Shown here: in pieces, positions 1 through 64,000 of the stretch
How the letters are laid out: every line of letters begins with the position of its first letter
Position numbering within the stretch: position 1 is the first letter of the stretch
NCBI GenBank assembly: GCA_022702935.2
Contig: JAKIML020000098.1
Location: 62,001 to 126,000 of the forward strand
Direction: 5' to 3'
Origin: Bacillota bacterium
GTDB taxonomy: Bacteria; Bacillota; Clostridia; DSM-8532
Length of the DNA stretch: 64,000 nucleotides
The notes under the pieces: generated by a model
What the model was told of the DNA's origin: nothing
The model's database searches: none
Seen by the model: the letters and a program-made list of their open reading frames with translations, nothing else
Translations under genes and position numbers: made by a program

Positions 1-123
1 TTTGGCCCGGGGCGGCAGATTGATCACCCACTGAGCCACGCCAATGCCCAGGAAAAAGACGATGACGGTGGAGACCAATGTGGTTTTGAGGGATATCCAG
101 AGGGGCGCAAAATCAAAAGCCAT
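1..123 (-). CDS. modB: ModB, molybdate ABC transporter permease (5' fragment)
   Basis: Only the first 41 codons lie in the window; the gene runs off the left edge. The fragment begins MAFDFAPLWISLKTTLVSTV and continues into a hydrophobic helix, the normal start of ModB, the membrane subunit that passes molybdate into the cell. The ATG overlaps the end of modA by 11 bases and has GGGTGAG upstream, so it is translationally coupled. Being last in the visible nif operon, it would supply Mo for FeMo-cofactor. The identification rests on a short piece plus context. Confidence 0.85.
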   Translation of the reverse strand, partial: MAFDFAPLWISLKTTLVSTVIVFFLGIGVAQWVINLPPRAK

Positions 124-919
124 AGTGCTCACCCGAAATTGGGGTAAACCCATATTTTTCAAACAGACTGGCAGCTTCTTCCGAATACAACAGCTCGACC
201 AGTAATAGTGCCTCCTTCACATGGCCCTCTTTAATAATCCCCACCGGATAGACAATGGGCGTATGGCTATTGGGGTCAACCTCCACAGCAACTCTTAACC
301 CCTCTGAAGCAATGGCATCGGTCATATAGGCGAATCCGGCCTGAGCATTGCCCGATTCAACCCAGGCGGCCACTTCCCTCACATCCTTGGCATACACCGT
401 TTTGGCTGTGACCTCATCATCCAGGTCCAGAAAGGCCAGCGCCTCCAGAGCATACTTGCCTGCCGGAACACTGCGGGGTTCACCCATGGCCACCGTCTGG
501 GCTTTGTCTGTTATAAGATCCTCAAAGCTCTGAATCTCCAGAGAATCCTTGGGTGTCACAAGCACCAGACGATTCTCCAGAAGATTCCAATAGGAATCCT
601 CATACAGAAGACCTTTATCCTTGAGCGGCTCCATATTGTCAAGGGAGGCGCTGATGAAAAGATCCACGGGGGCTCCCTGCTCGATTTGCCTTTGTAAAGA
701 GCCCGAGCCGCCCAGATTTACAACTACATTGTGATTAGGATGCTTTTCCTTATAGAGTGCCGCCACCTCATCCATCACATCCTTGAGGCTCTGTGCCGCC
801 GAGATGGTCAATGTAACCGGCTGTTCGCCTTTTATGGTCAGACGGGTTATGACGAACATGGCCAGAAGCAGCAGAAATATAAACAAATAGAAGCCCGACC
901 TTCTCACTCCGGTATTCAT
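113..919 (-). CDS. modA: ModA, molybdate-binding protein of ABC transporter
   Basis: 268 residues. This is the extracytoplasmic solute receptor that captures molybdate for ModB/ModC. Residues 10-27 form a hydrophobic N-terminal signal or anchor; there is no lipobox cysteine, so it is probably held by an uncleaved helix. The mature part starts with the family signature TISAAQSLKDVMDE, followed by NLGGSGSLQRQIEQGAPVDL and ASLDNME, which line the oxyanion site. The start codon overlaps the nifV-alpha stop (ATGA) and the end overlaps modB. Placement inside the nif operon matches C. pasteurianum, where modA and modB lie among the nif genes. No modC is in view. Confidence 0.95.
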   Translation of the reverse strand: MNTGVRRSGFYLFIFLLLLAMFVITRLTIKGEQPVTLTISAAQSLKDVMDEVAALYKEKHPNHNVVVNLGGSGSLQRQIEQGAPVDLFISASLDNMEPLKDKGLLYEDSYWNLLENRLVLVTPKDSLEIQSFEDLITDKAQTVAMGEPRSVPAGKYALEALAFLDLDDEVTAKTVYAKDVREVAAWVESGNAQAGFAYMTDAIASEGLRVAVEVDPNSHTPIVYPVGIIKEGHVKEALLLVELLYSEEAASLFEKYGFTPISGEHYGF

Positions 920-1728
920 TCCATCATCTCCATCTTTAAAATACTCGAAAACTCCCGAAGCAACTCCATGGATGCAGCCTTATCAATGCCAAAATCAAAG
1001 AGCCGTTCTCCCACGGCAACAAACTTCTGAAAATCACAATTTCCTGCCCTTTCCCCGATACCATTGAGGGTGCAGTCCACATAGAATGCGCCCGACTTGG
1101 CTGCCTCCAGAGAATTGGCCACGGCCATGCCCAAATCATTATGCACATGAATCTCCATGTCCATGTCGGTGTACTCCAGGATGTTCTTGACACTGTCGGC
1201 CGTTCTGCCTGGAGTGAGAACCCCCACTGTATCGGCAAAACGGATATAGAGAACCCGGTAGGCCTCAAGCCGCTTAATCAGGTTGGTCATAAAGGAGATA
1301 TCTGCCCGGGAGGCATCCTCAAAGCCCACGGTGACATCAAAGCCTGCCGAGCTGGCCATGTCCACGCACCTGAGAAGCTCATTTTCCAGCCATCGCTTGT
1401 TCTTTTTGAGCTTGGTATAGATCTGCACATAGGACACGGGGACACCGATATGGATGATGTCGGGACTGCACTCCATGGAATGCCGGATATCCTCAGTGGA
1501 CAGTCTGTTCCAGGCCGAAATGCGGGCCCTTTTTTTGGATGCCATAATCCTTGAGATGGCCTCCTTTTCCACCCGTCCAACAGCGGGTATTCCTGCTTCT
1601 ATCTGATAAATACCGCATTGATCCATAAGTTTGGCAAGGCGGACCTTTTCCTCGATGGTAAAAACGATACCCGCACTCTGCTCTCCATCTCTTAGGGTGG
1701 TATCCACAATATATCGCTTAGACTTCAT
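916..1728 (-). CDS. nifV: Homocitrate synthase alpha subunit (catalytic TIM barrel)
   Basis: 270 residues. Homocitrate synthase condenses acetyl-CoA and 2-oxoglutarate to give the homocitrate ligand of FeMo-cofactor. This protein holds only the catalytic HMGL-like barrel: DTTLRDGEQ near residue 9, the metal-binding HVHNDLGMA, and NGIGERAGN. Normal NifV is about 380 residues; the missing C-terminal region is in the preceding gene. The split, and the order omega then alpha, match nifV-omega/nifV-alpha of C. pasteurianum. It overlaps the upstream gene by 11 bases, has a GGAGGT site, and its stop overlaps modA. Confidence 0.92.
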   Translation of the reverse strand: MKSKRYIVDTTLRDGEQSAGIVFTIEEKVRLAKLMDQCGIYQIEAGIPAVGRVEKEAISRIMASKKRARISAWNRLSTEDIRHSMECSPDIIHIGVPVSYVQIYTKLKKNKRWLENELLRCVDMASSAGFDVTVGFEDASRADISFMTNLIKRLEAYRVLYIRFADTVGVLTPGRTADSVKNILEYTDMDMEIHVHNDLGMAVANSLEAAKSGAFYVDCTLNGIGERAGNCDFQKFVAVGERLFDFGIDKAASMELLREFSSILKMEMME

Positions 1729-2692
1729 TCAAAGCCACCTCCATAAGCAGGCTCCCAAACTCGTCCTCAGTGACCCCTCTCTTCTTTTCAATACTCATGG
1801 CCCGGACCTTTTCCAGGAGCATCATGGCCATTTGATCATCCAGCTCTATGCCCCGCTCCCGGGCCTTGACCTTGATGGCGACGCGGCCCGAGTGCTTGCC
1901 CAGCACAATTCGTCTTTCCTTGCCCACCGACTGGGGCGGATAGGGCTCGTAAATGGTGGGATTCTTAATAAGCCCGTCGGCATGGACCCCCGACTCTACT
2001 GTGAATATGCGGCTTCCCAGAACGGCCTTATTGGGCGCAACCCGTACCGAGGACAGTCTGGAGAGGAGCTCCTGAATGCGGGGCAAAAGGGTTAAATCCA
2101 CACTCACCTTCTGTCGTAAGGCAATGCGCGCGGCTAAGATAACTTCTTCAAAAGCGGCATAGCCTCCCCGTCCCATAAAACTCACTCCCGCGTTTCTGCC
2201 GCCCCGGGCCAGCCACTCCACCGCCAGGGCCGTGGCGCAATGGTAATGGTCCTCGGGACAAAACCAGACATTCTTTCCAAAGATACTAAGGATCCGCTTC
2301 ATCTCATTGGAATAGCTGCTGAGTATCAAATCATCCAGGCCGGTGATGCAGACATGCTTTAAGTTCTGGTATCGTTTGAGAAGTTCAATCTCCTTCACAT
2401 CATTAACTTGTATCTCATTAATCAAGGGTTTGGCCTCATAAGCCTCCTTGGATTTGGAGATATAGTAGTCAAACCCTGGGTAATCCTCGGCCTCCCTGCT
2501 ATGGCGAATGCGAAGGACGGCTTTGACACCTTCAGGAATGGCTCCCATAAGACAATAGGCCTCTAGGGGAATCTCTATCCAATCAGCACCAGCCTTTGAC
2601 AAAAGGCTTGCCAATTCAGAAAGTGCATTCCCCGTAATGGCCTCATTACCGTAATCCAAGGTAGAAAGTGTCCTGTCAAGCAGTCGGATCAT
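1718..2692 (-). CDS. nifV: Homocitrate synthase omega subunit (degenerate barrel plus C-terminal domain)
   Basis: 324 residues. The C-terminal third carries the LeuA/NifV accessory-domain signature (FTVESGVHADGLIKNP, then LGKHSGRVAIKVK). The N-terminal 200 residues are barrel-like, but the catalytic DTTLRDGE motif is replaced by DRTLSTLD and the metal-ligand HxHND motif is not evident, so this half looks inactive. Inference: it pairs with the alpha subunit to form a working heteromeric enzyme. The start has a GGGGAGGG site 3 bases upstream; 30 bases separate it from the ferredoxin gene. Confidence 0.9.
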   Translation of the reverse strand: MIRLLDRTLSTLDYGNEAITGNALSELASLLSKAGADWIEIPLEAYCLMGAIPEGVKAVLRIRHSREAEDYPGFDYYISKSKEAYEAKPLINEIQVNDVKEIELLKRYQNLKHVCITGLDDLILSSYSNEMKRILSIFGKNVWFCPEDHYHCATALAVEWLARGGRNAGVSFMGRGGYAAFEEVILAARIALRQKVSVDLTLLPRIQELLSRLSSVRVAPNKAVLGSRIFTVESGVHADGLIKNPTIYEPYPPQSVGKERRIVLGKHSGRVAIKVKARERGIELDDQMAMMLLEKVRAMSIEKKRGVTEDEFGSLLMEVALNEV

Positions 2693-2722
2693 AACCCTCC
2701 CCCCTTTTATCTACGGTATCTC

Positions 2723-3031
2723 TCATATTTGAAGGCGTTCCAGTCTTTGGCCTCCTTCAAGATGACTTTCTACAATGTCCGGAACATCGTCCTCGGTGAC
2801 ATTGCCATACCAGACCCCCTCAGGGTAAACAACCACAATAGGGCCTTTCTCACAGATGCCGAAGCAGCCTGTGGCCGTGACCATGACCTCGGAAGACAAC
2901 TCCCGCTCATCAATCTCTTCCATAAATTTCTGCACAACCGAAACTGCTCCCTTACTGTGGCAGAATCCCTTCTGCGTGCCGTTGAGTCTGCAGCTTGCAC
3001 ATACAAATACATGATACTTGGGCTGTACCAT
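2723..3031 (-). CDS. [2Fe-2S] thioredoxin-fold ferredoxin of the nif operon
   Basis: 102 residues of the C. pasteurianum 2Fe-2S ferredoxin type. Cysteine clusters CASCRLNG and FCHSKG near the N terminus, and TGCFGICEKGP further on, ligate the cluster; VVVYPEGVWYGNVTEDDV is a family signature. The C. pasteurianum homologue is known to interact with the nitrogenase MoFe protein, and its presence in the nif operon fits a role in nitrogen fixation. The ATG abuts the nifN-B stop (TAAATG), with GAGGAGG upstream. Confidence 0.93.
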   Translation of the reverse strand: MVQPKYHVFVCASCRLNGTQKGFCHSKGAVSVVQKFMEEIDERELSSEVMVTATGCFGICEKGPIVVVYPEGVWYGNVTEDDVPDIVESHLEGGQRLERLQI

Positions 3032-5635
3032 TTATACCGCCTCCTCTCCCATCATTTCTCTGGCAATTTTCTTAATGGCCTCCTCTATGCGATCATAGGT
3101 GGTATAGGCTTGAATTCCTCTTTCCTCCAGCTTCCTTTGAGGAGCGACCCCTATGCGCAAGGCAATGACGCCTTCACAATCGGTAAGTGCATTGAAGATC
3201 CGGGTCATTTTATCCTCCTGATCATCGCAGGCCCCGGCTCCCATGCAATACTGGTCAATATTGCGCCGTTCAATAAATGAAACCCTTCCCTCGCTATACT
3301 CATAAATCAAAAACTCATCGACTTTGCCAAAATGCTGATCCACGATAAGCCCGCTTTTGGTGGCTATAGCAAACCTGAGGCCCTGCTTTTCCCCGGGTGC
3401 CTTGGCGTTTTCCTTGGCCTCATTGAATTCCAGGGAGCGATCCTCCCCTAATAGGCCTACGGCATCGGCCCGACACTGCTTGCAATGGTACATCTGGGGC
3501 AGTATCGCTTCGCATTTTTTTCTGATGGCATTGATGGCCTTGGCGCTCAGCATCTCCATGTGCTCAAAGGCACTGCCCTTGACGGGGATGAGCTGCATAA
3601 TGTTGGTGACACTGGCTCCCAGGCTCTTGACCTTCTCCACAACCGTCTCTATATGATGGTCGTTAATACCCTGAAGCACCACGCAATTCACTTTACACAC
3701 AATGCCTCTGGATGCCAGAAGCTTAAGTCCGGTAAGCTGGTTGGATACCAGCATGGCCGCTCCGGCCATACCCGAATAGCGCATCCCCATCATGGTGACA
3801 TGGGAATAGATTTTACTGGCAATCTCCGGATCAACAGCATTGATGGTAATGGTCACATGGGTGACGCCCAACGCCACCAGTTCATCCACATACTGGGGAA
3901 GGGCCAGACCATTGGTGGACAGGCAGAAGGTAATGTCAGGATCATGCTCCCGGATGAGACGAAGGGTCTCCCTGGTCTTTTCAAAATCGGCCAGGGCATC
4001 TCCGGGCCCGGCAATACCCACAACCGTCAAATTGCCCAGCTTTTTCTTTACCTCAAGGAAACGCTCCAGAGCCTGCTGGGGTGAAAGCACCTGGGTGGTC
4101 ACCCCGGGTCTGCTTTCATTGGGGCAATCGAATTTCCGCACACAGTATTTGCACTGGATATTGCAATCGGGGGCCACGGGCAGATGAATCCGGGCATATT
4201 GACGGGCTCCTGAACAACTGAAGCAGGGGTGTTTCTCTGTGGCCTGCTGCTTTACTTCCTTAACAGGCCTATAATAGGTTTGGTACAGTGTTTTTCGATA
4301 ACTTCCTTCCTTAATATGCAGGAGTGTATTAGTGAAGGAATCCAGTATGTTCAAGGAGCCCGTATAGCCCAGAGTGGTAACCCTCTGGCCTCCCACTCTG
4401 TCATGAATGGGAAAGGCGCATCGTATCAGGGGAATGCCCTGTTTTTCTTCTATGCGCCTGCCGTCGGAGCTTCCAATCAGCAAATTGGCTCTATGTTTAA
4501 GGGCCAGCATTTCAATCTGTTCAAAATCTGTCTCGTCCAATAGCTCAAAATCTTCGGCAACCAGTGCATTAGCCGCTTTACCCACTTCCAGGGATAAAAG
4601 CTCTTTGAGCTTGGGACTTGAGGTTCCTGTGGCACAGACCACAGGCAAAAGACCATTCTCACAGCACAACCGGCCCATGGAATATACAAAATCGGGCTCG
4701 CCGAAAATCACGGCACGGCCCTCGGCATTAAATTTATGGGAATCGATCATGGCGTCAAGATAACGGCTTCGCTCATGCTTGAGCCGCTCAGGAACAGAAC
4801 AGCCACTGTTCTCGGACAAATATTTGATAAAGGCATCGGTATCCCTCAGACCCACGGGAGGGCTTAAGCGCACCAAAGGTACCCCGTACTTTTCTTTGAG
4901 GTACTCACCGGGAGAATACTCGGGTGTATTGAAGAGGCTCAGCTCTATGGTCAGCCGCGCACCGCCCATTCGGGCAATCTGGGCCAGAGTGGTCCCCTTC
5001 TCGGGAAGGCGGCGGTATTCGGTCTCATAACCGCCGTCCAGGTTCTCGGAGGCATCGGGAAGAAGGATATACTCCAACGGGAATAAGGCAAGGATATCCT
5101 TAAGGGCCCGGACATCGGAGGGGCTGAGCATACCGGTGATGATATTGATCCCGTTATGCTTCTCCGGGTTCATTTCCACATGCTTGACGATGCTGTACAG
5201 GGTCCGATAATAGCCTTCATACTGGGTTCCCATATACCCGCCCGTGGTGACGGGAATGAGGGTCACCCGGCTTTCAGGGTACTGGGTCCGATAGTTTTTT
5301 ATAATTCTGTCAATATCCTCTCCGATAGTCTCGGAAAGGCAGGTTGTGGCTATACCAATGACATCGGGATCGTACAATTGGCATAAATTGCGGATACCCT
5401 TTATCAGGTTCTTCTCTCCGCCATAGACCGTTCCTTCCTCGGTCAGCGCCGATGAAGCAATGTCCACCGGTTCATTGTAATGGGTGGCCATATGCCGGCG
5501 GATATAGGTACTGCAGCCCTGGGAGCCATGGAGCAGGGTCATGCACCGGGCAATGCCGTAAAAGGCATGGACTGCGCCCATGGGCATACACATTTTGCAG
5601 GGGTTGACGGTCAGATTTTTAAGCTTTGCACGCAT
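3032..5635 (-). CDS. nifN-B: NifN-NifB fusion, FeMo-cofactor assembly
   Basis: 867 residues. Residues 1 to about 445 are NifN, the scaffold partner of NifE (CKMCMPMGAV, GSQGCSTYIRRH, TTCLSETIGED). After a linker near 450-470 comes NifB, a radical-SAM enzyme that builds NifB-cofactor from FeS clusters; its CNIQCKYC triad is at 491-498, followed by STNGL and PVKGS segments. The last 100 residues are a NifX/NafY-like cofactor-binding domain (KSGLIVDQHFGKVDEF). The fusion is known from C. pasteurianum and relatives. It starts 4 bases after nifE with GAGGTG upstream. Fusion could allow direct cofactor hand-over (inference). Confidence 0.96.
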   Translation of the reverse strand: MRAKLKNLTVNPCKMCMPMGAVHAFYGIARCMTLLHGSQGCSTYIRRHMATHYNEPVDIASSALTEEGTVYGGEKNLIKGIRNLCQLYDPDVIGIATTCLSETIGEDIDRIIKNYRTQYPESRVTLIPVTTGGYMGTQYEGYYRTLYSIVKHVEMNPEKHNGINIITGMLSPSDVRALKDILALFPLEYILLPDASENLDGGYETEYRRLPEKGTTLAQIARMGGARLTIELSLFNTPEYSPGEYLKEKYGVPLVRLSPPVGLRDTDAFIKYLSENSGCSVPERLKHERSRYLDAMIDSHKFNAEGRAVIFGEPDFVYSMGRLCCENGLLPVVCATGTSSPKLKELLSLEVGKAANALVAEDFELLDETDFEQIEMLALKHRANLLIGSSDGRRIEEKQGIPLIRCAFPIHDRVGGQRVTTLGYTGSLNILDSFTNTLLHIKEGSYRKTLYQTYYRPVKEVKQQATEKHPCFSCSGARQYARIHLPVAPDCNIQCKYCVRKFDCPNESRPGVTTQVLSPQQALERFLEVKKKLGNLTVVGIAGPGDALADFEKTRETLRLIREHDPDITFCLSTNGLALPQYVDELVALGVTHVTITINAVDPEIASKIYSHVTMMGMRYSGMAGAAMLVSNQLTGLKLLASRGIVCKVNCVVLQGINDHHIETVVEKVKSLGASVTNIMQLIPVKGSAFEHMEMLSAKAINAIRKKCEAILPQMYHCKQCRADAVGLLGEDRSLEFNEAKENAKAPGEKQGLRFAIATKSGLIVDQHFGKVDEFLIYEYSEGRVSFIERRNIDQYCMGAGACDDQEDKMTRIFNALTDCEGVIALRIGVAPQRKLEERGIQAYTTYDRIEEAIKKIAREMMGEEAV

Positions 5636-5639
5636 GCTA

Positions 5640-6980
5640 TCACCTCACATATTGCCAAACCGGACTATTGACCGAAAGATTGATCTCTTTGATAAAGTTC
5701 TTTATGCCAACGAACCCTGCCAGGGGATGGCGTCTTTCATGGTTGTGATCCAGGAAGGCCACGCCCAGCTTATAGGCCAGGGGCCGTTCCTTCACACCGC
5801 CCACCAGGATATGGGCCTGTTTTTCCTTAATGAAATGCTCCAGCTCTGCCGGATTGGCATCATCCAGCACCACGGTGCCCTCATTGACCAGAAGATGGAT
5901 AATATCGTAATCTTCCTTCTTTCCGGTCTGAGTACCCACCACAACCGTTTCCATGCCAATCTCACGGAATTGCTTGATAAGGGATATGGCCTTGAAGCCG
6001 CCACCCACATAGATGGCTGCCCGTTTTCCGCTTAAGGCTTCCTTGCTTTTTTGGATAAGATCCTTAAGCTCATGGGTTTCCCTGGCAATGAGCAGGTGGG
6101 CTCTTGATTCGGCCTCCCCATCACCCAGGGCCTGAGCAATATTGAGCAGGGATTGGGCCGTATCCTCCAAACCAAAGAAGCTGACCTTGATATAGGGAAT
6201 CCCCATATCCTCCTCCATCCTTTTGGCCAGATAGGTCATGGAACCGGCACATTGCACGATGTTCAGGGAGGCCTCCGGGGCATGCATCAGCTCATCGCAG
6301 GAAGCATCCCCGGTAATTTTGGAAACCACCTCAATACCCATTTCTTCAAGGTAATTTTTAATGATCCACATCTCACCGGCCAGATTGAAGTCCCCAAGGA
6401 TGTTCACACCCTTTCTTCTTTTTCTGCCGGCGGGAGCCTTTGAAATAAGCTCCATGATGGCATTGCAGGCCATTCTGTAGCCTATGGCCTTATGCCCTGC
6501 AAAGCCCGGGGCCATGACGGGGATGACGCGAATCCCAAACTTCTCCTCCGCCTTCTTACATACGGCTCTCACGTCGTCTCCAATCACACCCACAATACAG
6601 GTGGCATAGACAAAGATGACCTTTGGCGCGTGGGCCCGGGCCACCTCTTCCAAGGCTTCCCAGAGCCTTTTCTCGCCGCCGAATATAACATCCTGCTCGG
6701 TCAGGTCGGTGGAAAAGCTGTTTCGATACCATTCGGCCCCGCTGGAAAGACTGCCGCGGATATCCCATGTATAGCTGGCGCAGCCAATGGGGCCATGGAC
6801 GATATGGAAGGCATCGGTAATGGGGTTTAAAACCACCCTCGCACCGCAATACACACAGGCTCGCTGGCTGACGGCACCCGAAACGCTTTCGGTATCGCAT
6901 TGGATGGTATTGCCGCCGCAGCTTCCTTTGTGATGGATGAAATTCCGCCTTTCCTCAAGCAGCACGCCCTGTGCTTTCAT
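5640..6980 (-). CDS. nifE: NifE, FeMo-cofactor scaffold subunit
   Basis: 446 residues from the ATG chosen here, which sits 8 bases after GAAGG; an in-frame GTG 9 bases upstream is too close to that site. NifE forms the NifEN scaffold on which NifB-cofactor is converted to FeMo-cofactor. It is homologous to NifD: ACVYCGARVVLNPITDA and HGPIGCASYTWD near the N terminus, EQDVIFGGEKRL, and a conserved cysteine in LNIVQCAGSMTY. It lies between nifK and nifN-B with short spacers and is co-transcribed with them. Confidence 0.96.
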   Translation of the reverse strand: MKAQGVLLEERRNFIHHKGSCGGNTIQCDTESVSGAVSQRACVYCGARVVLNPITDAFHIVHGPIGCASYTWDIRGSLSSGAEWYRNSFSTDLTEQDVIFGGEKRLWEALEEVARAHAPKVIFVYATCIVGVIGDDVRAVCKKAEEKFGIRVIPVMAPGFAGHKAIGYRMACNAIMELISKAPAGRKRRKGVNILGDFNLAGEMWIIKNYLEEMGIEVVSKITGDASCDELMHAPEASLNIVQCAGSMTYLAKRMEEDMGIPYIKVSFFGLEDTAQSLLNIAQALGDGEAESRAHLLIARETHELKDLIQKSKEALSGKRAAIYVGGGFKAISLIKQFREIGMETVVVGTQTGKKEDYDIIHLLVNEGTVVLDDANPAELEHFIKEKQAHILVGGVKERPLAYKLGVAFLDHNHERRHPLAGFVGIKNFIKEINLSVNSPVWQYVR

Positions 6981-7010
6981 AGCATCCACCTTCCTTTCCT
7001 CGCAATAAGA

Positions 7011-8375
7011 TTACATAACCATCTCCAGATCCTCGTCGGCACAATCCCTGTCCTGGCGATCCATCAAGGCATTGAGAATCAGCTCAACCAGGCGGATTGC
7101 ACCGCGATAGCCAACCAGGGGCATATAGGAATGAACATAGCGATCCAGAATGGGGAATCCGGCTCTGACAATGGGAATGTCCTCGGCCTTGGCAATCTGC
7201 TTGCCGTGGGAGCCTCCAATGAGCAGATCCACCCGCTCATTCTTAATCCACTGATGGAGTTCGAATAAGTCGGCAGAGGCCTTGGCCTTGCAATCGGTGA
7301 CCTCATATCTGGCAAACATCTCCTCGGCTTTCTCGGTAAAGGCCTCGCCGGGAGTACCGGTGATCACATACTTAGGAATCATGCCCATCTCCAGAACAAG
7401 GGAGGTGATGCCAAGAACCGTATCCGGATCGCCGTATATGGCCACCTTCCTGCCATGGAAGTAAGGATAGGCATCCAACAGAATATCCATAAGCTGACCG
7501 CGTTCTTCTTCAAGGGCATAGGGGATTTCACGGCCCGAGAAGGACGAAAGCTCCATGAGGAACTGGTCGGTGGCCTCAACACCCATGGGAAGCGGCAGAC
7601 ATTTATAATCCACACCGCATTTTCTCTTAAGCTCATTGGCCGGGGTTTCACAGGTCAGCTCACCCAGGGCCAGTGTCAGGGGACTGTCTCCCATGGCCTC
7701 GATGTTCTCAATGGTTGTGCCACCCGGCGGATACATGACATAGCTTCCCAGCATGGGGGCATCCAGAACGCCGCTGGTATCGGGCAGCATAATAAAATTA
7801 ATGTTCATAAGCTCCAGGATGCGCTTGAGCTCGCGCATGTCACCGGGATTGACAAAGCCGGGGATAACATTGAGCCTTCCGTTGCTCTTGCCCGTGGACT
7901 TGGACAGATATTTGATAAAGCCCGCAATCATGTTGCCATAGCCGGTAATATGGGAACCCACATAACTGGGGGTGTGGCAATGCACCACATATTTTCCGTC
8001 CTCAATATCCATATCCTGAATGAAGGCGCCCACATCGTCACCAATGGTCTCGCTTAAGCAGGTGGTATGTACCGCTATGATATCAGGCTTGTAAATATCA
8101 AAGATATTCTTGACGGCCGTCTTTAAGTTGCTGCCCCCGCCGAATACCGAAGCACCCTCGGTAAAGGAGCTGGATGAGGCAATGGCAGGGTCCTTAAAGT
8201 GTCTGGTCAAATAGGTCCTATGATAGGAACAGCAGCCCTGAGAGCCGTGGCTGTGGGGCATACAGCGATGCACGCCGAGTGCGGCGTACATGGCCCCCAC
8301 CGGCTGGCAGGTCTTGGCCGGATTAATCCGCAATGCTGATCTTTCGGTTATTTCCTTTGGGGTTAGATTAAGCAT
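7011..8375 (-). CDS. nifK: Nitrogenase MoFe protein beta chain
   Basis: 454 residues. NifK pairs with NifD and shares the P-cluster. Visible P-cluster motifs are KTCQPVGAMYAALGV and GSQGCCSYHRTYL, and VHTTCLSETIGDD further on. It lacks the N-terminal extension of about 50 residues found in proteobacterial NifK, a feature of the clostridial class that goes with an insertion in NifD. The ATG directly follows the nifD stop (TAAATG), which suggests translational coupling and 1:1 production. Confidence 0.98.
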   Translation of the reverse strand: MLNLTPKEITERSALRINPAKTCQPVGAMYAALGVHRCMPHSHGSQGCCSYHRTYLTRHFKDPAIASSSSFTEGASVFGGGSNLKTAVKNIFDIYKPDIIAVHTTCLSETIGDDVGAFIQDMDIEDGKYVVHCHTPSYVGSHITGYGNMIAGFIKYLSKSTGKSNGRLNVIPGFVNPGDMRELKRILELMNINFIMLPDTSGVLDAPMLGSYVMYPPGGTTIENIEAMGDSPLTLALGELTCETPANELKRKCGVDYKCLPLPMGVEATDQFLMELSSFSGREIPYALEEERGQLMDILLDAYPYFHGRKVAIYGDPDTVLGITSLVLEMGMIPKYVITGTPGEAFTEKAEEMFARYEVTDCKAKASADLFELHQWIKNERVDLLIGGSHGKQIAKAEDIPIVRAGFPILDRYVHSYMPLVGYRGAIRLVELILNALMDRQDRDCADEDLEMVM

Positions 8376-9956
8376 TTATACCACCTCCTGTAACTGTCCT
8401 TTTAATATGGGCTGGGTTTTCCAGGGTGCCTTAACCAGACCCCAGGCGGGAGTGGTGATGCCCATGGTCACATCCCGGCCAAAATTGATGGCGCCGTTGA
8501 AGCCGGCATAGGGGCCACTGTAGTCATAGGAATGAAGCTGTCTGGAAAGGGTACCTGCCTTCTGGGCGATATACTTATCCTTGATGCCCGAGAAGAAGAT
8601 ATCGGGCTTTAAGACCTTCAGCATCTCCTCGGTCTCATAATGGTTGAGGTCATCCACAATGATGGTTCCTTTCTCCATCTCACGGATCATACCAGCGTAG
8701 TAGTCCAGAGGGATCTCTTTTCTCAGGCGCTCATACTGCTCCTCAGTGAGATACAGACGATAGCGCTCATCCTTTTCAACCTTAATGGACTCAATATTCT
8801 TGCTGTCGGCGTCCTCCTTGATAAAAGGAAGAACCTCACGGCCCTCATAGTCATCCCGATGGGCGAACTCATAGCCTGCCATAATGGTTTCCATGCCGAA
8901 ATCCTTAAGCAGCTTCTGATAGTGATGGGAACGTGAACCACCCACAAACAGGGCTGCAGTTTTGCCCTTAAGCTTGGACTTGTAATATTCCATATCCTCC
9001 TGGATGGCCGCCAGTTCCTCGGCAATGACCTGCTCGGTTCTGGCGTACAGCTCGGGATCATCAAAGAACCTGGCCATATCCCTTAAGGATTTAATGGTGG
9101 CAGAAACCCCGATGAAATTCACCTTGAGCCAGCTTGTGCCGAATTTATCCTTGAGCATGTCGGCCACATAGTTGATGGAACGATGGCACTGAACCAGATT
9201 CAGATGAGCGATATGGGCTTTGGCAATATCATGGATACTGGCATCGCCGGGAATATTGGCCACAAGGTCATAGCCGATGCGTTTGAGGATTCTCTCAATT
9301 TCCCAGGCATCGCCGCCGATATTGTACTCACCGAGCATATTGATGGAATACTTGGTGGGTGCCCTTTCCTCGGTACCGATGATATGTCGGATCAAGCCAT
9401 TATTGGCAATATGATGTCCGCCCGACTGGCTGACGCCCTTATAGCCTTCGCAACTGAAGGCGATGACCTTACGCCCGTACAGCTTCTCGGCCTCGGCAGC
9501 CACGGCATGGATATCGTCGCCGATAAGTCCAACCGGACAGGTTGAGCAAATCATAATGGCGTCGGGATTGAATATTTCAACGACCTCCTTGATAGCCTGT
9601 CTGAGCTTCTTTTCACCGCCGAAGACAATGTCGGGCTCCTGCATATCGGTGGATAAGCAGTACTCTACAAAGTTCTTGGTATTCTCATCGCCCCTGGCCT
9701 TGTTGCGGCGTGTTCCCCAGGAATAGAAGCCGCAGCCGATGGGTCCGTGGGTGATGACGGCCACGTCCTTGATGGGCCCGATAACAACGCCCTTACAGCC
9801 TGCATAGCAGCAGCCGCGGTTGGTCATAATACCGGGGATGGTTCGCGTATTGGCCGCAATCTCATGATTGTCATCGGTTTTCTCGATGATATGAAGCTTT
9901 CTGTTTTTATAAACCCTGGCACTGTAATGATCGATAATTCTATCTACCTTGCTCAT
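8376..9956 (-). CDS. nifD: Nitrogenase MoFe protein alpha chain
   Basis: 526 residues. NifD carries the FeMo-cofactor site where N2 is reduced. Signatures are NRGCCYAGCKGVVIGPIKD and HGPIGCGFYSWGTRRN (P-cluster), LNLVQCHRSINYV (cofactor cysteine) and LHSYDYSGPYAGFNGA (cofactor histidine region). A charged insertion of about 50 residues near residue 400 (KNIESIKVEKDERYRLYL) is typical of C. pasteurianum NifD and absent from Azotobacter. Cysteine pattern and neighbours mark it as Mo-type, not V- or Fe-only; no anfG/vnfG is present. GGAGG precedes the ATG. Confidence 0.98.
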   Translation of the reverse strand: MSKVDRIIDHYSARVYKNRKLHIIEKTDDNHEIAANTRTIPGIMTNRGCCYAGCKGVVIGPIKDVAVITHGPIGCGFYSWGTRRNKARGDENTKNFVEYCLSTDMQEPDIVFGGEKKLRQAIKEVVEIFNPDAIMICSTCPVGLIGDDIHAVAAEAEKLYGRKVIAFSCEGYKGVSQSGGHHIANNGLIRHIIGTEERAPTKYSINMLGEYNIGGDAWEIERILKRIGYDLVANIPGDASIHDIAKAHIAHLNLVQCHRSINYVADMLKDKFGTSWLKVNFIGVSATIKSLRDMARFFDDPELYARTEQVIAEELAAIQEDMEYYKSKLKGKTAALFVGGSRSHHYQKLLKDFGMETIMAGYEFAHRDDYEGREVLPFIKEDADSKNIESIKVEKDERYRLYLTEEQYERLRKEIPLDYYAGMIREMEKGTIIVDDLNHYETEEMLKVLKPDIFFSGIKDKYIAQKAGTLSRQLHSYDYSGPYAGFNGAINFGRDVTMGITTPAWGLVKAPWKTQPILKGQLQEVV

Positions 9957-9967
9957 TCTTCCACCTC

Positions 9968-10351
9968 CTAATAAGCGTCGACGGCCACTTCGCCCGTACG
10001 GATCTGGTAGTTTTCCTGGACGGGGAGAACAAATATCTTACCGTCGCCCTTATTGCCAGTCTGATTGGCGCGGATGATGGTTTCCACAGCCTTTTCAACC
10101 TGGTCATCCTCCACAATCAGGGTGATAACACGCTTGGGGATCAACCGGGTACTCTCGGTCAGATGCTCGCCCAGCGGCGATAAGGGGAGCTCGCCCTCCT
10201 GGAGGATGTTCTCAACCAACGAGAATTCTACGCTCTTTTTTCCTCTGCCCAGCACCTTTCTGCAGGTGAAGGCGGGAAAACCGTTTTCAGCCAGGGCACT
10301 CTTGGTTTGATTGACCTTGTTCAACCGGATAAAAGCCATTACTTCTTTCAT
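9968..10351 (-). CDS. nifI2: NifI2, PII-like nitrogenase switch-off protein
   Basis: 127 residues of the GlnB/PII fold. In methanogens and anaerobic bacteria NifI1 and NifI2 form a complex that blocks the MoFe protein when ammonium is available; 2-oxoglutarate relieves the block. The start MKEVMAFIRLNKVNQTKSAL and the C-terminal NKGDGKIFVLPVQENYQIRTG are typical, and the T-loop region is longer and more divergent than in GlnB. It sits between nifI1 and nifD, the conserved place for this pair. GGAGG is 7 bases before ATG. Confidence 0.94.
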   Translation of the reverse strand: MKEVMAFIRLNKVNQTKSALAENGFPAFTCRKVLGRGKKSVEFSLVENILQEGELPLSPLGEHLTESTRLIPKRVITLIVEDDQVEKAVETIIRANQTGNKGDGKIFVLPVQENYQIRTGEVAVDAY

Positions 10352-10380
10352 AATTAATCCTCCTGACTTTCCGGGAAGGG

Positions 10381-10707
10381 TTACAAGCCTTTCTTCCCTG
10401 TACTGATGGTATAGGCCTCCAATACGGGACTTACGAAAATTCTGCCGTCGCCGAACTGACCTTTCTCACCGGTTCGCGCATTGCGCATGATAATCTTTAT
10501 CACGTCATCCTTATCCTCATCGTTGACAACCATCAGCAGCATTTCTTTGGGGATTTCATCATAGAACACATCCCCTACCTTGACGCCCTTTTGCTTACCT
10601 CTGCCGTAGACATCCATTTTTGTCACGGCAGGGAATCCGGCCAGCATCAGCTCCGTAAGCACCGTATTGACCTTTTCGGGCCTAATAATGGATCGAATCA
10701 TTAACAT
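10381..10707 (-). CDS. nifI1: NifI1, PII-like nitrogenase switch-off protein
   Basis: 108 residues of the PII family: MIRSIIRPEKVNTVLTELML, then MDVYGRGKQKG and GQFGDGRIFVSPVLEAY. The T-loop tyrosine that is uridylylated in GlnB (GRGRQKGHTEIYRG context) is not preserved, which fits effector binding and not covalent modification. Partner of NifI2 in ammonium switch-off. Two in-frame ATGs (ATG TTA ATG) lie after GGAGGG; the first is used here but the second is equally possible. It lies 21 bases after nifH. Confidence 0.94.
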   Translation of the reverse strand: MLMIRSIIRPEKVNTVLTELMLAGFPAVTKMDVYGRGKQKGVKVGDVFYDEIPKEMLLMVVNDEDKDDVIKIIMRNARTGEKGQFGDGRIFVSPVLEAYTISTGKKGL

Positions 10708-10728
10708 ATCAACGCGCCCTCCTCTTCC

Positions 10729-11829
<1,101 letters not shown>

Positions 11830-11863
11830 ATTATACTGGGCACAAGGCCCCGTTACTATGCAC
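11830..11863 (-). promoter_or_regulatory. Candidate nifH promoter
   Basis: A perfect TATAAT -10 element lies at 11830-11835 on the minus strand. No good TTGACA is found at the right distance; instead there is an inverted repeat GGGC-CTTGT-GCCC just upstream (about 11838-11850), where an activator or repressor could bind. No sigma-54 GG-N10-GC element was seen. A weak -35 with a nearby operator fits regulated nif expression. Confidence 0.5.
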
Positions 11864-11884
11864 GCATTTGTATAAGGTGAACAA

Positions 11885-11924
11885 TAAAAAAAGAGCTTTT
11901 TTATACTTTCTATACAAAAGCTCT
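11885..11924 (-). terminator. Terminator of polA-coaE
   Basis: Read on the minus strand, AGAGCTTTTGTATA pairs with TATAAAAAAGCTCT (one mismatch), followed by seven Ts. It lies just after the coaE stop and insulates the nif promoter from polA-coaE transcription. Confidence 0.85.
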
Positions 11925-11935
11925 CTTCTTTTCCT

Positions 11936-12541
11936 TTATTTCAGATGCCTCATGGCTTCGTGATAGAGTTTTTCCACTGTCTCCTGCAAGTCCTCAAGGC
12001 TTCCTTCATTGGGGATGATGCGATGCCCCAGCTTTATATAGTCCTCCTGGGAAAGCTGGGCGCGCATGCGGGCCCGGGCTTCCTCCTCCGACAGGCCGCT
12101 TCGCGCGACAATTCTTTTGAGCCGCTTCTCCTCGCTGGCAGTGACTACCCATACCTCATCCACCCTGTTGAGAAAACCATCTTCCACAGGAATGGGCACA
12201 TCCAGAACCACCATGCCCTGATAGCCGTGTTCCTTTAAATTATTGATCTGATAGGACATTTCCTGGAGCACCTTTTCGTGAATAATGGCCTCAAGCTTTT
12301 TCTTCTGTGCAATATCATTAAAGACGATCTGCGCCAGCTTCTTTCGGTTGATGGTAGAATCGCTGTTCAAAATCTCGGCTCCAAAGGTATCCACAATCTG
12401 ATTCCATACGGCCTCATGGGGTTCGCAGACCTGCCTGGTAATGGCATCGGCATCCAGCACCTGAGCGCCCAAATCCCCAAGGATGGCCGAAACCGAGGAT
12501 TTTCCTGAACCTATACCCCCTGTAACTCCAATAATCACCAT
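11936..12541 (-). CDS. coaE: Dephospho-CoA kinase
   Basis: 201 residues. It phosphorylates the 3'-hydroxyl of dephospho-CoA, the last step of coenzyme A synthesis in the cytosol. It starts VIIGVTGGIGSGKSSVSAIL with the P-loop GGIGSGKS; LDADAITRQV and the lid segment with LKRIVARSGLSEEEARAR are family motifs. Length is normal. It follows polA by 37 bases on the same strand, a common Firmicutes arrangement, and is followed by a strong terminator. AAGGAG precedes the ATG. Confidence 0.97.
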   Translation of the reverse strand: MVIIGVTGGIGSGKSSVSAILGDLGAQVLDADAITRQVCEPHEAVWNQIVDTFGAEILNSDSTINRKKLAQIVFNDIAQKKKLEAIIHEKVLQEMSYQINNLKEHGYQGMVVLDVPIPVEDGFLNRVDEVWVVTASEEKRLKRIVARSGLSEEEARARMRAQLSQEDYIKLGHRIIPNEGSLEDLQETVEKLYHEAMRHLK

Positions 12542-12578
12542 GTTATCTCTCCTTGCTCAGCAATCGTCTTAACCCAAA

Positions 12579-15260
12579 TTACTTTGCCTCATACCAGCTT
12601 TCTCCGGTGGAGACATCGGCAATGAGGGGAACTGAAAGACTGACGGCCGCTTCCATATTGGTTTTCACAATGTCCTTGACCGTCTCCAATTCGTCAAGGG
12701 CGGTCTCCACTATCAGTTCGTCATGCACCTGAAGGATGAGCCTTGATTTCAGGCCCCTTTCCTTGAGCTCCCGCCAAACCCTGACCATGGCAATCTTAAT
12801 AATATCGGCAGCGCTTCCCTGAATGGGCGTGTTCATGGCCACCCTTTTACCAAAGGCGCGCACCTGGAAATTGGAGGATTTAAGCTCGGGAATATGCCGT
12901 ATCCGGTGGAACAGGGTCTCCACATACCCCTTCTCCTCTCCCGTTTTAACCGTTTCCTCCATATAGGTCTTAACACCGGGGTAGGTGGAAAGATAGCCAT
13001 CAATATAGCGGGCCGCTTCCTTTTTGGTAACACCAATATCCTTGGCCAGTGAAAAATCACTGATGCCGTAAACAATGCCGAAATTGACGGCCTTGGCACT
13101 GCGGCGCATCTCGGAGGTAACCGCATCGACAGGCACATGGAACACCTGGGAGGCGGTGATGGTATGAATGTCCATACCGTCCACAAAGGCCTTCTTAAGC
13201 CGTTCATCGTCGGTAATATGGGCCAGCACCCTCAGCTCTATCTGGGAATAGTCGGCATCCACAAACAAAAAGCCCTCCTGGGGGATAAAAGCCCGGCGAA
13301 TCTCCCGTCCCAGCTCGGTTCGAATGGGGATATTCTGAAGATTGGGCTCGGTGCTGGATATGCGGCCCGTGGCGGTAACGGTCTGATTGAAGCTGGAATG
13401 GATACGACCTGTTTCAGGGTTGATGACCTTGACCAGTCCTTCCACATAGGTGGACTTCAATTTCACAAGCTGGCGGTATTCCAGAATACAGGGAATAATA
13501 TCGTGCTTGTCGCTTAAATCCTGCAGTACCTCAGCATCGGTGGAATACCCGGTCTTGGTCTTTTTCGCCGCCTTTAAGCCCAGCTTCTCAAACAGGATAA
13601 CGCCCAACTGCTTGGGAGAGTTGATATTGAACTCCTCACCAGCCAGCATGTAGATCATCTGTTCCAGGGAACGGATACGACCGTCAAGGCGCTGGCCAAA
13701 GTCCTCAAGCACCTTCTGATCCACCTTAAAGCCATGGTACTCCATACTTCCCAAAACCAGGGACAGCGGCAGCTCCATATCATAATAAAGGGTGTTTTGG
13801 TTATTCTGGTTTAATAACGCCTTCTGCTGTTCATAGATAACCCAAAGGGCTGACAGGGCCTGACTCATGGCTTCATATCCCTGATCCTCCTCAAATAAAG
13901 GCCCCTTCCCTTTTCCTTTGGCGTCTTCGGGAAGCTGAATCTCCAGCCCCACATATTTGGAAGCAAGGCTGGACAGCCCGTACTGATTAGTCAGGGCATC
14001 CAACAGATACTCGGCAATCATGGCATCAAAGAGCCGGCACTTAAGATCAGCGCTGTGGCTTATCAGCCATGTATAAAAGGCCTTTACATTATGGGTTATA
14101 AAGGTCACTGCCTGAGAGGCCAGCAGAGGATCAAGCTCCTGTAAGATCAGTTCTTCAGTAAGGTCTTTGGCTGACAGAATATAATACTTATCCCGGCTTC
14201 CTACGGCAAGGTGAGCGAGTTGACCGCCCACGCGACCCTGATGCGTCAGAAACGGCAGAAGCACCAACTGCTCCTCTTGCGCCAATGCCTGGATCGCTGC
14301 CTTAAGCTGTTCACCGTGGCGGATGACTTCATAGGCCACAGGTTCAAGGCGCTGAGGCACTTTTTCCTCCCCATCCCCTTCCTCCAGGCCCAGCTTCTTG
14401 ATAAAGCTGTTAAACTCCAGGTCCCGGTAAAGGGCAAGCAGCTCCTTTTTATTAAAGGGCTTGCGTTTGAAATCCTCAATGGACTCCATGCCCTCCCTCT
14501 CCCGCACAATGGTCCCCAGTATGCGGCTTAAATAGGCCAGCTCCTTGCATTCTATCAGATTGGCCTTAAGCTTGTCCTTGGTAATGGAGTCTATATTGTC
14601 ATACAGAGCATCCAGAGAACCGTACTGTTTGACCAGTTCCAGAGCCGTTTTCTCGCCCACGCCTTTAACCCCCGGAATATTGTCGGAGGGGTCACCCATA
14701 AGGGCCTTCACATCAATGAGGCTTTTGGGCGGAACACCATATTTATCCATAATCTCCTGGGGCGTGTACTTGGTGGTCAGGGTCTGGCCCTTGCTGGTGG
14801 TGGGAATAATCACCGAAACCCTGTCGCTGACCAATTGGAGGGAATCCCTGTCCCCGGTGAGGATGGAAACCAGCATTCCCTGGTCCTCGGCGGTTTTAGA
14901 ATAGATGCCGATGAGGTCATCGGCCTCAAGGCCCTCCACCTCTACAATGGCAATATTCATGGCCTTAAGCACCTGCTTGATAATGGGCATCTGGACGGCC
15001 AGTTCATCGGGCATCCCTTTTCGGTCGGCCTTATAGCCATCGTACATCTGGTGGCGGAAGGTTTTAGCCTTAAGATCAAAGGCCACGGCCAGATAATCGG
15101 GCTGTTCTTCCTCAAGATATTTATTAAGAATGTTGATGAAGCCGAATACCGCATTGGTGGGCGTGCCGTCGGCCTTTGTCAGCATTCTGGGCCCCTTGAT
15201 GGCATAAAAGGCCCGGTTGAGAATACTGTTTCCATCAACAATCATCAGCTTTTCGTTCAT
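12579..15260 (-). CDS. polA: DNA polymerase I
   Basis: 893 residues. It fills gaps and removes RNA primers in replication and repair. Residues 1-290 are the 5'-nuclease (MIVDGNSILNRAFYAI, LTGDRDSLQLVS, GVKGVGEKTALELV). The middle domain has the 3'-5' exonuclease fold, but the DxE metal-ligand motif expected near its start is not seen (the segment reads LVLLPFLTHQG), so proofreading is probably lost, as in Bacillus and Thermus enzymes. The C-terminal polymerase has DADYSQIELRVLAH, RRSAKAVNFGIVYG and LQVHDELIVE. GGAGG lies before ATG. Confidence 0.98.
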   Translation of the reverse strand: MNEKLMIVDGNSILNRAFYAIKGPRMLTKADGTPTNAVFGFINILNKYLEEEQPDYLAVAFDLKAKTFRHQMYDGYKADRKGMPDELAVQMPIIKQVLKAMNIAIVEVEGLEADDLIGIYSKTAEDQGMLVSILTGDRDSLQLVSDRVSVIIPTTSKGQTLTTKYTPQEIMDKYGVPPKSLIDVKALMGDPSDNIPGVKGVGEKTALELVKQYGSLDALYDNIDSITKDKLKANLIECKELAYLSRILGTIVREREGMESIEDFKRKPFNKKELLALYRDLEFNSFIKKLGLEEGDGEEKVPQRLEPVAYEVIRHGEQLKAAIQALAQEEQLVLLPFLTHQGRVGGQLAHLAVGSRDKYYILSAKDLTEELILQELDPLLASQAVTFITHNVKAFYTWLISHSADLKCRLFDAMIAEYLLDALTNQYGLSSLASKYVGLEIQLPEDAKGKGKGPLFEEDQGYEAMSQALSALWVIYEQQKALLNQNNQNTLYYDMELPLSLVLGSMEYHGFKVDQKVLEDFGQRLDGRIRSLEQMIYMLAGEEFNINSPKQLGVILFEKLGLKAAKKTKTGYSTDAEVLQDLSDKHDIIPCILEYRQLVKLKSTYVEGLVKVINPETGRIHSSFNQTVTATGRISSTEPNLQNIPIRTELGREIRRAFIPQEGFLFVDADYSQIELRVLAHITDDERLKKAFVDGMDIHTITASQVFHVPVDAVTSEMRRSAKAVNFGIVYGISDFSLAKDIGVTKKEAARYIDGYLSTYPGVKTYMEETVKTGEEKGYVETLFHRIRHIPELKSSNFQVRAFGKRVAMNTPIQGSAADIIKIAMVRVWRELKERGLKSRLILQVHDELIVETALDELETVKDIVKTNMEAAVSLSVPLIADVSTGESWYEAK

Positions 15261-15285
15261 TTTTCAATCCTCCGGTGTGATTGAC

Positions 15286-15315
15286 TTGTACTTCGTTCTT
15301 TTCTTATTGTATAAT
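15286..15315 (+). promoter_or_regulatory. Promoter of receiver-domain gene
   Basis: TTGTAC at 15286-15291 and TATAAT at 15310-15315 with an 18-base spacer, about 58 bases before the ATG. It lies in the divergent region between polA and the receiver gene. Confidence 0.65.
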
Positions 15316-15373
15316 AAGGACTGGTTTTAATCCATAAAAGATATTATTAAGTAATCTATAGGCGGTAGAAATC

Positions 15374-15796
15374 ATGATTAACACAATTCTGGTCATTGAT
15401 GACAGTGCTCTCGACAATGCTGTTGTGCGAAACATCCTGTACCATGAACGCTACAACATTATCTCGGCATTGAACGGCCGGGAGGCACTGGACATGATCG
15501 AAGGACGAAACGTGGACCTGATTCTTCTGGATATGTATATGCCCGTCATGGACGGCATTGCCTTTCTGGAGGAATTTAAAAAGACCAGTTATTACCGGAC
15601 AATTCCTGTTATTATGACTACAAGCGTGGATAAATCGGATATAATAAAAAGTGTCATCCAGGAGTATGAGGTATTCGACTATGTCCTTAAACCCCTTGAC
15701 AGCTTTAACCATCTGATATTCGCCAATAAGATCAAGGCTGCGCTTCGCTATAGGACAGCCTTGAAGGAGCTCATGGAGCTTAAAGCAAAGCCTTAA
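15374..15796 (+). CDS. Single-domain response regulator (CheY-like)
   Basis: 140 residues, one receiver domain and no output domain. The acidic pocket is D9/D10, the phosphoacceptor D53 (LILLDMYMPVMDG), the switch threonine T82 or T83 and the lysine K106 (VLKPLD). All are present, so it should be phosphorylated. With no kinase or output domain nearby, it probably acts by protein-protein contact in a phosphorelay, as Spo0F does, but the partner cannot be read from this window. It has its own promoter and a hairpin terminator, so it is monocistronic. Confidence 0.9.
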   Translation: MINTILVIDDSALDNAVVRNILYHERYNIISALNGREALDMIEGRNVDLILLDMYMPVMDGIAFLEEFKKTSYYRTIPVIMTTSVDKSDIIKSVIQEYEVFDYVLKPLDSFNHLIFANKIKAALRYRTALKELMELKAKP

Positions 15797-15816
15797 TACG
15801 ACACCAAATTCAATGG

Positions 15817-15836
15817 GGACGGACATATATCCGTCC
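15817..15836 (+). terminator. Hairpin after receiver gene
   Basis: GGACGGA-CATATA-TCCGTCC, then TTAGCTTTATTT. It is a short but GC-rich stem between the receiver gene and murT. Confidence 0.6.
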
Positions 15837-15869
15837 TTAGCTTTATTTCATACATTTGAGGGAGAGCCC

Positions 15870-17267
15870 ATGAACAGTTTTTTAAAGAAAGTGCGCATGA
15901 CCTTTGCCATTATTGCAACCAAGCTGACGGTCTTTATACTCAGGCTTCTCAATCGGGGAGGGACAAGCCTGCCGGGCAAGATCGCCCTTAAGCTTTGCCC
16001 CAGCCTCCTTACCGAGCTTGCCGGAAAGTTCCGTGTTATTATGGTCACCGGCACCAACGGAAAGACCACCACCTCCCGCATTGTGGCAGGCATGCTTGAT
16101 CAAAGCGGCGTCAAATATATTACCAACAAGTCGGGGGCCAATCTGGCCAGCGGCATTGCCACAACCCTCATCAGTGCCCTTTCATTGGGGGGAAGGCCCA
16201 TGAAGCATACGGCTCTTCTGGAAACCGATGAGGCGGCTTTTCGCACCATCGCCCCCAAGCTTAAACCCGAGGTGGTCATTGTTACCAACTTCTTCAGGGA
16301 TCAGTTGGATCGCTATGGGGAGCTGTACTCCACCTTAAAGGCCGTGCGAGAGGGGATTCTGGGCACCCCTGAGACCAAGCTCATCCTCAATGCTGATGAC
16401 TCCCTGTGCGCTTCGCTGGGACTGGATGTTCCCAACCCTGTTACCTATTTCGGTTTGGGCGATGGGGTCTACCCCGAGAACACCGACAGCGGCAATACCG
16501 ACGCGGCCTTCTGCATCCGCTGCATGGCCCGTTACGAGTATTCTTCCACAGCCTTTGGGCATCTGGGCCATTTTAAGTGCCCCGAATGCGGTTACATGCG
16601 CCCCGAAGCCCATATTGAATGCACCCAGATCCTTGAATACGACAATTTAAGCTCCACCGTTGAGATTAAATATCCCCAGGGCAAGCTCACCGTCAAGCTG
16701 GCGCTTCCCGGCCTGTATAATATTTATAACGCCCTGGCCGGCATGGCTCTGGGAGTTCATTTCGGCCTGGACGAAAAAGGACTGGCCCATGTTCTGGAGG
16801 GCTTTGAATGTGGCTTTGGCCGCATGGAGTCCATTGTCATTGATCAAAAGCAGCTTAAGATGATTCTGGTCAAGAACCCCACGGGCTTCAACCAGGTGCT
16901 TAAATATCTCCTGACCCAGAAGGAGCCCTGCGTGGTGGCCCTGGCCATTAATGACAAGCTGGCCGACGGCACCGATATCTCCTGGCTTTGGGACGTGGAC
17001 TTTGAGATCCTGGCCTTTATGCAGGAAAGGGTTAAGGCCTTCTATGTATCAGGCATCCGCGCCGAGGATATGGCCTTGCGCCTGAAATATGCGGGTATCT
17101 CCGAGGAGCGCATCATCATTGAGCATGATGACAACGCCCTGATTGACGCCATGCTGGAGGCCTCGGCGGGCAGCGATACCCTCTATCTCTTGCCTACCTA
17201 CACTGCCATGCTGGATATCCGTCAGACCCTCAAGAATCGGTATCGATTAAAGGATTTCTGGAAATAG
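15870..17267 (+). CDS. murT: MurT, lipid II isoglutaminyl synthase ligase subunit
   Basis: 465 residues from the ATG at 15870, which has GAGGGAGA 5 bases before it; an upstream in-frame ATG lacks a site and overlaps the preceding hairpin. MurT with GatD amidates D-glutamate in lipid II using glutamine and ATP. It has the Mur-ligase P-loop VTGTNGKTTTSR, TNFFRDQLDRYGE, the inserted Cys4 zinc ribbon (CIRC and CPECGY) that is a MurT hallmark, and a C-terminal DUF1727 domain (LLPTYTAML). gatD follows after 31 bases. Confidence 0.95.
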   Translation: MNSFLKKVRMTFAIIATKLTVFILRLLNRGGTSLPGKIALKLCPSLLTELAGKFRVIMVTGTNGKTTTSRIVAGMLDQSGVKYITNKSGANLASGIATTLISALSLGGRPMKHTALLETDEAAFRTIAPKLKPEVVIVTNFFRDQLDRYGELYSTLKAVREGILGTPETKLILNADDSLCASLGLDVPNPVTYFGLGDGVYPENTDSGNTDAAFCIRCMARYEYSSTAFGHLGHFKCPECGYMRPEAHIECTQILEYDNLSSTVEIKYPQGKLTVKLALPGLYNIYNALAGMALGVHFGLDEKGLAHVLEGFECGFGRMESIVIDQKQLKMILVKNPTGFNQVLKYLLTQKEPCVVALAINDKLADGTDISWLWDVDFEILAFMQERVKAFYVSGIRAEDMALRLKYAGISEERIIIEHDDNALIDAMLEASAGSDTLYLLPTYTAMLDIRQTLKNRYRLKDFWK

Positions 17268-17298
17268 TCAAGACTTATTGCAGAACAAAGGAGCCGTT

Positions 17299-18048
17299 AT
17301 GTACGAGTTAACCCTATGCCATCTCTATCCCGACCTGATGAACCTCTATGGAGACAGGGGCAATATTATCGCCCTTTCAAAGCGCTGCCAGTGGCGCGGC
17401 ATTGATCTTAAGGTTATCCCAGTGTCCCTGAAGGATCCTTTTGAATACGAGAACTACGATATTGTTTTCATGGGCGGCGGCCAGGACTATGAGCAGGCCA
17501 TCATCCAGGAGGACCTCATGCAGGGCAAACGCCAGTGGATCATTGAAGCCGTTGAGGCCGGGAAGGTCTTTCTGGGCATATGCGGCGGACTCCAGCTTCT
17601 GGGCAAATACTATCGCACCCATACGGGCAGCGAGATTGAATGCATCGGTGCCCTTAATCTGTGGACTCACGGCGGAGAGACGCGCCTCATCGGCAACCTG
17701 GTATATGAGGTGGACTTCTTAAAGGATGAGCACCAGTCGGGTTATGTAATAGGCTTTGAGAATCACTCGGGAAAAACCTACCTGGGAGACGGCGTCAAGC
17801 CCCTGGGCAAGGTCATCAAGGGCTTTGGCAACAATGGCGAGGATGGCTTTGAAGGCGCCGTTTACAAAAACGTCTATTGCTCCTATTCCCATGGCAGCCT
17901 GCTTCCCAAGAACCCTGCCCTCACCGATCATTTGATTAAGCTGGCCCTTTTAAACAAATACCCCGATTTTCAGGGGCTTGAACCCCTTGAAAACACCATG
18001 GAAAACATCGCCCGTCAATCCCTTTTGAAGCGCTTTTTAGCCGGCTAA
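17299..18048 (+). CDS. gatD: GatD, lipid II isoglutaminyl synthase glutaminase subunit
   Basis: 249 residues. A class I glutamine amidotransferase of CobB/CobQ type that releases ammonia for MurT. The nucleophile is in LGICGGLQLLG; the catalytic histidine is in YCSYSHGSLLPKNP. It starts MYELTLCHLYPDLMNLYGD, typical of GatD. The ATG at 17299 is preferred to an in-frame TTG upstream because AAAGGAG lies 5 bases before it. It forms a two-gene operon with murT. Confidence 0.95.
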   Translation: MYELTLCHLYPDLMNLYGDRGNIIALSKRCQWRGIDLKVIPVSLKDPFEYENYDIVFMGGGQDYEQAIIQEDLMQGKRQWIIEAVEAGKVFLGICGGLQLLGKYYRTHTGSEIECIGALNLWTHGGETRLIGNLVYEVDFLKDEHQSGYVIGFENHSGKTYLGDGVKPLGKVIKGFGNNGEDGFEGAVYKNVYCSYSHGSLLPKNPALTDHLIKLALLNKYPDFQGLEPLENTMENIARQSLLKRFLAG

Positions 18049-18151
18049 TCAAAGCGTTTCCGTCTACTACCTAAGGATTGGAAGCTTCCTCAGCACAAAC
18101 ATTCATAATTCCTCAGGCCATGGGTGAAACTAAGCCCGAGGAGGGATGACC

Positions 18152-18274
18152 ATGGCCGGTGAAAGAGAATCCAATTTTAAGAAAGTGGACCATAAGGAAG
18201 CGCGCATCAAGAATGCTAACCTGATGAGCACCCACCCAGCCCAAATGGACAAGAAGAATCAAAGCAAGCCTTAG
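18152..18274 (+). CDS. Small highly charged protein, unknown
   Basis: 40 codons with GGAGGG 6 bases before the ATG (a second in-frame ATG 6 bases earlier overlaps that site). The product is lysine- and glutamate-rich with no hydrophobic stretch: MAGERESNFKKVDHKEARIK, then a Met/Asn/Lys-rich tail. It is similar in size and charge to tiny clostridial spore-associated proteins, but no family is recognised. It lies after gatD and before a long inverted repeat. Support is the strong ribosome site and charged composition. Confidence 0.5.
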   Translation: MAGERESNFKKVDHKEARIKNANLMSTHPAQMDKKNQSKP

Positions 18275-18321
18275 TTATAGAGATATCACCTTAAGATGCA
18301 GCATTCTTCCTGCCCTATAGG

Positions 18322-18365
18322 CATAGAGAGAGTCCATCGCCTTTGGACGATGGACTCTCTCTATG
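18322..18365. terminator. 18-bp perfect inverted repeat
   Basis: CATAGAGAGAGTCCATCG and its exact complement are separated by 8 bases. It lies between convergent genes (the small plus-strand ORF and the symporter on minus). Neither side has a clear T-run, so termination may depend on stem strength. Confidence 0.6.
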
Positions 18366-18413
18366 GATCATTTCAGTTTTCAGGTTCATCCCACTATTGG
18401 CATAGATCCGCAT

Positions 18414-19847
18414 TTATACCGAGTGCTTTTTGTCCTTGAAATGCTCCCTTGTCATCTTAATAACCACCGGGCTTAATGCCAGTACGGCTATCAGGTTGGG
18501 GATGGCCATAAAGCCATTGAGCATATCGGCAATATCCCAGACCAGACCCATTTTCATGGTCGCACCAATGACCACAACCATAACGAATACAATCTGGTAT
18601 CCACGGCTAGCCCTCGTACCAAACAAGTACTCAAAGCAGCGGGTACCGTAAAGTGACCAGGCGAGCAGGGTTGACAGGGCAAACAAGGTGATGCAAACGG
18701 CAATGATCATAGAACCTATCTTGTCACCCAGCACAGTGCCAAAGGCCGCGGAAATAAGAGGGGTTCCCCCTTCTCCTCCCCACTGGGGGCTGACACCGCC
18801 GCGGGCAGCCGAGGTGAGAAGCACCAGCGCAGTCATGGAACAGATGACAATGGTATCCATGAATACTTCAAAAATACCATACAGCCCCTGCATCACCGGG
18901 TTCTTCTCGCTGGTAGCGGCATGAGCCATGGGCGCGGAGCCAAGGCCTGCCTCATTGGAGAATACACCGCGGGCAACACCCTTTTGGATAATGGTCTTAG
19001 TTGCAATACCCACAGCACCACCGAAAGCTGCCTGCACCGAAAAGGCATTTCCAAAAATCCAGCTCAGGGCAGTTCCGATATAACTGACGTTATAAATCAG
19101 AACAACGATGGATGCCAGTATGTAGACAACAGCCATGACGGGGACCATTTTTTCGGTCACCGATCCGATACGCTTGATGCCGCCAAAAAGCACAAGGCCG
19201 CAGAGGACAGCCATAACAACGCCAATGATCAGGCTTGAAACGGGAATTGTTTGATTAAAAAGATGAAAGTTGGCAGCCCCAGTATTCCCACCGAAGGAGT
19301 CAATCATAGTGTTGATGGATGTGGCAATGGTATTAACCTGAGTCATATTTCCAATGCCGAATGCGGCAAGCGCGCCGAAGACACAGAAAATAGAGCCCAG
19401 CCAGGCCCAGTTTTTGCCCAGGCCATTTTTTATGTAGTACATGGGGCCGCCCACCCATTCACCCTTGCTGTTGCGTTCACGGTAATTGACGGCGAAAACG
19501 GCTTCGGAGTATTTGGTGGCCATGCCGAATATAGCAGACAGCCACATCCAGAACACGGCGCCGGGGCCGCCTGCCACTATGGCGCCTGTAACACCGGCAA
19601 TGTTTCCGGTTCCGACGGTGGCCGCCAGGGCAGTAGTAACAGCCTGCCAGGGAGAGATTTCTCCCTCTCCGGTTTCATGCTTCTTAAACATTTTGCCTAT
19701 GGTGTTTTTCATGGCATAGCCGAAATGGATAAATTGGGGAAAGAGCATCCGAATACTGAGATAAACGCCCGTACCCACCAGTAGGATGAGCATAACCGGG
19801 CCCCAGGCAAAGTTGTCCAGTTTTGTGATAAGCTCGCTGAAGGTCAT
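18414..19847 (-). CDS. Sodium:alanine/glycine symporter, AGCS family
   Basis: 477 residues, about 10-11 membrane helices. AGCS carriers bring in glycine or alanine with Na+. Signatures are GTGVYLSIRM, QAVTTALAATVGTGNIAGVTGAI and AGLGSAPMAHAATSE. The tandem glycine riboswitch in its leader shows that glycine is the likely substrate or signal. GGAG lies before the ATG. Confidence 0.95.
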   Translation of the reverse strand: MTFSELITKLDNFAWGPVMLILLVGTGVYLSIRMLFPQFIHFGYAMKNTIGKMFKKHETGEGEISPWQAVTTALAATVGTGNIAGVTGAIVAGGPGAVFWMWLSAIFGMATKYSEAVFAVNYRERNSKGEWVGGPMYYIKNGLGKNWAWLGSIFCVFGALAAFGIGNMTQVNTIATSINTMIDSFGGNTGAANFHLFNQTIPVSSLIIGVVMAVLCGLVLFGGIKRIGSVTEKMVPVMAVVYILASIVVLIYNVSYIGTALSWIFGNAFSVQAAFGGAVGIATKTIIQKGVARGVFSNEAGLGSAPMAHAATSEKNPVMQGLYGIFEVFMDTIVICSMTALVLLTSAARGGVSPQWGGEGGTPLISAAFGTVLGDKIGSMIIAVCITLFALSTLLAWSLYGTRCFEYLFGTRASRGYQIVFVMVVVIGATMKMGLVWDIADMLNGFMAIPNLIAVLALSPVVIKMTREHFKDKKHSV

Positions 19848-19891
19848 GATTTGATTCTCCTTTGAATCTTACTTTATTCAGTTTTCTAAAT

Positions 19892-19918
19892 AAAAAAACA
19901 TTCCGGGATACCGGAATG
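19892..19918 (-). terminator. Expression-platform terminator of the glycine riboswitch
   Basis: On the minus strand CATTCCGG-TATC-CCGGAATG is followed by seven Ts. It lies between the second glycine aptamer and the symporter gene, the expected place for ligand-controlled termination. Confidence 0.85.
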
Positions 19919-19954
19919 CAGACAAAATAAAACCTTCCTGAAGACTCAGGAACG

Positions 19955-20118
19955 GTTCATCCGTTCTGTCCTTTTGCCTGAGAGATTTGGCGTATTTACG
20001 CCTTGCCCCTTCGGCCTCCGCTTTACACGGATGTCTCCAGAACGCCGTCTGCCGACAGTCCTCTTTACCTGAGAGTATTGCTCCTTCGGCCGGGGGATGG
20101 CCCCGTCTCCTGTCGGTT
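19955..20118 (-). ncRNA. Tandem glycine riboswitch
   Basis: Two glycine aptamers in series on the minus strand. Aptamer 1 (about 20118-20050) has ACAGGAGACGGGG, then GCCGAAGGAGCAA and ACTCTCAGGTAAAGAGGAC. Aptamer 2 (about 20047-19955) has CTGGAGAC, GGCCGAAGGGGCAAGG and ATCTCTCAGGCAAAAGGACA. These are the conserved cores of the gcvT-type riboswitch. A terminator follows. It controls the downstream symporter. In other Firmicutes such riboswitches either raise glycine-cleavage genes or lower uptake genes; the sense here is not decided by the sequence alone. Confidence 0.95.
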
Positions 20119-20152
20119 TCAACCGGTAGCCTATTCAATAGAATTTGATTCA

Positions 20153-20180
20153 ATTATACGCGAATACAGCAAAATTACAA
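20153..20180 (-). promoter_or_regulatory. Promoter of riboswitch-symporter unit
   Basis: TTGTAA (20175-20180) and TATAAT (20153-20158) on the minus strand, 16-base spacer, about 30 bases before aptamer 1. Confidence 0.7.
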
Positions 20181-20263
20181 TAGGCTTTTGCCGAAAAATG
20201 CAGAAAATTATGCAATATCCACAATTATCCATAAAGTGTTGGCAGCTTTAACCTATTACCTTG

Positions 20264-20292
20264 TTGACACCAAGGACGCTTTGTAATAGCAT
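20264..20292 (+). promoter_or_regulatory. Candidate promoter of LRR lipoprotein gene
   Basis: TTGACA at 20264-20269 and TAGCAT at 20287-20292 with a 17-base spacer. The -35 is perfect, the -10 weak. Confidence 0.5.
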
Positions 20293-20334
20293 GTGGATGA
20301 AAAAAGCAACAATGAATGTGAGGAGTTATTAGGA

Positions 20335-21615
20335 ATGAAAAAGCCAAAAAGCAGCCTTAAAGGTATTATTGTATTATCTTGCTTGATTCTTCTGGCTGTG
20401 CTTATTACAGCATGCTCAAACACCGAGGCATCGGATAATTCCGTAGAATCCGAAAACACGCCGACCATCACAGAAAAGCTTGTCTCTTCCCCCGTTGCAT
20501 TCCAGGACAGGGCATTTGAAAGCGCTGTCAGAAAGCTTATTGGAAAGCCCCAGGGAGACATACTTAATACCGATTTGGCAGGAATAACGTTCATTGAGAT
20601 ATGGGGTGATGAGGTTATCCCTGATCCTTCCATCAATGTTTTTTGCAATAATGATTCATTTGTCATCAATGGAGAGCGGTATACGGAACGTGGACAGATT
20701 CAATCCCTTAACGATGTAAAACTGTTTCCGGATCTTAAGAAGTTGTCCGTTAACTTTCAGCCACTCAGCGACATCAGTGGTCTGGAAGGGATTAATAATC
20801 TTGAAGAGCTCGAGCTGCGCGCTAACCAAATCAGCGACATCAGTGCTTTGAAAGAGCTTACAGCCCTTACCTGGCTGGATCTGGGCGGGAACCAGATCAG
20901 TGATATCCGCCCTCTGGAGGAATTAGCAAACGTCTGGTTCCTGTATTTAAGCACCAATCAAATCAGTGATATCAGCCCATTGAGCGCCATGAAGAGCCTT
21001 AAGGATCTCTACATAGATACTAACCTCATCAGTGACATCAGTCCATTGAAGGGGCTTACCCTCGAGCAATTGGGCCTCCGGGAGAATCAAATCAGTGATA
21101 TCAGCGTATTGGCGGAACAGGTAGAACTGCACGTTTTAGAATTGGGGCATAACCAGATCAGCGATATCAGTCCATTGAAGGATTTGAAGATGCTTGTACG
21201 GTTAAACCTGGCCCATAACCAGATCAGTGACATTGGCCCATTAAAGGATCTCTTTATCCTGGAAACCCTATGGCTATCCGAAAATCCCATCAGCGATATC
21301 AACGCCTTAAATGGACTGTCAAGGCTGACCCATCTCTTGCTGGAATCCTGTCAAATCAGTGATATCAGTGTTTTAAGCGGTATGCGAGATCTTATACAGC
21401 TTAGCATGGCCAACAACCAGATCAACGACATCAGTGCATTAAGGGATTTAAGCAGACTGGAAACCTTATGGATATCCAATAACCAGATCAGCGATATCAG
21501 TCCATTGAAAGAGCTGAAGAATATAAAACGGGTATACATGAACAAGAATCCCTTGGATAAAGATGCGGTTCAGGAACTCAAAGAGATATTATCCTATACT
21601 GAGGTTTATTACTAG
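20335..21615 (+). CDS. Leucine-rich-repeat lipoprotein (internalin-type repeats)
   Basis: 426 residues from the ATG at 20335 (GAGGAG upstream; an in-frame ATG 42 bases earlier has no site). Lys-rich start, hydrophobic helix and lipobox LITAC with Cys27, so it is exported and lipid-anchored. Residues 27-130 are unassigned. From about 145 to the end come roughly 12 repeats of 22 residues built on NQISDISPL...L..L.LS, the internalin/LRR pattern. The repeats are also clear in the DNA (a recurring CAGATCAGTGATATCAG). Likely a surface binding or adhesion protein; ligand unknown. Single gene with terminator. Confidence 0.88.
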   Translation: MKKPKSSLKGIIVLSCLILLAVLITACSNTEASDNSVESENTPTITEKLVSSPVAFQDRAFESAVRKLIGKPQGDILNTDLAGITFIEIWGDEVIPDPSINVFCNNDSFVINGERYTERGQIQSLNDVKLFPDLKKLSVNFQPLSDISGLEGINNLEELELRANQISDISALKELTALTWLDLGGNQISDIRPLEELANVWFLYLSTNQISDISPLSAMKSLKDLYIDTNLISDISPLKGLTLEQLGLRENQISDISVLAEQVELHVLELGHNQISDISPLKDLKMLVRLNLAHNQISDIGPLKDLFILETLWLSENPISDINALNGLSRLTHLLLESCQISDISVLSGMRDLIQLSMANNQINDISALRDLSRLETLWISNNQISDISPLKELKNIKRVYMNKNPLDKDAVQELKEILSYTEVYY

Positions 21616-21622
21616 AACATTG

Positions 21623-21671
21623 AAAAGACTCCTTTCCCGGTTTTGGCTTCAAATCAGGAAAGGAGTCTTTA
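21623..21671. terminator. Bidirectional terminator between LRR gene and asnS
   Basis: AAAGACTCCTTTCC pairs with GGAAAGGAGTCTTT around a 20-base loop, with A- and T-rich flanks; convergent genes on both sides. Confidence 0.8.
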
Positions 21672-21689
21672 TCATTATCAGCGCTTTTA

Positions 21690-23081
21690 TTAGAATTCAG
21701 CATTGTTGACCGTTCTGGGATAAGGAATCACATCGCGGATATTCTGCATACCGGTCATATACATGAGCATACGCTCAAAGCCCAGGCCAAAGCCTGCATG
21801 GCGGGTGCCTCCGAAGCGGCGGGTATCCAGATACCAACTGTAATCCTCTTTCTTAAGCCCCATCTCCTCCATACGCTTTTCAAGGACTTCAATGCGCTCT
21901 TCTCTCTGGCTTCCGCCAATAATCTCGCCCACTCCGGGAACCAGAAGGTCCATAGCGGCAACGGTCTTGTTGTCATCATTGACACGCATATAGAACGCCT
22001 TGATCTCCTTGGGGTAATTGATGACGAAAACGGGCTTCTTCATGATTTCCTCGGTCAAATAGCGCTCATGCTCGGTTTGAAGATCATTGCCCCATTTTAC
22101 AGGATACTGGAAGGTATGACCGCTCTTCTCCAAAAGCTCAATGGCTTCGGTATAGGTGATACAGCCAAATTCCGAGTTAAGAATTCCATTCAGCCTGTTA
22201 TAGAGTTCCTTGTCAATAAGCTGGTTAAAGAAGTCCATTTCCTCTTTGGCATTCTCCATCACATAACTGATGATATAGCGAATCATATCCTCAGCCAGCT
22301 TCATGTCGTCGTCCAAATCGGCAAAGGCCATTTCAGGCTCAATCATCCAGAACTCGGCAGCATGACGGGTGGTATTGCTGTTTTCAGCTCTGAAGGTGGG
22401 ACCAAAGGTGTACACCTTGCCAAAGGACAGGGCATAGGGTTCAACGGCGAGCTGGCCGCTGACGGTGAGGTTTGTATGCTTGCCAAAGAAGTCCTGGGAG
22501 AAATCAATCTCTCCATCGGGGGTCTTGGGTGGGTTCTTTATGTCCAATGTGGTGACCTGGAACATCTCACCGGCGCCTTCACAGTCACTGCTGGTGATAA
22601 TGGGGGTATGCACATAGACAAAGCCCCTGTCCTGGAAAAACTTATGAATGGCATAGGACAGCACTGAACGCACCTTGAATACGGCTGAGAAGGTATTGGT
22701 TCTGGGCCGCAGGTGAGCAATGGTCCTTAAATATTCAAAGGAATGGCGCTTCTTTTGCAGAGGATATTCGGGTGTAGAAGTCCCCTCGATTTCAATGGCC
22801 GTGGCCTTAATTTCAAAGGGCTGCTTGGCCTGGGGTGTTTCTACAACACGTCCTGTAACAATAAGGGCGCTTCCTACATTGAGCTTGGCAATATCGTGGA
22901 AATTAGGCAGGGTATCATCAAAAACTATCTGAAGATTCTTAAAGAAGGAACCATCATTAATTTCAATAAAGCCAAAGGTTTTTGTGTCACGGATGGTACG
23001 CACCCAACCGCACACCTTTACTTCCTGATCGACTAAGTCCTGATAGGAAGCGTTGAGTTTTCGGATTTCGATCCTCTCCAT
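21690..23081 (-). CDS. asnS: Asparaginyl-tRNA synthetase
   Basis: 463 residues, class IIb. It charges tRNA-Asn with asparagine. An N-terminal OB-fold ([20 protein letters not shown]) binds the anticodon; the catalytic core has motif 2 ([20 protein letters not shown]) and motif 3 ([21 protein letters not shown]). The [14 protein letters not shown] pattern and the overall length separate it from AspRS. No T-box leader was found in the short upstream region. Promoter TTGAAT-17-TATAAT lies at 23141-23169. Confidence 0.96.
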
Positions 23082-23140
23082 TGCTGATCAACTCCATTTA
23101 ATCTTAAGTTTTGTGTATTTTTCCCTAAGGTTATTTATTT

Positions 23141-23169
23141 ATTATAATCATCCTGATTTCTTTATTCAA
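23141..23169 (-). promoter_or_regulatory. asnS promoter
   Basis: TTGAAT (23164-23169) and TATAAT (23141-23146) on the minus strand with a 17-base spacer, 60 bases before the gene. Confidence 0.75.
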
Positions 23170-23200
23170 GAAAAAGGTGAAAATACTGATTCTATGACTT

Positions 23201-23599
23201 TTAACCTCTCACAAGGAGATAGATGAGGAAAATGACAACGGCAAGAAAAGCGGCACCTATCCATAACACTTTTTTGTCGAGGCTTTTAATAAGCTCGTCA
23301 TTGGCTTTTGCAGCCTCTTCAGTAAAGGACGGATGGTTGAGAATCTCCTCTTCCGATACCTCCTGACCTGCGTCAATAAGCTCTTTGGCTTCCTCCAGTC
23401 TGTCCTTGGGCACATAGAGATCAATGCCAAGGGTGGTCGTTCCCAGGGCAATGTTGAGAAATGCGCCCGGTTCACGATATTCCCGCAATACCGGAATATT
23501 GCTCTCTCGGAGCCTGGCTTCAATCATATCGGCCTCTATGGAATCTCCCGCCGTTGTTAATAAGGCTTTGTCAAGCTGAGCTTCATCCTTCATTCTCAT
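23201..23599 (-). CDS. DUF2007 protein with C-terminal membrane helix
   Basis: 132 residues from ATG 23599, which sits 8 bases after AAGGGGTGG; a GTG 12 bases earlier overlaps that site. Residues 5-75 match the DUF2007 putative signal-transducer fold (TAGDSIEADMIEARLRESNI, then DLYVPKDRLEEAKELID). A linker follows, and a single helix at the C terminus (VLWIGAAFLAVVIFLIYLLV) anchors it. Function is unknown in the family. It lies between asnS and an HD-like gene, both on the same strand. Confidence 0.8.
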   Translation of the reverse strand: MRMKDEAQLDKALLTTAGDSIEADMIEARLRESNIPVLREYREPGAFLNIALGTTTLGIDLYVPKDRLEEAKELIDAGQEVSEEEILNHPSFTEEAAKANDELIKSLDKKVLWIGAAFLAVVIFLIYLLVRG

Positions 23600-23692
23600 G
23601 CCTTTTTCCACCCCTTAAGCATAATCGCACCGCCAGACAGGCTGAGTCACATTCCTGTTTCATCCTATGCCTGGCACCATACATAAAATTCA

Positions 23693-24241
23693 CTATTTTA
23701 AGCGCTTGATAAGCTCATATTCCTTGGCCATCATCTCCCGGGCCTGGGGAATCATGAGCTCCCACCGGCTTTCCATCCATTGGAGATAGGACGAAATGCC
23801 TTCGTTATAGGTCTTACGCTTAACAGTATAGCCGTAATAAATCCAAAATAACGGTTTTGCCAACTGCGACATGGCTTCGGCATTAATCAGGCAAATGGCC
23901 TCTTTGGAGGCATTCTTCATGGGATTGGGCTTATTGTACTGGGCGATGACCTCTAAAACCTTTTCAATGGTTTCATCGGCAAATTTAAACTTTCGAAGAA
24001 GCCCCTCCACGCGCTGTACACCGGGAATGGCATGGTCAAAATGATGATCGAATTGGTAGACGGACGAGAAGTCCAAGAGATAAGAGGCCAGCTCCACCAC
24101 CAGGGCGTCGGCCCCCAGAAGCTGAGAAAGCTTTGCCCCATAGTCCCTCACAAGGATGATATGATTTTCGTAGAGCTCTTTAGTCAACGTAGTTTTGCTG
24201 CATTCCTGCTTGACAAATTCTCTGATATAATCGGTAACCAC
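23693..24241 (-). CDS. Degenerate HD-domain-like protein
   Basis: 182 residues, GTG start with GGAAG 11 bases upstream. Spacing and hydrophobicity resemble HD-domain phosphohydrolases of the YedJ kind (first His in ELYENHIILVRDYG, a helix ending LASYLLDFSS, then HHFDHAIPGVQRVEGLL), but the defining His-Asp pair reads Leu-Asp, so metal binding is doubtful. The C-terminal 60 residues (WIYYGYTVKRKTYNEGISSY) are aromatic-rich and unfamiliar. Function unknown; weak family call. Confidence 0.6.
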   Translation of the reverse strand: MVTDYIREFVKQECSKTTLTKELYENHIILVRDYGAKLSQLLGADALVVELASYLLDFSSVYQFDHHFDHAIPGVQRVEGLLRKFKFADETIEKVLEVIAQYNKPNPMKNASKEAICLINAEAMSQLAKPLFWIYYGYTVKRKTYNEGISSYLQWMESRWELMIPQAREMMAKEYELIKRLK

Positions 24242-24555
24242 TTAGAGATCATCTTCCTTCCGCTTTCGGCAAAGCCATTGGATAATTAAAAGCTTGTCTG
24301 GCCTTAAGAAAACTTCATTCTTGCGGGTAAGATTCAGAAAATGGGTTATAAACGATCAACAAACACTATTTTATCACTTTTTACCTAAGAATAAATGGCT
24401 GGATCGCAGAATCCTTCCCACAGAGAGTGAGAGATTTTCATAGAATTCATCAAAAAATATAGATATTTTTCCTATTCCAATTGCCCTTTTCACATGCTAT
24501 ACTACGAATAATAACTTACAAAATCATCCAAATTATAACACTTGGGAGGAATACT
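24242..24555. other. Divergent intergenic region, no gene seen
   Basis: 314 bases between the HD-like gene and the ECF gene. AT-rich, no ORF with a ribosome site, no hairpin with a T-run, and no recognised riboswitch. A TATACT near 24498 may be a -10 for the ECF gene, but no convincing -35 accompanies it. Confidence 0.5.
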
Positions 24556-25296
24556 ATGGGCCGAAAAACCAGGAAGTATGTTTTAACTGGACTCATGACT
24601 GCTTTGGTTTTTATTCTGACCTATACCTTTAAGGTGCCCGTTCCCTATACCTCGGGTTATATCCATTTGGGTGACAGTATGATATATCTGTCGGTATTGG
24701 TGTTAGGTCCCATTTTCGGCGCCTTTGCCTCGGGCGTGGGTTCCATGATGGCAGATATTCTGGCAGGCTATTCACAGTATGCCATTCCCACGCTGGTCAT
24801 CAAAGCTTTAATGGCTCTAATCATGGGTTTGATGCTTTCATTCAAGGGCCGAAAAACCTCCATAGCCTCTGTATTGGCTGCACTCCTGGTTTGGGTGGGA
24901 TTCCTGACAGGGACCCTTCTCTTCTTAAATCAGCAGGTCACCGTCATAGGCAGCGCAAAGGTCCTTGAAATGGTAGAAGGGGATGCGGAGACCTTGAGAC
25001 GTCTGCCCCTGTACTTTTATGCCAGCGTCGCTTTGCTTATCATTGTCTTTGCCCTTGCCATCTATTTTATCTCACGCCGTCAGAACTCCGGCTTCTCAAC
25101 CCTCAAGGCCGTGGTGGGCATGAGTGCTGCCGGATTGTGTATGGTCATGGGCTATTATTTTGTGGAGTGTTTGATGTACTCTCCCCTTGCCGCTGTTTTC
25201 AGCGTGCCCATGAATCTTATTCAGTTCTTTGGGGGTGTTATTGCTGCAACTCTACTGGCACCCGCTTTGAAAAAGGCCAGGCTGATATCGGTCTGA
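24556..25296 (+). CDS. ECF transporter S component
   Basis: 246 residues from ATG 24556 (GGGAGG 7 bases before; an upstream in-frame ATG has no site). Six to seven membrane helices; the N-terminal LTGLMTALVFILTYTFKVPV and SGYIHLGDSMIYLSVLVLGP with FGAFASGVGSMMADILAGY are typical of vitamin-binding S components of energy-coupling-factor importers. The shared EcfA/EcfT module is not nearby, so it is a group II type. Substrate is not readable: no vitamin riboswitch or biosynthetic neighbour. A hairpin terminator follows. Confidence 0.85.
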   Translation: MGRKTRKYVLTGLMTALVFILTYTFKVPVPYTSGYIHLGDSMIYLSVLVLGPIFGAFASGVGSMMADILAGYSQYAIPTLVIKALMALIMGLMLSFKGRKTSIASVLAALLVWVGFLTGTLLFLNQQVTVIGSAKVLEMVEGDAETLRRLPLYFYASVALLIIVFALAIYFISRRQNSGFSTLKAVVGMSAAGLCMVMGYYFVECLMYSPLAAVFSVPMNLIQFFGGVIAATLLAPALKKARLISV

Positions 25297-25350
25297 CGAC
25301 TTATACCGCATCATTGGGCAGAAAAATATTAAGCAAGTTTTATCAGATAC

Positions 25351-25388
25351 AAAGGAACCGCGCTGATTGAGCAGTGCGGTTCCTTTAT
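25351..25388 (+). terminator. Terminator of ECF gene
   Basis: AAAGGAACCGCGCTG pairs with CAGTGCGGTTCCTTT (15 bp, one G-U) across a 6-base loop. Confidence 0.85.
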
Positions 25389-25406
25389 GCTGAATGATAC
25401 GGTTTG

Positions 25407-26270
25407 ATGGATGACATTGACTTGCTGCAAAGCTATAATAAAGCTAAGACTTTTAAGCAAAGGGTGATATGGGATATGTTCAAACGGCATCAATCTTCTT
25501 CCATAAAGCGTGAGCCTTTCTCCTGCCAGCGCGTTGATTTGAACATCCGCGGCTATGTTTACCGCAAGGAGTCAAAGGTACTGCCTGCCATCATTGTCTG
25601 CCATGGCTTCTCGGCCAATCAGCAATCGGTAAAGCACTATGCGGAATTCCTTGCCCACATGGGCTGGGCCGCGTTTACCTTTGATTTCTGCGGCGGTTGC
25701 ATCAAGGGCAAAAGTGACGGCAAACAGTCCGACATGTCAGTGCTGACAGAAGTCAAGGATCTGAAGTCGGTCATCGCTTATGTCAAGCAAAGGAAGGATG
25801 TGGACCCGGAGCATGTTTCCTTGATGGGCTTCAGTCAGGGCGGAATGGTCTGTGCATTGACAGCAGCTTCATTGAAAAGCGAAATCGAGCGCCTCATTCT
25901 GGTCTATCCTGCGTTCTGCATCCCCGATGATGCGCGCCGGGGCCAGATGTTGTTTGCGAAATTCGACCCCAATAACATCCCTCCCCTGGTCAGCCGCTTT
26001 CCCATGAGGCTGGGCGCCGTATATGTCAAGGATGTCATTGGCATGAATGTCTATGATGAGATTCGCGGGTACGACGGACCGGTGCTGCTCATACATGGCA
26101 CAACGGACGACCTTGTTAACATATCCTATTCACGTCAGGCAAAAACGGTTTATAAGCAGTGTGAGTACCTGGAGATTGAGGGCGCCGGCCACATGTTCAG
26201 CAAGAAAGATGATCAAATGGCCATGGAGGCTCTGAAAAAGTTCATGACCGGCGCACAGGCTGGGGCTTAG
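25407..26270 (+). CDS. Alpha/beta-hydrolase
   Basis: 287 residues from ATG 25407. No good ribosome site precedes it; a start at the Met-Phe-Lys-Arg codon about 70 bases later is possible. Alpha/beta-hydrolase fold of the S9/acyl-esterase type: oxyanion region IIVCHGFSAN, nucleophile serine in LMGFSQGGMV, acidic residue in LLIHGTTDDLVN and histidine in IEGAGHMFS form a full triad. No signal peptide, so cytosolic. Substrate unknown (esterase or peptidase). It begins just after the ECF terminator. Confidence 0.85.
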   Translation: MDDIDLLQSYNKAKTFKQRVIWDMFKRHQSSSIKREPFSCQRVDLNIRGYVYRKESKVLPAIIVCHGFSANQQSVKHYAEFLAHMGWAAFTFDFCGGCIKGKSDGKQSDMSVLTEVKDLKSVIAYVKQRKDVDPEHVSLMGFSQGGMVCALTAASLKSEIERLILVYPAFCIPDDARRGQMLFAKFDPNNIPPLVSRFPMRLGAVYVKDVIGMNVYDEIRGYDGPVLLIHGTTDDLVNISYSRQAKTVYKQCEYLEIEGAGHMFSKKDDQMAMEALKKFMTGAQAGA

Positions 26271-26326
26271 CGCCATTGCTCCTTGTGCCCTTGGCCCAAT
26301 ATTTTGAGATAACGCTTAAATGGCAT

Positions 26327-26377
26327 AAAAACTGCTCTCCAAAGCTGAGTTCTATGACTCGACCTTCGGAGAGCAGT
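26327..26377 (-). terminator. metF terminator
   Basis: On the minus strand ACTGCTCTCC pairs with GGAGAGCAGT around a 27-base loop, followed by TTTTT. It lies 30 bases after the metF stop. Confidence 0.75.
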
Positions 26378-26405
26378 ATTAATTTAAGGCATCAGATTTT
26401 TGCAC

Positions 26406-27272
26406 TCAGTCTCTCAGACCGGCTATTTTCAAAATCTCCTGGGTTGAAGAAAGACGGTTCATGGTATAGAGATGCACCCCGGGGGCGCCTCCGTCCAGGA
26501 GTTCACGAATCATCTGCCCGGCATATTCTTCTCCGGCCTTGCGCAAATCTTCGGGATTGTCCTGGTATTTGTCCATCATCAGAACAAGCTTGGCCGGGAT
26601 GGAGCAGCCGCTCTTGGCTGTCATATTTTTAATGCGCAGGCTGAATATGGGCATGATACCGGGGATGACGGGGCACTTAATTCCCAGGCTCTCACATCTG
26701 TCCAGAAAATCGAAATAGAGGCGGGTGTCAAAAAAGAGCTGGGTAATCAAAAAGTCCACGCCTGCATCAACCTTATCCTTTAAACGGGCCCTGTCCTCCT
26801 TAAGCCTTTTACTGTCCACGTGTCCCTCCAGATAGGCTGCGGCGGCAATGCAGAAGTCATCCTTCTTTTTAATATGGCTGATGAGCTCATTGGCATATTT
26901 AAAGGCACCGTTTGAATAATCAAAATCGGGCTGATCCACAGGAGGATCTCCTCTTAAGGCCAGAATGTTCTGAATATTCTCCTGCTTAAGCCTGGCAAGA
27001 AGCTCATCAATCTCCTCAACCGAATGGCCCACGCAGGTCAGATGGCTCATGGCCTCTATACCATATTGATTCTTAATTCTGGAGGCTATCTCAACGGTAC
27101 GCCCCCGCTGGCTGCCGCCCGCCCCATAGGTTACGCTGATATAGTCAGGCTGAAGCTTCTTAAAGCCCTCCAGGGATTCAAACAGCGATTCAAGAGTCAC
27201 TTCGGGCTTGGGCGGAAATATTTCAAAGGCAAGGGTTGGGCGCTTGCCCTGATACAACTCTGATATTTTCAT
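26406..27272 (-). CDS. metF: Methylenetetrahydrofolate reductase
   Basis: 288 residues from ATG 27272, 6 bases after GGAGGG; the ATG two codons earlier touches that site. It reduces 5,10-methylene-THF to methyl-THF for methionine synthesis or one-carbon metabolism. It begins MKISELYQGKRPTLAFEIFPP and has SVTYGAGGSQRGRT, LALRGDPP and LITQLFFDT, the FAD and folate site motifs. No MetV-like partner or Wood-Ljungdahl genes are next to it, so it does not by itself indicate acetogenesis. No SAM riboswitch was seen upstream. Confidence 0.96.
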   Translation of the reverse strand: MKISELYQGKRPTLAFEIFPPKPEVTLESLFESLEGFKKLQPDYISVTYGAGGSQRGRTVEIASRIKNQYGIEAMSHLTCVGHSVEEIDELLARLKQENIQNILALRGDPPVDQPDFDYSNGAFKYANELISHIKKKDDFCIAAAAYLEGHVDSKRLKEDRARLKDKVDAGVDFLITQLFFDTRLYFDFLDRCESLGIKCPVIPGIMPIFSLRIKNMTAKSGCSIPAKLVLMMDKYQDNPEDLRKAGEEYAGQMIRELLDGGAPGVHLYTMNRLSSTQEILKIAGLRD

Positions 27273-27295
27273 GGACATCCCTCCTGTTTTGGTAT

Positions 27296-27325
27296 ATTCT
27301 AACCTATTATCTTCCAGAATGTCCA
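27296..27325 (-). promoter_or_regulatory. Candidate metF promoter
   Basis: TGGACA (27320-27325) and TAGAAT (27296-27301) on the minus strand with an 18-base spacer, just upstream of the ribosome site. Confidence 0.5.
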
Positions 27326-27332
27326 TAGCAAG

Positions 27333-27363
27333 AAAGACGGTTTCCCGCATCAGAACCGTCTTT
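27333..27363 (-). terminator. Terminator after DUF6320-type gene
   Basis: AAAGACGGTT pairs with AACCGTCTTT; read on the minus strand it ends TTTCTT, on the plus strand TTTCTTTTT. It lies between the zinc-ribbon membrane gene and metF. Confidence 0.7.
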
Positions 27364-27408
27364 CTTTTTGACGATTAGCTATAAAGATGCATGAAAAGCC
27401 TATTCGGG

Positions 27409-28287
27409 CTATACATGGAATTTCCTTGTAAGATAGGCCTTAAGCTCCGGATTCTTGTGAACCAGAAAGAGGAATCCTGCAGTCGGAAAGAAAATGGCCA
27501 GAAGAATGGGGGACCAGGTCAGACTAAGCTGCCCCGTGCTGTAAAGCCTGACGACACCGTCAATGACCACCAGCCCCAGAGAAAAAGCAGCAAGAAACAG
27601 ACCTGCGGCAAGAAGTGGCTTGTGGGCCAGCTTCTTAAGCAGAACGCCAATAATCCCTACCAGGGCAACAGTGCATAAGATGGGCAGCCCCAGGGCGAAA
27701 AACCAGGGTGTGCCTCCCGTAATCCAATCCATGGCATAGAGGAAACCGGCCGTTCCCAAAAACCAGAATCCCAGAATCCAGCCAAGGCGCTTCCAGGTAA
27801 ACATTAAGGGTGCGGCAGCATAAACCCAGACCAATGCAAGGGAAAACACCGGATACAGCGACCACTGGGGAAAAGGGCCCGAGTAAAGATCCATGGAAAC
27901 CAGAAAGAGCATGACGGCCCCAATATCCATGGACAGAATCTGTAAGAAGGAAGGCTTCCTGAGCAGGGCCGGATAGGCAATCAGTATCCAGAGCAATGCC
28001 AGGGATGCCATGGGATAAAAGGACCAGGTCACCCCATGGTTCACCGTTAAGTCAATAATCAAGGTTACCAGGAGAGGAACCACCAGAATAAAGGTCACCA
28101 AAAAGAGAAAGGATCGGCTGGGCACCAGGTTTACAGCGGGACGACGCTTTGGAGGCATGCGATCCGGAAAGGCTCTGATGCCCTCAGGAGGGTCCATATC
28201 GCCGGGTAAAACCACTTCGGTATGGCAAAGAGGACAAGCCTTCATATCCTTTTGAAGCTCAACACCGCAACGTACACAATAAGGCAC
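27409..28287 (-). CDS. Zinc-ribbon membrane protein (DUF6320-like)
   Basis: 292 residues, GTG start 9 bases after GGAG. The N terminus is a Cys4 zinc ribbon (MPYCVRCGVELQKDMKACPL, with CPLC). After a basic linker (DRMPPKRRPAVN) come about eight membrane helices. This architecture is commonly found beside the condensation-type acyltransferase that precedes it here (25-base gap, same operon), so the two probably work together in making or moving an acylated surface or lipid product (inference). No characterised function is known to me. Confidence 0.75.
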   Translation of the reverse strand: MPYCVRCGVELQKDMKACPLCHTEVVLPGDMDPPEGIRAFPDRMPPKRRPAVNLVPSRSFLFLVTFILVVPLLVTLIIDLTVNHGVTWSFYPMASLALLWILIAYPALLRKPSFLQILSMDIGAVMLFLVSMDLYSGPFPQWSLYPVFSLALVWVYAAAPLMFTWKRLGWILGFWFLGTAGFLYAMDWITGGTPWFFALGLPILCTVALVGIIGVLLKKLAHKPLLAAGLFLAAFSLGLVVIDGVVRLYSTGQLSLTWSPILLAIFFPTAGFLFLVHKNPELKAYLTRKFHV

Positions 28288-28311
28288 ATTGATTCACTCC
28301 TTTTTTCACAT

Positions 28312-29652
28312 TTATGAGCGGGGCTTATCCAAACCATGATAGGTGTTGGTTTCAATCCGCACGGGAATGCCCATTTTAATTAACCGGGTAAAGAAGAGTC
28401 TTTCAACCTCAGCATGGGTGGTAATGCGGCTGAAATTGATAATCAACCGATCCCCAAAGCTGCAGACACCACATCCGTTTTTGTTCATGGGATTGTTGCC
28501 CAGCATGAAATCCACCCGCTCCACCTCCCGGGCCATGCCCTGGGGCAGCTTAATGAGTCCCAGATTGGAGAGAGTGCCTGAATAAAGGGCCTCCCCCATG
28601 CGGGTATACAGGAAGGGCATCAAAAGCTTTTTAAAGGCCAGAGGAGCGAGTCTCACCACCCAATTGCGCTGCCCGCCTACGTTTCTCGAGAGATAACGGC
28701 TGATGGCCTTCTCATTGGTCTGGGTCAGCATGGTTTGACGGACGATTTGCAGAATCTCCTCAAAGCTGTATTTACCTAAGCGGGGATCAATTTCAGGAAT
28801 GACAAAGAGCGAGAAATTTCTCAGGGTCTTGCTGGGATATATGCCACGCATGTTCACGGGCACCTGAAGGGCCACAGGCCGCTTTTTGGTGTTCTTGGCA
28901 ATCTTCATGTCCTGAAGCTCCTGAAGCGCATCCATATAAACGGCCACCAATAATGCAGTCACCGAAACATTATAGCTCTTGGCCTTGGCCAGAACCGCAT
29001 CCAAAGGCATTATACCGGTTGTAATGAAGATGACGCCCGGAAGAGCCAGCCGTCCCGGTACATGAAAGGCCCTCCGTCCTTTATCGGGAAGGGGCAATGT
29101 GCTTTTATAAAATTTCTGGTAGGCATCCTCCGCTTCCTCGGCACTGGGAGTCTGGCTCACCACCGGAATATCCTCCGCATCGCCCACGTCCTTCCCCATC
29201 CGTGTCAAATACTCATAGACCAGAGCCTTCAGGAAGGTCAGACCTCCCGTCCCATCGGTGAGCACATGGCAGAACTCAACAGCAACGCGGTTTTCCCAAT
29301 AACAGACTCTGAACAGAAAACGGGTGCCAATCTTGGGATGCAGCCGCCGCATGGGGTAACGCACATCCTTCTCTATTCGGGGCATTCTGGGATTATGCTC
29401 AAGATAATACCAGAAGAAGCCGCGGCGAAGCCTGACCCGATAAAAAGGAAATCGCTCTATAACCGACTCCAGGGCTTTTTGAAGCTCCTGGGGATTAATC
29501 TTATCCTTAAGGGTCATGGAAAGACGAAACATGGTGGTGGTACGGTCCGACTGAATGGACGGGTAAATAAGCGCGGCATTGTCAAGCCGGTACCACAGCC
29601 GCTTTCCCCCACTGTTCTTGTCCGATGTATTCATTCCTTTTTCCAAGCCCAT
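28312..29652 (-). CDS. Condensation-domain-like acyltransferase
   Basis: 446 residues. The fold is that of CoA-dependent acyltransferases (NRPS condensation, wax-ester synthase, alcohol acetyltransferase): a catalytic HxxxD motif is visible in EFCHVLTDGTGG, with a later SNLGLIKLP segment and NFSRITTHAEVERLF at the C terminus. No membrane helix. Acceptor and donor are unknown. The first ATG has GGAG 10 bases away; a second ATG six codons on has AAAAAGGA touching it, so the start is uncertain. It pairs with the downstream zinc-ribbon membrane gene. Confidence 0.8.
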   Translation of the reverse strand: MGLEKGMNTSDKNSGGKRLWYRLDNAALIYPSIQSDRTTTMFRLSMTLKDKINPQELQKALESVIERFPFYRVRLRRGFFWYYLEHNPRMPRIEKDVRYPMRRLHPKIGTRFLFRVCYWENRVAVEFCHVLTDGTGGLTFLKALVYEYLTRMGKDVGDAEDIPVVSQTPSAEEAEDAYQKFYKSTLPLPDKGRRAFHVPGRLALPGVIFITTGIMPLDAVLAKAKSYNVSVTALLVAVYMDALQELQDMKIAKNTKKRPVALQVPVNMRGIYPSKTLRNFSLFVIPEIDPRLGKYSFEEILQIVRQTMLTQTNEKAISRYLSRNVGGQRNWVVRLAPLAFKKLLMPFLYTRMGEALYSGTLSNLGLIKLPQGMAREVERVDFMLGNNPMNKNGCGVCSFGDRLIINFSRITTHAEVERLFFTRLIKMGIPVRIETNTYHGLDKPRS

Positions 29653-29776
29653 CGTATTCTCACTCCATTGGGTCCATGGTTCTTATCGCTACTAGTCCTT
29701 TCCACCCTTTTCCGCCTTATAAGCAATGGGCAATAAAACCGTAAAGACCTGCAGAATTAAAAAGCAGCAAAACGGA

Positions 29777-30703
29777 CTACATCAAATGCCCGATGGCAAA
29801 GGCAATAATGACGGGTGCCGTAAGGATGGACAAAAGGGTTGAAACGGTAACACACTTGGATGCAAAAACAGCATCCTTGTTAAACATCTTAGAAAATATG
29901 GTGGTGGTTGCTGCACAGGGCATGGCAAGCGCCGTGACTACCACCGAGGCCGGAAGAGCCGGAACACCTACAACAAGCAGTATGCCCAGGGCCAGAAGCG
30001 GCATGGCAATAAGTCGGATGGCCGAGGCCAGATAAACCCGCCAATCGGTAAACAGGGTTGTGAGCTTGGAAGTGCTCATAACCCCGCCGATAATCAGCAT
30101 GGAGATGGGCATGGTCATATTTCCCACCGACTGTACCGCATTGCGCACAGGATCGGGCAGGGAGATGCCGAATATGAAAACCAGAATGCCCGCATAGATA
30201 CTGATCATAGAAGGGTTGAGAAGCGCTTTTTTAGCAAGCTCCTTCCTGGTGCCCTTACCCCCGAACATAATATAGCCATAGCTCCACAGAGCCACATAGA
30301 AGGCCACATTATAAAATGAGCCAAAAAACACGCCCTCATCACCGAACAATGCCTTGATAAGGGGTAATCCCATATAGCTGCAGTTGGAGAAGATGGCTGT
30401 AAAGCGCAGCACCGGATTCAGGTTTTCATTAAACCTGGCATAGATAAACTTGGAGAGGACGATGGACAGAATGAACATGGCACTGGCCGTGCCCAACATC
30501 CAGAATATATTAATAAGCCTTTCCTTTGTAAATTCTATAAAGAATGAGTTAAACACCAGCAATGGGGAGGTGACATAGAGCAGGACCTCCGACATCCTTT
30601 TGGTGGCCATCTCATCCATAACCTTAAACTTGCCGGCAACAAAGCCCACAACTAAAATAACAAACAACGTAATTACCTGATTAAGTACAATAGTGAATTC
30701 CAC
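29777..30703 (-). CDS. AEC-family transporter (auxin efflux carrier/malate permease type)
   Basis: 308 residues, ten predicted helices in two halves. It begins MEFTIVLNQVITLFVILVVG with GTG start 6 bases after GGGAGG. AEC carriers export or exchange organic anions such as malate or amino-acid derivatives; the substrate cannot be told. SNCSYMGLPLIKALFG and PCAATTTIFSKMF match the two family motif regions. It stands alone between terminators. Confidence 0.88.
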   Translation of the reverse strand: MEFTIVLNQVITLFVILVVGFVAGKFKVMDEMATKRMSEVLLYVTSPLLVFNSFFIEFTKERLINIFWMLGTASAMFILSIVLSKFIYARFNENLNPVLRFTAIFSNCSYMGLPLIKALFGDEGVFFGSFYNVAFYVALWSYGYIMFGGKGTRKELAKKALLNPSMISIYAGILVFIFGISLPDPVRNAVQSVGNMTMPISMLIIGGVMSTSKLTTLFTDWRVYLASAIRLIAMPLLALGILLVVGVPALPASVVVTALAMPCAATTTIFSKMFNKDAVFASKCVTVSTLLSILTAPVIIAFAIGHLM

Positions 30704-30782
30704 GGGCAGCCTCCCTTGTGGTCTCTATACCATGAATATATGCAAAGGGTAAAATCATTGTAAAACATCTCATGTCATTAAA

Positions 30783-30814
30783 CAAGCCACCCGGAATCAA
30801 TTCTGGGTGGCTTG
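30783..30814 (-). terminator. Terminator of hydrogenase operon
   Basis: On the minus strand CAAGCCACCCAGAAT pairs with ATTCCGGGTGGCTTG, followed by TTTAAT. It begins 18 bases after the last hydrogenase gene. Confidence 0.8.
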
Positions 30815-30831
30815 AATATGTTTATCGCTGA

Positions 30832-32586
30832 TTATTCAAGGTTTTCCGGATAGTTTTCACGAGCTACATAATGGGTGTGAAGGAGCTTGTGGGACTTATG
30901 TCCGCCGGGCTTTTCGAAGTATTCCTCGTACATCTTAAGCACTCTGGGATTCTGATGAGATCTTCTCATCGTCGAACCCTGATCCTCTTCGTAGAGGGCC
31001 TTGGCTCTCTCTGCACGAAGATCCAAATCGAATCTCACCGAAGCGGGTTGGATGGGCTGCCCGCCGCCGTTTACGCAACCACCGGGACAGGCCATGACTT
31101 CAACAAAGTGATACTCTGCTTCGCCAGCCTTGATCTTGTCCAGAAGCTTTCTGGCATTGCCCAGGCCGTGAACAACAGCTGCCTTAATCTTAATGCCGTT
31201 AACCTCAACCTCTGCTTCCTTCACGGTCTCAACACCGCGAACCACCTTGATGTCCACATTGTCGTCATCCTTACCGGTTAACAGGTAGGGAACGCTTCTT
31301 AAGGCAGCTTCCATAACACCGCCGGTTGCACCGAAGATAACGCCGGCACCGGTGGCTTCGCCCATGGGATCATCAAACTGTGAATCCTCCAGATTCTTAA
31401 AGTCAATACCGGCTTCCTTAATCATCTCAGCCAGTTCACGGGTGGTGAGAACCTCGTCGATATCGGGATAGCCTGTGGAGGCTAATTCAGGTCTTTCGGC
31501 CTCGTACTTCTTGGCGGTACAGGGCATAACGGAAACCACGAATATCTTGGCGGGGTCAATGCCCATCTTTTCAGCATAGTAGGACTTGAGAACCGCACCA
31601 AACATATTCTGAGGTGATTTACAGGTAGAGAGATTATCCAGCATATCAGGATAGAAATGTTCGCAGAACTTGATCCATCCAGGGCTGCAGGAGGTAATCA
31701 GGGGCAGCTTGCCGTTGTTCTTGATTCTGTCAACAAGCTCGGTGCCTTCTTCCATAATGGTCAGGTCGGCAGCGGTATCGGTGTCAAAGACCTTGGCAAA
31801 GCCCAGCATCTTGAGGGCGGTAACCATCTTACCGGTAACGCGGGTACCTACGGGATAGTCAAACTCCTCACCAAGACCTGCACGAACAGCCGGAGCAGTC
31901 TGTACCACCACATGGAGATCCTTATTGCTTAATGCTTCCCAAACCTTTTCCACCGAGCTCTTCTCACGAAGGGCACCAACGGGGCAGGCTACGATACACT
32001 GACCGCAGTTAACACAGGGGGTGTCCTTCAAAGGCATATGGAAGGGTGAAGCCACAATGGTCTTATAGCCTCTACCCATGGTATCAATGGCTGAAACGGT
32101 CTGAACATTCTTGCACACGCTGACACAACGGCGGCAGAGTACGCACTTGTTAGGATCACGAACCACCGAATGGGACAGATCATCGATGGGATAGTTCTGA
32201 AGCTCGCCTTCAAAACGGATGTCCTTAATGTTCAGTTCCTTGGCCAGGGTCTGAAGCTCACAGTTCTTGCTTCTGACACAGGTCAGGCACTTCTTCTCAT
32301 GCGAGGACAGGATGAGCTCCAGGGTGACCTTTCTGGTTTCACGGATCTTGGGGCTGTTGGTGATAACCTTCAGGCCCTCGGAAACGGGGTACATACAGGC
32401 GGCCTGGAAGCTTCTGGCGCCGACGTCTACAATACACATACGGCATGCGCCGATTTCATTGATATCCTTGAGGAAGCAAAGGGTGGGAATATTGATGCCG
32501 GCACTCCTGGCTGCCTCAAGAACTGTGGACCCCTTGGGGGCCTTCACTTCTTTTCCGTCTATTGTTAAGGTAACAAATTCGGACAT
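30832..32586 (-). CDS. hndD: [FeFe] hydrogenase catalytic subunit (HndD/HydA)
   Basis: 584 residues. Makes or oxidises H2. Domains in order: N-terminal [2Fe-2S] (residues 1-80, IGACRMCIVDVGAR), His-Cys3 [4Fe-4S], two [4Fe-4S] of bacterial ferredoxin type (CVLCRRCVSVCKNVQ, CVNCGQCIVACPVGA), the H-cluster domain with L1 TSCSPGWIKFCEH, L2 MPCTAKKYE and L3 MACPGGCVNGGGQP, and the C-terminal small-subunit tail. All H-cluster cysteines are present. With HndA/HndC it forms an NAD(P)-linked, probably electron-bifurcating complex. GGAG precedes the ATG. Confidence 0.97.
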   Translation of the reverse strand: MSEFVTLTIDGKEVKAPKGSTVLEAARSAGINIPTLCFLKDINEIGACRMCIVDVGARSFQAACMYPVSEGLKVITNSPKIRETRKVTLELILSSHEKKCLTCVRSKNCELQTLAKELNIKDIRFEGELQNYPIDDLSHSVVRDPNKCVLCRRCVSVCKNVQTVSAIDTMGRGYKTIVASPFHMPLKDTPCVNCGQCIVACPVGALREKSSVEKVWEALSNKDLHVVVQTAPAVRAGLGEEFDYPVGTRVTGKMVTALKMLGFAKVFDTDTAADLTIMEEGTELVDRIKNNGKLPLITSCSPGWIKFCEHFYPDMLDNLSTCKSPQNMFGAVLKSYYAEKMGIDPAKIFVVSVMPCTAKKYEAERPELASTGYPDIDEVLTTRELAEMIKEAGIDFKNLEDSQFDDPMGEATGAGVIFGATGGVMEAALRSVPYLLTGKDDDNVDIKVVRGVETVKEAEVEVNGIKIKAAVVHGLGNARKLLDKIKAGEAEYHFVEVMACPGGCVNGGGQPIQPASVRFDLDLRAERAKALYEEDQGSTMRRSHQNPRVLKMYEEYFEKPGGHKSHKLLHTHYVARENYPENLE

Positions 32587-32605
32587 AATCTACACTCTCC
32601 TTCCC

Positions 32606-34396
32606 TTACTTCTTCTCAATGGCTGCAAACTTACAAGAATCCATACAAACGCCGCACTTGATACACTTGGCGGTATCAATAACATAGGGCTTCTTGATTT
32701 CTCCGGAGATTGCTCCCACAGGACACTTCTTGGCACAGAGGCTGCAGCCCTTACACTTTTCAGGGATAATACTAAAGTTCAGCATGGCCTTACATACACC
32801 AGCCGGACATCTCTTTTCCTTAACGTGAGCCTCGTATTCATCACGGAAGTATCTTAAGGTACTGAGAACAGGGTTGGGGGCTGTCTGACCCAGACCGCAG
32901 AGGGCACCCTGCTTGATGCTTTCAGCCAGGGTCTCAAGCTTTTCGATATCCCCTTCTTCGCCCTTGCCTTCGGTAATGCGCTCCAGAATCTCATGCATGC
33001 GCTTGGTACCGATACGGCAGGGAGGACACTTACCGCAGGACTCGTCAACGGTGAATTCCAGGAAGAACTTGGCGATATCCACCATACAGTTATCCTCGTC
33101 CATGACAATCAAACCGCCGGAACCCATCATGGAGCCCAGAGCAATCAGGTTGTCATAGTCAATGGGGGTATCCAGGTGCTGAGCAGGGATACATCCGCCC
33201 GAAGGACCGCCCGTCTGAGCAGCCTTAAAGGCCTTGCCCTTGGGAATACCGCCGCCGATATCGTAGATAACCTCACGCAGGGTAGTACCCATGGGGATTT
33301 CAACCAGACCTGTGTTGTTGATGTTACCGCCTACGGCAAAGACCTTGGTGCCCTTGCTCTTCTCGGTACCGATGGATGCAAACCATTCGGCGCCTTTGAG
33401 CAGAATCATGGGAATATTGGCGTAGGTCTCAACATTGTTGAGGATGGTGGGCTTTTCCCACAGACCCTTAACAGCAGGGAAAGGAGGACGGGTTCTGGGC
33501 TCACCGCGCTTACCTTCGATGGAGGTCATCAGCGCAGTTTCCTCACCACAGACGAAAGCACCGGCACCCAGGCGGATATCCACATCAAAGGAGAAGTTGG
33601 TGCCAAAGATGTTTTTACCTAAAAGCCCGTACTCACGAGCCTGATCGATAGCAATCTTAAGACGCTGAACTGCAATGGGGTATTCAGCACGAACATAGAT
33701 ATAACCCTGGTTTGAACCAATGGCATACCCTGCAATGGCCATGGCTTCAAGAACGGTGTGGGGATCCCCCTCAAGCACCGAACGATCCATGAATGCACCC
33801 GGGTCGCCTTCGTCGGCGTTACAGCAGACATACTTCTGGTCATTGACTTCCTGGGCGGCAAACTGCCATTTAAGACCGGTGGGGAAACCCGCACCGCCGC
33901 GGCCGCGCAGGCCCGACTTCTTAATCTCGTCAATAACCTGTTGGGGGGTCATCTCGGTAACAGCCTTAGCCAGTGCGGCATAACCGTCACGGGCAATATA
34001 CTCATCAATATTCTCGGGGTTGATGACACTGCAGTTACGCAGTGCCACACGCTGCTGACGCGCGAAAAATCCTACGTTTTCAAGGCTCTTTGCTACGTCC
34101 TCGGCGTCCTTATCACCCAGAAGCAGGCGCTTTACAATTCTTCCCTTGACCAGATGCTCGTTAACGATTTCTTCCACATCATCGGGCGATACATGGCAAT
34201 ATGTAGCTCCCTCGGGATAGATAACCATAATGGGTCCTTTTTCGCAAAGACCGAAGCAACCGGTTTTAACAATCTTGACTTCCTTTTCGATACCGTTGGC
34301 GGCTAAATGCTCATTAAGCTTTGCCATGATTTCAGGAGATTTAGAAGCAACACAACCGGTACCATTACAAATCAAAATATGTGATCTGCAAACCAT
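32606..34396 (-). CDS. hndC: NADH-binding hydrogenase subunit (HndC/HydB)
   Basis: 596 residues. Diaphorase subunit related to NuoF: an N-terminal thioredoxin-like [2Fe-2S] domain (residues 1-115, NGTGCVASKSPEI, TGCFGLCEKGPI), the FMN/NADH-binding core (SGLRGRGGAGFPTGLKWQFA, CNADEGDPGAFMDR), the NuoF [4Fe-4S] motif ESCGKCPPCRIGTKR, and two C-terminal [4Fe-4S] motifs (CKGCSLCAKKCPVGAIS, CIKCGVCMDSCKF). It passes electrons between NAD(P)H, ferredoxin and the HndD subunit. Confidence 0.97.
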   Translation of the reverse strand: MVCRSHILICNGTGCVASKSPEIMAKLNEHLAANGIEKEVKIVKTGCFGLCEKGPIMVIYPEGATYCHVSPDDVEEIVNEHLVKGRIVKRLLLGDKDAEDVAKSLENVGFFARQQRVALRNCSVINPENIDEYIARDGYAALAKAVTEMTPQQVIDEIKKSGLRGRGGAGFPTGLKWQFAAQEVNDQKYVCCNADEGDPGAFMDRSVLEGDPHTVLEAMAIAGYAIGSNQGYIYVRAEYPIAVQRLKIAIDQAREYGLLGKNIFGTNFSFDVDIRLGAGAFVCGEETALMTSIEGKRGEPRTRPPFPAVKGLWEKPTILNNVETYANIPMILLKGAEWFASIGTEKSKGTKVFAVGGNINNTGLVEIPMGTTLREVIYDIGGGIPKGKAFKAAQTGGPSGGCIPAQHLDTPIDYDNLIALGSMMGSGGLIVMDEDNCMVDIAKFFLEFTVDESCGKCPPCRIGTKRMHEILERITEGKGEEGDIEKLETLAESIKQGALCGLGQTAPNPVLSTLRYFRDEYEAHVKEKRCPAGVCKAMLNFSIIPEKCKGCSLCAKKCPVGAISGEIKKPYVIDTAKCIKCGVCMDSCKFAAIEKK

Positions 34397-34411
34397 AACT
34401 TAATGACCTCC

Positions 34412-34780
34412 CTATTTTTCTGCCGCACCGATTGTGAACTCGATAACGGGTTGTTGATTGACGATATGTTCGGCCACGATTCTTCTTGCCTTCTCCGCAT
34501 CAAGCTTGATATAAGTTGTCTTCTCGCCATTGGCTTCATAAACCTCGGCAATGGGCTCGTGGCGGCAAATACCGATGCAGCCGGTCATGGACACGGTAAC
34601 ATCCTGAATATTTCTCTTGTTCAACTCTTCTATAAACGCGCTCATAACGCCTTTCGCACCTGCGGCAATACCGCATGTGGCCATACCTACAACAATTCTT
34701 ACCTTGTTTTCATTCTCACGGATAGAGATCTCCTTCAGGGCTCTCTCCTTAATTGCCTTCAATTCCTCAATTGACTTCAT
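34412..34780 (-). CDS. hndB: HndB-like [2Fe-2S] thioredoxin-fold subunit
   Basis: 122 residues. A helical N-terminal stretch (EELKAIKERALKEISIRENE) precedes a thioredoxin-like [2Fe-2S] domain with four cysteines (VGMATCGIAAGAKG and TGCIGICRHEPIAEV). It corresponds to HndB of the four-gene NADP-reducing hydrogenase of Desulfovibrio fructosovorans. Its start overlaps the preceding gene by 14 bases with GGAGGTG upstream, so the two are translationally coupled. Confidence 0.9.
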   Translation of the reverse strand: MKSIEELKAIKERALKEISIRENENKVRIVVGMATCGIAAGAKGVMSAFIEELNKRNIQDVTVSMTGCIGICRHEPIAEVYEANGEKTTYIKLDAEKARRIVAEHIVNQQPVIEFTIGAAEK

Positions 34781-35330
34781 CTAAAACACCTCCAAATACC
34801 GCTCTAATACCCTCGCTTATTGTATTCTGTATCCACTCAAGTACATCCTTATGGGTGATAGGAACATCGTCCAGCTCTTTTTTTATCGTGTCAGTATCCA
34901 ATATGAAGCTTTCTCTGTCGGAAGTAAAGTTTACAGTCCATAGGATATGGGGGTGGGTGGCTATCAGCATGGTTATGGTTCCGGGAATGTCTCCCAGGGG
35001 AATTCTATCAATATGGCCGATGGAGAAGGTGGCCCGTACAGTAGTGCCTTTACCAGGTTCAGATTCAAGGGCAAGCTTTCCTCCCGTCATTTCGGCAGAC
35101 AGTTTCAATAAAGGAAGACCGAGTCCCACATCCCGGGTCGTTCTGGTTGTTTTAAAGGGATCGGTAACCTTTTCAAGGAATTCCGCCTCCATGCCGCAAC
35201 CATTATCGATAATCTCGCATATCAACCAATGAGGGTTTTGGTCTATACTTAGGTTCAGGCTGATATGATCCGCTCCTGCTGTAATGGAATTCTGAACAAT
35301 GTCCATGAGGTGAAGCGAAAGATCCTTCAT
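34767..35330 (-). CDS. Histidine-kinase-like ATPase in hydrogenase operon
   Basis: 187 residues. Residues 1-110 are a GHKL ATP-binding domain with an N-box (DIVQNSITAGADHISLNL), G1 (DNGCGMEAEFLEKV) and G2 (GLGLPLLKLSAEMTGG). No phosphoacceptor-histidine helix, sensor or membrane segment is present, so it is not an ordinary sensor kinase. The last 75 residues are unassigned. It starts 3 bases after the HndA gene and overlaps the HndB gene, so it is made with the complex. A protein kinase or regulatory ATPase role is possible (inference). Confidence 0.88.
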   Translation of the reverse strand: MKDLSLHLMDIVQNSITAGADHISLNLSIDQNPHWLICEIIDNGCGMEAEFLEKVTDPFKTTRTTRDVGLGLPLLKLSAEMTGGKLALESEPGKGTTVRATFSIGHIDRIPLGDIPGTITMLIATHPHILWTVNFTSDRESFILDTDTIKKELDDVPITHKDVLEWIQNTISEGIRAVFGGVLDEVN

Positions 35331-35333
35331 GGT

Positions 35334-35834
35334 TTATTTCGACTCAGCCTCTTTATCGAAATAGCTTTGGATAATTCCAGGGACGTCATCGACAGTCAGT
35401 CTCCCATAAACGTCCTCATTGATCATGATAACGGGAGCCAGACCACAAGCGCCAACACAGCGGCAGGCATCCAGAGAGAATAATCCGTCTGAAGTGCATT
35501 CACCGTTCTTAATTTTGAGAACCTCGCTTAGCTTGTTAAAGATGTCACCGGACCCCTTAACATAGCAGGCTGTTCCCAAGCAAACATTGATCTTGTACTT
35601 ACCTTTTGGATTCAATGAAAATTGAGTGTAGAATGTAACCACACCATACACTTCGGCCAGGGACACATTCAGGCCTTCGGCTATCTTCTTCTGAACACTC
35701 AAAGGAAGATATCCGTATACCTCTTGGGCCTCGTGCAGGACAGGAATCAAAGCACCACGCTGGTCCTTATACTTTGCGATGATCTGTTCCAATTCCTGTG
35801 CCTTGGTATCTGCACAGCAGCAACCGCAACTCAT
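35334..35834 (-). CDS. hndA: NuoE-like hydrogenase subunit (HndA/HydC)
   Basis: 166 residues from the ATG with AGGAGG 7 bases upstream; the open frame continues 61 codons further but crosses the promoter and operator. It carries one thioredoxin-like [2Fe-2S] cluster with ligands in CLGTACYVKGSGD and DACRCVGACGLAP. The start MSCGCCCADTKAQE adds an extra cysteine cluster. It relays electrons between HndC and HndD. First gene of the hydrogenase operon. Confidence 0.95.
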   Translation of the reverse strand: MSCGCCCADTKAQELEQIIAKYKDQRGALIPVLHEAQEVYGYLPLSVQKKIAEGLNVSLAEVYGVVTFYTQFSLNPKGKYKINVCLGTACYVKGSGDIFNKLSEVLKIKNGECTSDGLFSLDACRCVGACGLAPVIMINEDVYGRLTVDDVPGIIQSYFDKEAESK

Positions 35835-35872
35835 AGTGACAACCTCCTGAAACATGTGATAAATAAATTGAC

Positions 35873-35890
35873 TTGTTAATTCGTTAACAA
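35873..35890. promoter_or_regulatory. Rex operator (perfect 18-bp palindrome type)
   Basis: TTGTTAA-TTCG-TTAACAA matches the known clostridial Rex consensus TTGTTAANNNNTTAACAA exactly. It lies just downstream of the -10 element and 39 bases before the hndA start, where bound Rex would block transcription. Rex leaves DNA when NADH rises, so the operon should be induced by excess reductant. Confidence 0.85.
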
Positions 35891-35901
35891 ATACCCTATC
35901 A

Positions 35902-35930
35902 ATTATACCAAAACACATAGGCCTTTTCAA
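35902..35930 (-). promoter_or_regulatory. Hydrogenase operon promoter
   Basis: TTGAAA (35925-35930) and TATAAT (35902-35907) on the minus strand with a 17-base spacer. The predicted start of transcription falls next to the Rex operator. Confidence 0.85.
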
Positions 35931-36049
35931 CAAAAAACGCGGATTTAACATGTTTTTAAAAAAGAACTTTACCCAAATCGAAAGAATGGAACAGGAGCAC
36001 CTACCCGATTTTTGCACCCCAATAGACTCTAAGAATATACTTTAAGATC

Positions 36050-36085
36050 GAAAAAGGAATCGATCCTTTTCAGGACCGATCCCTT
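36050..36085 (-). terminator. Terminator of Gld-type ABC operon
   Basis: On the minus strand AAGGGATCGGTCC pairs with GGATCGATTCCTT (G-U wobbles) and is followed by a T-rich tail. It lies 33 bases after the DUF4340 gene. Confidence 0.8.
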
Positions 36086-36117
36086 TTATAGGTACTTTCA
36101 TTAAGGAACCTGGTATT

Positions 36118-37587
36118 TTATTGGGACTCAGAGGCCTCCTTCAAGCCTTCCATCAGGTTGGTATAGGCCTGACGAATACCCATGTCGGTTTTATCCAGCA
36201 GCCGCTTGCCCATGGCCATACCGGTGTATTCACCGTTGACCACCAGATAGTATCCGTATCCGTCCGGGGTGGGAATGAGCTCAACCACAACCACCTTATC
36301 GGGATTGGCCACCTTCATGGTATAGGTGAGCTTTATTTCGGCCTTGCCCGTGGGTACGGCGTTGAGATCCAGCCTGTCACCCTGGATGGCAATAGCGCCC
36401 TGGTAGTATTTTCTGAACAGGGAGACTTGCTTATCCCCCTCCATCTTGGTGCCATTGATGATGAAGGTCTCCTCGACTTCATCATCCCTGCTGGCATTGA
36501 TGAGAAGTTCATCAACCCGGCCATCCATCTCAATAACCAGCTTCTCCACGTCATAGATCATGGGGATGTACGCAAAGGTGTCCATGACATCTATAGCAGG
36601 CAGATCCAGGAAGTTCATGGCCGATGAGCTCAGCTTGAAGATTCGGGGATCTCCGTCCAACATGGCATAGTACAAGGAGTCTTCGAGATTGCCCAGCTTC
36701 AGGCTATAGGTTTTCCCTATCAGGGTATATTCCAGAATATACTTGGGATTATCCAGACCATAGGTCTTTAAGTCGGAATTCCCTTCGGAAACAAACTGAT
36801 ATACCCGCATTTCCGGAATCCACTGGAGGAACTTGCTGATGTCGGTAGCATCGGCCTTGCGCTCGACAGGATAGGTAATCATCCAATCGGGATTGTCGGG
36901 TTGCTTCCTGCCTTCAAATATCTTGGTGCCTCCCTTGGTCAGGGCCAAGCTGGTAATATCATCGGTCAGGATAGCCTCCGTCCCATAGAGGTTGCGATTC
37001 ATGATGTCAAGCCTGCCAAAACGGAGGATATTGCCGCGATAGGTATCTATCACATAGACCTTGGTATCCCCCACCACTCTGACATAGAAGGCATCGCCTG
37101 CAGGGTTTTCATCCCCCATTTCAAGGCCCACCTGTTTACCATCCTTGGAGACAAAGGTGGTGATATAGGAGCCGTTCAAGCCATAGATAGTAGGATCCTG
37201 CGGGTTCTCCTCAATGAGGCGCATGGTGGTGGCAATGGCCCCGGACAGGGCGATATCCTCACCCTTGGTGTTGTCCAGATCAAGATCCGGGCTGACCCAT
37301 ATCTTCTTCTTCTCCTTCACCCTTTCAGTGGTCCCGTCATCCTTGTTCTTAAGGGTTTCCACTTCCCGCTCCTCGTAGTTCAGGGTGATCTCGCCATCGG
37401 GGCGCTTCAGAATGATCTTGGTGATATCTTCCTGAGCAAACTCCACAAGATCAACCTTATTGATATCATCCGGAGAGCTGGTATCGGTGGGAGAAGAACC
37501 GTTATCGGTCTTTTTGAGGACGATGAAGACAGCCGCAAAGACAGCCAGTACAACCAATAGGGCAACGATCTTCTTCCAGTTCTTCAT
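36118..37587 (-). CDS. DUF4340 protein of Gld-type ABC operon
   Basis: 489 residues. Starts MKNWKKIVALLVVLAVFAAV, an N-terminal membrane helix followed by a Ser/Asp-rich linker, so most of it faces outward. The remainder contains repeated beta-rich DUF4340 segments (ITKIILKRPDGEITL). The family is found after GldG-like genes in ABC operons of unknown substrate. Its ATG shares a base with the stop of the preceding gene (TAATG), so it is coupled. Confidence 0.85.
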   Translation of the reverse strand: MKNWKKIVALLVVLAVFAAVFIVLKKTDNGSSPTDTSSPDDINKVDLVEFAQEDITKIILKRPDGEITLNYEEREVETLKNKDDGTTERVKEKKKIWVSPDLDLDNTKGEDIALSGAIATTMRLIEENPQDPTIYGLNGSYITTFVSKDGKQVGLEMGDENPAGDAFYVRVVGDTKVYVIDTYRGNILRFGRLDIMNRNLYGTEAILTDDITSLALTKGGTKIFEGRKQPDNPDWMITYPVERKADATDISKFLQWIPEMRVYQFVSEGNSDLKTYGLDNPKYILEYTLIGKTYSLKLGNLEDSLYYAMLDGDPRIFKLSSSAMNFLDLPAIDVMDTFAYIPMIYDVEKLVIEMDGRVDELLINASRDDEVEETFIINGTKMEGDKQVSLFRKYYQGAIAIQGDRLDLNAVPTGKAEIKLTYTMKVANPDKVVVVELIPTPDGYGYYLVVNGEYTGMAMGKRLLDKTDMGIRQAYTNLMEGLKEASESQ

Positions 37588-39011
37588 TACAGATGCTTCC
37601 TCCTTATCCAGACGAATACGCCCAATCCGATAATGGCCAGAGGCAGGACAAAGCTTATGGCGATGAAGGCAATAAATCTGCTTTGCGCAGTAAGGTTAAT
37701 GGGCGTAGAGGCAAGACTCTTGGACGGAATGATGATGGAATCGTCCTTGCCCTGCATCCAGTTAAGAATGGACATGATATAGCGCTTACCATTATCATTG
37801 GCCGTGGACATCCAGGAATCGGTCACAAAGTTGGCATTACCTATCAGGGCAACATGGCTGTCCTTAATAGAGTCAATGGTGGAAAGCGCACCCAGAATAA
37901 ATGGTCCGGGAACTGTTTCCTGGGTTACCAGGTGGGTGCTCTGGCTCTTCTGAGAGGTGGAGAACAGTACAGCGGTAGTTATCCATTCTCTGCCGGTTTG
38001 AATAATGGAGACGCTTCGGCAATAGGGCATATAGAGGAAGAGTGAGTTGGGATCCAAATTGGTGGTAACCTCATGCTTGTTAGGCTGCGGAATAATGATA
38101 TCGAAATCACTGTAATACCAATTCTGGTCGCCCTCTAGCACAAAGTCGTTGTTAATGGCCAGTGAGTATCTTTCAAAAACCTGATTAAAGTTGACCAGTT
38201 CATCAGGAGTATTTTGGACATCCATCAGGAAGATAGCATTTCCGCCATTTTCCATATAGGCCAAAAGATTTTCAAGCTCAGCACCTAAAAGGTCAGTTTT
38301 GGGTGAACCAAAGATCAGGGCTGAAGCGTCCTCAGGAACGGGTGCAGAGAGGGAAAGCTCCTTGACCTCGTAGTTGTTGGCAGAAATGGTGGATTTCAGT
38401 GCTGAGAATTCATCATCAACACTGTGCTCGCCATGGCCCTTTATGAAGTAGACCACGGGAGTAAAGTCTGCAACAACGCTCTTAATGGCACTGGAGAAAG
38501 CCTGCTCAATCTTGTAGCCTGCGGCAACGGGGTAACCGTAGCTGTAGTCATATTCTACCATATCGTTTTCGCTGACTACCCGGATCTTGCTGCCCGACTT
38601 AACCACAATGCTGCCTTCCCTTATTCCCTTAATCTGTTCAGGATCAAGCTCACGCTTGACGTACAGGGGATCTCTTTCAATGTCCACAAACTTTAAGGTG
38701 ATTTTTCCATTGCTCTTAATGTTATACTGTTTGAGGATTTCGAGAATTTCAGGGATTCTGAAATCGGTCTCTTCGGTGAGAATAATGACCTCAACATTCT
38801 TTTCCAGCGACTTGATCATGTCAATACTGGTATTGCTCAATGAGAACATCTGATTCTTGGTAATATCAAAACGCATTCTGTTTTTTATGGCATCAAGGCC
38901 CAGAACCGCATTGAATAAAACGATGATGGCAATGACCACCGCCGTTACGGCAAATGCATAGGATCCATATTTTAAACTTTTTTTGTTCATTTTAAAGCCT
39001 GACTTCTTCAT
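37587..39011 (-). CDS. GldG-like ABC transporter auxiliary protein
   Basis: 474 residues from ATG 39011 (AGGGGTGA upstream). One membrane helix near residue 25 and one at the C terminus (FIAFIAISFVLPLAIIGLGV) flank a large outer domain of the ABC_transp_aux/GldG type (KRELDPEQIKGI, then FIKGHGEHSVDDEFSALKS and NAIFLMDVQ). GldG acts with GldA/GldF in Bacteroidetes gliding; in Clostridia the role is unknown. It follows the permease with 5 bases between. Confidence 0.85.
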   Translation of the reverse strand: MKKSGFKMNKKSLKYGSYAFAVTAVVIAIIVLFNAVLGLDAIKNRMRFDITKNQMFSLSNTSIDMIKSLEKNVEVIILTEETDFRIPEILEILKQYNIKSNGKITLKFVDIERDPLYVKRELDPEQIKGIREGSIVVKSGSKIRVVSENDMVEYDYSYGYPVAAGYKIEQAFSSAIKSVVADFTPVVYFIKGHGEHSVDDEFSALKSTISANNYEVKELSLSAPVPEDASALIFGSPKTDLLGAELENLLAYMENGGNAIFLMDVQNTPDELVNFNQVFERYSLAINNDFVLEGDQNWYYSDFDIIIPQPNKHEVTTNLDPNSLFLYMPYCRSVSIIQTGREWITTAVLFSTSQKSQSTHLVTQETVPGPFILGALSTIDSIKDSHVALIGNANFVTDSWMSTANDNGKRYIMSILNWMQGKDDSIIIPSKSLASTPINLTAQSRFIAFIAISFVLPLAIIGLGVFVWIRRKHL

Positions 39012-39016
39012 TTCTA

Positions 39017-39724
39017 TCACCCCTGACTCCAACGTTTGTGTTCAATAACCCTGATGGTCAGGAAGATGAACACCGCGGCAAAACTAATCATGAAAATGAT
39101 ATTGGTAAGGTCTATAATACCGTTGCCAAAGTCCTCATACTTAGCTGCAAGGGACAGCCAGGTTAAGGCTTTTGCAACAAAGCCTGAGAAAAAGCTGGCC
39201 AAAAAGTCAATGGCTGAAAGAGCAAAAAGACCTACAAAGCCAATAACAGCAGCCACAATCTGGTTCTCGGTCAAGGATGAAGCAAAAACCCCTACGGCCA
39301 CATAAACAGCACCGTAAAGAATGAATCCCAGATAGGCGCTGGCGATAAGGGCCACATCGGGTTTGCCAAAGATAATCAGAATAATCGGGAAGATAAAGGA
39401 TACAGCGGTCATAACCAGGAAAACCGAAAAGGCGGCAAGATACTTGCCCATAACAATCTCACCAATCTTGGCGGGAGAGGTTAAAAGAAGGACTTCTGTG
39501 CCGTTCTTCTTGTCCTCGGCAATGGTTCTCATGGTGATGATGGGAACAAAGAACATAAGAAGGAAGCTCATGGTGCCGACAATATCACCCATAAAATCCG
39601 AGGTGCCGGTGCCGAGACCATCATTGAAAAACAGGCTGAGCAAAAACGTAAATAAACCAATAACCACATAAGCGATGGGAGAATTGAAATAGGATCTGAA
39701 ATCACGCTTCAGAATGGCTAGCAT
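39017..39724 (-). CDS. ABC transporter permease (GldF/ABC-2 type)
   Basis: 235 residues, six membrane helices. It starts MLAILKRDFRSYFNSPIAYV, the standard beginning of GldF-like permeases, and has FFVPIITMRTIAEDKKNGTE and LLLTSPAKIGEIVMGKYLAA. Partner of the ATPase whose stop is 2 bases upstream; the ribosome site AAGGAGG lies inside the ATPase gene. Confidence 0.93.
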   Translation of the reverse strand: MLAILKRDFRSYFNSPIAYVVIGLFTFLLSLFFNDGLGTGTSDFMGDIVGTMSFLLMFFVPIITMRTIAEDKKNGTEVLLLTSPAKIGEIVMGKYLAAFSVFLVMTAVSFIFPIILIIFGKPDVALIASAYLGFILYGAVYVAVGVFASSLTENQIVAAVIGFVGLFALSAIDFLASFFSGFVAKALTWLSLAAKYEDFGNGIIDLTNIIFMISFAAVFIFLTIRVIEHKRWSQG

Positions 39725-39726
39725 AA

Positions 39727-40677
39727 TTATTTGGCCTCCTTTTCTTCGGTGGTTGTCAACTGGAGGAAGATATCTTCCAGCGACAGGCTCATGGACTTAA
39801 GCTCCAGAATAGGATATCCATGCTGAGCAAGCTGGTTGAACATCTGTCTTCTGACGTCTACCTCTTTGTCGGCTTCGACGATATAGCTGTACTCATCGTC
39901 CTTCAGCTTGCCACTGGTTTCAAGGTATTTCACACCATAGAGATGAGAAAGGATATCCTTAACCTTGTTTTCAGGTCCGGCAACGGTAACGGTAAAGCGT
40001 GAAAAGTCGGCAAGCTTCTTGGAAAGATTATCGGGTGTGTCGATGGCCGCAATCTTTCCTTTATTGATAATAACCACTCTGTCACAAACTGCGCTGACCT
40101 CGGGAAGAATATGGGAGCTCAGGATAATGGTATGGTTTTTGCCCAGAGCTTTAATCAGCTTACGGATCTCAATGATTTGCTTTGGGTCAAGACCTACCGT
40201 AGGCTCGTCCAGGATCAGAACCTCGGGTGTGCCTACCAGGGCTTGTGCAAGACCCACTCTTTGCTTATAACCCTTGGACAGGTTCTTGATGAGACGGTGA
40301 CTGACATGGGTGATTTTCACCAGCTCCATGATGTCCTTTTTCTGGTTCTTCCATTCCTTTGCGGGTACGGATTTCAAATTGGCGCAGAAATCAAGGTACT
40401 CGTTGACTGTCATGTCCAAATACAGGGGCGGCAATTCGGGGAGATACCCAATATGCTTCTTAACCTCATTGGGGTTCTCCAGAACATCATAGCCAGCAAC
40501 TTTTACAGTTCCCGACGTGGATGAAATAAAGCCGGTAAGGATGTTCATGGTAGTGGATTTGCCCGCACCATTAGGTCCCAGGAAGCCAAGAATCTCGCCC
40601 TTTTCAACGGTAAAGCTTACGTTGTCAAGTGCCTTGATTTTCCCGTATTCTTTGGTTAGATTACTAATCTCTATCAT
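39727..40677 (-). CDS. ABC transporter ATP-binding protein (GldA type)
   Basis: 316 residues from ATG 40677 (AGGAGG 6 bases before; the open frame extends 20 codons further without support). Walker A GPNGAGKST, signature LSKGYKQRVGLAQALVG, Walker B EVLILDEPTVGLDP, and H-loop SSHILPEV. A C-terminal domain of about 100 residues is present, as in ABC-2 exporters. First gene of the four-gene operon. The exported substrate is unknown. Confidence 0.94.
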   Translation of the reverse strand: MIEISNLTKEYGKIKALDNVSFTVEKGEILGFLGPNGAGKSTTMNILTGFISSTSGTVKVAGYDVLENPNEVKKHIGYLPELPPLYLDMTVNEYLDFCANLKSVPAKEWKNQKKDIMELVKITHVSHRLIKNLSKGYKQRVGLAQALVGTPEVLILDEPTVGLDPKQIIEIRKLIKALGKNHTIILSSHILPEVSAVCDRVVIINKGKIAAIDTPDNLSKKLADFSRFTVTVAGPENKVKDILSHLYGVKYLETSGKLKDDEYSYIVEADKEVDVRRQMFNQLAQHGYPILELKSMSLSLEDIFLQLTTTEEKEAK

Positions 40678-40843
40678 GCTATTCCTCCTTCTTTTTGATT
40701 CCTCTCCCGCACCATTAAAGGGCACCGGGTTCATCAAAAAGATAGCGGGCTTTGATCCCTTATGAAACCATTAACCCGCACTATCCTGATTACTACAATT
40801 TCCATTATGCATGAAATTCATGAACATATTGTGAACAAATTGT

Positions 40844-40881
40844 AAATAACAATGGCTAGCTCTCGCTAGCCATTGTTATTT
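40844..40881. terminator. 17-bp perfect hairpin
   Basis: AAATAACAATGGCTAGC and its exact complement around a TCTC loop. It is the likely terminator for fabI on the minus strand and an insulator before the ABC operon. Confidence 0.65.
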
Positions 40882-41010
40882 GATGCTCGCTTCGTTCGTA
40901 TTAAATTGCTCCGCGGGTTATTAGGCCTGCCTCAGTTGTTTGATGCTCACTATGTTCGCATTAACAATTGTCTTCGGGACTTCGGTGCCAGCTCAACTTG
41001 TTGATACTCC
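40873..41010. repeat. Three imperfect direct repeats, about 60-bp period
   Basis: Units begin TTGTTATTTGATGCTCGC (40873), TTGTTTGATGCTCACTATG (40936) and CTTGTTGATACTCCCACTAT (40997). The first two share about 24 of 28 bases over TGATGCTC...GTTCG.ATTAA; the third is shorter. They fill the space between the hairpin and the fabI stop and encode nothing visible. Confidence 0.6.
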
Positions 41011-41012
41011 CA

Positions 41013-41780
41013 CTATACCCCCATGTTGTGGTATCCCGAGTCCACATAGACAATTTCGCTGGTAACCCCGGACGACAGTTCGCTGAGAAGGTATACTGCC
41101 GTTCCGCCCAGGTCTTCCAGAGTGATGTTCCTCTTGAGGGGCGCTTTCTGCTCAACCACTTCCAGGATATCGCTGAAGTTCTTGACGCCCTTGGCCGACA
41201 TGGTCTTGATGGGTCCGGCCGAAATGGCATTGACCCGGATATTCTTAGGCCCAAGCTCATAGGCCATATAACGCACACTGGCCTCCAGAGCTGCCTTTGC
41301 CACACCCATTATGTTATAGCCCGGAGACACTCTGACTGAGCCGCCATAGGTCAAGGTCAGAATGCTTCCGCCCTTGGTCATAAGCTCCTGTGCCCGTCTT
41401 GACACAGCCAGCAGGGAATAGACGCTCACATCCATGGCCAGGGTGAACCCGTCCCGGGAGGTGTTGACAAAGGTGTCCTGCAAATCCTCGCTCTTTGCAA
41501 AGGCTATGGCATGAACCAGCCCATGAAGAACGCCGAATCTCTCTTTAATCTCGCTAAAGAGCTTATCAATATCCTCATCCCTGGTCACATCGCAGGCATA
41601 GGCCGCCACTTCGCCCATGTCAGCAGTAAGCTTGATTAAGGCTTCCTTCTCCCTCTCGCCCAAATAGGTGAAGATGGGATTGCCGCCCTGAGCCTTTACA
41701 GCCTGTGCAATTCCCCAGGCAATACTCCATTTATTGCGTACACCCATGATAAGTATATTCTTGCCTTCCAAAAGACCCAC
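41013..41780 (-). CDS. fabI: Enoyl-ACP reductase (NADH), FabI
   Basis: 255 residues, GTG start with GGAGGG 7 bases before. It reduces trans-2-enoyl-ACP in each round of fatty-acid elongation. SDR fold with the FabI-type nucleotide motif GVRNKWSIAWGIAQA and the catalytic Tyr-x6-Lys in GYNIMGVAKAALEAS. FabI is the triclosan-sensitive type; no fabK or fabL is in the window. No other fab genes are adjacent. Confidence 0.95.
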   Translation of the reverse strand: MGLLEGKNILIMGVRNKWSIAWGIAQAVKAQGGNPIFTYLGEREKEALIKLTADMGEVAAYACDVTRDEDIDKLFSEIKERFGVLHGLVHAIAFAKSEDLQDTFVNTSRDGFTLAMDVSVYSLLAVSRRAQELMTKGGSILTLTYGGSVRVSPGYNIMGVAKAALEASVRYMAYELGPKNIRVNAISAGPIKTMSAKGVKNFSDILEVVEQKAPLKRNITLEDLGGTAVYLLSELSSGVTSEIVYVDSGYHNMGV

Positions 41781-41806
41781 TCAAAATCCCTCCATTTTAT
41801 CATCAA

Positions 41807-41832
41807 ATATTATTATCTGCTCCTAATAATAT
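41807..41832. promoter_or_regulatory. Inverted repeat upstream of fabI
   Basis: ATATTATTA and TAATAATAT are separated by 8 bases, 26 bases before the fabI start codon. A two-fold symmetric site at this position could be an operator. It does not match the FapR consensus I know. Confidence 0.4.
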
Positions 41833-41967
41833 ACATCAAAACAGGACTCACATCAAGGGTATCCCTGAAGGTCATTTCCTATAAGACAAGGTCGGAGCAA
41901 AAAATATGTCGCAATTCTCAATTATTTGACACAAAATGTCGGAAACCAAGTATTCATGCACTTTTTG

Positions 41968-41996
41968 TTGACTTGGCAGCGATGTAATGTTACACT
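41968..41996 (+). promoter_or_regulatory. Promoter of spo0E-like gene
   Basis: TTGACT (41968-41973) and TACACT (41991-41996) with a 17-base spacer. Two TGTCGNAA sequences, at 41907-41914 and 41937-41944, lie upstream and resemble Spo0A boxes. Confidence 0.65.
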
Positions 41997-42041
41997 GCAT
42001 GTAGAAAACTGTTCTTTTTCCTAATTAGGAGGGAGATACCA

Positions 42042-42197
42042 ATGAAAAGTCTTGAAAAAGCACGAAACAAGCTGAATAAGGCTATAGTTGCAGGGTGCAG
42101 TAAGGATGTTATTTTGAACATCAGCAGACAAGTGGATGATCTCATTGTTGAACAAATGAAAATCAAGAATAAGAAATACATCACGAAAGGGCAGTAA
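42042..42197 (+). CDS. Spo0E-like sporulation regulator
   Basis: 51 residues with GGAGGGAG before the ATG. The family is a two-helix hairpin; the SxxxD motif used by Spo0E-type phosphatases to dephosphorylate Spo0A is visible as SRQVDDLIVEQM. Product: MKSLEKARNKLNKAIVAGCS then KDVILNI, and a lysine-rich tail. It has its own promoter and a terminator overlapping its stop. Clostridial members are often uncharacterised, so phosphatase activity is an inference. Confidence 0.8.
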   Translation: MKSLEKARNKLNKAIVAGCSKDVILNISRQVDDLIVEQMKIKNKKYITKGQ

Positions 42198-42222
42198 GCG
42201 CCAGGCTTACTGCCCTTCTATT
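42189..42222 (+). terminator. Terminator of spo0E-like gene
   Basis: GGGCAGTAAGC-GCCAG-GCTTACTGCCC followed by TTCTATTT; the stem starts inside the last codon. Confidence 0.85.
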
Positions 42223-42242
42223 TCCCAACTATTTCCCATGGG

Positions 42243-43415
42243 TTATCCGGCCTTTACCTTATCCACAAAACGTTTGATTCGGGTCAGGGCCTCTCTGATG
42301 TTGTCGATGGAGGTTGCATAGGTAGCTCGGGCAAAGCCTTCACCAGAAGCACCAAAAGCATTGCCGGGCACCATGAGAACCCGTTCTTCCTTGAGAAGTC
42401 CCTCGCAGAATTCATCGGAGGTTAATCCGGTGGAGCGAATGTCGGGGAAGACATAGAAGGCACCGACGGGTTCAAAGCAATCCAGACCCGCTTTTCTGAA
42501 GCCATCCACCATCAAAAGCCGACGGCGGTTGTATTCCGCAACCATCTTTTTCACTTCGGGCTCCCCGTTTCTTAAGGCCTCAATGGCTGCAAACTGGGCA
42601 GTGGTGGGACTGCACATAATGGCATATTGATGGATCTTAAGCATCTGTGTTATGGCCTCGCTGGGACCACAGGCAAAGCCTATACGCCATCCGGTCATGG
42701 CAAAGGCCTTGGAGAAGCCGTTGATGACAATGGTTTTATCCTTCATTTCAGGGAACTGTGCAATGGATACATGGTTTCCGCGGTATGTAAGCTCGGCATA
42801 GAGCTCGTCGGAAATCACAATAATATCCTTATCCTTGAGAACCTCCACAATGGCCTTGTAATCCTCATAGTCCATGGTGGCTCCCGTTGGATTGTTGGGA
42901 TAGCCCATAATGATCATCTTAGTCCTGGGGGTAATGGCATCGAGGATTTGCTGGGGCTGAAGCTTGAAACGGTCCTCTGCCTTAAGCTCAATGGGCACGG
43001 GTGTGGCTCCTGAGAACATAACACAGCCTTTATAGGCCACAAAGGAGGGTTCGGGTACAAGAACCTCGTCGCCAGGGCCGACAAAGGTTCGGATGGCAAT
43101 ATCAATAGCCTCGCTGCCCCCCACCGTCACAATGATTTCACCAGTGGGACTATAGTCCAGAGAGAACCGGCTTTTCATGTACCGGGCAATCTCCCGGCGC
43201 AGCTCAATAAAACCGGCATTGGAGGAATAAAAGGTTTTGCCTTTTTCAAGAGAATAGATACCCTCCTCACGAATGGACCAGGGGGTTTCAAAATCGGGCT
43301 CTCCAATACCCAGGGAGATGGCATCCTTCATTTCGTTGATCATGTCAAAGTATTTCCGAATCCCTGACGGCGGTGTGTTCAGAATATGGGGTTTGATCAT
43401 TTGTCGAATATTCAT
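42243..43415 (-). CDS. PLP-dependent aminotransferase, class I/II
   Basis: 390 residues, fold type I. The PLP lysine is in NGFSKAFAMTGWRIGF, and GYPNNPTGATMDYEDY and GGSEAIDIAIRTF are cofactor contacts. The closest family is aspartate/aromatic aminotransferases of the PatA/AspC group, but the amino donor cannot be fixed. It overlaps the preceding Lrp-type regulator gene by 4 bases, a pair widely conserved in Firmicutes, so the regulator probably senses an amino acid handled by this enzyme. Confidence 0.92.
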   Translation of the reverse strand: MNIRQMIKPHILNTPPSGIRKYFDMINEMKDAISLGIGEPDFETPWSIREEGIYSLEKGKTFYSSNAGFIELRREIARYMKSRFSLDYSPTGEIIVTVGGSEAIDIAIRTFVGPGDEVLVPEPSFVAYKGCVMFSGATPVPIELKAEDRFKLQPQQILDAITPRTKMIIMGYPNNPTGATMDYEDYKAIVEVLKDKDIIVISDELYAELTYRGNHVSIAQFPEMKDKTIVINGFSKAFAMTGWRIGFACGPSEAITQMLKIHQYAIMCSPTTAQFAAIEALRNGEPEVKKMVAEYNRRRLLMVDGFRKAGLDCFEPVGAFYVFPDIRSTGLTSDEFCEGLLKEERVLMVPGNAFGASGEGFARATYATSIDNIREALTRIKRFVDKVKAG

Positions 43416-43894
43416 AGAATCACAGCCTCCCGTTCATCCTTTTGGATACGGTTGAACACCACGCCATTATCCTTATACTTTTTAAGCACAAAGTGGGTAG
43501 CGCAGCTCAGAACCGATTCAATGGGCGCAAGCTTCTCGGCCACAAAGAGCGCCACCTCCTTCATGGTTTTTCCCTCAACGACAACAAAGAGATCAAAGCC
43601 TCCCGACATGAGGCTGCAAGCCGATACCTGGGGGAATTGATAAATGCGCTCAGCCACCTTATCAAAGCCCTGCCCCCGCTGGGGAGTGACTTTCACTTCA
43701 ATGTATGCGGTGACAATCTCATTCTCGGTCTTTTCCCAATCAATGACTGTATTATAGCCGATAATGATCCCATTCTCCTCTAATTCCTTTATGGCCGCCT
43801 TAACGGCTTCAGGGGTTGCCCCCACCATAACCGCTATTTCCTCATCCGAAATCCTGCTATTGTTTCTTAAAATCTCTAAAATCTGATTCTTCAT
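43412..43894 (-). CDS. Lrp/AsnC-family transcriptional regulator
   Basis: 160 residues. N-terminal winged helix (residues 1-55, EILRNNSRISDEEIAVMVGA) and C-terminal RAM ligand domain (VTPQRGQGFDKVAERIYQFP, then LMSGGFDLFVVVEG). Co-transcribed with the aminotransferase. Lrp proteins bind amino acids and often repress their own operon; no operator was identified. Confidence 0.93.
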   Translation of the reverse strand: MKNQILEILRNNSRISDEEIAVMVGATPEAVKAAIKELEENGIIIGYNTVIDWEKTENEIVTAYIEVKVTPQRGQGFDKVAERIYQFPQVSACSLMSGGFDLFVVVEGKTMKEVALFVAEKLAPIESVLSCATHFVLKKYKDNGVVFNRIQKDEREAVIL

Positions 43895-43946
43895 AAGACC
43901 GACTCCCTTCCTACCTTTAGGTTATGTATAAATGTATAAAACGAAA

Positions 43947-43969
43947 CCCTGCTCCAACAGCAAGCAGGG
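43947..43969 (-). terminator. Terminator of trxA / DivIVA-like unit
   Basis: On the minus strand CCCTGCT-9 bases-AGCAGGG, followed by TTTCGTTTTATA. Confidence 0.7.
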
Positions 43970-44014
43970 CCTCACAAAAACCATGTGGTATAACCGCCTT
44001 CATCAACGGAATTC

Positions 44015-44503
44015 TCAGCCTACCTTAGACTCTTCACCACTTGTTTCATTATATTCAGCTTCCTTGTTCTCTATGTATGCCTCAACTTCATTGACAAGGG
44101 ACTGATACTTTGTGAGCATCTCTACCACTTGGGCCTTAATGCTTTTAATATCACGTTTAATGTCGATTATGCGCTCCCTTTCAGTCTCAAGCGCCTGTTC
44201 GAGCCTGGCCTTCTCCTCCGCCGCTCGCGCTCGGGCCTCTTCGATAATGGCATCCGCTTTTTCCTGTGCCTTAATAAGGGCACCAGCAATTCTCTCCTTC
44301 TCCTTAGAGAGGATCTGGCTGTCCTGTGAAGTTGATTCATAACGGGTCTTCATTTCCCGAATCTGAAGCTTAAGATTGGATATTTCATCATCTTTCTCCT
44401 TCAGACGCTGATCAAATTCCTGAAGGATCTTTTCGATGTAGGCATTGACATCGGATTTGTTAAATCCAAAAGGTGAAGAACCAAATCTCTTTTCACCGGA
44501 CAT
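44015..44503 (-). CDS. DivIVA-domain coiled-coil protein
   Basis: 162 residues from ATG 44503 (AGGAGAG 6 bases before; an in-frame TTG two codons up is rejected). The start GEKRFGSSPFGFNKSDVNAY contains the DivIVA-type FnkxdVnaYie motif; residues 35-150 are a long coiled coil rich in Glu/Lys/Arg, and the tail is acidic. DivIVA relatives mark curved membrane at poles and septa. Shorter and more divergent than true DivIVA, so a related cell-division or secretion scaffold is possible. Confidence 0.82.
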   Translation of the reverse strand: MSGEKRFGSSPFGFNKSDVNAYIEKILQEFDQRLKEKDDEISNLKLQIREMKTRYESTSQDSQILSKEKERIAGALIKAQEKADAIIEEARARAAEEKARLEQALETERERIIDIKRDIKSIKAQVVEMLTKYQSLVNEVEAYIENKEAEYNETSGEESKVG

Positions 44504-44546
44504 ATCCAACTCTCCTTTTACATTTCATTCATGAAATCATTAAACC

Positions 44547-44876
44547 TTAAATATACTTTTCAATCAGTTGCTTCAGTTCAGCCTTGGTGCGTGCTCCGAT
44601 AATCCGTTCAACCTGTACGCCATCTTTATAAATCATCAATGTGGGAATGCTCATAATATTAAAGTTCTGGACCAACGTGCTTTCTTCATCCACATTGACC
44701 TTGCCCATAAGGAAACGGCCGTCATATTCCTCGGCCAAATCGTCAATAATAGGTCCGATGGCCTTGCAGGGACCGCACCATATTGCCCAGAAATCCAGTA
44801 AGATAGGCAGCTTGGAATTTAAAACAAGCTCATCAAAATTCGAGTGATTTATCGTGAGTACCTTTTCTGATGCCAT
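44547..44876 (-). CDS. trxA: Thioredoxin
   Basis: 109 residues with the active site FWAIWCGPCKAIGP; the cis-proline is in IMSIPTLMIYKDG. Reduces protein disulfides in the cytosol. No thioredoxin reductase gene is next to it. It is followed 43 bases later by the DivIVA-like gene and probably shares its terminator. Confidence 0.96.
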   Translation of the reverse strand: MASEKVLTINHSNFDELVLNSKLPILLDFWAIWCGPCKAIGPIIDDLAEEYDGRFLMGKVNVDEESTLVQNFNIMSIPTLMIYKDGVQVERIIGARTKAELKQLIEKYI

Positions 44877-45240
44877 TTTCCCTAATCCTTTCCAATGTAA
44901 TTTCCAATTTATGTTTTGTTATTTATATAGTTTATAATATAATTCGGCACTTTACAACAGCATATTTACTTCACAATGTCTTACCCAAATCACGCTGATC
45001 ACCTATTTCCCGCCTAATTAGCAAAAGGTTGTTCAAATTCCATATAAACATTGGAAAATTCATGCATAATCATGGTAAGTTATTGCGTTGCACTATGGGG
45101 AATAAGGCCTGTATGATCATTGTATATTTTAAATGGCGATCTCTGCCCTGCGGCGCTTAACTTTATACAGGATGGCCGTGTATTATATAGGCAGTGATTG
45201 GGGTATATATAATTGTAACTCACAACTTAGGGAGGTTTTT
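44877..45240. other. Divergent intergenic region trxA / glgP
   Basis: 364 bases, AT-rich, no gene seen. A TTGTAA at 44952-44957 (minus) could be a -35 for trxA with an AT-rich -10 after it. On the plus strand TTAACT-18-TATTAT (about 45158-45187) and a TATATAAT near 45206 are candidate glgP promoter elements. No riboswitch or hairpin terminator was recognised. Confidence 0.4.
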
Positions 45241-47805
45241 ATGTACAAGTTTGGAAAGATTAAAGTGACGACCGCCATCCCCGAAAGGTTATCCGGACTG
45301 CAGGAGCTGGCTATGAACCTTTGGTGGTCGTGGAACAGTGAAGCCATCGATCTTTACCGTGAAATAGATCTCGCGCTCTGGGAAAAACTCAACCGCAATC
45401 CCGTCCGTTTCCTTCAGGAAGTCAGCTTAAGAAAGCTGGAGGAGAAGCTTTCCGATCAGGATTTTCTTCAGCGCTATGACAAGGTGATGAAGGAATTCAG
45501 GGATTATATGCAGGCTGAGGACACCTGGTTTTCCAGGAACTACCCTGACTACAAGGATGAACGCATTGTTTACTTCTCGGCCGAATACGGACTTCATGAG
45601 GTCCTTCCCGTCTATTCGGGAGGTTTGGGCGTTCTTTCGGGAGACCATTGCAAATCGGCCAGTGATCTGGGCCTTCCATTCACGGCCATCGGACTATTCT
45701 ATAAGCAAGGCTATTTTGAACAGCGCATCAACAATGAGGGCTGGCAGGAGACCCAATTCACCACGCTGAATTATTCCCAGCTTCCCGTCACTCCCCTGTT
45801 TGACGATAAGGGCAATCCTTTGATGATCTATGTGGAGCTTGCAGGAAGGGTCGTTTATGCCCGGATTTGGTCCATCAGCATTGGCCGTGTCAAGCTGTAT
45901 CTGATGGATACCGATGTGCCTGAAAACAATCAGTATGACCGCACCCTCACCGAAAGGCTCTATGGCGGTGACCGGGAAACCCGAATCCAGCAGGAAATCC
46001 TCCTGGGCATCGGCGGAATCCGTGTCCTTGACGCATTGGGAATCAAAGGGACGGTTTACCATATGAACGAGGGCCATTCATCCTTTATGGCTCTGGAGCT
46101 TGCCAGAAAATTGGTTATGGAAAAGAATATGCCCTTCCGCGAGGCTAAGGAAGTGGTTTATTCCTCCTCCATCTTTACCACCCATACCCCTGTTCCCGCC
46201 GGAAATGACGTCTTCCCTCTGGATATGATTGATCGCTATTTCGGCAACTACTGGGGACAGCTTGGTCTGCAGCGCCACGAATTTATGGCTCTGGGTATTA
46301 AGCCAGGAGATCCCTATAATTTCAACATGACGGTATTGGCACTGAAAATGTCGGGGCGCAGAAACGGGGTCAGTGAACTTCACGGCGCTGTTTCCCGGAA
46401 TATCTTCAAGGCCGTATGGCCCGAACTCCCTGAAGAAGAGGTGCCCATCACCCACATCACCAACGGTATACATACCATGACGTGGTTGGCCCCTAGCTTT
46501 AAATATCTTTTTGATAAGTATCTTCCCTCCGACTGGCAGCAGCGGATGTATGATCCCGCCGTCTGGGAAGGCATTGATGCCATTCCCGACGAGGATATAT
46601 GGAAGACCCATATGGTGCTGAAGACCAAGATGATCCGCTTTATTGCCGATAGACTCAAGAAGCAGTACCTGAAAAATGGAGTGCCGCTTGTGGAAGTGGG
46701 CAAGCTGGACAGCCAATTGGATGCCAACACCTTTACCATTGGCTTTGCCAGAAGATTTGCCACCTACAAACGCGCCAATCTCATATTCAGAGATCTGGCC
46801 AGAATTGAGAAGATTCTCAATAACAAGGGCATGCCCGTTCAGATCATCTTCGCCGGAAAGGCCCACCCTGCCGACAGGCCGGCCCATGAGGTGATTAAGA
46901 ATATTCATGACATCGCAAGGCGTGAAGGCTTCCAGGGCAAGATCTTCCTGGTGGAGAACTACAATATGACCGTTGCGCGCCAGCTCATTCAAGGTGTGGA
47001 TGTATGGATGAACAACCCCAGACGTCCCCTTGAGGCCAGCGGAACCAGCGGTCAGAAGGCCTGCATCAACGGCGTGCTCAATTTCAGCATTCTGGACGGT
47101 TGGTGGGTTGAGGGCTACAACGGCTTAAACGGTTGGGTTATCGGCGATGACACCCCCTATGAAAATGAGCACAATCAGGATGACGCCGACAGCAGAAGCC
47201 TCTATGAAACCCTGGAAAGGGATATTATCCCCCTGTTCTATAACCGTGACGAAAAGGGCATCCCCACACAATGGGTAGCGAGAATGAAGGAATCCATCAA
47301 GTCCCTTGCCCCCGTATACGGAACCCACAGGATGGTTAAGGAATACACCGAGAAAATGTATCTGCCTGCCATGAGCCGGACCATAAAGATTCAGGAATCC
47401 CAGTACAGCCTTGTCAGAGCTCTGGTGGACTGGCAGCAGAAAATTGAGAAGGTTTGGCCCCAGGTCAATGTCATTGCCAATGAGGATATCCACGGTCTGG
47501 TGGATCACAGTATCCTCTCCGGCAGGGAGCTTACATTGAACGTATCGGTTCAGTTGGCCTCCCTGGCGCCCGAGGATGTCCGTGTTGAAGCCTTCTATGG
47601 CCCCATCGTCAATGACCGGATTGTCAATGGCGCAACACTGGAAATGCACCTGGTGCGGCAGACCGATGCCTCCACCTTCCTGTATGAGGGCAAGCTGACA
47701 CTGCAGGACGGCGGCGAATACGGCTACACCTTCAGGATTCTGCCCCATCATCCCAACCTCATGAACAAGTTTGACATGTCCATGGTGCGTTGGGCAAGCA
47801 ACTAA
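45241..47805 (+). CDS. glgP: Alpha-glucan (glycogen) phosphorylase, GT35
   Basis: 854 residues from ATG 45241 (GGGAGG 5 bases before; an upstream in-frame ATG is unsupported). It releases glucose-1-phosphate from glycogen. The N terminus is the DUF3417 domain (LQELAMNLWWSWNSEAIDLY) of the short bacterial/archaeal alpha-glucan phosphorylase branch; FSAEYGLHEVLPVYSGGLG, NEGHSSFMALE and the PLP-lysine region ASGTSGQKACINGVLNFS follow. glgA lies 5 kb away, but glgB and glgC are not in the window. A hairpin element follows the gene. Confidence 0.95.
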   Translation: MYKFGKIKVTTAIPERLSGLQELAMNLWWSWNSEAIDLYREIDLALWEKLNRNPVRFLQEVSLRKLEEKLSDQDFLQRYDKVMKEFRDYMQAEDTWFSRNYPDYKDERIVYFSAEYGLHEVLPVYSGGLGVLSGDHCKSASDLGLPFTAIGLFYKQGYFEQRINNEGWQETQFTTLNYSQLPVTPLFDDKGNPLMIYVELAGRVVYARIWSISIGRVKLYLMDTDVPENNQYDRTLTERLYGGDRETRIQQEILLGIGGIRVLDALGIKGTVYHMNEGHSSFMALELARKLVMEKNMPFREAKEVVYSSSIFTTHTPVPAGNDVFPLDMIDRYFGNYWGQLGLQRHEFMALGIKPGDPYNFNMTVLALKMSGRRNGVSELHGAVSRNIFKAVWPELPEEEVPITHITNGIHTMTWLAPSFKYLFDKYLPSDWQQRMYDPAVWEGIDAIPDEDIWKTHMVLKTKMIRFIADRLKKQYLKNGVPLVEVGKLDSQLDANTFTIGFARRFATYKRANLIFRDLARIEKILNNKGMPVQIIFAGKAHPADRPAHEVIKNIHDIARREGFQGKIFLVENYNMTVARQLIQGVDVWMNNPRRPLEASGTSGQKACINGVLNFSILDGWWVEGYNGLNGWVIGDDTPYENEHNQDDADSRSLYETLERDIIPLFYNRDEKGIPTQWVARMKESIKSLAPVYGTHRMVKEYTEKMYLPAMSRTIKIQESQYSLVRALVDWQQKIEKVWPQVNVIANEDIHGLVDHSILSGRELTLNVSVQLASLAPEDVRVEAFYGPIVNDRIVNGATLEMHLVRQTDASTFLYEGKLTLQDGGEYGYTFRILPHHPNLMNKFDMSMVRWASN

Positions 47806-47819
47806 GCCTCGCCATTGAT

Positions 47820-47905
47820 AAGGGGGGGAATTCTCGTAAGTCTACGACAGGCCATGGGGTTCAAATCCTCTTGCTGTCCACGGCTTGAGATGCCCCCCTT
47901 TTAAT
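47820..47905 (+). ncRNA. Structured element downstream of glgP, T-arm-like hairpin inside a terminator-like stem
   Basis: AAGGGGGG (47820-47827) pairs with CCCCCCTT (47893-47900), and TTAATTT follows, so it looks like a terminator. However, 65 bases lie inside the stem and fold into TCGTA-AGTC-TACGA and a larger arm closed by CAG/CTG containing GGGG-TTCAAAT-CCTC, whose 7-base loop matches a tRNA T-loop. No matching acceptor 5' half exists, so it is not a tRNA. Could be an elaborate terminator, a tRNA remnant, or an unassigned RNA. Confidence 0.45.
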
Positions 47906-48008
47906 TTATAAAATTCCCAAAACATGCCACGGCAAGGATAGGGGCTGAATGTAGGGAAATATACTAAAATAGTGTATTATGCGCACATTGGTTGTTGACT
48001 TTCGTCAA

Positions 48009-48036
48009 TTGACACCCTGAGCCAGTGTGCTATAAT
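48009..48036 (+). promoter_or_regulatory. Promoter of DacF-like gene
   Basis: TTGACA at 48009-48014 and TATAAT at 48031-48036, 16-base spacer. Both hexamers are perfect, so the gene should be strongly expressed. Confidence 0.85.
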
Positions 48037-48099
48037 ACGAATAAGCTCCCCTCCATGGATGGGGCTGTGTCTTAATTTTCCATCAGGGAAGTATGAACA

Positions 48100-49383
48100 A
48101 TGGTGAATGGTTTCGGTACATTTAAAAAAAGGCGTCGTTATATGGCTTTGCTGACGCTTCTTTTTATGATGGTTGCCATGTTTGGGGCTATGCCCCAGTC
48201 TTTTGCTGCCAACGAAAATGACAAGCTGCAAACCGAGGCCGTTTCAGCCATTCTTTTTGATGCCAAGAGGGGTCAGGTCATCTATTCCAAGACCTCCGAC
48301 GAGCCCTCCAACTCATCCCTGGCCAATCGTGTCATGGCCGCTCTGATTGTTCTTGAAAAGGCTGATACCGAAGCTCTGGTCACCGCCAGCAAGGATGCGG
48401 CCAATGTGGAAGGCGCCTCCTTAAAGCTGTCAGTGGGTGAGAAATATGCAGTGAAAAACCTTCTCAATGCCCTGTTGCTGACTGGCTCCAAGGATGCCGC
48501 CATTGCGCTGGCTGAGTATGTGGGCGGAAGCGAAGATGGGTTTGTCAAGCTCATGAACAGCAAGGCCCACGAACTGGGAATGAACAAAACACGTTTTGTC
48601 AATTGCACCGGTGATTTTGATGAGAGACAGGTAACCACCATCCAGGACATCCAGATACTTTTCAGATATGCCCTGGCTAAAAGTGATTTCAACAAGTTCT
48701 TTGGGGCCCAGGCCAAGCCCTGGTACGACAGCACCAAGACCCTGCTTTTGACCAATACCAACAATATGTTCTGGAACTACAACGATACCGACGGCGGCAT
48801 TACCACCAGTGTGGACAAGGAGCTGCAAAGCATTGCCACCACCGTTACCCGAAATAACATGCGCCTGGTCTGCATCCTTCTGGATGTGCCCACCAAGAAC
48901 ATGTATGCCGACTCCATCGCTCTTTTGAACTACGGGTTTGAGAATTACCTGTATAGTACCCTGGTTTATGCGGGAAGCAGCCAAAAGACAGTGACGGTGG
49001 AGGGACAGACCCTGAATCTGGTGCCTGCCCAGGATGTTCAGTATATCCATCCAAAAGGCCAAAGCAATATCAAGAATATTGCCCTGAATGTGGATGAATC
49101 CAAGCTCAAGCCCCCCATCACCAAGAACACGGTCATTGGCATGCTCACCTATACCCTGGGCGACGATACGGTCATTAATGTGGAGCTGTATCCCGACAGG
49201 GAGATTCTGCCCCAAAAGACCCAAAAACAATTGCTGCAGGAGAAGCTCAATGAGAACAAGGAACTGATATACGTCATCATCCTGTTGGTTGTCATTGAAA
49301 TTATCATGGCGCTCATTAAGCTGGGAGGCTTTATCAAAAAGCAGCTTATCAAGGCCCAGGTCAGAAGACTCCGCAGACGTTAA
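48100..49383 (+). CDS. Inactive DacF/PBP5-like protein (S11 peptidase pseudoenzyme)
   Basis: 427 residues. Signal peptide (residues 10-37, cleavage after SFA), S11 D-Ala-D-Ala carboxypeptidase domain, then a C-terminal membrane helix (VIILLVVIEIIMALI) and a basic tail. The fold markers are intact (AILFDAKRGQVIY, MNSKAHELGMNKTRFVN, LLNYGFENYLY), but the three catalytic motifs are gone: SxxK reads SLAN at 73-76, SxN reads GSK at 129-131, and KTG reads TTS near 235-237. It therefore should not cut peptidoglycan. The reading frame is intact with a strong promoter and terminator, so it is a conserved-looking pseudoenzyme and not a decayed gene. It may bind muropeptides or regulate another protein. 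Confidence 0.85.
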   Translation: MVNGFGTFKKRRRYMALLTLLFMMVAMFGAMPQSFAANENDKLQTEAVSAILFDAKRGQVIYSKTSDEPSNSSLANRVMAALIVLEKADTEALVTASKDAANVEGASLKLSVGEKYAVKNLLNALLLTGSKDAAIALAEYVGGSEDGFVKLMNSKAHELGMNKTRFVNCTGDFDERQVTTIQDIQILFRYALAKSDFNKFFGAQAKPWYDSTKTLLLTNTNNMFWNYNDTDGGITTSVDKELQSIATTVTRNNMRLVCILLDVPTKNMYADSIALLNYGFENYLYSTLVYAGSSQKTVTVEGQTLNLVPAQDVQYIHPKGQSNIKNIALNVDESKLKPPITKNTVIGMLTYTLGDDTVINVELYPDREILPQKTQKQLLQEKLNENKELIYVIILLVVIEIIMALIKLGGFIKKQLIKAQVRRLRRR

Positions 49384-49404
49384 CATAACAAGCTTAGCAA
49401 AGAT

Positions 49405-49438
49405 AAAGCGCTGTCACGGCAAATGACAGCGCTTTTTT
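49405..49438 (+). terminator. Terminator of DacF-like gene
   Basis: AAAGCGCTGTCA-CGGCAAA-TGACAGCGCTTT with a T-run; it may also serve prfB on the opposite strand. Confidence 0.9.
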
Positions 49439-49454
49439 AATTCTTAAGGCTTTT

Positions 49455-50568
49455 TCAGTTTCGGGTTAAGTAGGCCTGAATAAACTCGTCAATGCCTCCG
49501 TCCATCACCTTTTGGACATTGCCTTCCTCGTAGTTGGTCCGGTGATCCTTCACCAGGGTATAGGGACAGAAGACATAGGACCGAATCTGACTACCCCAGG
49601 CAATATCCATCTGTTCCCCTTTAAGCTGGTTGAGCTTCTCGTCCCGTTCCCGTTCCTTAAGCTCCAATAGCTTTGCCTTGAGCATTCTCATAGCCATATC
49701 CCTGTTCTGGAACTGGGAGCGCTCATTCTGGCAGGCAACCACAATCCCCGTGGGAATGTGAGTAATGCGCACTGCCGATGAGGTTTTGTTAACGTGCTGG
49801 CCCCCTGCGCCCGAGGAACGATAGACATCCATTTTAATATCATCGGGGTTAATCTCCACCTCAACCGAATCATCCAATTCGGGCATAACGTCCATGGATG
49901 CAAAGGAGGTATGGCGCCTTCCCGACGCATCGAAGGGGGATATACGCACCAGACGGTGCACGCCCTTTTCGCTTTTTAAGAAGCCATAGGCATATTCACC
50001 GATAACCTCGACGGTGACGCTTTTTATACCAGCCTCATCCCCGTCCAGCATATCCAGAACCCTTGTCTCAAAGCCATTTTTCTCAGCCCACCGGGTATAC
50101 ATGCGGAAAAGCATTTGCACCCAGTCCATAGCCTCGGTGCCACCAGCCCCCGCATGAAGGGTAATAATGGCATTGTTTGCGTCATACTCGCCCTTCATCA
50201 AGGTTTCCAGCCGCATTTTCTCATAGCGGCTGAGGACATTCTCATAGGACTCAATCACCTCGGCAAGAACCGATTCATCCTTTTCATCCAGGCCCAGTTC
50301 TGCCAGAGTGAGGGCATCCTCACAATCGCTTAAAAGCTTTTGGTAGCTCTCCAGCTTGGCCTTTAGGCTCTTCGTTCGCTGGAGCACCTTCTGTGAATTC
50401 TCGGCATCATTCCAGAACTCGGGTTCGGAAGCCCGCTGCTCCAATTCCTCAAGCTCCTTTGTCACACCAGGGAGGTTAAAGTGAATCCCCCAATTCCCTG
50501 ATATTCTTTTCAAGTCCTTTCAGCTCCAGACTTTTCTGTTCAAGCTCTACAAGACTCACCTTTATCAT
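49455..50568 (-). CDS. prfB: Peptide chain release factor 2 with programmed +1 frameshift
   Basis: About 370 residues. RF2 ends translation at UGA and UAA. The main frame (50477 down to 49455) has RISPFDASGRRHTSF and the catalytic GGQ in GAGGQHVNKT but no proper start. A short upstream frame begins at ATG 50568 (alternatives ATG 50577 or GTG 50559), runs through LVELEQKSLELKGLEK, and ends GAT TCA CTT TAA C at 50476-50478. A +1 slip at CTT-T joins it to AAC CTC CCT (NLPGVTKELEELE), giving a normal RF2 N terminus. GGGGG five bases upstream can act as the stimulatory Shine-Dalgarno. The stop at the slip site is UAA instead of the usual UGA. Confidence 0.93.
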
Positions 50569-50623
50569 TCCTTCCATACCTGAATTTATCTGAGTAATTG
50601 TCTTTGTCATAAGCAACGCTATT

Positions 50624-50652
50624 ATTATACAATGCACCGGGGGCTTTGTCAC
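50624..50652 (-). promoter_or_regulatory. prfB promoter
   Basis: GTGACA (50647-50652) and TATAAT (50624-50629) on the minus strand with a 17-base spacer. Confidence 0.7.
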
Positions 50653-50709
50653 GGCATTTTACCTTTAAGGTCGATAAAGCCTGAAATGTTATGGGCACGG
50701 TTCCTGTGG

Positions 50710-50715
50710 TATAAT
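50710..50715 (+). promoter_or_regulatory. Extended -10 promoter placed for a leaderless transcript
   Basis: TGGTATAAT, an extended -10, ends 6 bases before the ATG of the small Cys4 gene. There is no ribosome site between, so transcription would start at or next to the A of the ATG. Confidence 0.5.
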
Positions 50716-50721
50716 AATAGA

Positions 50722-50910
50722 ATGGAAAACAGGGTCAACTGCTTAAAATGCCAATATTACTATATCACCTGGGACCCGGCCCGTCCTAAGGGCTGTCGGT
50801 TTTTCGGGTTCAAAGGTCTGTTGATGCCCTCGCATACCGTCAAGGCAACCAGCGGCCAGGAGTGCAAGGCTTTCACCCTCAAGGTCCCGCCTGCCAAGCC
50901 AGGGCCCTGA
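50722..50910 (+). CDS. Small Cys-rich protein (often mis-annotated uracil-DNA glycosylase)
   Basis: 62 residues: NRVNCLKCQYYYITWDPARP, then GCRFFGFKG, MPSHTV and SGQECKAF. Four cysteines (CxxC, C, C) suggest a metal site. Similar tiny proteins with CxxCxxfyvTWDp..PrgCkafGfks are widespread in anaerobes and are sometimes labelled uracil-DNA glycosylase without evidence. Function unknown. The start is immediately downstream of an extended -10 with no ribosome site, suggesting a leaderless message. Divergent from prfB. Confidence 0.75.
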   Translation: MENRVNCLKCQYYYITWDPARPKGCRFFGFKGLLMPSHTVKATSGQECKAFTLKVPPAKPGP

Positions 50911-50958
50911 AGACAGGACGATTGCTCCCTGAACATAAAAAGGATGACAGCATGTATT

Positions 50959-51714
50959 ATGGAACAGGAAAAGATTCTGGAAATCGCCGTTAAAGCCGGG
51001 ACCATTCTTTTACGCTTTGGCGCTGAGACCTATCGTGTGGAGGATACCATAAACCGCATCTGCAAGAGCTATGGTCTTGCCTGCGAGGCATTTGCCCTGC
51101 CCACGGGTGTGTTTGTCAGTGTTGAAGGGCAGGAAGGTGTTTCCACCATATGCAAAAGGATCCCCGCACGAACCGTGGATTTGGAGAAAATCGCGCGTCT
51201 TAACGACCTATCCCGGCGAATTGAGAAAAATAAGCCCGAGTACCATACGATCATGGCGGAGCTGGAAGCCATCAGCCACTGTCCCACCTATCCCAGGCTG
51301 GCGTTGATTCTAAGCTATGCCTTCACCGCCTTTGTCTATGCCCTGTTGTTTGGAGGCAATCTGCGGGACGCAGGCTCCGCGCTGGTAGTGGGAGTTCTCT
51401 TAAGCTTTGTCCGCATTATCTTTTCCAAAGAGATTACGTTTCCTTTTATTGAATACTTCATCGGGGGTTTTATTTCGGGGCTCATAAGCTCCCTGGCCGC
51501 CTCCCTCATCCCCCAGACCAATGCCTATGTGGTCATTATCGGGGCTCTCACAAACATGGTGCCGGGTGTGGCTCTGACCAACGGGATTCGGGATCTGCTT
51601 CACGGGGACAGTGTCAGCGGCCTGACCAAGCTGGGCGAGGCCCTGATGGTGGTGGCTGTTATCGCGGCAGGCACGGGTATTGGATTGGCTCTTTGGTTTT
51701 CGGGAGGAAGTTAA
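50959..51714 (+). CDS. Threonine/serine exporter, large ThrE-type half (DUF1212)
   Basis: 251 residues from ATG 50959; an ATG five codons earlier is directly abutted by AAAAAGG, so the start is uncertain, but family members begin here (MEQEKILEIAVKAGTILLRF). Residues 1-110 are a cytosolic region with GAETYRVEDTINRICKSYGL and ALPTGVFVSV; the rest has five membrane helices ending GALTNMVPGVALTNGIRDLL. It works with the next gene as a split ThrE amino-acid exporter. Confidence 0.9.
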   Translation: MEQEKILEIAVKAGTILLRFGAETYRVEDTINRICKSYGLACEAFALPTGVFVSVEGQEGVSTICKRIPARTVDLEKIARLNDLSRRIEKNKPEYHTIMAELEAISHCPTYPRLALILSYAFTAFVYALLFGGNLRDAGSALVVGVLLSFVRIIFSKEITFPFIEYFIGGFISGLISSLAASLIPQTNAYVVIIGALTNMVPGVALTNGIRDLLHGDSVSGLTKLGEALMVVAVIAAGTGIGLALWFSGGS

Positions 51715-52170
51715 ATGATTATTGATTTTATCAAGTATTTTATTCTGGCCTTTATCGGAAGTGTAGCTCCGGCCATTGTCATCAATATCGAAAGACGGGT
51801 TCTTATCTGGGCAGGCTTAGGCGGGGCCCTGGGCTTTTGCATAGCCCTTTCCTTCAACCCCGCTTCCCTCTCCTTCAGTATTCCCCAGATATTCTGCGGA
51901 ACCGTGGTCGTTGGAATCTATAGCGAGATTATGGCCAAGGTTCATAAAACACCTTCCACAGTCTTTCTGATTCCCGGCATTTTCCCGCTGGTCCCAGGCA
52001 TTGCCGCCTATCAGACCATGCAGAGCCTGGTGGAGAACAACACCCAGCAGGCTGCCGCCTATGCCCTGAACACCATCTTCAAGGCCTTTACCATTGCCTT
52101 TGGCATTATGATTGTCACCGCCCTGTTCCGCTTTTTCAGAAAGGCATTGAAGCATCGCTTTTCCCAATAA
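51715..52170 (+). CDS. Threonine/serine exporter, small ThrE-type half (DUF3815)
   Basis: 151 residues, five membrane helices. The start is fused to the preceding stop (TAAATG) with GGAGG inside the upstream gene. GIYSEIMAKVHKTPSTVFLI and PGIFPLVPGIAAYQTMQSLV are family motifs. Together with the previous gene it corresponds to one full-length ThrE, so both are needed for export of threonine or serine. Confidence 0.92.
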   Translation: MIIDFIKYFILAFIGSVAPAIVINIERRVLIWAGLGGALGFCIALSFNPASLSFSIPQIFCGTVVVGIYSEIMAKVHKTPSTVFLIPGIFPLVPGIAAYQTMQSLVENNTQQAAAYALNTIFKAFTIAFGIMIVTALFRFFRKALKHRFSQ

Positions 52171-52199
52171 AAACAGAGGGCAATTTATGCCCTCTGTTT
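52171..52199 (+). terminator. Terminator of thrE-type pair
   Basis: AAACAGAGGGC-AATTTAT-GCCCTCTGTTT; symmetric, so it also works from the other side. Confidence 0.85.
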
Positions 52200-52253
52200 C
52201 ATTCACTATGGTCTTATAATTTGTGTCTCTGAAAGTTCATGATTTACATCAGC

Positions 52254-52421
52254 TTAGCAGCAGGGATTATTATCGAAGCATCTGTTGTTGTATCCCCCGC
52301 CAAAAACTCCGGGACAGAAGCAAAGAATAAAGATTACAATGATGATAATCCACCAAATATTATCACCGCCAAAGAAACCGCCGCCACCACAGCAGCCATA
52401 ATCCGGCTTACAGTCACCCAT
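52254..52421 (-). CDS. Small Gly/Cys-rich membrane protein, YjcZ-like
   Basis: 55 residues with GAGGTG 7 bases before the ATG. Sequence parts: MGDCKPDYGCCGGGGFFGGD, a helix NIWWIIIIVIFILCF, then CPGVFGGGYNNRCF and a CC end. A Gly-rich head and one short helix are typical of YjcZ/YtaF-like small spore-coat or forespore proteins; eight cysteines are unusual. It lies downstream of glgA on the same strand (66 bases) and may be in the same transcript. Family assignment is by resemblance only. Confidence 0.65.
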   Translation of the reverse strand: MGDCKPDYGCCGGGGFFGGDNIWWIIIIVIFILCFCPGVFGGGYNNRCFDNNPCC

Positions 52422-52487
52422 AGTATTCACCTCATCTCAATTCGGCCTTCTTCATCTTATGCAAGGGGCCTCATGGGTGACACTCTT

Positions 52488-53945
52488 CTAGGCGTTAAAT
52501 CTCTTAAGCATGTCATTGTACAAATCTTTATATTCTCTGGCCGAGCTCTCCCAGGTGAAATCCTGTTTCATGCACCTTCTGACAAGGCTTTCCCACTCTT
52601 CCTTGTTCTTGTACACTTCAATGGCCCGGGCAAGGGCATCCTTCATCTCATGGGCGTTGTAGTTGGCGAAAGAGAAACCTGTACCCTCCTTGGTAGAGAC
52701 ATTATAGGGAATCACCGTATCTTTCAGCCCCCCGGTCTCACGCACAATGGGCACAGTTCCGTACCGCATGGAAAAGATCTGAGACAGACCGCAGGGCTCA
52801 TAGAGGGAGGGCATCAGGAACATATCGCTGCCCGCATAAATCCTCTGGGCCAGGACGCCATCATATTTAATATTGGCCGACACCCTGCCGGGATATCTGG
52901 CCTGGGCCTGGCGGAACATTTCCTCGTAGCGCCATTCGCCGCTTCCCAAAACCACAAACTGTATCCCTAAGTCCATCATCTCGTGGAGCATATACTCGAT
53001 TAAGTCCAGACCCTTTTGATCCACTAGTCGGGAAATAAAGGAGACTACGGGCACATCCTCCTTGACCATAAGGCCCAGTTCCTGCTGAAGCCTGCGTTTG
53101 TTCTCATACTTACCGGTGAGATCCTGAGCGTCAAAATGGGCATAGAGCCGGGGATCAGTCTTTGGATCATTATGCTCATAGTCAATGCCGTTAACAATAC
53201 CTATGAGATCCGCGGAGCGGCGGCGCAGGATATCCTGAAGGTTTTCACCAAAGAAGTCGTACTTTATTTCCTCTGCATAGGTGCGGCTCACGGTGCTGAT
53301 CATGGCCGAGTAGGAAAGTGCCGCCTTTAAGAAGTTCACCTGGTCATAATACTCCACGCCGTTTAAGTGGAAATATTTCCAGTCCAGCCCCAGCAAATCA
53401 CTTAGTACAGATTTGGGAAAGACACCCTGATATTTAAGATTATGTATAGTAAACAGGGTGTGTATACGCTTATAGAAGCCGCCTTCCCGATGTCTGTAAT
53501 GAGCATCCAAAAGCAGGCTGACCATGCCTGTCTGCCAATCGTTCAAATGGATGATATCGGGTTGAAAGCCAATCAGGGGCAGGACCTCCAGAACGGCCTT
53601 GCAGAAAAAGCTGAAGCGTTCGCCGTCATCCCCAAGACCGTAGTACCATTCTCTGAAAAAATAAAACTCGTTATCGATAAAGTAATAGGTTACACCATCA
53701 TAGTCCAGCTTGTAGATGCCACAGTACTGCTTTCTCCAGGAGAGCTCAACCTGGCAGCTTCCTACAAACTCCATTTTCGAGACCCATGAAGGGTCAATCT
53801 GACTATACTTGGGCATGACCACGCGGATATCTACATTAAGCTTTTTAAGCGCCTTGGGCAACGATCCGGCCACATCGGCCAGTCCGCCGGTCTTTGCGAA
53901 GGGAGCGACCTCCGAGGAGGCAAACCATACTCTAAGTTGGCTCAT
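52488..53945 (-). CDS. glgA: Glycogen synthase (ADP-glucose type), GT5
   Basis: 485 residues. Extends glycogen from ADP-glucose. Starts RVWFASSEVAPFAKTGGLAD with the KTGGL ADP-glucose loop; HLNDWQTGMVSLLLDAHY, and SLYEPCGLSQIFSMRYGTVP at the C-terminal GT-B half. Length matches the family. AAGGAAG lies before the ATG. The expected partners glgB, glgC and glgD are not in the window; glgP is 5 kb upstream on the other strand. Confidence 0.97.
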   Translation of the reverse strand: MSQLRVWFASSEVAPFAKTGGLADVAGSLPKALKKLNVDIRVVMPKYSQIDPSWVSKMEFVGSCQVELSWRKQYCGIYKLDYDGVTYYFIDNEFYFFREWYYGLGDDGERFSFFCKAVLEVLPLIGFQPDIIHLNDWQTGMVSLLLDAHYRHREGGFYKRIHTLFTIHNLKYQGVFPKSVLSDLLGLDWKYFHLNGVEYYDQVNFLKAALSYSAMISTVSRTYAEEIKYDFFGENLQDILRRRSADLIGIVNGIDYEHNDPKTDPRLYAHFDAQDLTGKYENKRRLQQELGLMVKEDVPVVSFISRLVDQKGLDLIEYMLHEMMDLGIQFVVLGSGEWRYEEMFRQAQARYPGRVSANIKYDGVLAQRIYAGSDMFLMPSLYEPCGLSQIFSMRYGTVPIVRETGGLKDTVIPYNVSTKEGTGFSFANYNAHEMKDALARAIEVYKNKEEWESLVRRCMKQDFTWESSAREYKDLYNDMLKRFNA

Positions 53946-54108
53946 AAACTACTTCCTTTCATACTACTCTCGAATCTCTCAACCATTCAATCATATTCTT
54001 CCACCTTTTTCAACCCGGAAAACAGGCTTTGCCGCTATTGCAAAAACATGCAAGGAATAATCGAATAGAATAAAGCAGACATTAAATTCATAGGGGGAGG
54101 TATGTACG

Positions 54109-54276
54109 ATGAAGGATATCCATACGCATAGAATCAATCATGACAAATTGAAGGCCTATGTCACCAATGCAGTGACAGAAATCAGCAAGACCGAAACCGA
54201 AGCCAGGGTGCCCTTGTCCTCGGACATCTGTGTGGAGGATGCCCGGGATTGGGTCAATAACGGAAGCAGGCTTTAA
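54109..54276 (+). CDS. Small spore-surface-type protein
   Basis: 55 residues with GGGGAGG 8 bases before the ATG. MKDIHTHRINHDKLKAYVTN, then EISKTETEARVPLSSD and a C terminus DARDWVNNGSRL. The ending ..EDAxDWVxNGSxL is shared by a set of small clostridial spore-surface proteins (I recall the CDIF630_02480 type). Ends in a strong terminator. Role in the spore is inference. Confidence 0.65.
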   Translation: MKDIHTHRINHDKLKAYVTNAVTEISKTETEARVPLSSDICVEDARDWVNNGSRL

Positions 54277-54279
54277 AAT

Positions 54280-54303
54280 AAGGGGTTGAAATCAACCCCT
54301 TTT
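54280..54303. terminator. Bidirectional terminator
   Basis: AAGGGGTTGA-AA-TCAACCCCTT with T-rich flanks on both strands, between convergent small genes. Confidence 0.85.
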
Positions 54304-54317
54304 ATTAACGCTTTCGC

Positions 54318-54872
54318 CTAGTTGACAAAGGTGTAGTTCATACCCGAGTTGTTGTCCCAGTTATCGGCAGGATCCTTAAAGGCTAAATTAAGATTTTTGC
54401 CCTGTTCCACAGGAATGATGGAATAGAAGACACCGTCATCACTCTTGCTTAAGGGAATGGTCGAAACATTCTCCCAGTTCTGGTTGCTGCCAAAGCCGTA
54501 TACACCATAAACCTGCTGAGCGCCACTCTTGGCCAATAAACCGTTATAGTTGATTCGCGCCTGGGTTTCTGAAAGCTTTTCAAAGGTAACTCCCGCTTTG
54601 GAGTAGGTTTGAATACCGAAGGTTGGCGCCTCGCTGGCTAAGCTGTCGGAGAATTCCTCCTTAAAACTGCGTTCCTTCTTGGAATGGCCCCAATCCTGTT
54701 TGGAATGCGCCCAATCCTGGGTCGTATCCGAGGCGCTTCGGGCCGAAAAATCCTCGCTCACTTCTTCGGGAAATTCACTTTTGGCGGACTTAGCTTTCTG
54801 AGAGCTTTTTGTGTTATATTTGGAAGAATTCTGTTTCGGATTAGGATTCATCATGTTGTCTAAAAAGCTCAC
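54318..54872 (-). CDS. Cytosolic CBM25/CBM53-like starch-binding-domain protein
   Basis: 184 residues, no signal peptide. Residues 1-80 are low-complexity and charged, with a repeated DWAHSK/DWGHSK element. Residues 95-184 resemble a carbohydrate-binding module of family 25/53: VYGFGSNQNWENVSTIPLS, LAFKDPADNWDNNSG and MNYTF, with conserved Trp and Asn. Such modules bind starch or glycogen. No catalytic domain is present. It is convergent with the spore-type gene and lies close to glgA, so a glycogen-granule protein is plausible. No characterised homologue is recognised. Confidence 0.7.
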   Translation of the reverse strand: MSFLDNMMNPNPKQNSSKYNTKSSQKAKSAKSEFPEEVSEDFSARSASDTTQDWAHSKQDWGHSKKERSFKEEFSDSLASEAPTFGIQTYSKAGVTFEKLSETQARINYNGLLAKSGAQQVYGVYGFGSNQNWENVSTIPLSKSDDGVFYSIIPVEQGKNLNLAFKDPADNWDNNSGMNYTFVN

Positions 54873-55028
54873 TATTTTTCATCCTCCTTTCACTCAAATA
54901 GTATTTGCCCGGCCCTGGATTTTTATTTTATGATTTGTTTGTATGACTTTTTATGTTTGTACAGTTCAGGTTATAATAGGATGAAGTCCAACATAAATAT
55001 GGCAGTTTAAGCGCTATGGAGTGAAAAT

Positions 55029-56198
55029 ATGGCAAAAATAATGCTTGCAAAAAATAAGGAAATGCGTGTGGAATCAGGACATCCCTGGATATTCAGGAGT
55101 GATATCCAGCATGTTGCGGGAAATCCTCAGCCGGGAGATATTGTGGAAGTGTATTCCCATCAGAATCGCTTCTTAGGCAAGGGCTATTACAACCCTGTAT
55201 CACAGATCACCATTCGTATGCTGACCAGACAGGATGAGGATATCAACCGGGAATTCCTTTATCAGCGAATCCTGCGCGCCTGGGAATACCGTCAGAAAGT
55301 AGCCGACACCGAAAGCTGCAGGGTGGTTTTTGCTGAGTCGGATTTTCTTCCGGCCCTTATTGTGGATAAATTTTCCGATATTCTGGTGGTTCAAACCCTG
55401 GCCTTGGGTATCGATCGCTATAAAGCTGAAATCGTCGATATCCTCAGCGAAATTATTCAGCCCAGGGGAATCTATGAGCGTAACGACGTTCCCGTCAGGG
55501 AACTGGAGGGACTGCCCCAGCAAAAGGGCTTCCTGTCAGCCCCTTTTGATACCAGGGTAGAGATGGTGGAAAACGGCATTAAGTTTTTAGTGGATGTGGA
55601 AAACGGCCAGAAGACAGGATTCTTCCTGGACCAGAAAGAGAATCGGGCCGCTTTGAAGCCCCTGGTGAAGAATGGCCGGGTTCTGGATTGCTTCTCCCAT
55701 ACGGGCTCCTTTGCCCTTCACGCCGCCTATTATGGCGCCAGGGAGGTTGTGGGTGTGGACATTTCGGCCCATGCAGTGGCCTGTGCCGAGCACAATGCCC
55801 GGTTAAACGGACTGGAGCAGACTGCCCGTTTTAAGGAGGCCAATGCCTTTGATCTCTTAAGAAATTATGCCGATCAAAAGGAGCGCTTTGATACCGTCAT
55901 TCTGGATCCGCCGGCCTTTACCAAAACCAAGAGCGCCGTGGAGGGCGCTGTGAGGGGTTATAAGGAAATCAACCTTCGGGCTATGAAGCTCATTAACGAA
56001 GGCGGTTTTTTAGTCTCCTGCTCCTGCTCCCAGCATATTGATAACGGGCTGTTTATGAATATCCTCCATGAGGCGGCCCGCGACGCCAAAAGAGCAGTCC
56101 GGCTCATTGAGTTCCGCTCCCAGGCCAAGGATCATCCCATCCTCATGGCCTCCAGGGAGACCCAATACATTAAGTGCGCCCTCATGCAGGTGTTCTAG
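55029..56198 (+). CDS. rlmI: 23S rRNA m5C methyltransferase, RlmI type
   Basis: 389 residues. N-terminal PUA domain (LAKNKEMRVESGHPWIFRSD) and C-terminal Rossmann SAM domain: VLDCFSHTGSFALHAAYYGA, then VGVDISAHAVACAEHNA, catalytic-site FDTVILDPPAFTKTKS and CSCSQHI with the methyl-transfer cysteines. RlmI modifies C1962 of 23S rRNA in E. coli; the exact target here is not proven. A TATAAT lies at 54972-54977. Single gene with a terminator. Confidence 0.9.
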   Translation: MAKIMLAKNKEMRVESGHPWIFRSDIQHVAGNPQPGDIVEVYSHQNRFLGKGYYNPVSQITIRMLTRQDEDINREFLYQRILRAWEYRQKVADTESCRVVFAESDFLPALIVDKFSDILVVQTLALGIDRYKAEIVDILSEIIQPRGIYERNDVPVRELEGLPQQKGFLSAPFDTRVEMVENGIKFLVDVENGQKTGFFLDQKENRAALKPLVKNGRVLDCFSHTGSFALHAAYYGAREVVGVDISAHAVACAEHNARLNGLEQTARFKEANAFDLLRNYADQKERFDTVILDPPAFTKTKSAVEGAVRGYKEINLRAMKLINEGGFLVSCSCSQHIDNGLFMNILHEAARDAKRAVRLIEFRSQAKDHPILMASRETQYIKCALMQVF

Positions 56199-56239
56199 AG
56201 TTCATACAGCAAGAAAAGAAGTCTCAAAGCAATAAAATA

Positions 56240-56299
56240 GGCCATAGTGTTCTCATCTTCCAGCTAAAGGCTTATCAGATGAGAACATCATGGCCTTTT
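56240..56299 (+). terminator. Terminator after rlmI
   Basis: GGCCATAGTGTTCTCATC pairs with GATGAGAACATCATGGCC (two mismatches) across a 20-base loop, then TTTTGTT. Confidence 0.8.
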
Positions 56300-56333
56300 G
56301 TTAACTGTCTATCTCTGAGCCAGCCTGTTTCGC

Positions 56334-57314
56334 TTATGCCTTCACGAATTCAGCCAGAAGCTTGACGGCGTTCTCCACGTCCTTCATATCCACCATTTCA
56401 GCCGCGTCATGAATAAATCTTGTGGGAATTGACACACCACCTGAGGGAATTCCACCCGCCGTGATATGTATGCTCCCGGCATCGGTTCCTCCCTCCAGCA
56501 TCACTTCAAGCTGATAAGGAATTTTCTTCTTTGTGGCTGCCTTGATGAGGGCATCCTTGACCTCGGGATGAGCAATAACGCTCCTGTCCTTGATCTTGAC
56601 AGTGGGTCCCTCTCCCAGGCTGACGGCCATGGGCTTGCAGCCCGGCATATCCCCCATATCACACACATCAATGGCCAGGGCCATATCGGGCATAATCCCG
56701 AAGGCTGCGGTTTTAGCGCCTCTTAAGCCCACCTCCTCCTGAGTGGTGAAGACATAATAGATCTCGTTATCGGTCTTAGGGGCATTCAAAGCAAGCTGAA
56801 CCAGGATAGCACAGCCGATGCGGTCATCCAGGGCTTTGGAGATAATACGTCCGTTCTGCTCAATGGTATCGCCCACAAATACGGCCATATCTCCTACCTT
56901 GACCAGCTTTTCAGCCTCGGCGCGAGACTTGGCACCGATATCAATAAACATCTTTTCCAGCTTGGTGTTCTTCACATTGTCAATGTTTTCTTCATACCAG
57001 ATAACGCCCACGGTGCCGTTCTCAAAGACCACTCTCTGACCAAGTATGATGAGCGGGGGAAGTCCGCCCACATTGCTGAATCGCAAGAAGCCCTTGTCAT
57101 CGATATAGGAGACAATAATACCTATCTCATCCATATGGGCGGCCAGTATGATTTTTTTGCCCGTACCCTTTTTGACACAGATGAGGTTTCCCATGGCATC
57201 GGTGCGTATTTCATCTACCTTTCCTTTAAGAAGGCCTGTAATGGTATCGGCCACCTTTTTCTCGCATCCCGAGGGACCGAAGGTTTGGGCCAGGGTTTTT
57301 ATCAAATCAAACAT
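56334..57314 (-). CDS. M42 family aminopeptidase (third of three)
   Basis: 326 residues from ATG 57314 (AGGAGG 7 bases before). Co-catalytic metallopeptidase of the tetrahedral TET type. Metal ligands: AAHMDEIGIIV, KALDDRIGCA, TTQEEVGLRGA, AIDVCDMGDM and RFIHDAAEMVD, all present. Such enzymes trim N-terminal residues from peptides in the cytosol. Third gene of the tandem array; overlaps the gene before it by 8 bases, so coupled. Confidence 0.92.
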   Translation of the reverse strand: MFDLIKTLAQTFGPSGCEKKVADTITGLLKGKVDEIRTDAMGNLICVKKGTGKKIILAAHMDEIGIIVSYIDDKGFLRFSNVGGLPPLIILGQRVVFENGTVGVIWYEENIDNVKNTKLEKMFIDIGAKSRAEAEKLVKVGDMAVFVGDTIEQNGRIISKALDDRIGCAILVQLALNAPKTDNEIYYVFTTQEEVGLRGAKTAAFGIMPDMALAIDVCDMGDMPGCKPMAVSLGEGPTVKIKDRSVIAHPEVKDALIKAATKKKIPYQLEVMLEGGTDAGSIHITAGGIPSGGVSIPTRFIHDAAEMVDMKDVENAVKLLAEFVKA

Positions 57315-58416
57315 AGGTTTTTCCTCCTTTATCAGCAAAAAGACTTATGGCCGGGGGCTGAACAAGCTGATCACATCGCTTGGCAGCATCGCTCTTTGGC
57401 AGGGTCTCCAGAACCTTCCGAGCCAGGGCAATCATATGGTTGAAATCTGATTTGTCCATGACCGAGACAGGGGTATGGATATAGCGGCAGGGCACAGCCA
57501 TGACGGCCACCTTAACCCCCGTGCCGTTGACCTGGATACGTCCTGCATTGGTTCCACCCGAGATGGTTTGCTTATATTGATAAGGAATATTGTGCTGCTC
57601 GGCCGTACTCGCAATGAATCTGACAAGATCTCTGTCGGCGATGACCGATCTGTCCATCACCGTAAGAGCAGGACCTTTTCCGCATCGTGTGCTCATGCCC
57701 TGTTCCTGGGTATCGGGAACATCATAACAGGTAGTGCCCTCCAAGATGAGTGCCATATGGGGCATAACCTGATACGAAGCGGTCTTTGCACCCTTGAGCC
57801 CCACTTCCTCCTGAACGGTAAAGCAGCCATAAACATCCCATTCATAGCGTCCTTTGAGCAGTTCCATCAGGGCAGCACAGCCCACACGGTTATCCAAAGC
57901 CTTAGCCATAAGCTTATTGTCCCCAAAATCTACAGGATCATAGGCAAAGGTCACATAATCGCCCACGGACACCTTTTCCTCGGCCTGCTCCCTATCCTTG
58001 GCGCCGATATCGATGGTCAGCTTCTTTTTATTGACCGAGCCGTTGCGCTCGCTGCTCTCCTGCAAATGGATGGGCTTAAAGCCAATGACTCCGGGGATAC
58101 CCTTCTCCCCTACTCTGACGCGCTTACCGACCAGTACTCTGGCCTCAATACCGCCAATGGTCTGAAATTTTAACAGGCCGTCGGAATTGATATGGGTGAC
58201 CATGAGGCCCACCTCATCCATATGGGCATCCAGCATAATCCTTAAACCGCTGTTGCCGGTACCCTTTTTAAAGGCAATGAGATTGCCCATATTGTCAATT
58301 TTATAGTCGTCCACATAATCCTTGATATGGGACAGAATAAAGTCCCTGACGGGCTTTTCCTCCCCCGACACACCGTCCAGGGTGGTGAGCTTTTTTAAGA
58401 GTTCCAGTGCTTCCAT
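57307..58416 (-). CDS. M42 family aminopeptidase (second of three)
   Basis: 369 residues; the ATG at 58416 shares its A with the stop of the preceding gene (TGATG). Ligand motifs LDAHMDEVGLMV, KALDNRVGCA, TVQEEVGLKGA and CRYIHTPVSVMD are intact. It is longer than its neighbours, with a Cys/Asp-containing EGTTCYDVPDTQEQG metal loop. Probably a different substrate preference in a mixed TET particle (inference). Confidence 0.92.
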   Translation of the reverse strand: MEALELLKKLTTLDGVSGEEKPVRDFILSHIKDYVDDYKIDNMGNLIAFKKGTGNSGLRIMLDAHMDEVGLMVTHINSDGLLKFQTIGGIEARVLVGKRVRVGEKGIPGVIGFKPIHLQESSERNGSVNKKKLTIDIGAKDREQAEEKVSVGDYVTFAYDPVDFGDNKLMAKALDNRVGCAALMELLKGRYEWDVYGCFTVQEEVGLKGAKTASYQVMPHMALILEGTTCYDVPDTQEQGMSTRCGKGPALTVMDRSVIADRDLVRFIASTAEQHNIPYQYKQTISGGTNAGRIQVNGTGVKVAVMAVPCRYIHTPVSVMDKSDFNHMIALARKVLETLPKSDAAKRCDQLVQPPAISLFADKGGKTYV

Positions 58417-59444
58417 CAATCCTTCACCCTCCCTGCAATATAGCGTGCAGCCAGTCTGCCCGTGGCAATCACATCATCCACACAAACCATTTCCACCGAG
58501 GTATGCATATACTTGGCCGGAATGGAGAGCAGGACGACCGGAATCCCTTCTCTGGCAATGGCATGGACCGCTGCCTCGGTGCCCGTATCCCCCGTTTCGG
58601 GGTCTATTTGATAGGGGATTCTCTCACTTTTAGCCAGTTTGATGCAGGCTTTGGTGTGCTTGCTGCTCAAGATAGGCCCCACAGCAATGGCAACACCCTT
58701 GCCCAGCGGAAAGGTCTCATCACTGGGGCAATCGGGCATATCCCCGTGGCACACATCAATGACAATGCCAAGATCGGCCTTGATATTATAGGTGGCTGTA
58801 AAGGCGCCAATGAGCCCCAGCTCCTCCTGGACAGTGGCGGCCACATACACATCGTCCTCGTGGTTGAGTTTTTTAAGCTCCTTGAGAATCTCCACCAGAG
58901 CGGCTACACCGCTGCGGTTATCCATGCTTTTTCCAGCCAGCCTGTTGTTCATGAGCTCCTGGGCGGGATTGACAAAGGACACCATGTCTCCCACCGACAC
59001 CAGTTCTCTGGCCTTTTCTCCGTCAAGGCCGATATCAATACGCATATCCTCCATCTTAATGGCCTTATCGGCCTCCTCGGGAGGAATCAAATGGGGCGGC
59101 TTTGTACCAATGACACCAAATAAGTCCTCCTTGCCGTGAACCAGCACGGGCATGGCGCCAATGGCCTTGGGATCCACGCCCCCGTTGGGAGCAAACTTTA
59201 AAAATCCACTCTCCTCTATGCCTGTAACAATGAGTCCGATTTCATCGTAATGGGCAGTAACCAAAACACTGCCTGGATTCTGACCCTTGCCTTTCTTAAT
59301 GCCAATCACATTATAAAAAGCATCAACGCGTACTTCGTCACAATACTCCCCAAAAAGTTCGGCGATCCTTTGGGTGGCCCTGTTTTCCCGGCCTGCAACC
59401 GCACTCATGCTGCCAAGCTTTTTAAGAAGCTCGCTACATTCCAT
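58416..59444 (-). CDS. M42 family aminopeptidase (first of three)
   Basis: 342 residues. Motifs VTAHYDEIGLIV (the first ligand motif carries Tyr at the position before Asp), KSMDNRSGVA, TVQEELGLIGA, IDVCHGDMPDCPSDE and KYMHTSVEMV. The variant EEL and HxY-D changes mark it as a different subgroup. First gene of the three-gene operon; promoter TTACAT-18-TATAAT at 59532-59561. Confidence 0.92.
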   Translation of the reverse strand: MECSELLKKLGSMSAVAGRENRATQRIAELFGEYCDEVRVDAFYNVIGIKKGKGQNPGSVLVTAHYDEIGLIVTGIEESGFLKFAPNGGVDPKAIGAMPVLVHGKEDLFGVIGTKPPHLIPPEEADKAIKMEDMRIDIGLDGEKARELVSVGDMVSFVNPAQELMNNRLAGKSMDNRSGVAALVEILKELKKLNHEDDVYVAATVQEELGLIGAFTATYNIKADLGIVIDVCHGDMPDCPSDETFPLGKGVAIAVGPILSSKHTKACIKLAKSERIPYQIDPETGDTGTEAAVHAIAREGIPVVLLSIPAKYMHTSVEMVCVDDVIATGRLAARYIAGRVKD

Positions 59445-59531
59445 TCATTCTACACCTCTCAATGTCAAACCATGCAAATCAAATTATGGACACGGTCAAA
59501 AATATAGGGACGAAAAGGCCCCTGATACTGT

Positions 59532-59561
59532 ATTATACCATTTCTCGGGAATTAAATGTAA
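59532..59561 (-). promoter_or_regulatory. Promoter of M42 operon
   Basis: TTACAT (59556-59561) and TATAAT (59532-59537), 18-base spacer, minus strand, about 90 bases before the first gene. Confidence 0.65.
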
Positions 59562-59608
59562 CCTTATTGTATTTGGATAGCAGGCTTAATCATTTTATTT
59601 TTACATCA

Positions 59609-59686
59609 ATGTCAGACAAATAAACCTCGATTTTGTATACATTGACAGAAAATCAACGAACTTGCATTAATTCAATGACAGACAAA
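59609..59686 (+). repeat. Three direct repeats at 33-bp spacing before natAB
   Basis: ATGTCAGACAAA at 59609, TTGACAGAAAA at 59642 and ATGACAGACAAA at 59675. The step is exactly 33 bp (about three helical turns), so all face the same side of the DNA. The third copy covers the -35 element. Confidence 0.6.
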
Positions 59687-59703
59687 GGCCTAATCGGTAT
59701 AAT
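59675..59703 (+). promoter_or_regulatory. natAB promoter
   Basis: ATGACA (59675-59680) and TATAAT (59698-59703), 17-base spacer, 27 bases before natA. Confidence 0.75.
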
Positions 59704-59730
59704 ATTCCTGATTATGATAGGAGGTAGAAT

Positions 59731-60456
59731 ATGATAGAGCTTAAACAACTGGTGAAAAAATTCGATAAAGCCCTGGCCGTTGACAATATTTCCTTTACTG
59801 TGAATAAGGGTGAGATACTCGGCCTTTTGGGAGAGAACGGGGCCGGTAAAACCACCACCCTTCGGATGCTGGCCACCATGCTGACACCCACCTCGGGTAC
59901 AGCCCTTATGGCCGGTGTGGATATTGTCAAGGACCCGATCAAGGCACGCAGCCGGGTGGGCATTCTCTTCGGCGGCGAAAGCGGGCTGTATGACCGATTG
60001 ACGGTTGCTGAAAACATCCGGTACTTCGGAGAGCTGAACGACATTCCCCTTGATGTCATTAAAGAAAGAACCAAGAAACTGGCTGACATCTTTGACATGA
60101 ATGACTATCTGGACAAAAGGGCCGGAAAGCTGTCCAAGGGTATGCGCCAGAAGGCCAGCTTCGCCAGGGCCATAATTCACGACCCGGACATCCTTCTTCT
60201 GGACGAGCCCACCTCGGGCATGGATGTCAGTGCCATCAGGGACGTTCAGGATTTTATCATGACCCTGAAGAATCAAGGCAAGACCGTCCTGTTCTCCAGC
60301 CATACCATGAGTGAAGTCGAAAAGCTCTGCGACAGAATCGCAGTGATTCATAAAGGCAAGTTGGTGGCCATAGGAACCTTGGACCAGTTAAAGCAAGAGC
60401 ATGGGACTGACAACATGGATGAATTATTTGTGAAATTAGTGGGAGGGAAATCATGA
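59731..60456 (+). CDS. natA: NatA, ABC transporter ATPase
   Basis: 241 residues with GGAGG before the ATG. Walker A GENGAGKTT, signature LSKGMRQKASFARAII, Walker B DILLLDEPTSGMDV, H-loop SSHTMSEVEK. Closest to NatA of the Na+-extruding NatAB system. Overlaps natB by 4 bases (ATGA). Confidence 0.9.
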   Translation: MIELKQLVKKFDKALAVDNISFTVNKGEILGLLGENGAGKTTTLRMLATMLTPTSGTALMAGVDIVKDPIKARSRVGILFGGESGLYDRLTVAENIRYFGELNDIPLDVIKERTKKLADIFDMNDYLDKRAGKLSKGMRQKASFARAIIHDPDILLLDEPTSGMDVSAIRDVQDFIMTLKNQGKTVLFSSHTMSEVEKLCDRIAVIHKGKLVAIGTLDQLKQEHGTDNMDELFVKLVGGKS

Positions 60457-61664
60457 AATTCAAACATATATGGACAGTCTTTAAAAAAGAGCTCACAGAT
60501 ATAATCCGTGACAGAAAAACATTGATGACCAGTATTCTGGCCCCCCTGATTCTCATGCCCATTTTGCTGTTATTTGTGGGTGGCAGTTCCGAACAGATGG
60601 CCAGAGAAATGACTGAAAATATAACCGTCGCGCTCACAACAGAAAGCAATACACCTGAGGCACGCGCCTTTCTTGAAGAAAAGCTGGCTAAACAAAACCC
60701 CGACATCATTATCGTTGATGCGGTCAGCGATCCCTGGCAGGCTATTCAGGATAAAAAGGCCAAGCTGGTAGTGGAGCTGGACAAGGACTTTGAAGCTAAG
60801 CTGGCGTCCGCCCAGCCCATAAAAATGCGGGTGCTCTATGACAGATCCCTGACCCGTTCCAGCGGCGCGGTATCCACCCTGCAGGAGACCGTCAATGCTC
60901 TGAACCAGGCCATTGCGGTCGAACGTGTCACGGCTTTGGGCCTTGATCCGCAGATTCTGACACCCGTAATCACCGAACCCGAAAACATTGCCCGTTCGGG
61001 TGACGGTAACCTCTTTATGATGATGACACTGCCCATGTTGATTGCCATGCTGGTCTCCATAGGCGGTATTCCGGCCGCAACCGATTTAGTGGCCGGCGAA
61101 AAGGAGAGAATGACCCTGGAGCCCTTGCTCACCACCCGGGCCGGAAAAATGTCCATTCTTATGGGAAAATACCTGACCATCAATGTCTTCAGCTTTGCCT
61201 CGGTGTTGTCAACCCTGGCCGGTATGTTACTGGCATTTATCATAAAGCCCTCGTCTTTCTCTTTGGGCCAGGGCCAATTAGGCGGCTTTGCGCTGGACCC
61301 TCTGGCGCTGGTGCTCTCCTTAATCATTACCCTCCTTCTGGGTATGACCTTCTCCGGGGTTCAATTAGCACTGAGCACCTATGCCCGCTCCTTTAAGGAA
61401 GGTCAAACCTACCTTTCCCTGTTGACCTTTGTGGTCATGATCCCCGCCTATGCCACCATGGCCGTCATGTCCAATGAGGTTCAGCTCTATATGTTCTTAA
61501 TCCCCATTCTCAACACCATCTCGGCCTTCAAGATGATCCTGGGCGGCGTTGTCAACTACACCGGTCTCTTCGCTGCCATTGCCTCATCGGTGGTCTATGT
61601 GTTCCTGACCCTGGCACTGGCCTCCTGGATGTTTAACAAGGAAAAGTACATGTTCAGAAGCTAA
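60453..61664 (+). CDS. natB: NatB, ABC-2 type permease
   Basis: 403 residues. Starts KFKHIWTVFKKELTDIIRDR, the CPBP/ABC-2 NatB beginning. A first helix, a large outer loop (residues 45-170), then five to six helices; AGEKERMTLEPLLTTRAGKM is the conserved cytosolic loop. Known NatAB exports Na+ under stress; the substrate here is by homology. Ends before a terminator. Confidence 0.9.
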   Translation: MKFKHIWTVFKKELTDIIRDRKTLMTSILAPLILMPILLLFVGGSSEQMAREMTENITVALTTESNTPEARAFLEEKLAKQNPDIIIVDAVSDPWQAIQDKKAKLVVELDKDFEAKLASAQPIKMRVLYDRSLTRSSGAVSTLQETVNALNQAIAVERVTALGLDPQILTPVITEPENIARSGDGNLFMMMTLPMLIAMLVSIGGIPAATDLVAGEKERMTLEPLLTTRAGKMSILMGKYLTINVFSFASVLSTLAGMLLAFIIKPSSFSLGQGQLGGFALDPLALVLSLIITLLLGMTFSGVQLALSTYARSFKEGQTYLSLLTFVVMIPAYATMAVMSNEVQLYMFLIPILNTISAFKMILGGVVNYTGLFAAIASSVVYVFLTLALASWMFNKEKYMFRS

Positions 61665-61698
61665 GAAATCCAACGGCCTTAAGCCGCTGAATCATGGA

Positions 61699-61726
61699 AA
61701 GACCCGGCTCTGGTGAGCCGGGTCTT
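61699..61726. terminator. Bidirectional terminator natB / ileS
   Basis: AAGACCCGGCTC-TGGT-GAGCCGGGTCTT, between convergent genes. Confidence 0.85.
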
Positions 61727-61754
61727 CTTATATGGTTTTATGCAAAGGCTGTAA

Positions 61755-64000
61755 TTATACGGCTGAGTGACAGCGTGTGCAGAGGGTGGGATGCTCGGCG
61801 TGGGTACCCACGGTTTCGGAGTAGATCCAGCAGCGCTCGCATTTTTCGCCTTCGGCTTCCACAACCTCTACCTCAAGCTCCCCGCTGCCCTTGACCACCT
61901 CAACCTGGGAAGTGATGAAGACGGTGGGCAGGAGCTGTAAATTCTCATTGAGGAAGTCAAAGAGCTCGCCGTCGGCCCTCAGGATAACCTTGGCCTGGAG
62001 GGACTGACCAATGAGCTTCTTGTTGCGGGCTTCTTCCAAAGCCTTCAATACAGCGTCACGAACCTCAAGAATCCGGTTCCATTTGAGCATCAGCGCCTCG
62101 TTCTCGTACTCGGGCTTAACCTCGGGCCAGTCATTGAGCATGACCGACTCGGGATTGTCATTGGGGCCATGGGGCAGGTACTTCCAGATCTCATCGGCGG
62201 TAAAGGCCAGAACCGGTGCCAATAGGCGGGTCAAGGTGTCCAGAATGATGAACATGGCGGTCTGCCCTGCACGCCGTGACGGATCATCGGGCCTGGAGGC
62301 ATACATTCTGTCCTTGGTCACATCCAGATAGAAGCTGCTCATATCCACCACGCAGAAGTTGTGAATGGAATGGAGCATGGTATGGAACTCATAGTCGGCA
62401 TAGGCCTTTTCAATCTTGGCCACCAACTGGTTGAGCCGCATCAGCGCCCATTGATCCAATTCCTCCATATCCTTATAGGCAACACTGTGCTGTGCCGGAT
62501 CAAAGTCATAAATATTGCCGAGGATGAATCGGGCAGTATTACGAATCTTTCTATAGCTTTCAGAAAGCTGCTTCAAGATATCATTGGAGATACGGATATC
62601 CACCTTGTAGTCGGAGGAGGCCACCCAGAGCCTCAGGATATCGGCACCGTACTGCTTGCAGACATCCATGGGATCGATACCGTTGCCCAGGGACTTACTC
62701 ATCTTGCGGCCCTGTCCGTCCACCACATAGCCATGGGTCAGCACCTGGCGATAGGGGGCCTTTCCCTTTACGGCGGTAGCCGTCAAAAGGGAGGACTGGA
62801 ACCAGCCTCTGTGCTGGTCACTGCCTTCAAGATACATATCTACAGGCCAGCCCAGCTCGGGATTGGCTTCAGCCACAGCAACATGGGTTGAACCCGAATC
62901 AAACCAAACGTCCATGATGTCGGTTTCTTTTCTGAACGCATGGCCGCCGCATTCACAGGTATAGCCCTTGGGCAGGATTTCGGAAGCCTCGTATTTGAAC
63001 CAGGCATTGGAGCCTTCCTTTTCAAAGAGATCCTGAACGGCCTTGATGGTCTCATCATTGATAACTTCCTTGCCACAGTCCTTACAATAGAAGATGGGAA
63101 TGGGCAGACCCCAGATGCGCTGACGGGAGATACACCAGTCACCGCGATCCTCCACCATCTTGGAAATTCGTTCTTCACCCCATCCAGGAATCCAGCGTAC
63201 TTCTTTAATGGCCTCAAGAGCCTGTTTTTTAATCTTCTCGATGGAGATGAACCATTGCTCGGTGGCTCTGAAGATGATGGGATCCTTGCAGCGCCAGCAG
63301 TGGGGATATTGGTGCGTAATATGCTGTTCAGCCAGCAGCATGCCCGAATTCTTCAGTTCCTCCAGTATGGCTTTGTTGGAGGCCTTATAGAACAGTCCTG
63401 CAAAGGGCCCTGCTTCTTGGGTCAAATGGCCCTTGCCGTCAACAGGCACCACAACACCCAGCTCAGGATATTTCTTGCACACCTCAAAGTCCTCTGCACC
63501 GTGTCCGGGAGCGGTATGAACGCAGCCGGTACCGGCTTCCAGCGTAACATGGTCCCCCACAATAATCAGGGAATCACGGTCCAGGAAGGGATGAGTACAA
63601 ACCATGTATTCCAGCTCATAGCCCTTGATTTCGCCAAGAGTCTTATATTCGGAAAGACCTGCCACTGTCATGACGCCTTCCACCAATTCCTTGGCCATGA
63701 TATAGCGTTCACCGTTGTCAGCTTCCACCACAACATAATCAAACTCAGGATTGAGACATACGGCCAGGTTGCCGGGCAAGGTCCATGTGGTGGTGGTCCA
63801 GATAACCACATACAGGTTATCCAGGGAATCCACCATCCCTTTAAGCTTACCCTTGTCATCCTTAACGGGGAACTTCACATAGATGGAATTGCCATGGTCC
63901 TCCTGGTATTCAATTTCTGCCTCTGCCAGAGCAGTCTCACAGGAGGGGCACCAGTAAACGGGGCGCATCCCCTTGTAAATGCAGCCTAATTTGGCCATTT
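61755..64000 (-). CDS. ileS: Isoleucyl-tRNA synthetase (3' part)
   Basis: About 748 C-terminal residues; the 5' end lies beyond the right edge. Class Ia synthetase that charges tRNA-Ile and edits valine. Visible: the CP1 editing region with YWCPSCETALAEAEIEY and TGCVHTAPGHGAEDFEVC, the catalytic KMSKS loop (GRKMSKSLGNGIDPMDVC), the anticodon-binding helices, and a C-terminal zinc site (CERCWIYSETVG, CTRCHSAV). This is the bacterial type. Its leader, where a T-box would be, is outside the window. Confidence 0.97.
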   Translation of the reverse strand, partial: MAKLGCIYKGMRPVYWCPSCETALAEAEIEYQEDHGNSIYVKFPVKDDKGKLKGMVDSLDNLYVVIWTTTTWTLPGNLAVCLNPEFDYVVVEADNGERYIMAKELVEGVMTVAGLSEYKTLGEIKGYELEYMVCTHPFLDRDSLIIVGDHVTLEAGTGCVHTAPGHGAEDFEVCKKYPELGVVVPVDGKGHLTQEAGPFAGLFYKASNKAILEELKNSGMLLAEQHITHQYPHCWRCKDPIIFRATEQWFISIEKIKKQALEAIKEVRWIPGWGEERISKMVEDRGDWCISRQRIWGLPIPIFYCKDCGKEVINDETIKAVQDLFEKEGSNAWFKYEASEILPKGYTCECGGHAFRKETDIMDVWFDSGSTHVAVAEANPELGWPVDMYLEGSDQHRGWFQSSLLTATAVKGKAPYRQVLTHGYVVDGQGRKMSKSLGNGIDPMDVCKQYGADILRLWVASSDYKVDIRISNDILKQLSESYRKIRNTARFILGNIYDFDPAQHSVAYKDMEELDQWALMRLNQLVAKIEKAYADYEFHTMLHSIHNFCVVDMSSFYLDVTKDRMYASRPDDPSRRAGQTAMFIILDTLTRLLAPVLAFTADEIWKYLPHGPNDNPESVMLNDWPEVKPEYENEALMLKWNRILEVRDAVLKALEEARNKKLIGQSLQAKVILRADGELFDFLNENLQLLPTVFITSQVEVVKGSGELEVEVVEAEGEKCERCWIYSETVGTHAEHPTLCTRCHSAV

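Follow-up and report, generated by a model that had tools for sequence, protein, structure and literature searches.

Automatic annotation labels proteins of the peptidase S11 family as D-Ala-D-Ala carboxypeptidases, and they are counted among the targets of penicillin. The open reading frame at 48100-49383 (+) of the 64,000-nucleotide stretch of clostridial DNA analysed here (the window) encodes a member of this family in which an earlier note, made from the single sequence, had seen all three catalytic motifs replaced. It thus raises the question of whether the activity has truly been lost, whether the gene is nevertheless maintained and, if so, for what function.

The frame was shown to be real and to encode a full-length S11/PBP5 relative of 427 amino acids. 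Its S11 domain is followed by a PBP5 C-terminal domain, and both homology and fold (Pfam, AlphaFold model, Foldseek) placed the protein within the S11/PBP5 family. The whole S11 fold was kept in the AlphaFold model (mean pLDDT 92), and the top relative in the PDB was DacB of Bacillus subtilis (3mfd; phmmer 2.2e-37; Foldseek 5.0e-27, TM-score 0.84 by target length), with the DacA-YxkC complex (PDB 9a4z) also among the Foldseek matches. The two domain matches and the intact modelled fold bear out the statement of the earlier note that the S11 fold markers are kept. The features of the gene product are as follows.

48100..49383, + strand: coding sequence of an S11/PBP5-like membrane protein, predicted to be non-catalytic (open reading frame, Pfam, alignment, model, Foldseek)
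48100..48207, + strand: N-terminal hydrophobic export signal, residues 1-36 (model helix 8-29; hydrophobic N-terminus in 75/81 orthologues)
48220..48891, + strand: Peptidase S11 domain, residues 41-264 (PF00768; E 2.8e-38, 132 bits against a cut-off of 27.6)
48319..48330, + strand: SxxK position, reading LANR, with Leu74 for Ser and Arg77 for Lys (DacB and multiple alignments)
48484..48492, + strand: SxN position, reading GSK, residues 129-131 (DacB and multiple alignments)
48799..48807, + strand: KTG position, reading ITT, I234-T235-T236 (DacB and multiple alignments)
48961..49206, + strand: PBP5 C-terminal domain, residues 288-369 (PF07943; 1.6e-10, 41 bits against a cut-off of 21.2)
49264..49326, + strand: C-terminal transmembrane helix, about residues 389-409, then a basic tail (model helix 387-426; hydropathy)
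49297..49299, + strand: Glu400 at the centre of the transmembrane helix (in 80/81 orthologues)

The register of the motifs was fixed by a local alignment against DacB 3mfd, which was gapless over the SxxK and KTG stretches, together with multiple alignments. The catalytic Ser was found to correspond to Leu74 and the general-base Lys to Arg77, and none of the three motifs of an active D-Ala-D-Ala carboxypeptidase was present. The claim that all three are replaced therefore holds, and GSK was the correct reading of SxN; the readings SLAN for SxxK and TTS for KTG, in contrast, had been taken one residue early and one residue off, respectively, the correct ones being LANR and ITT. Across 12 species of the genus, Leu74, Arg77, Gly129 and Ser130 were invariant, the SxN position read GSP in the other members, and the position of the KTG lysine was among the most variable. 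An active site restored at shifted positions was rejected, since the motif alignment was gapless and neither Ser73 nor the residue preceding it was conserved within the genus, whereas the four residues above were invariant; no conserved Ser, Cys or Thr was found at or beside the nucleophile position in the genus. Because the nucleophile, the general base and the SxN and KTG contacts are gone, the 427-residue protein is predicted from its sequence to be unable to acylate on D-Ala-D-Ala or penicillin. The genome that holds the window carries four S11 genes, and since SxxK, SxN and KTG are all intact in the remaining three, the D-Ala-D-Ala reaction is covered elsewhere in the cell.

The protein was shown to have orthologues well beyond its genus. 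Each genus genome of at least 90% completeness held one orthologue (535-645 bits, the window's own copy scoring 924), with the next-best S11 protein in any genus genome at 140 bits or below, and 28 of the 32 genomes of the family held one at 439 bits or more, the next S11 protein scoring 178 bits. A wider profile recovered orthologues in 40 of 54 genomes of the order of genome G315 (514-627 bits, with a gap down to 290) and further, more diverged ones in the order of G178; beyond the family and these two orders, one more genome of the class, G043 (family f13), also bears an orthologue. Among 300 sampled genomes of the phylum, nothing comparable was found outside the class; the matches there reached at most 344 bits, nearly all stopped before the membrane helix, and they were taken as ordinary S11 proteins. 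When a maximum-likelihood tree was computed with the motif columns removed, the orthologues formed one clade with SH-aLRT support of 99, inside which members of family f48 with intact motifs were nested.

Within this clade, the active site has been lost to very different degrees. Among the 81 aligned orthologues, of which two were gapped at the nucleophile, the catalytic Ser was missing in 67 of the 79 readable rows and kept in 12, and all three motifs were kept in only six (L081, L083, L084, L085, L129 and L143), all of family f48. The residues in its place were Leu, Ala, Ile, Val, Thr, Cys and Gln. Leu was found in the window's genus and in genus g7, Ala in g2, g4 and g6, and Ile in g5; the position was occupied by Ala in f57, f80 and f84, Ile in f13, Ile or Val in f23, Thr or Val in f91, Cys in two f48 species, and Leu, Ile or Gln in the order of G178. 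Plain parsimony on the tree gave five changes between Ser and other residues, or nine losses if Ser was never regained; a single early loss followed by later one-base regains from Ala to Ser is also possible, the tree being a quick one with open forks at this point. The six f48 members with all three motifs show that part of the clade still uses, or at least tolerates, catalysis. As separate observations, the proteins at L080:1477-2721 and L130:1486-2733 are natural Cys variants of a penicillin-binding protein, in which Cys replaces the catalytic Ser (CANK) while SxN and KTG are retained; in those at L158-L168, from the order of G178, no catalytic motif survives, and several have an insertion before the KTG strand.

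The C-terminal membrane segment was conserved far more strictly. The earlier note had a C-terminal anchor kept, and so it is, although as a true transmembrane helix with a basic tail rather than the amphipathic helix of PBP5 type. The helix was present in 81/81 orthologues (mean hydropathy of the best 19-mer at least 1.98) and followed by a basic tail in 78/81; Leu396 was conserved in all 81, and a Glu lay at position 9-14 of the best 19-residue hydrophobic segment in 80/81. Glu400 was missing from S11 relatives outside the clade, including four that do possess a C-terminal membrane helix; none of the 33 outgroup S11 proteins had an equivalent, only four of them having residues there at all (Val, Ile, Ser and Ile). 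The clade is further marked by Gln59, Tyr116, Gln177, Phe224-Trp225 and Gly233, the last few of which are weaker in the deepest branch; position 177 was His in 33/33 outgroup rows and Gln in the clade. The fixation of a charged residue in the membrane core across orders, in proteins that were free to lose their active site, argues for a selected function exerted through the membrane helix. However, a buried Glu can also serve self-association. The clade-wide loss of the active site and the practically invariant Glu lie beyond what the reading of one sequence could show.

The signals for expression of the gene were identified as follows.

48009..48036, + strand: promoter TTGACA-16 nt-TATAAT with TG before the -10 element (12/12 consensus)
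48085..48091, + strand: ribosome binding site AGGGAAG (sequence; conserved among relatives)
49405..49435, + strand: intrinsic terminator, which also serves the convergent prfB (sequence)

Both the perfect promoter and the terminator of the earlier note were thus located. A promoter of the same type, matching the consensus at 12/12 or 11/12 positions, was found at varying distances upstream of most orthologues in the genus, and it was the most clearly conserved intergenic block and the only clear one besides the ribosome binding site, which is conserved as AGGGAAGTATGA in L001 and L006 and as AGGGAAGAATGA in L002. By its sequence, the promoter reads as a vegetative-type (sigma-A) one and not as expected for a forespore gene. 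An Rfam match to NsiR8 beside it was dismissed as chance (17.5 bits against a cut-off of 61). In the window, the coding sequence sits between glgP and prfB. At 17 of the 42 loci compared, the window included, glgP (glucan phosphorylase) lies directly upstream in the same direction, these loci coming from families f1, f57, f80 and f89; other neighbours were dapB (16), prfB (11) and a beta-lactamase-like gene (9), and in most of the window's own family prfB follows downstream in convergent orientation. Gene context supports orthology more than function, and naming a partner from it was rejected, as glgP, prfB, dapB and the beta-lactamase-like gene vary and none is universal. The beta-lactamase-like gene near the S11 gene in nine loci encodes a membrane protein of PF13354, whose copies at L101, L122, L175 and L194 have SxxK and SDN and, by pattern search, no KTG. 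Between glgP and the coding sequence, 47820-47905 forms a stable hairpin (folding z-score -2.9) holding a stretch like the 3' half of a tRNA (GGGGTTCAAATCCTC ... CTGTCCA); ARAGORN called no tRNA there, and the stretch was not seen in the aligned relatives of the genus. Elsewhere in the window, a glycine riboswitch aptamer was found at 19956-20050 (-, 69 bits), and two adjoining membrane-protein genes at 50944-52170 resemble, by eye, the halves of a ThrE-type exporter.

Would such a gene simply be a decaying copy, a former carboxypeptidase gene drifting since its function was lost? The loss of all three motifs, further along in some lineages than in others, is what such a history would leave. 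However, by the Nei-Gojobori method, pairs of orthologues without Ser gave dN/dS of 0.05-0.13 where synonymous sites were unsaturated, and pairs including a Ser-bearing member gave 0.09-0.18. Identity across the genus was 60-69% for the dead orthologue against 67-73% (long matches) for the active paralogue L009, so the dead protein is only slightly less constrained. The frames are full-length in dozens of species, the promoter, the ribosome site and Glu400 are conserved, and the loss is common to several orders. The pseudogene reading, already contradicted by purifying selection, the spread of orthologues and the conserved promoter, was accordingly rejected as barely credible. Orthologues with the same losses, sought as the earlier note had proposed, were instead found in several orders under purifying selection, and its impression that the gene is maintained is upheld by them together with the conserved promoter and the intact fold.

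Three functional alternatives were then weighed. Were the dead pocket a sensor that binds stem peptides uncut and signals through the membrane helix, orthologues changed only at the nucleophile would be expected, and those of f57, f80 and f84 have indeed exchanged Ser for Ala while keeping the Lys and SxN and, in some, KTG, the pattern of a binder without turnover. In the window's genus, on the other hand, the residues that hold the substrate, namely the KTG Lys and the SxN Ser and Asn, have disappeared, which makes stem-peptide sensing there unlikely; the SxxK Lys has become Arg, few positions vary as much as that of the KTG lysine, and the short, basic cytosolic tail carries no signalling domain. 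The suggestion of the earlier note that the protein might sense peptidoglycan is thus doubtful for the genus and conceivable where only Ser has changed, and we regard a ligand-binding sensor as an unlikely explanation overall. It is more improbable still that the protein remains an enzyme with another nucleophile or another reaction: the Cys-bearing L080 and L130, with SxN and KTG kept, and the six intact members speak for this, whereas in the window's genus Leu74 is invariant and offers no conserved Ser, Cys or Thr at or beside it. A sporulation-specific, DacF-like factor for cortex peptidoglycan likewise appears very unlikely. In Bacillus, sporulation involves the S11 protein DacF, and the upstream neighbours in f23 resemble, by eye, germination-receptor genes; against this, the gene lies in the window between glgP and prfB with no spore gene adjoining and neither a forespore promoter nor a sporulation operon, and the sigma-A-type promoter, which most of the genus shares in perfect or nearly perfect form, leaves the sporulation link drawn by the earlier note unsupported.

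The protein is probably best explained as a maintained S11 pseudoenzyme that acts as a non-catalytic scaffold or regulator of a partner through its membrane helix and its clade-specific surface. The fold, the loss of the motifs, the orthology, purifying selection, the conservation of the helix and Glu and the vegetative-type promoter were all established by computation, while the absence of catalysis and the docking and regulation of a partner are what we infer from them. The pseudoenzyme would be exported, its intact S11 and PBP5_C body sitting on the membrane's outer face, where the true C-terminal transmembrane helix holds it; the helix, with its central Glu, and the family-specific surface might dock either an enzyme of the cell wall or some membrane-bound component of the machinery that builds it, which would be scaffolded or regulated in parallel with the control of amidases by degenerate LytM proteins. 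The view of a secreted, membrane-anchored and non-catalytic PBP5 relative, perhaps a scaffold or sensor, accordingly gains support from the shared losses, selection, promoter and fold. More tentatively, and a little short of an even chance, the clade may be an undescribed, widespread clostridial branch of PBP5-like proteins in which the buried-Glu helix and not the active site is essential: with catalysis lost up to nine times and the helix and Glu fixed, even the intact members might be mainly non-catalytic partners of a membrane wall machine. An orthologous branch across several clostridial orders is thus mostly without a nucleophile despite its automatic annotation. With intact, Cys, Ala-only and erased sites, this one clade provides a direct test bed for a non-catalytic role of low-mass penicillin-binding proteins, and the buried Glu is a concrete residue to mutate and a route to the partner.

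Compared with known systems, the protein has the two-domain fold and the export signal in common with the S11 carboxypeptidases (DacB 3mfd, DacA, DacF, and PBP5 and PBP6 of E. coli), but it differs from them in having no nucleophile, general base, SxN or KTG and in possessing a true transmembrane anchor, a buried Glu and a His-to-Gln change at position 177. A literature search on S11/PBP pseudoenzymes in clostridia returned nothing relevant, which is no proof of absence. A precedent for regulation in peptidoglycan biology is given by the degenerate LytM (M23) proteins EnvC, NlpD and ActS, which have a hydrolase fold, have lost the catalytic residues and act as regulators by activating amidases (PMC8360153). 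The logic proposed here is the same, catalysis lost and the protein kept by selection, but the fold and family are unrelated, and the partners of the LytM regulators are known whereas none is named for our protein. SpoIIQ is a LytM-like protein whose catalytic site has degenerated in Bacillus but survives in some clostridia. Like the present clade, it forms a single orthologous group that includes both active and dead proteins, and it is anchored in the membrane and works by protein contacts; it differs in its fold, its specificity for sporulation and its known partner SpoIIIAH. Pseudoenzymes and the S11 fold are thus already known kinds, and what seems new is how broad the clade is, that its nucleophile was lost repeatedly and that it has a Glu within the membrane.
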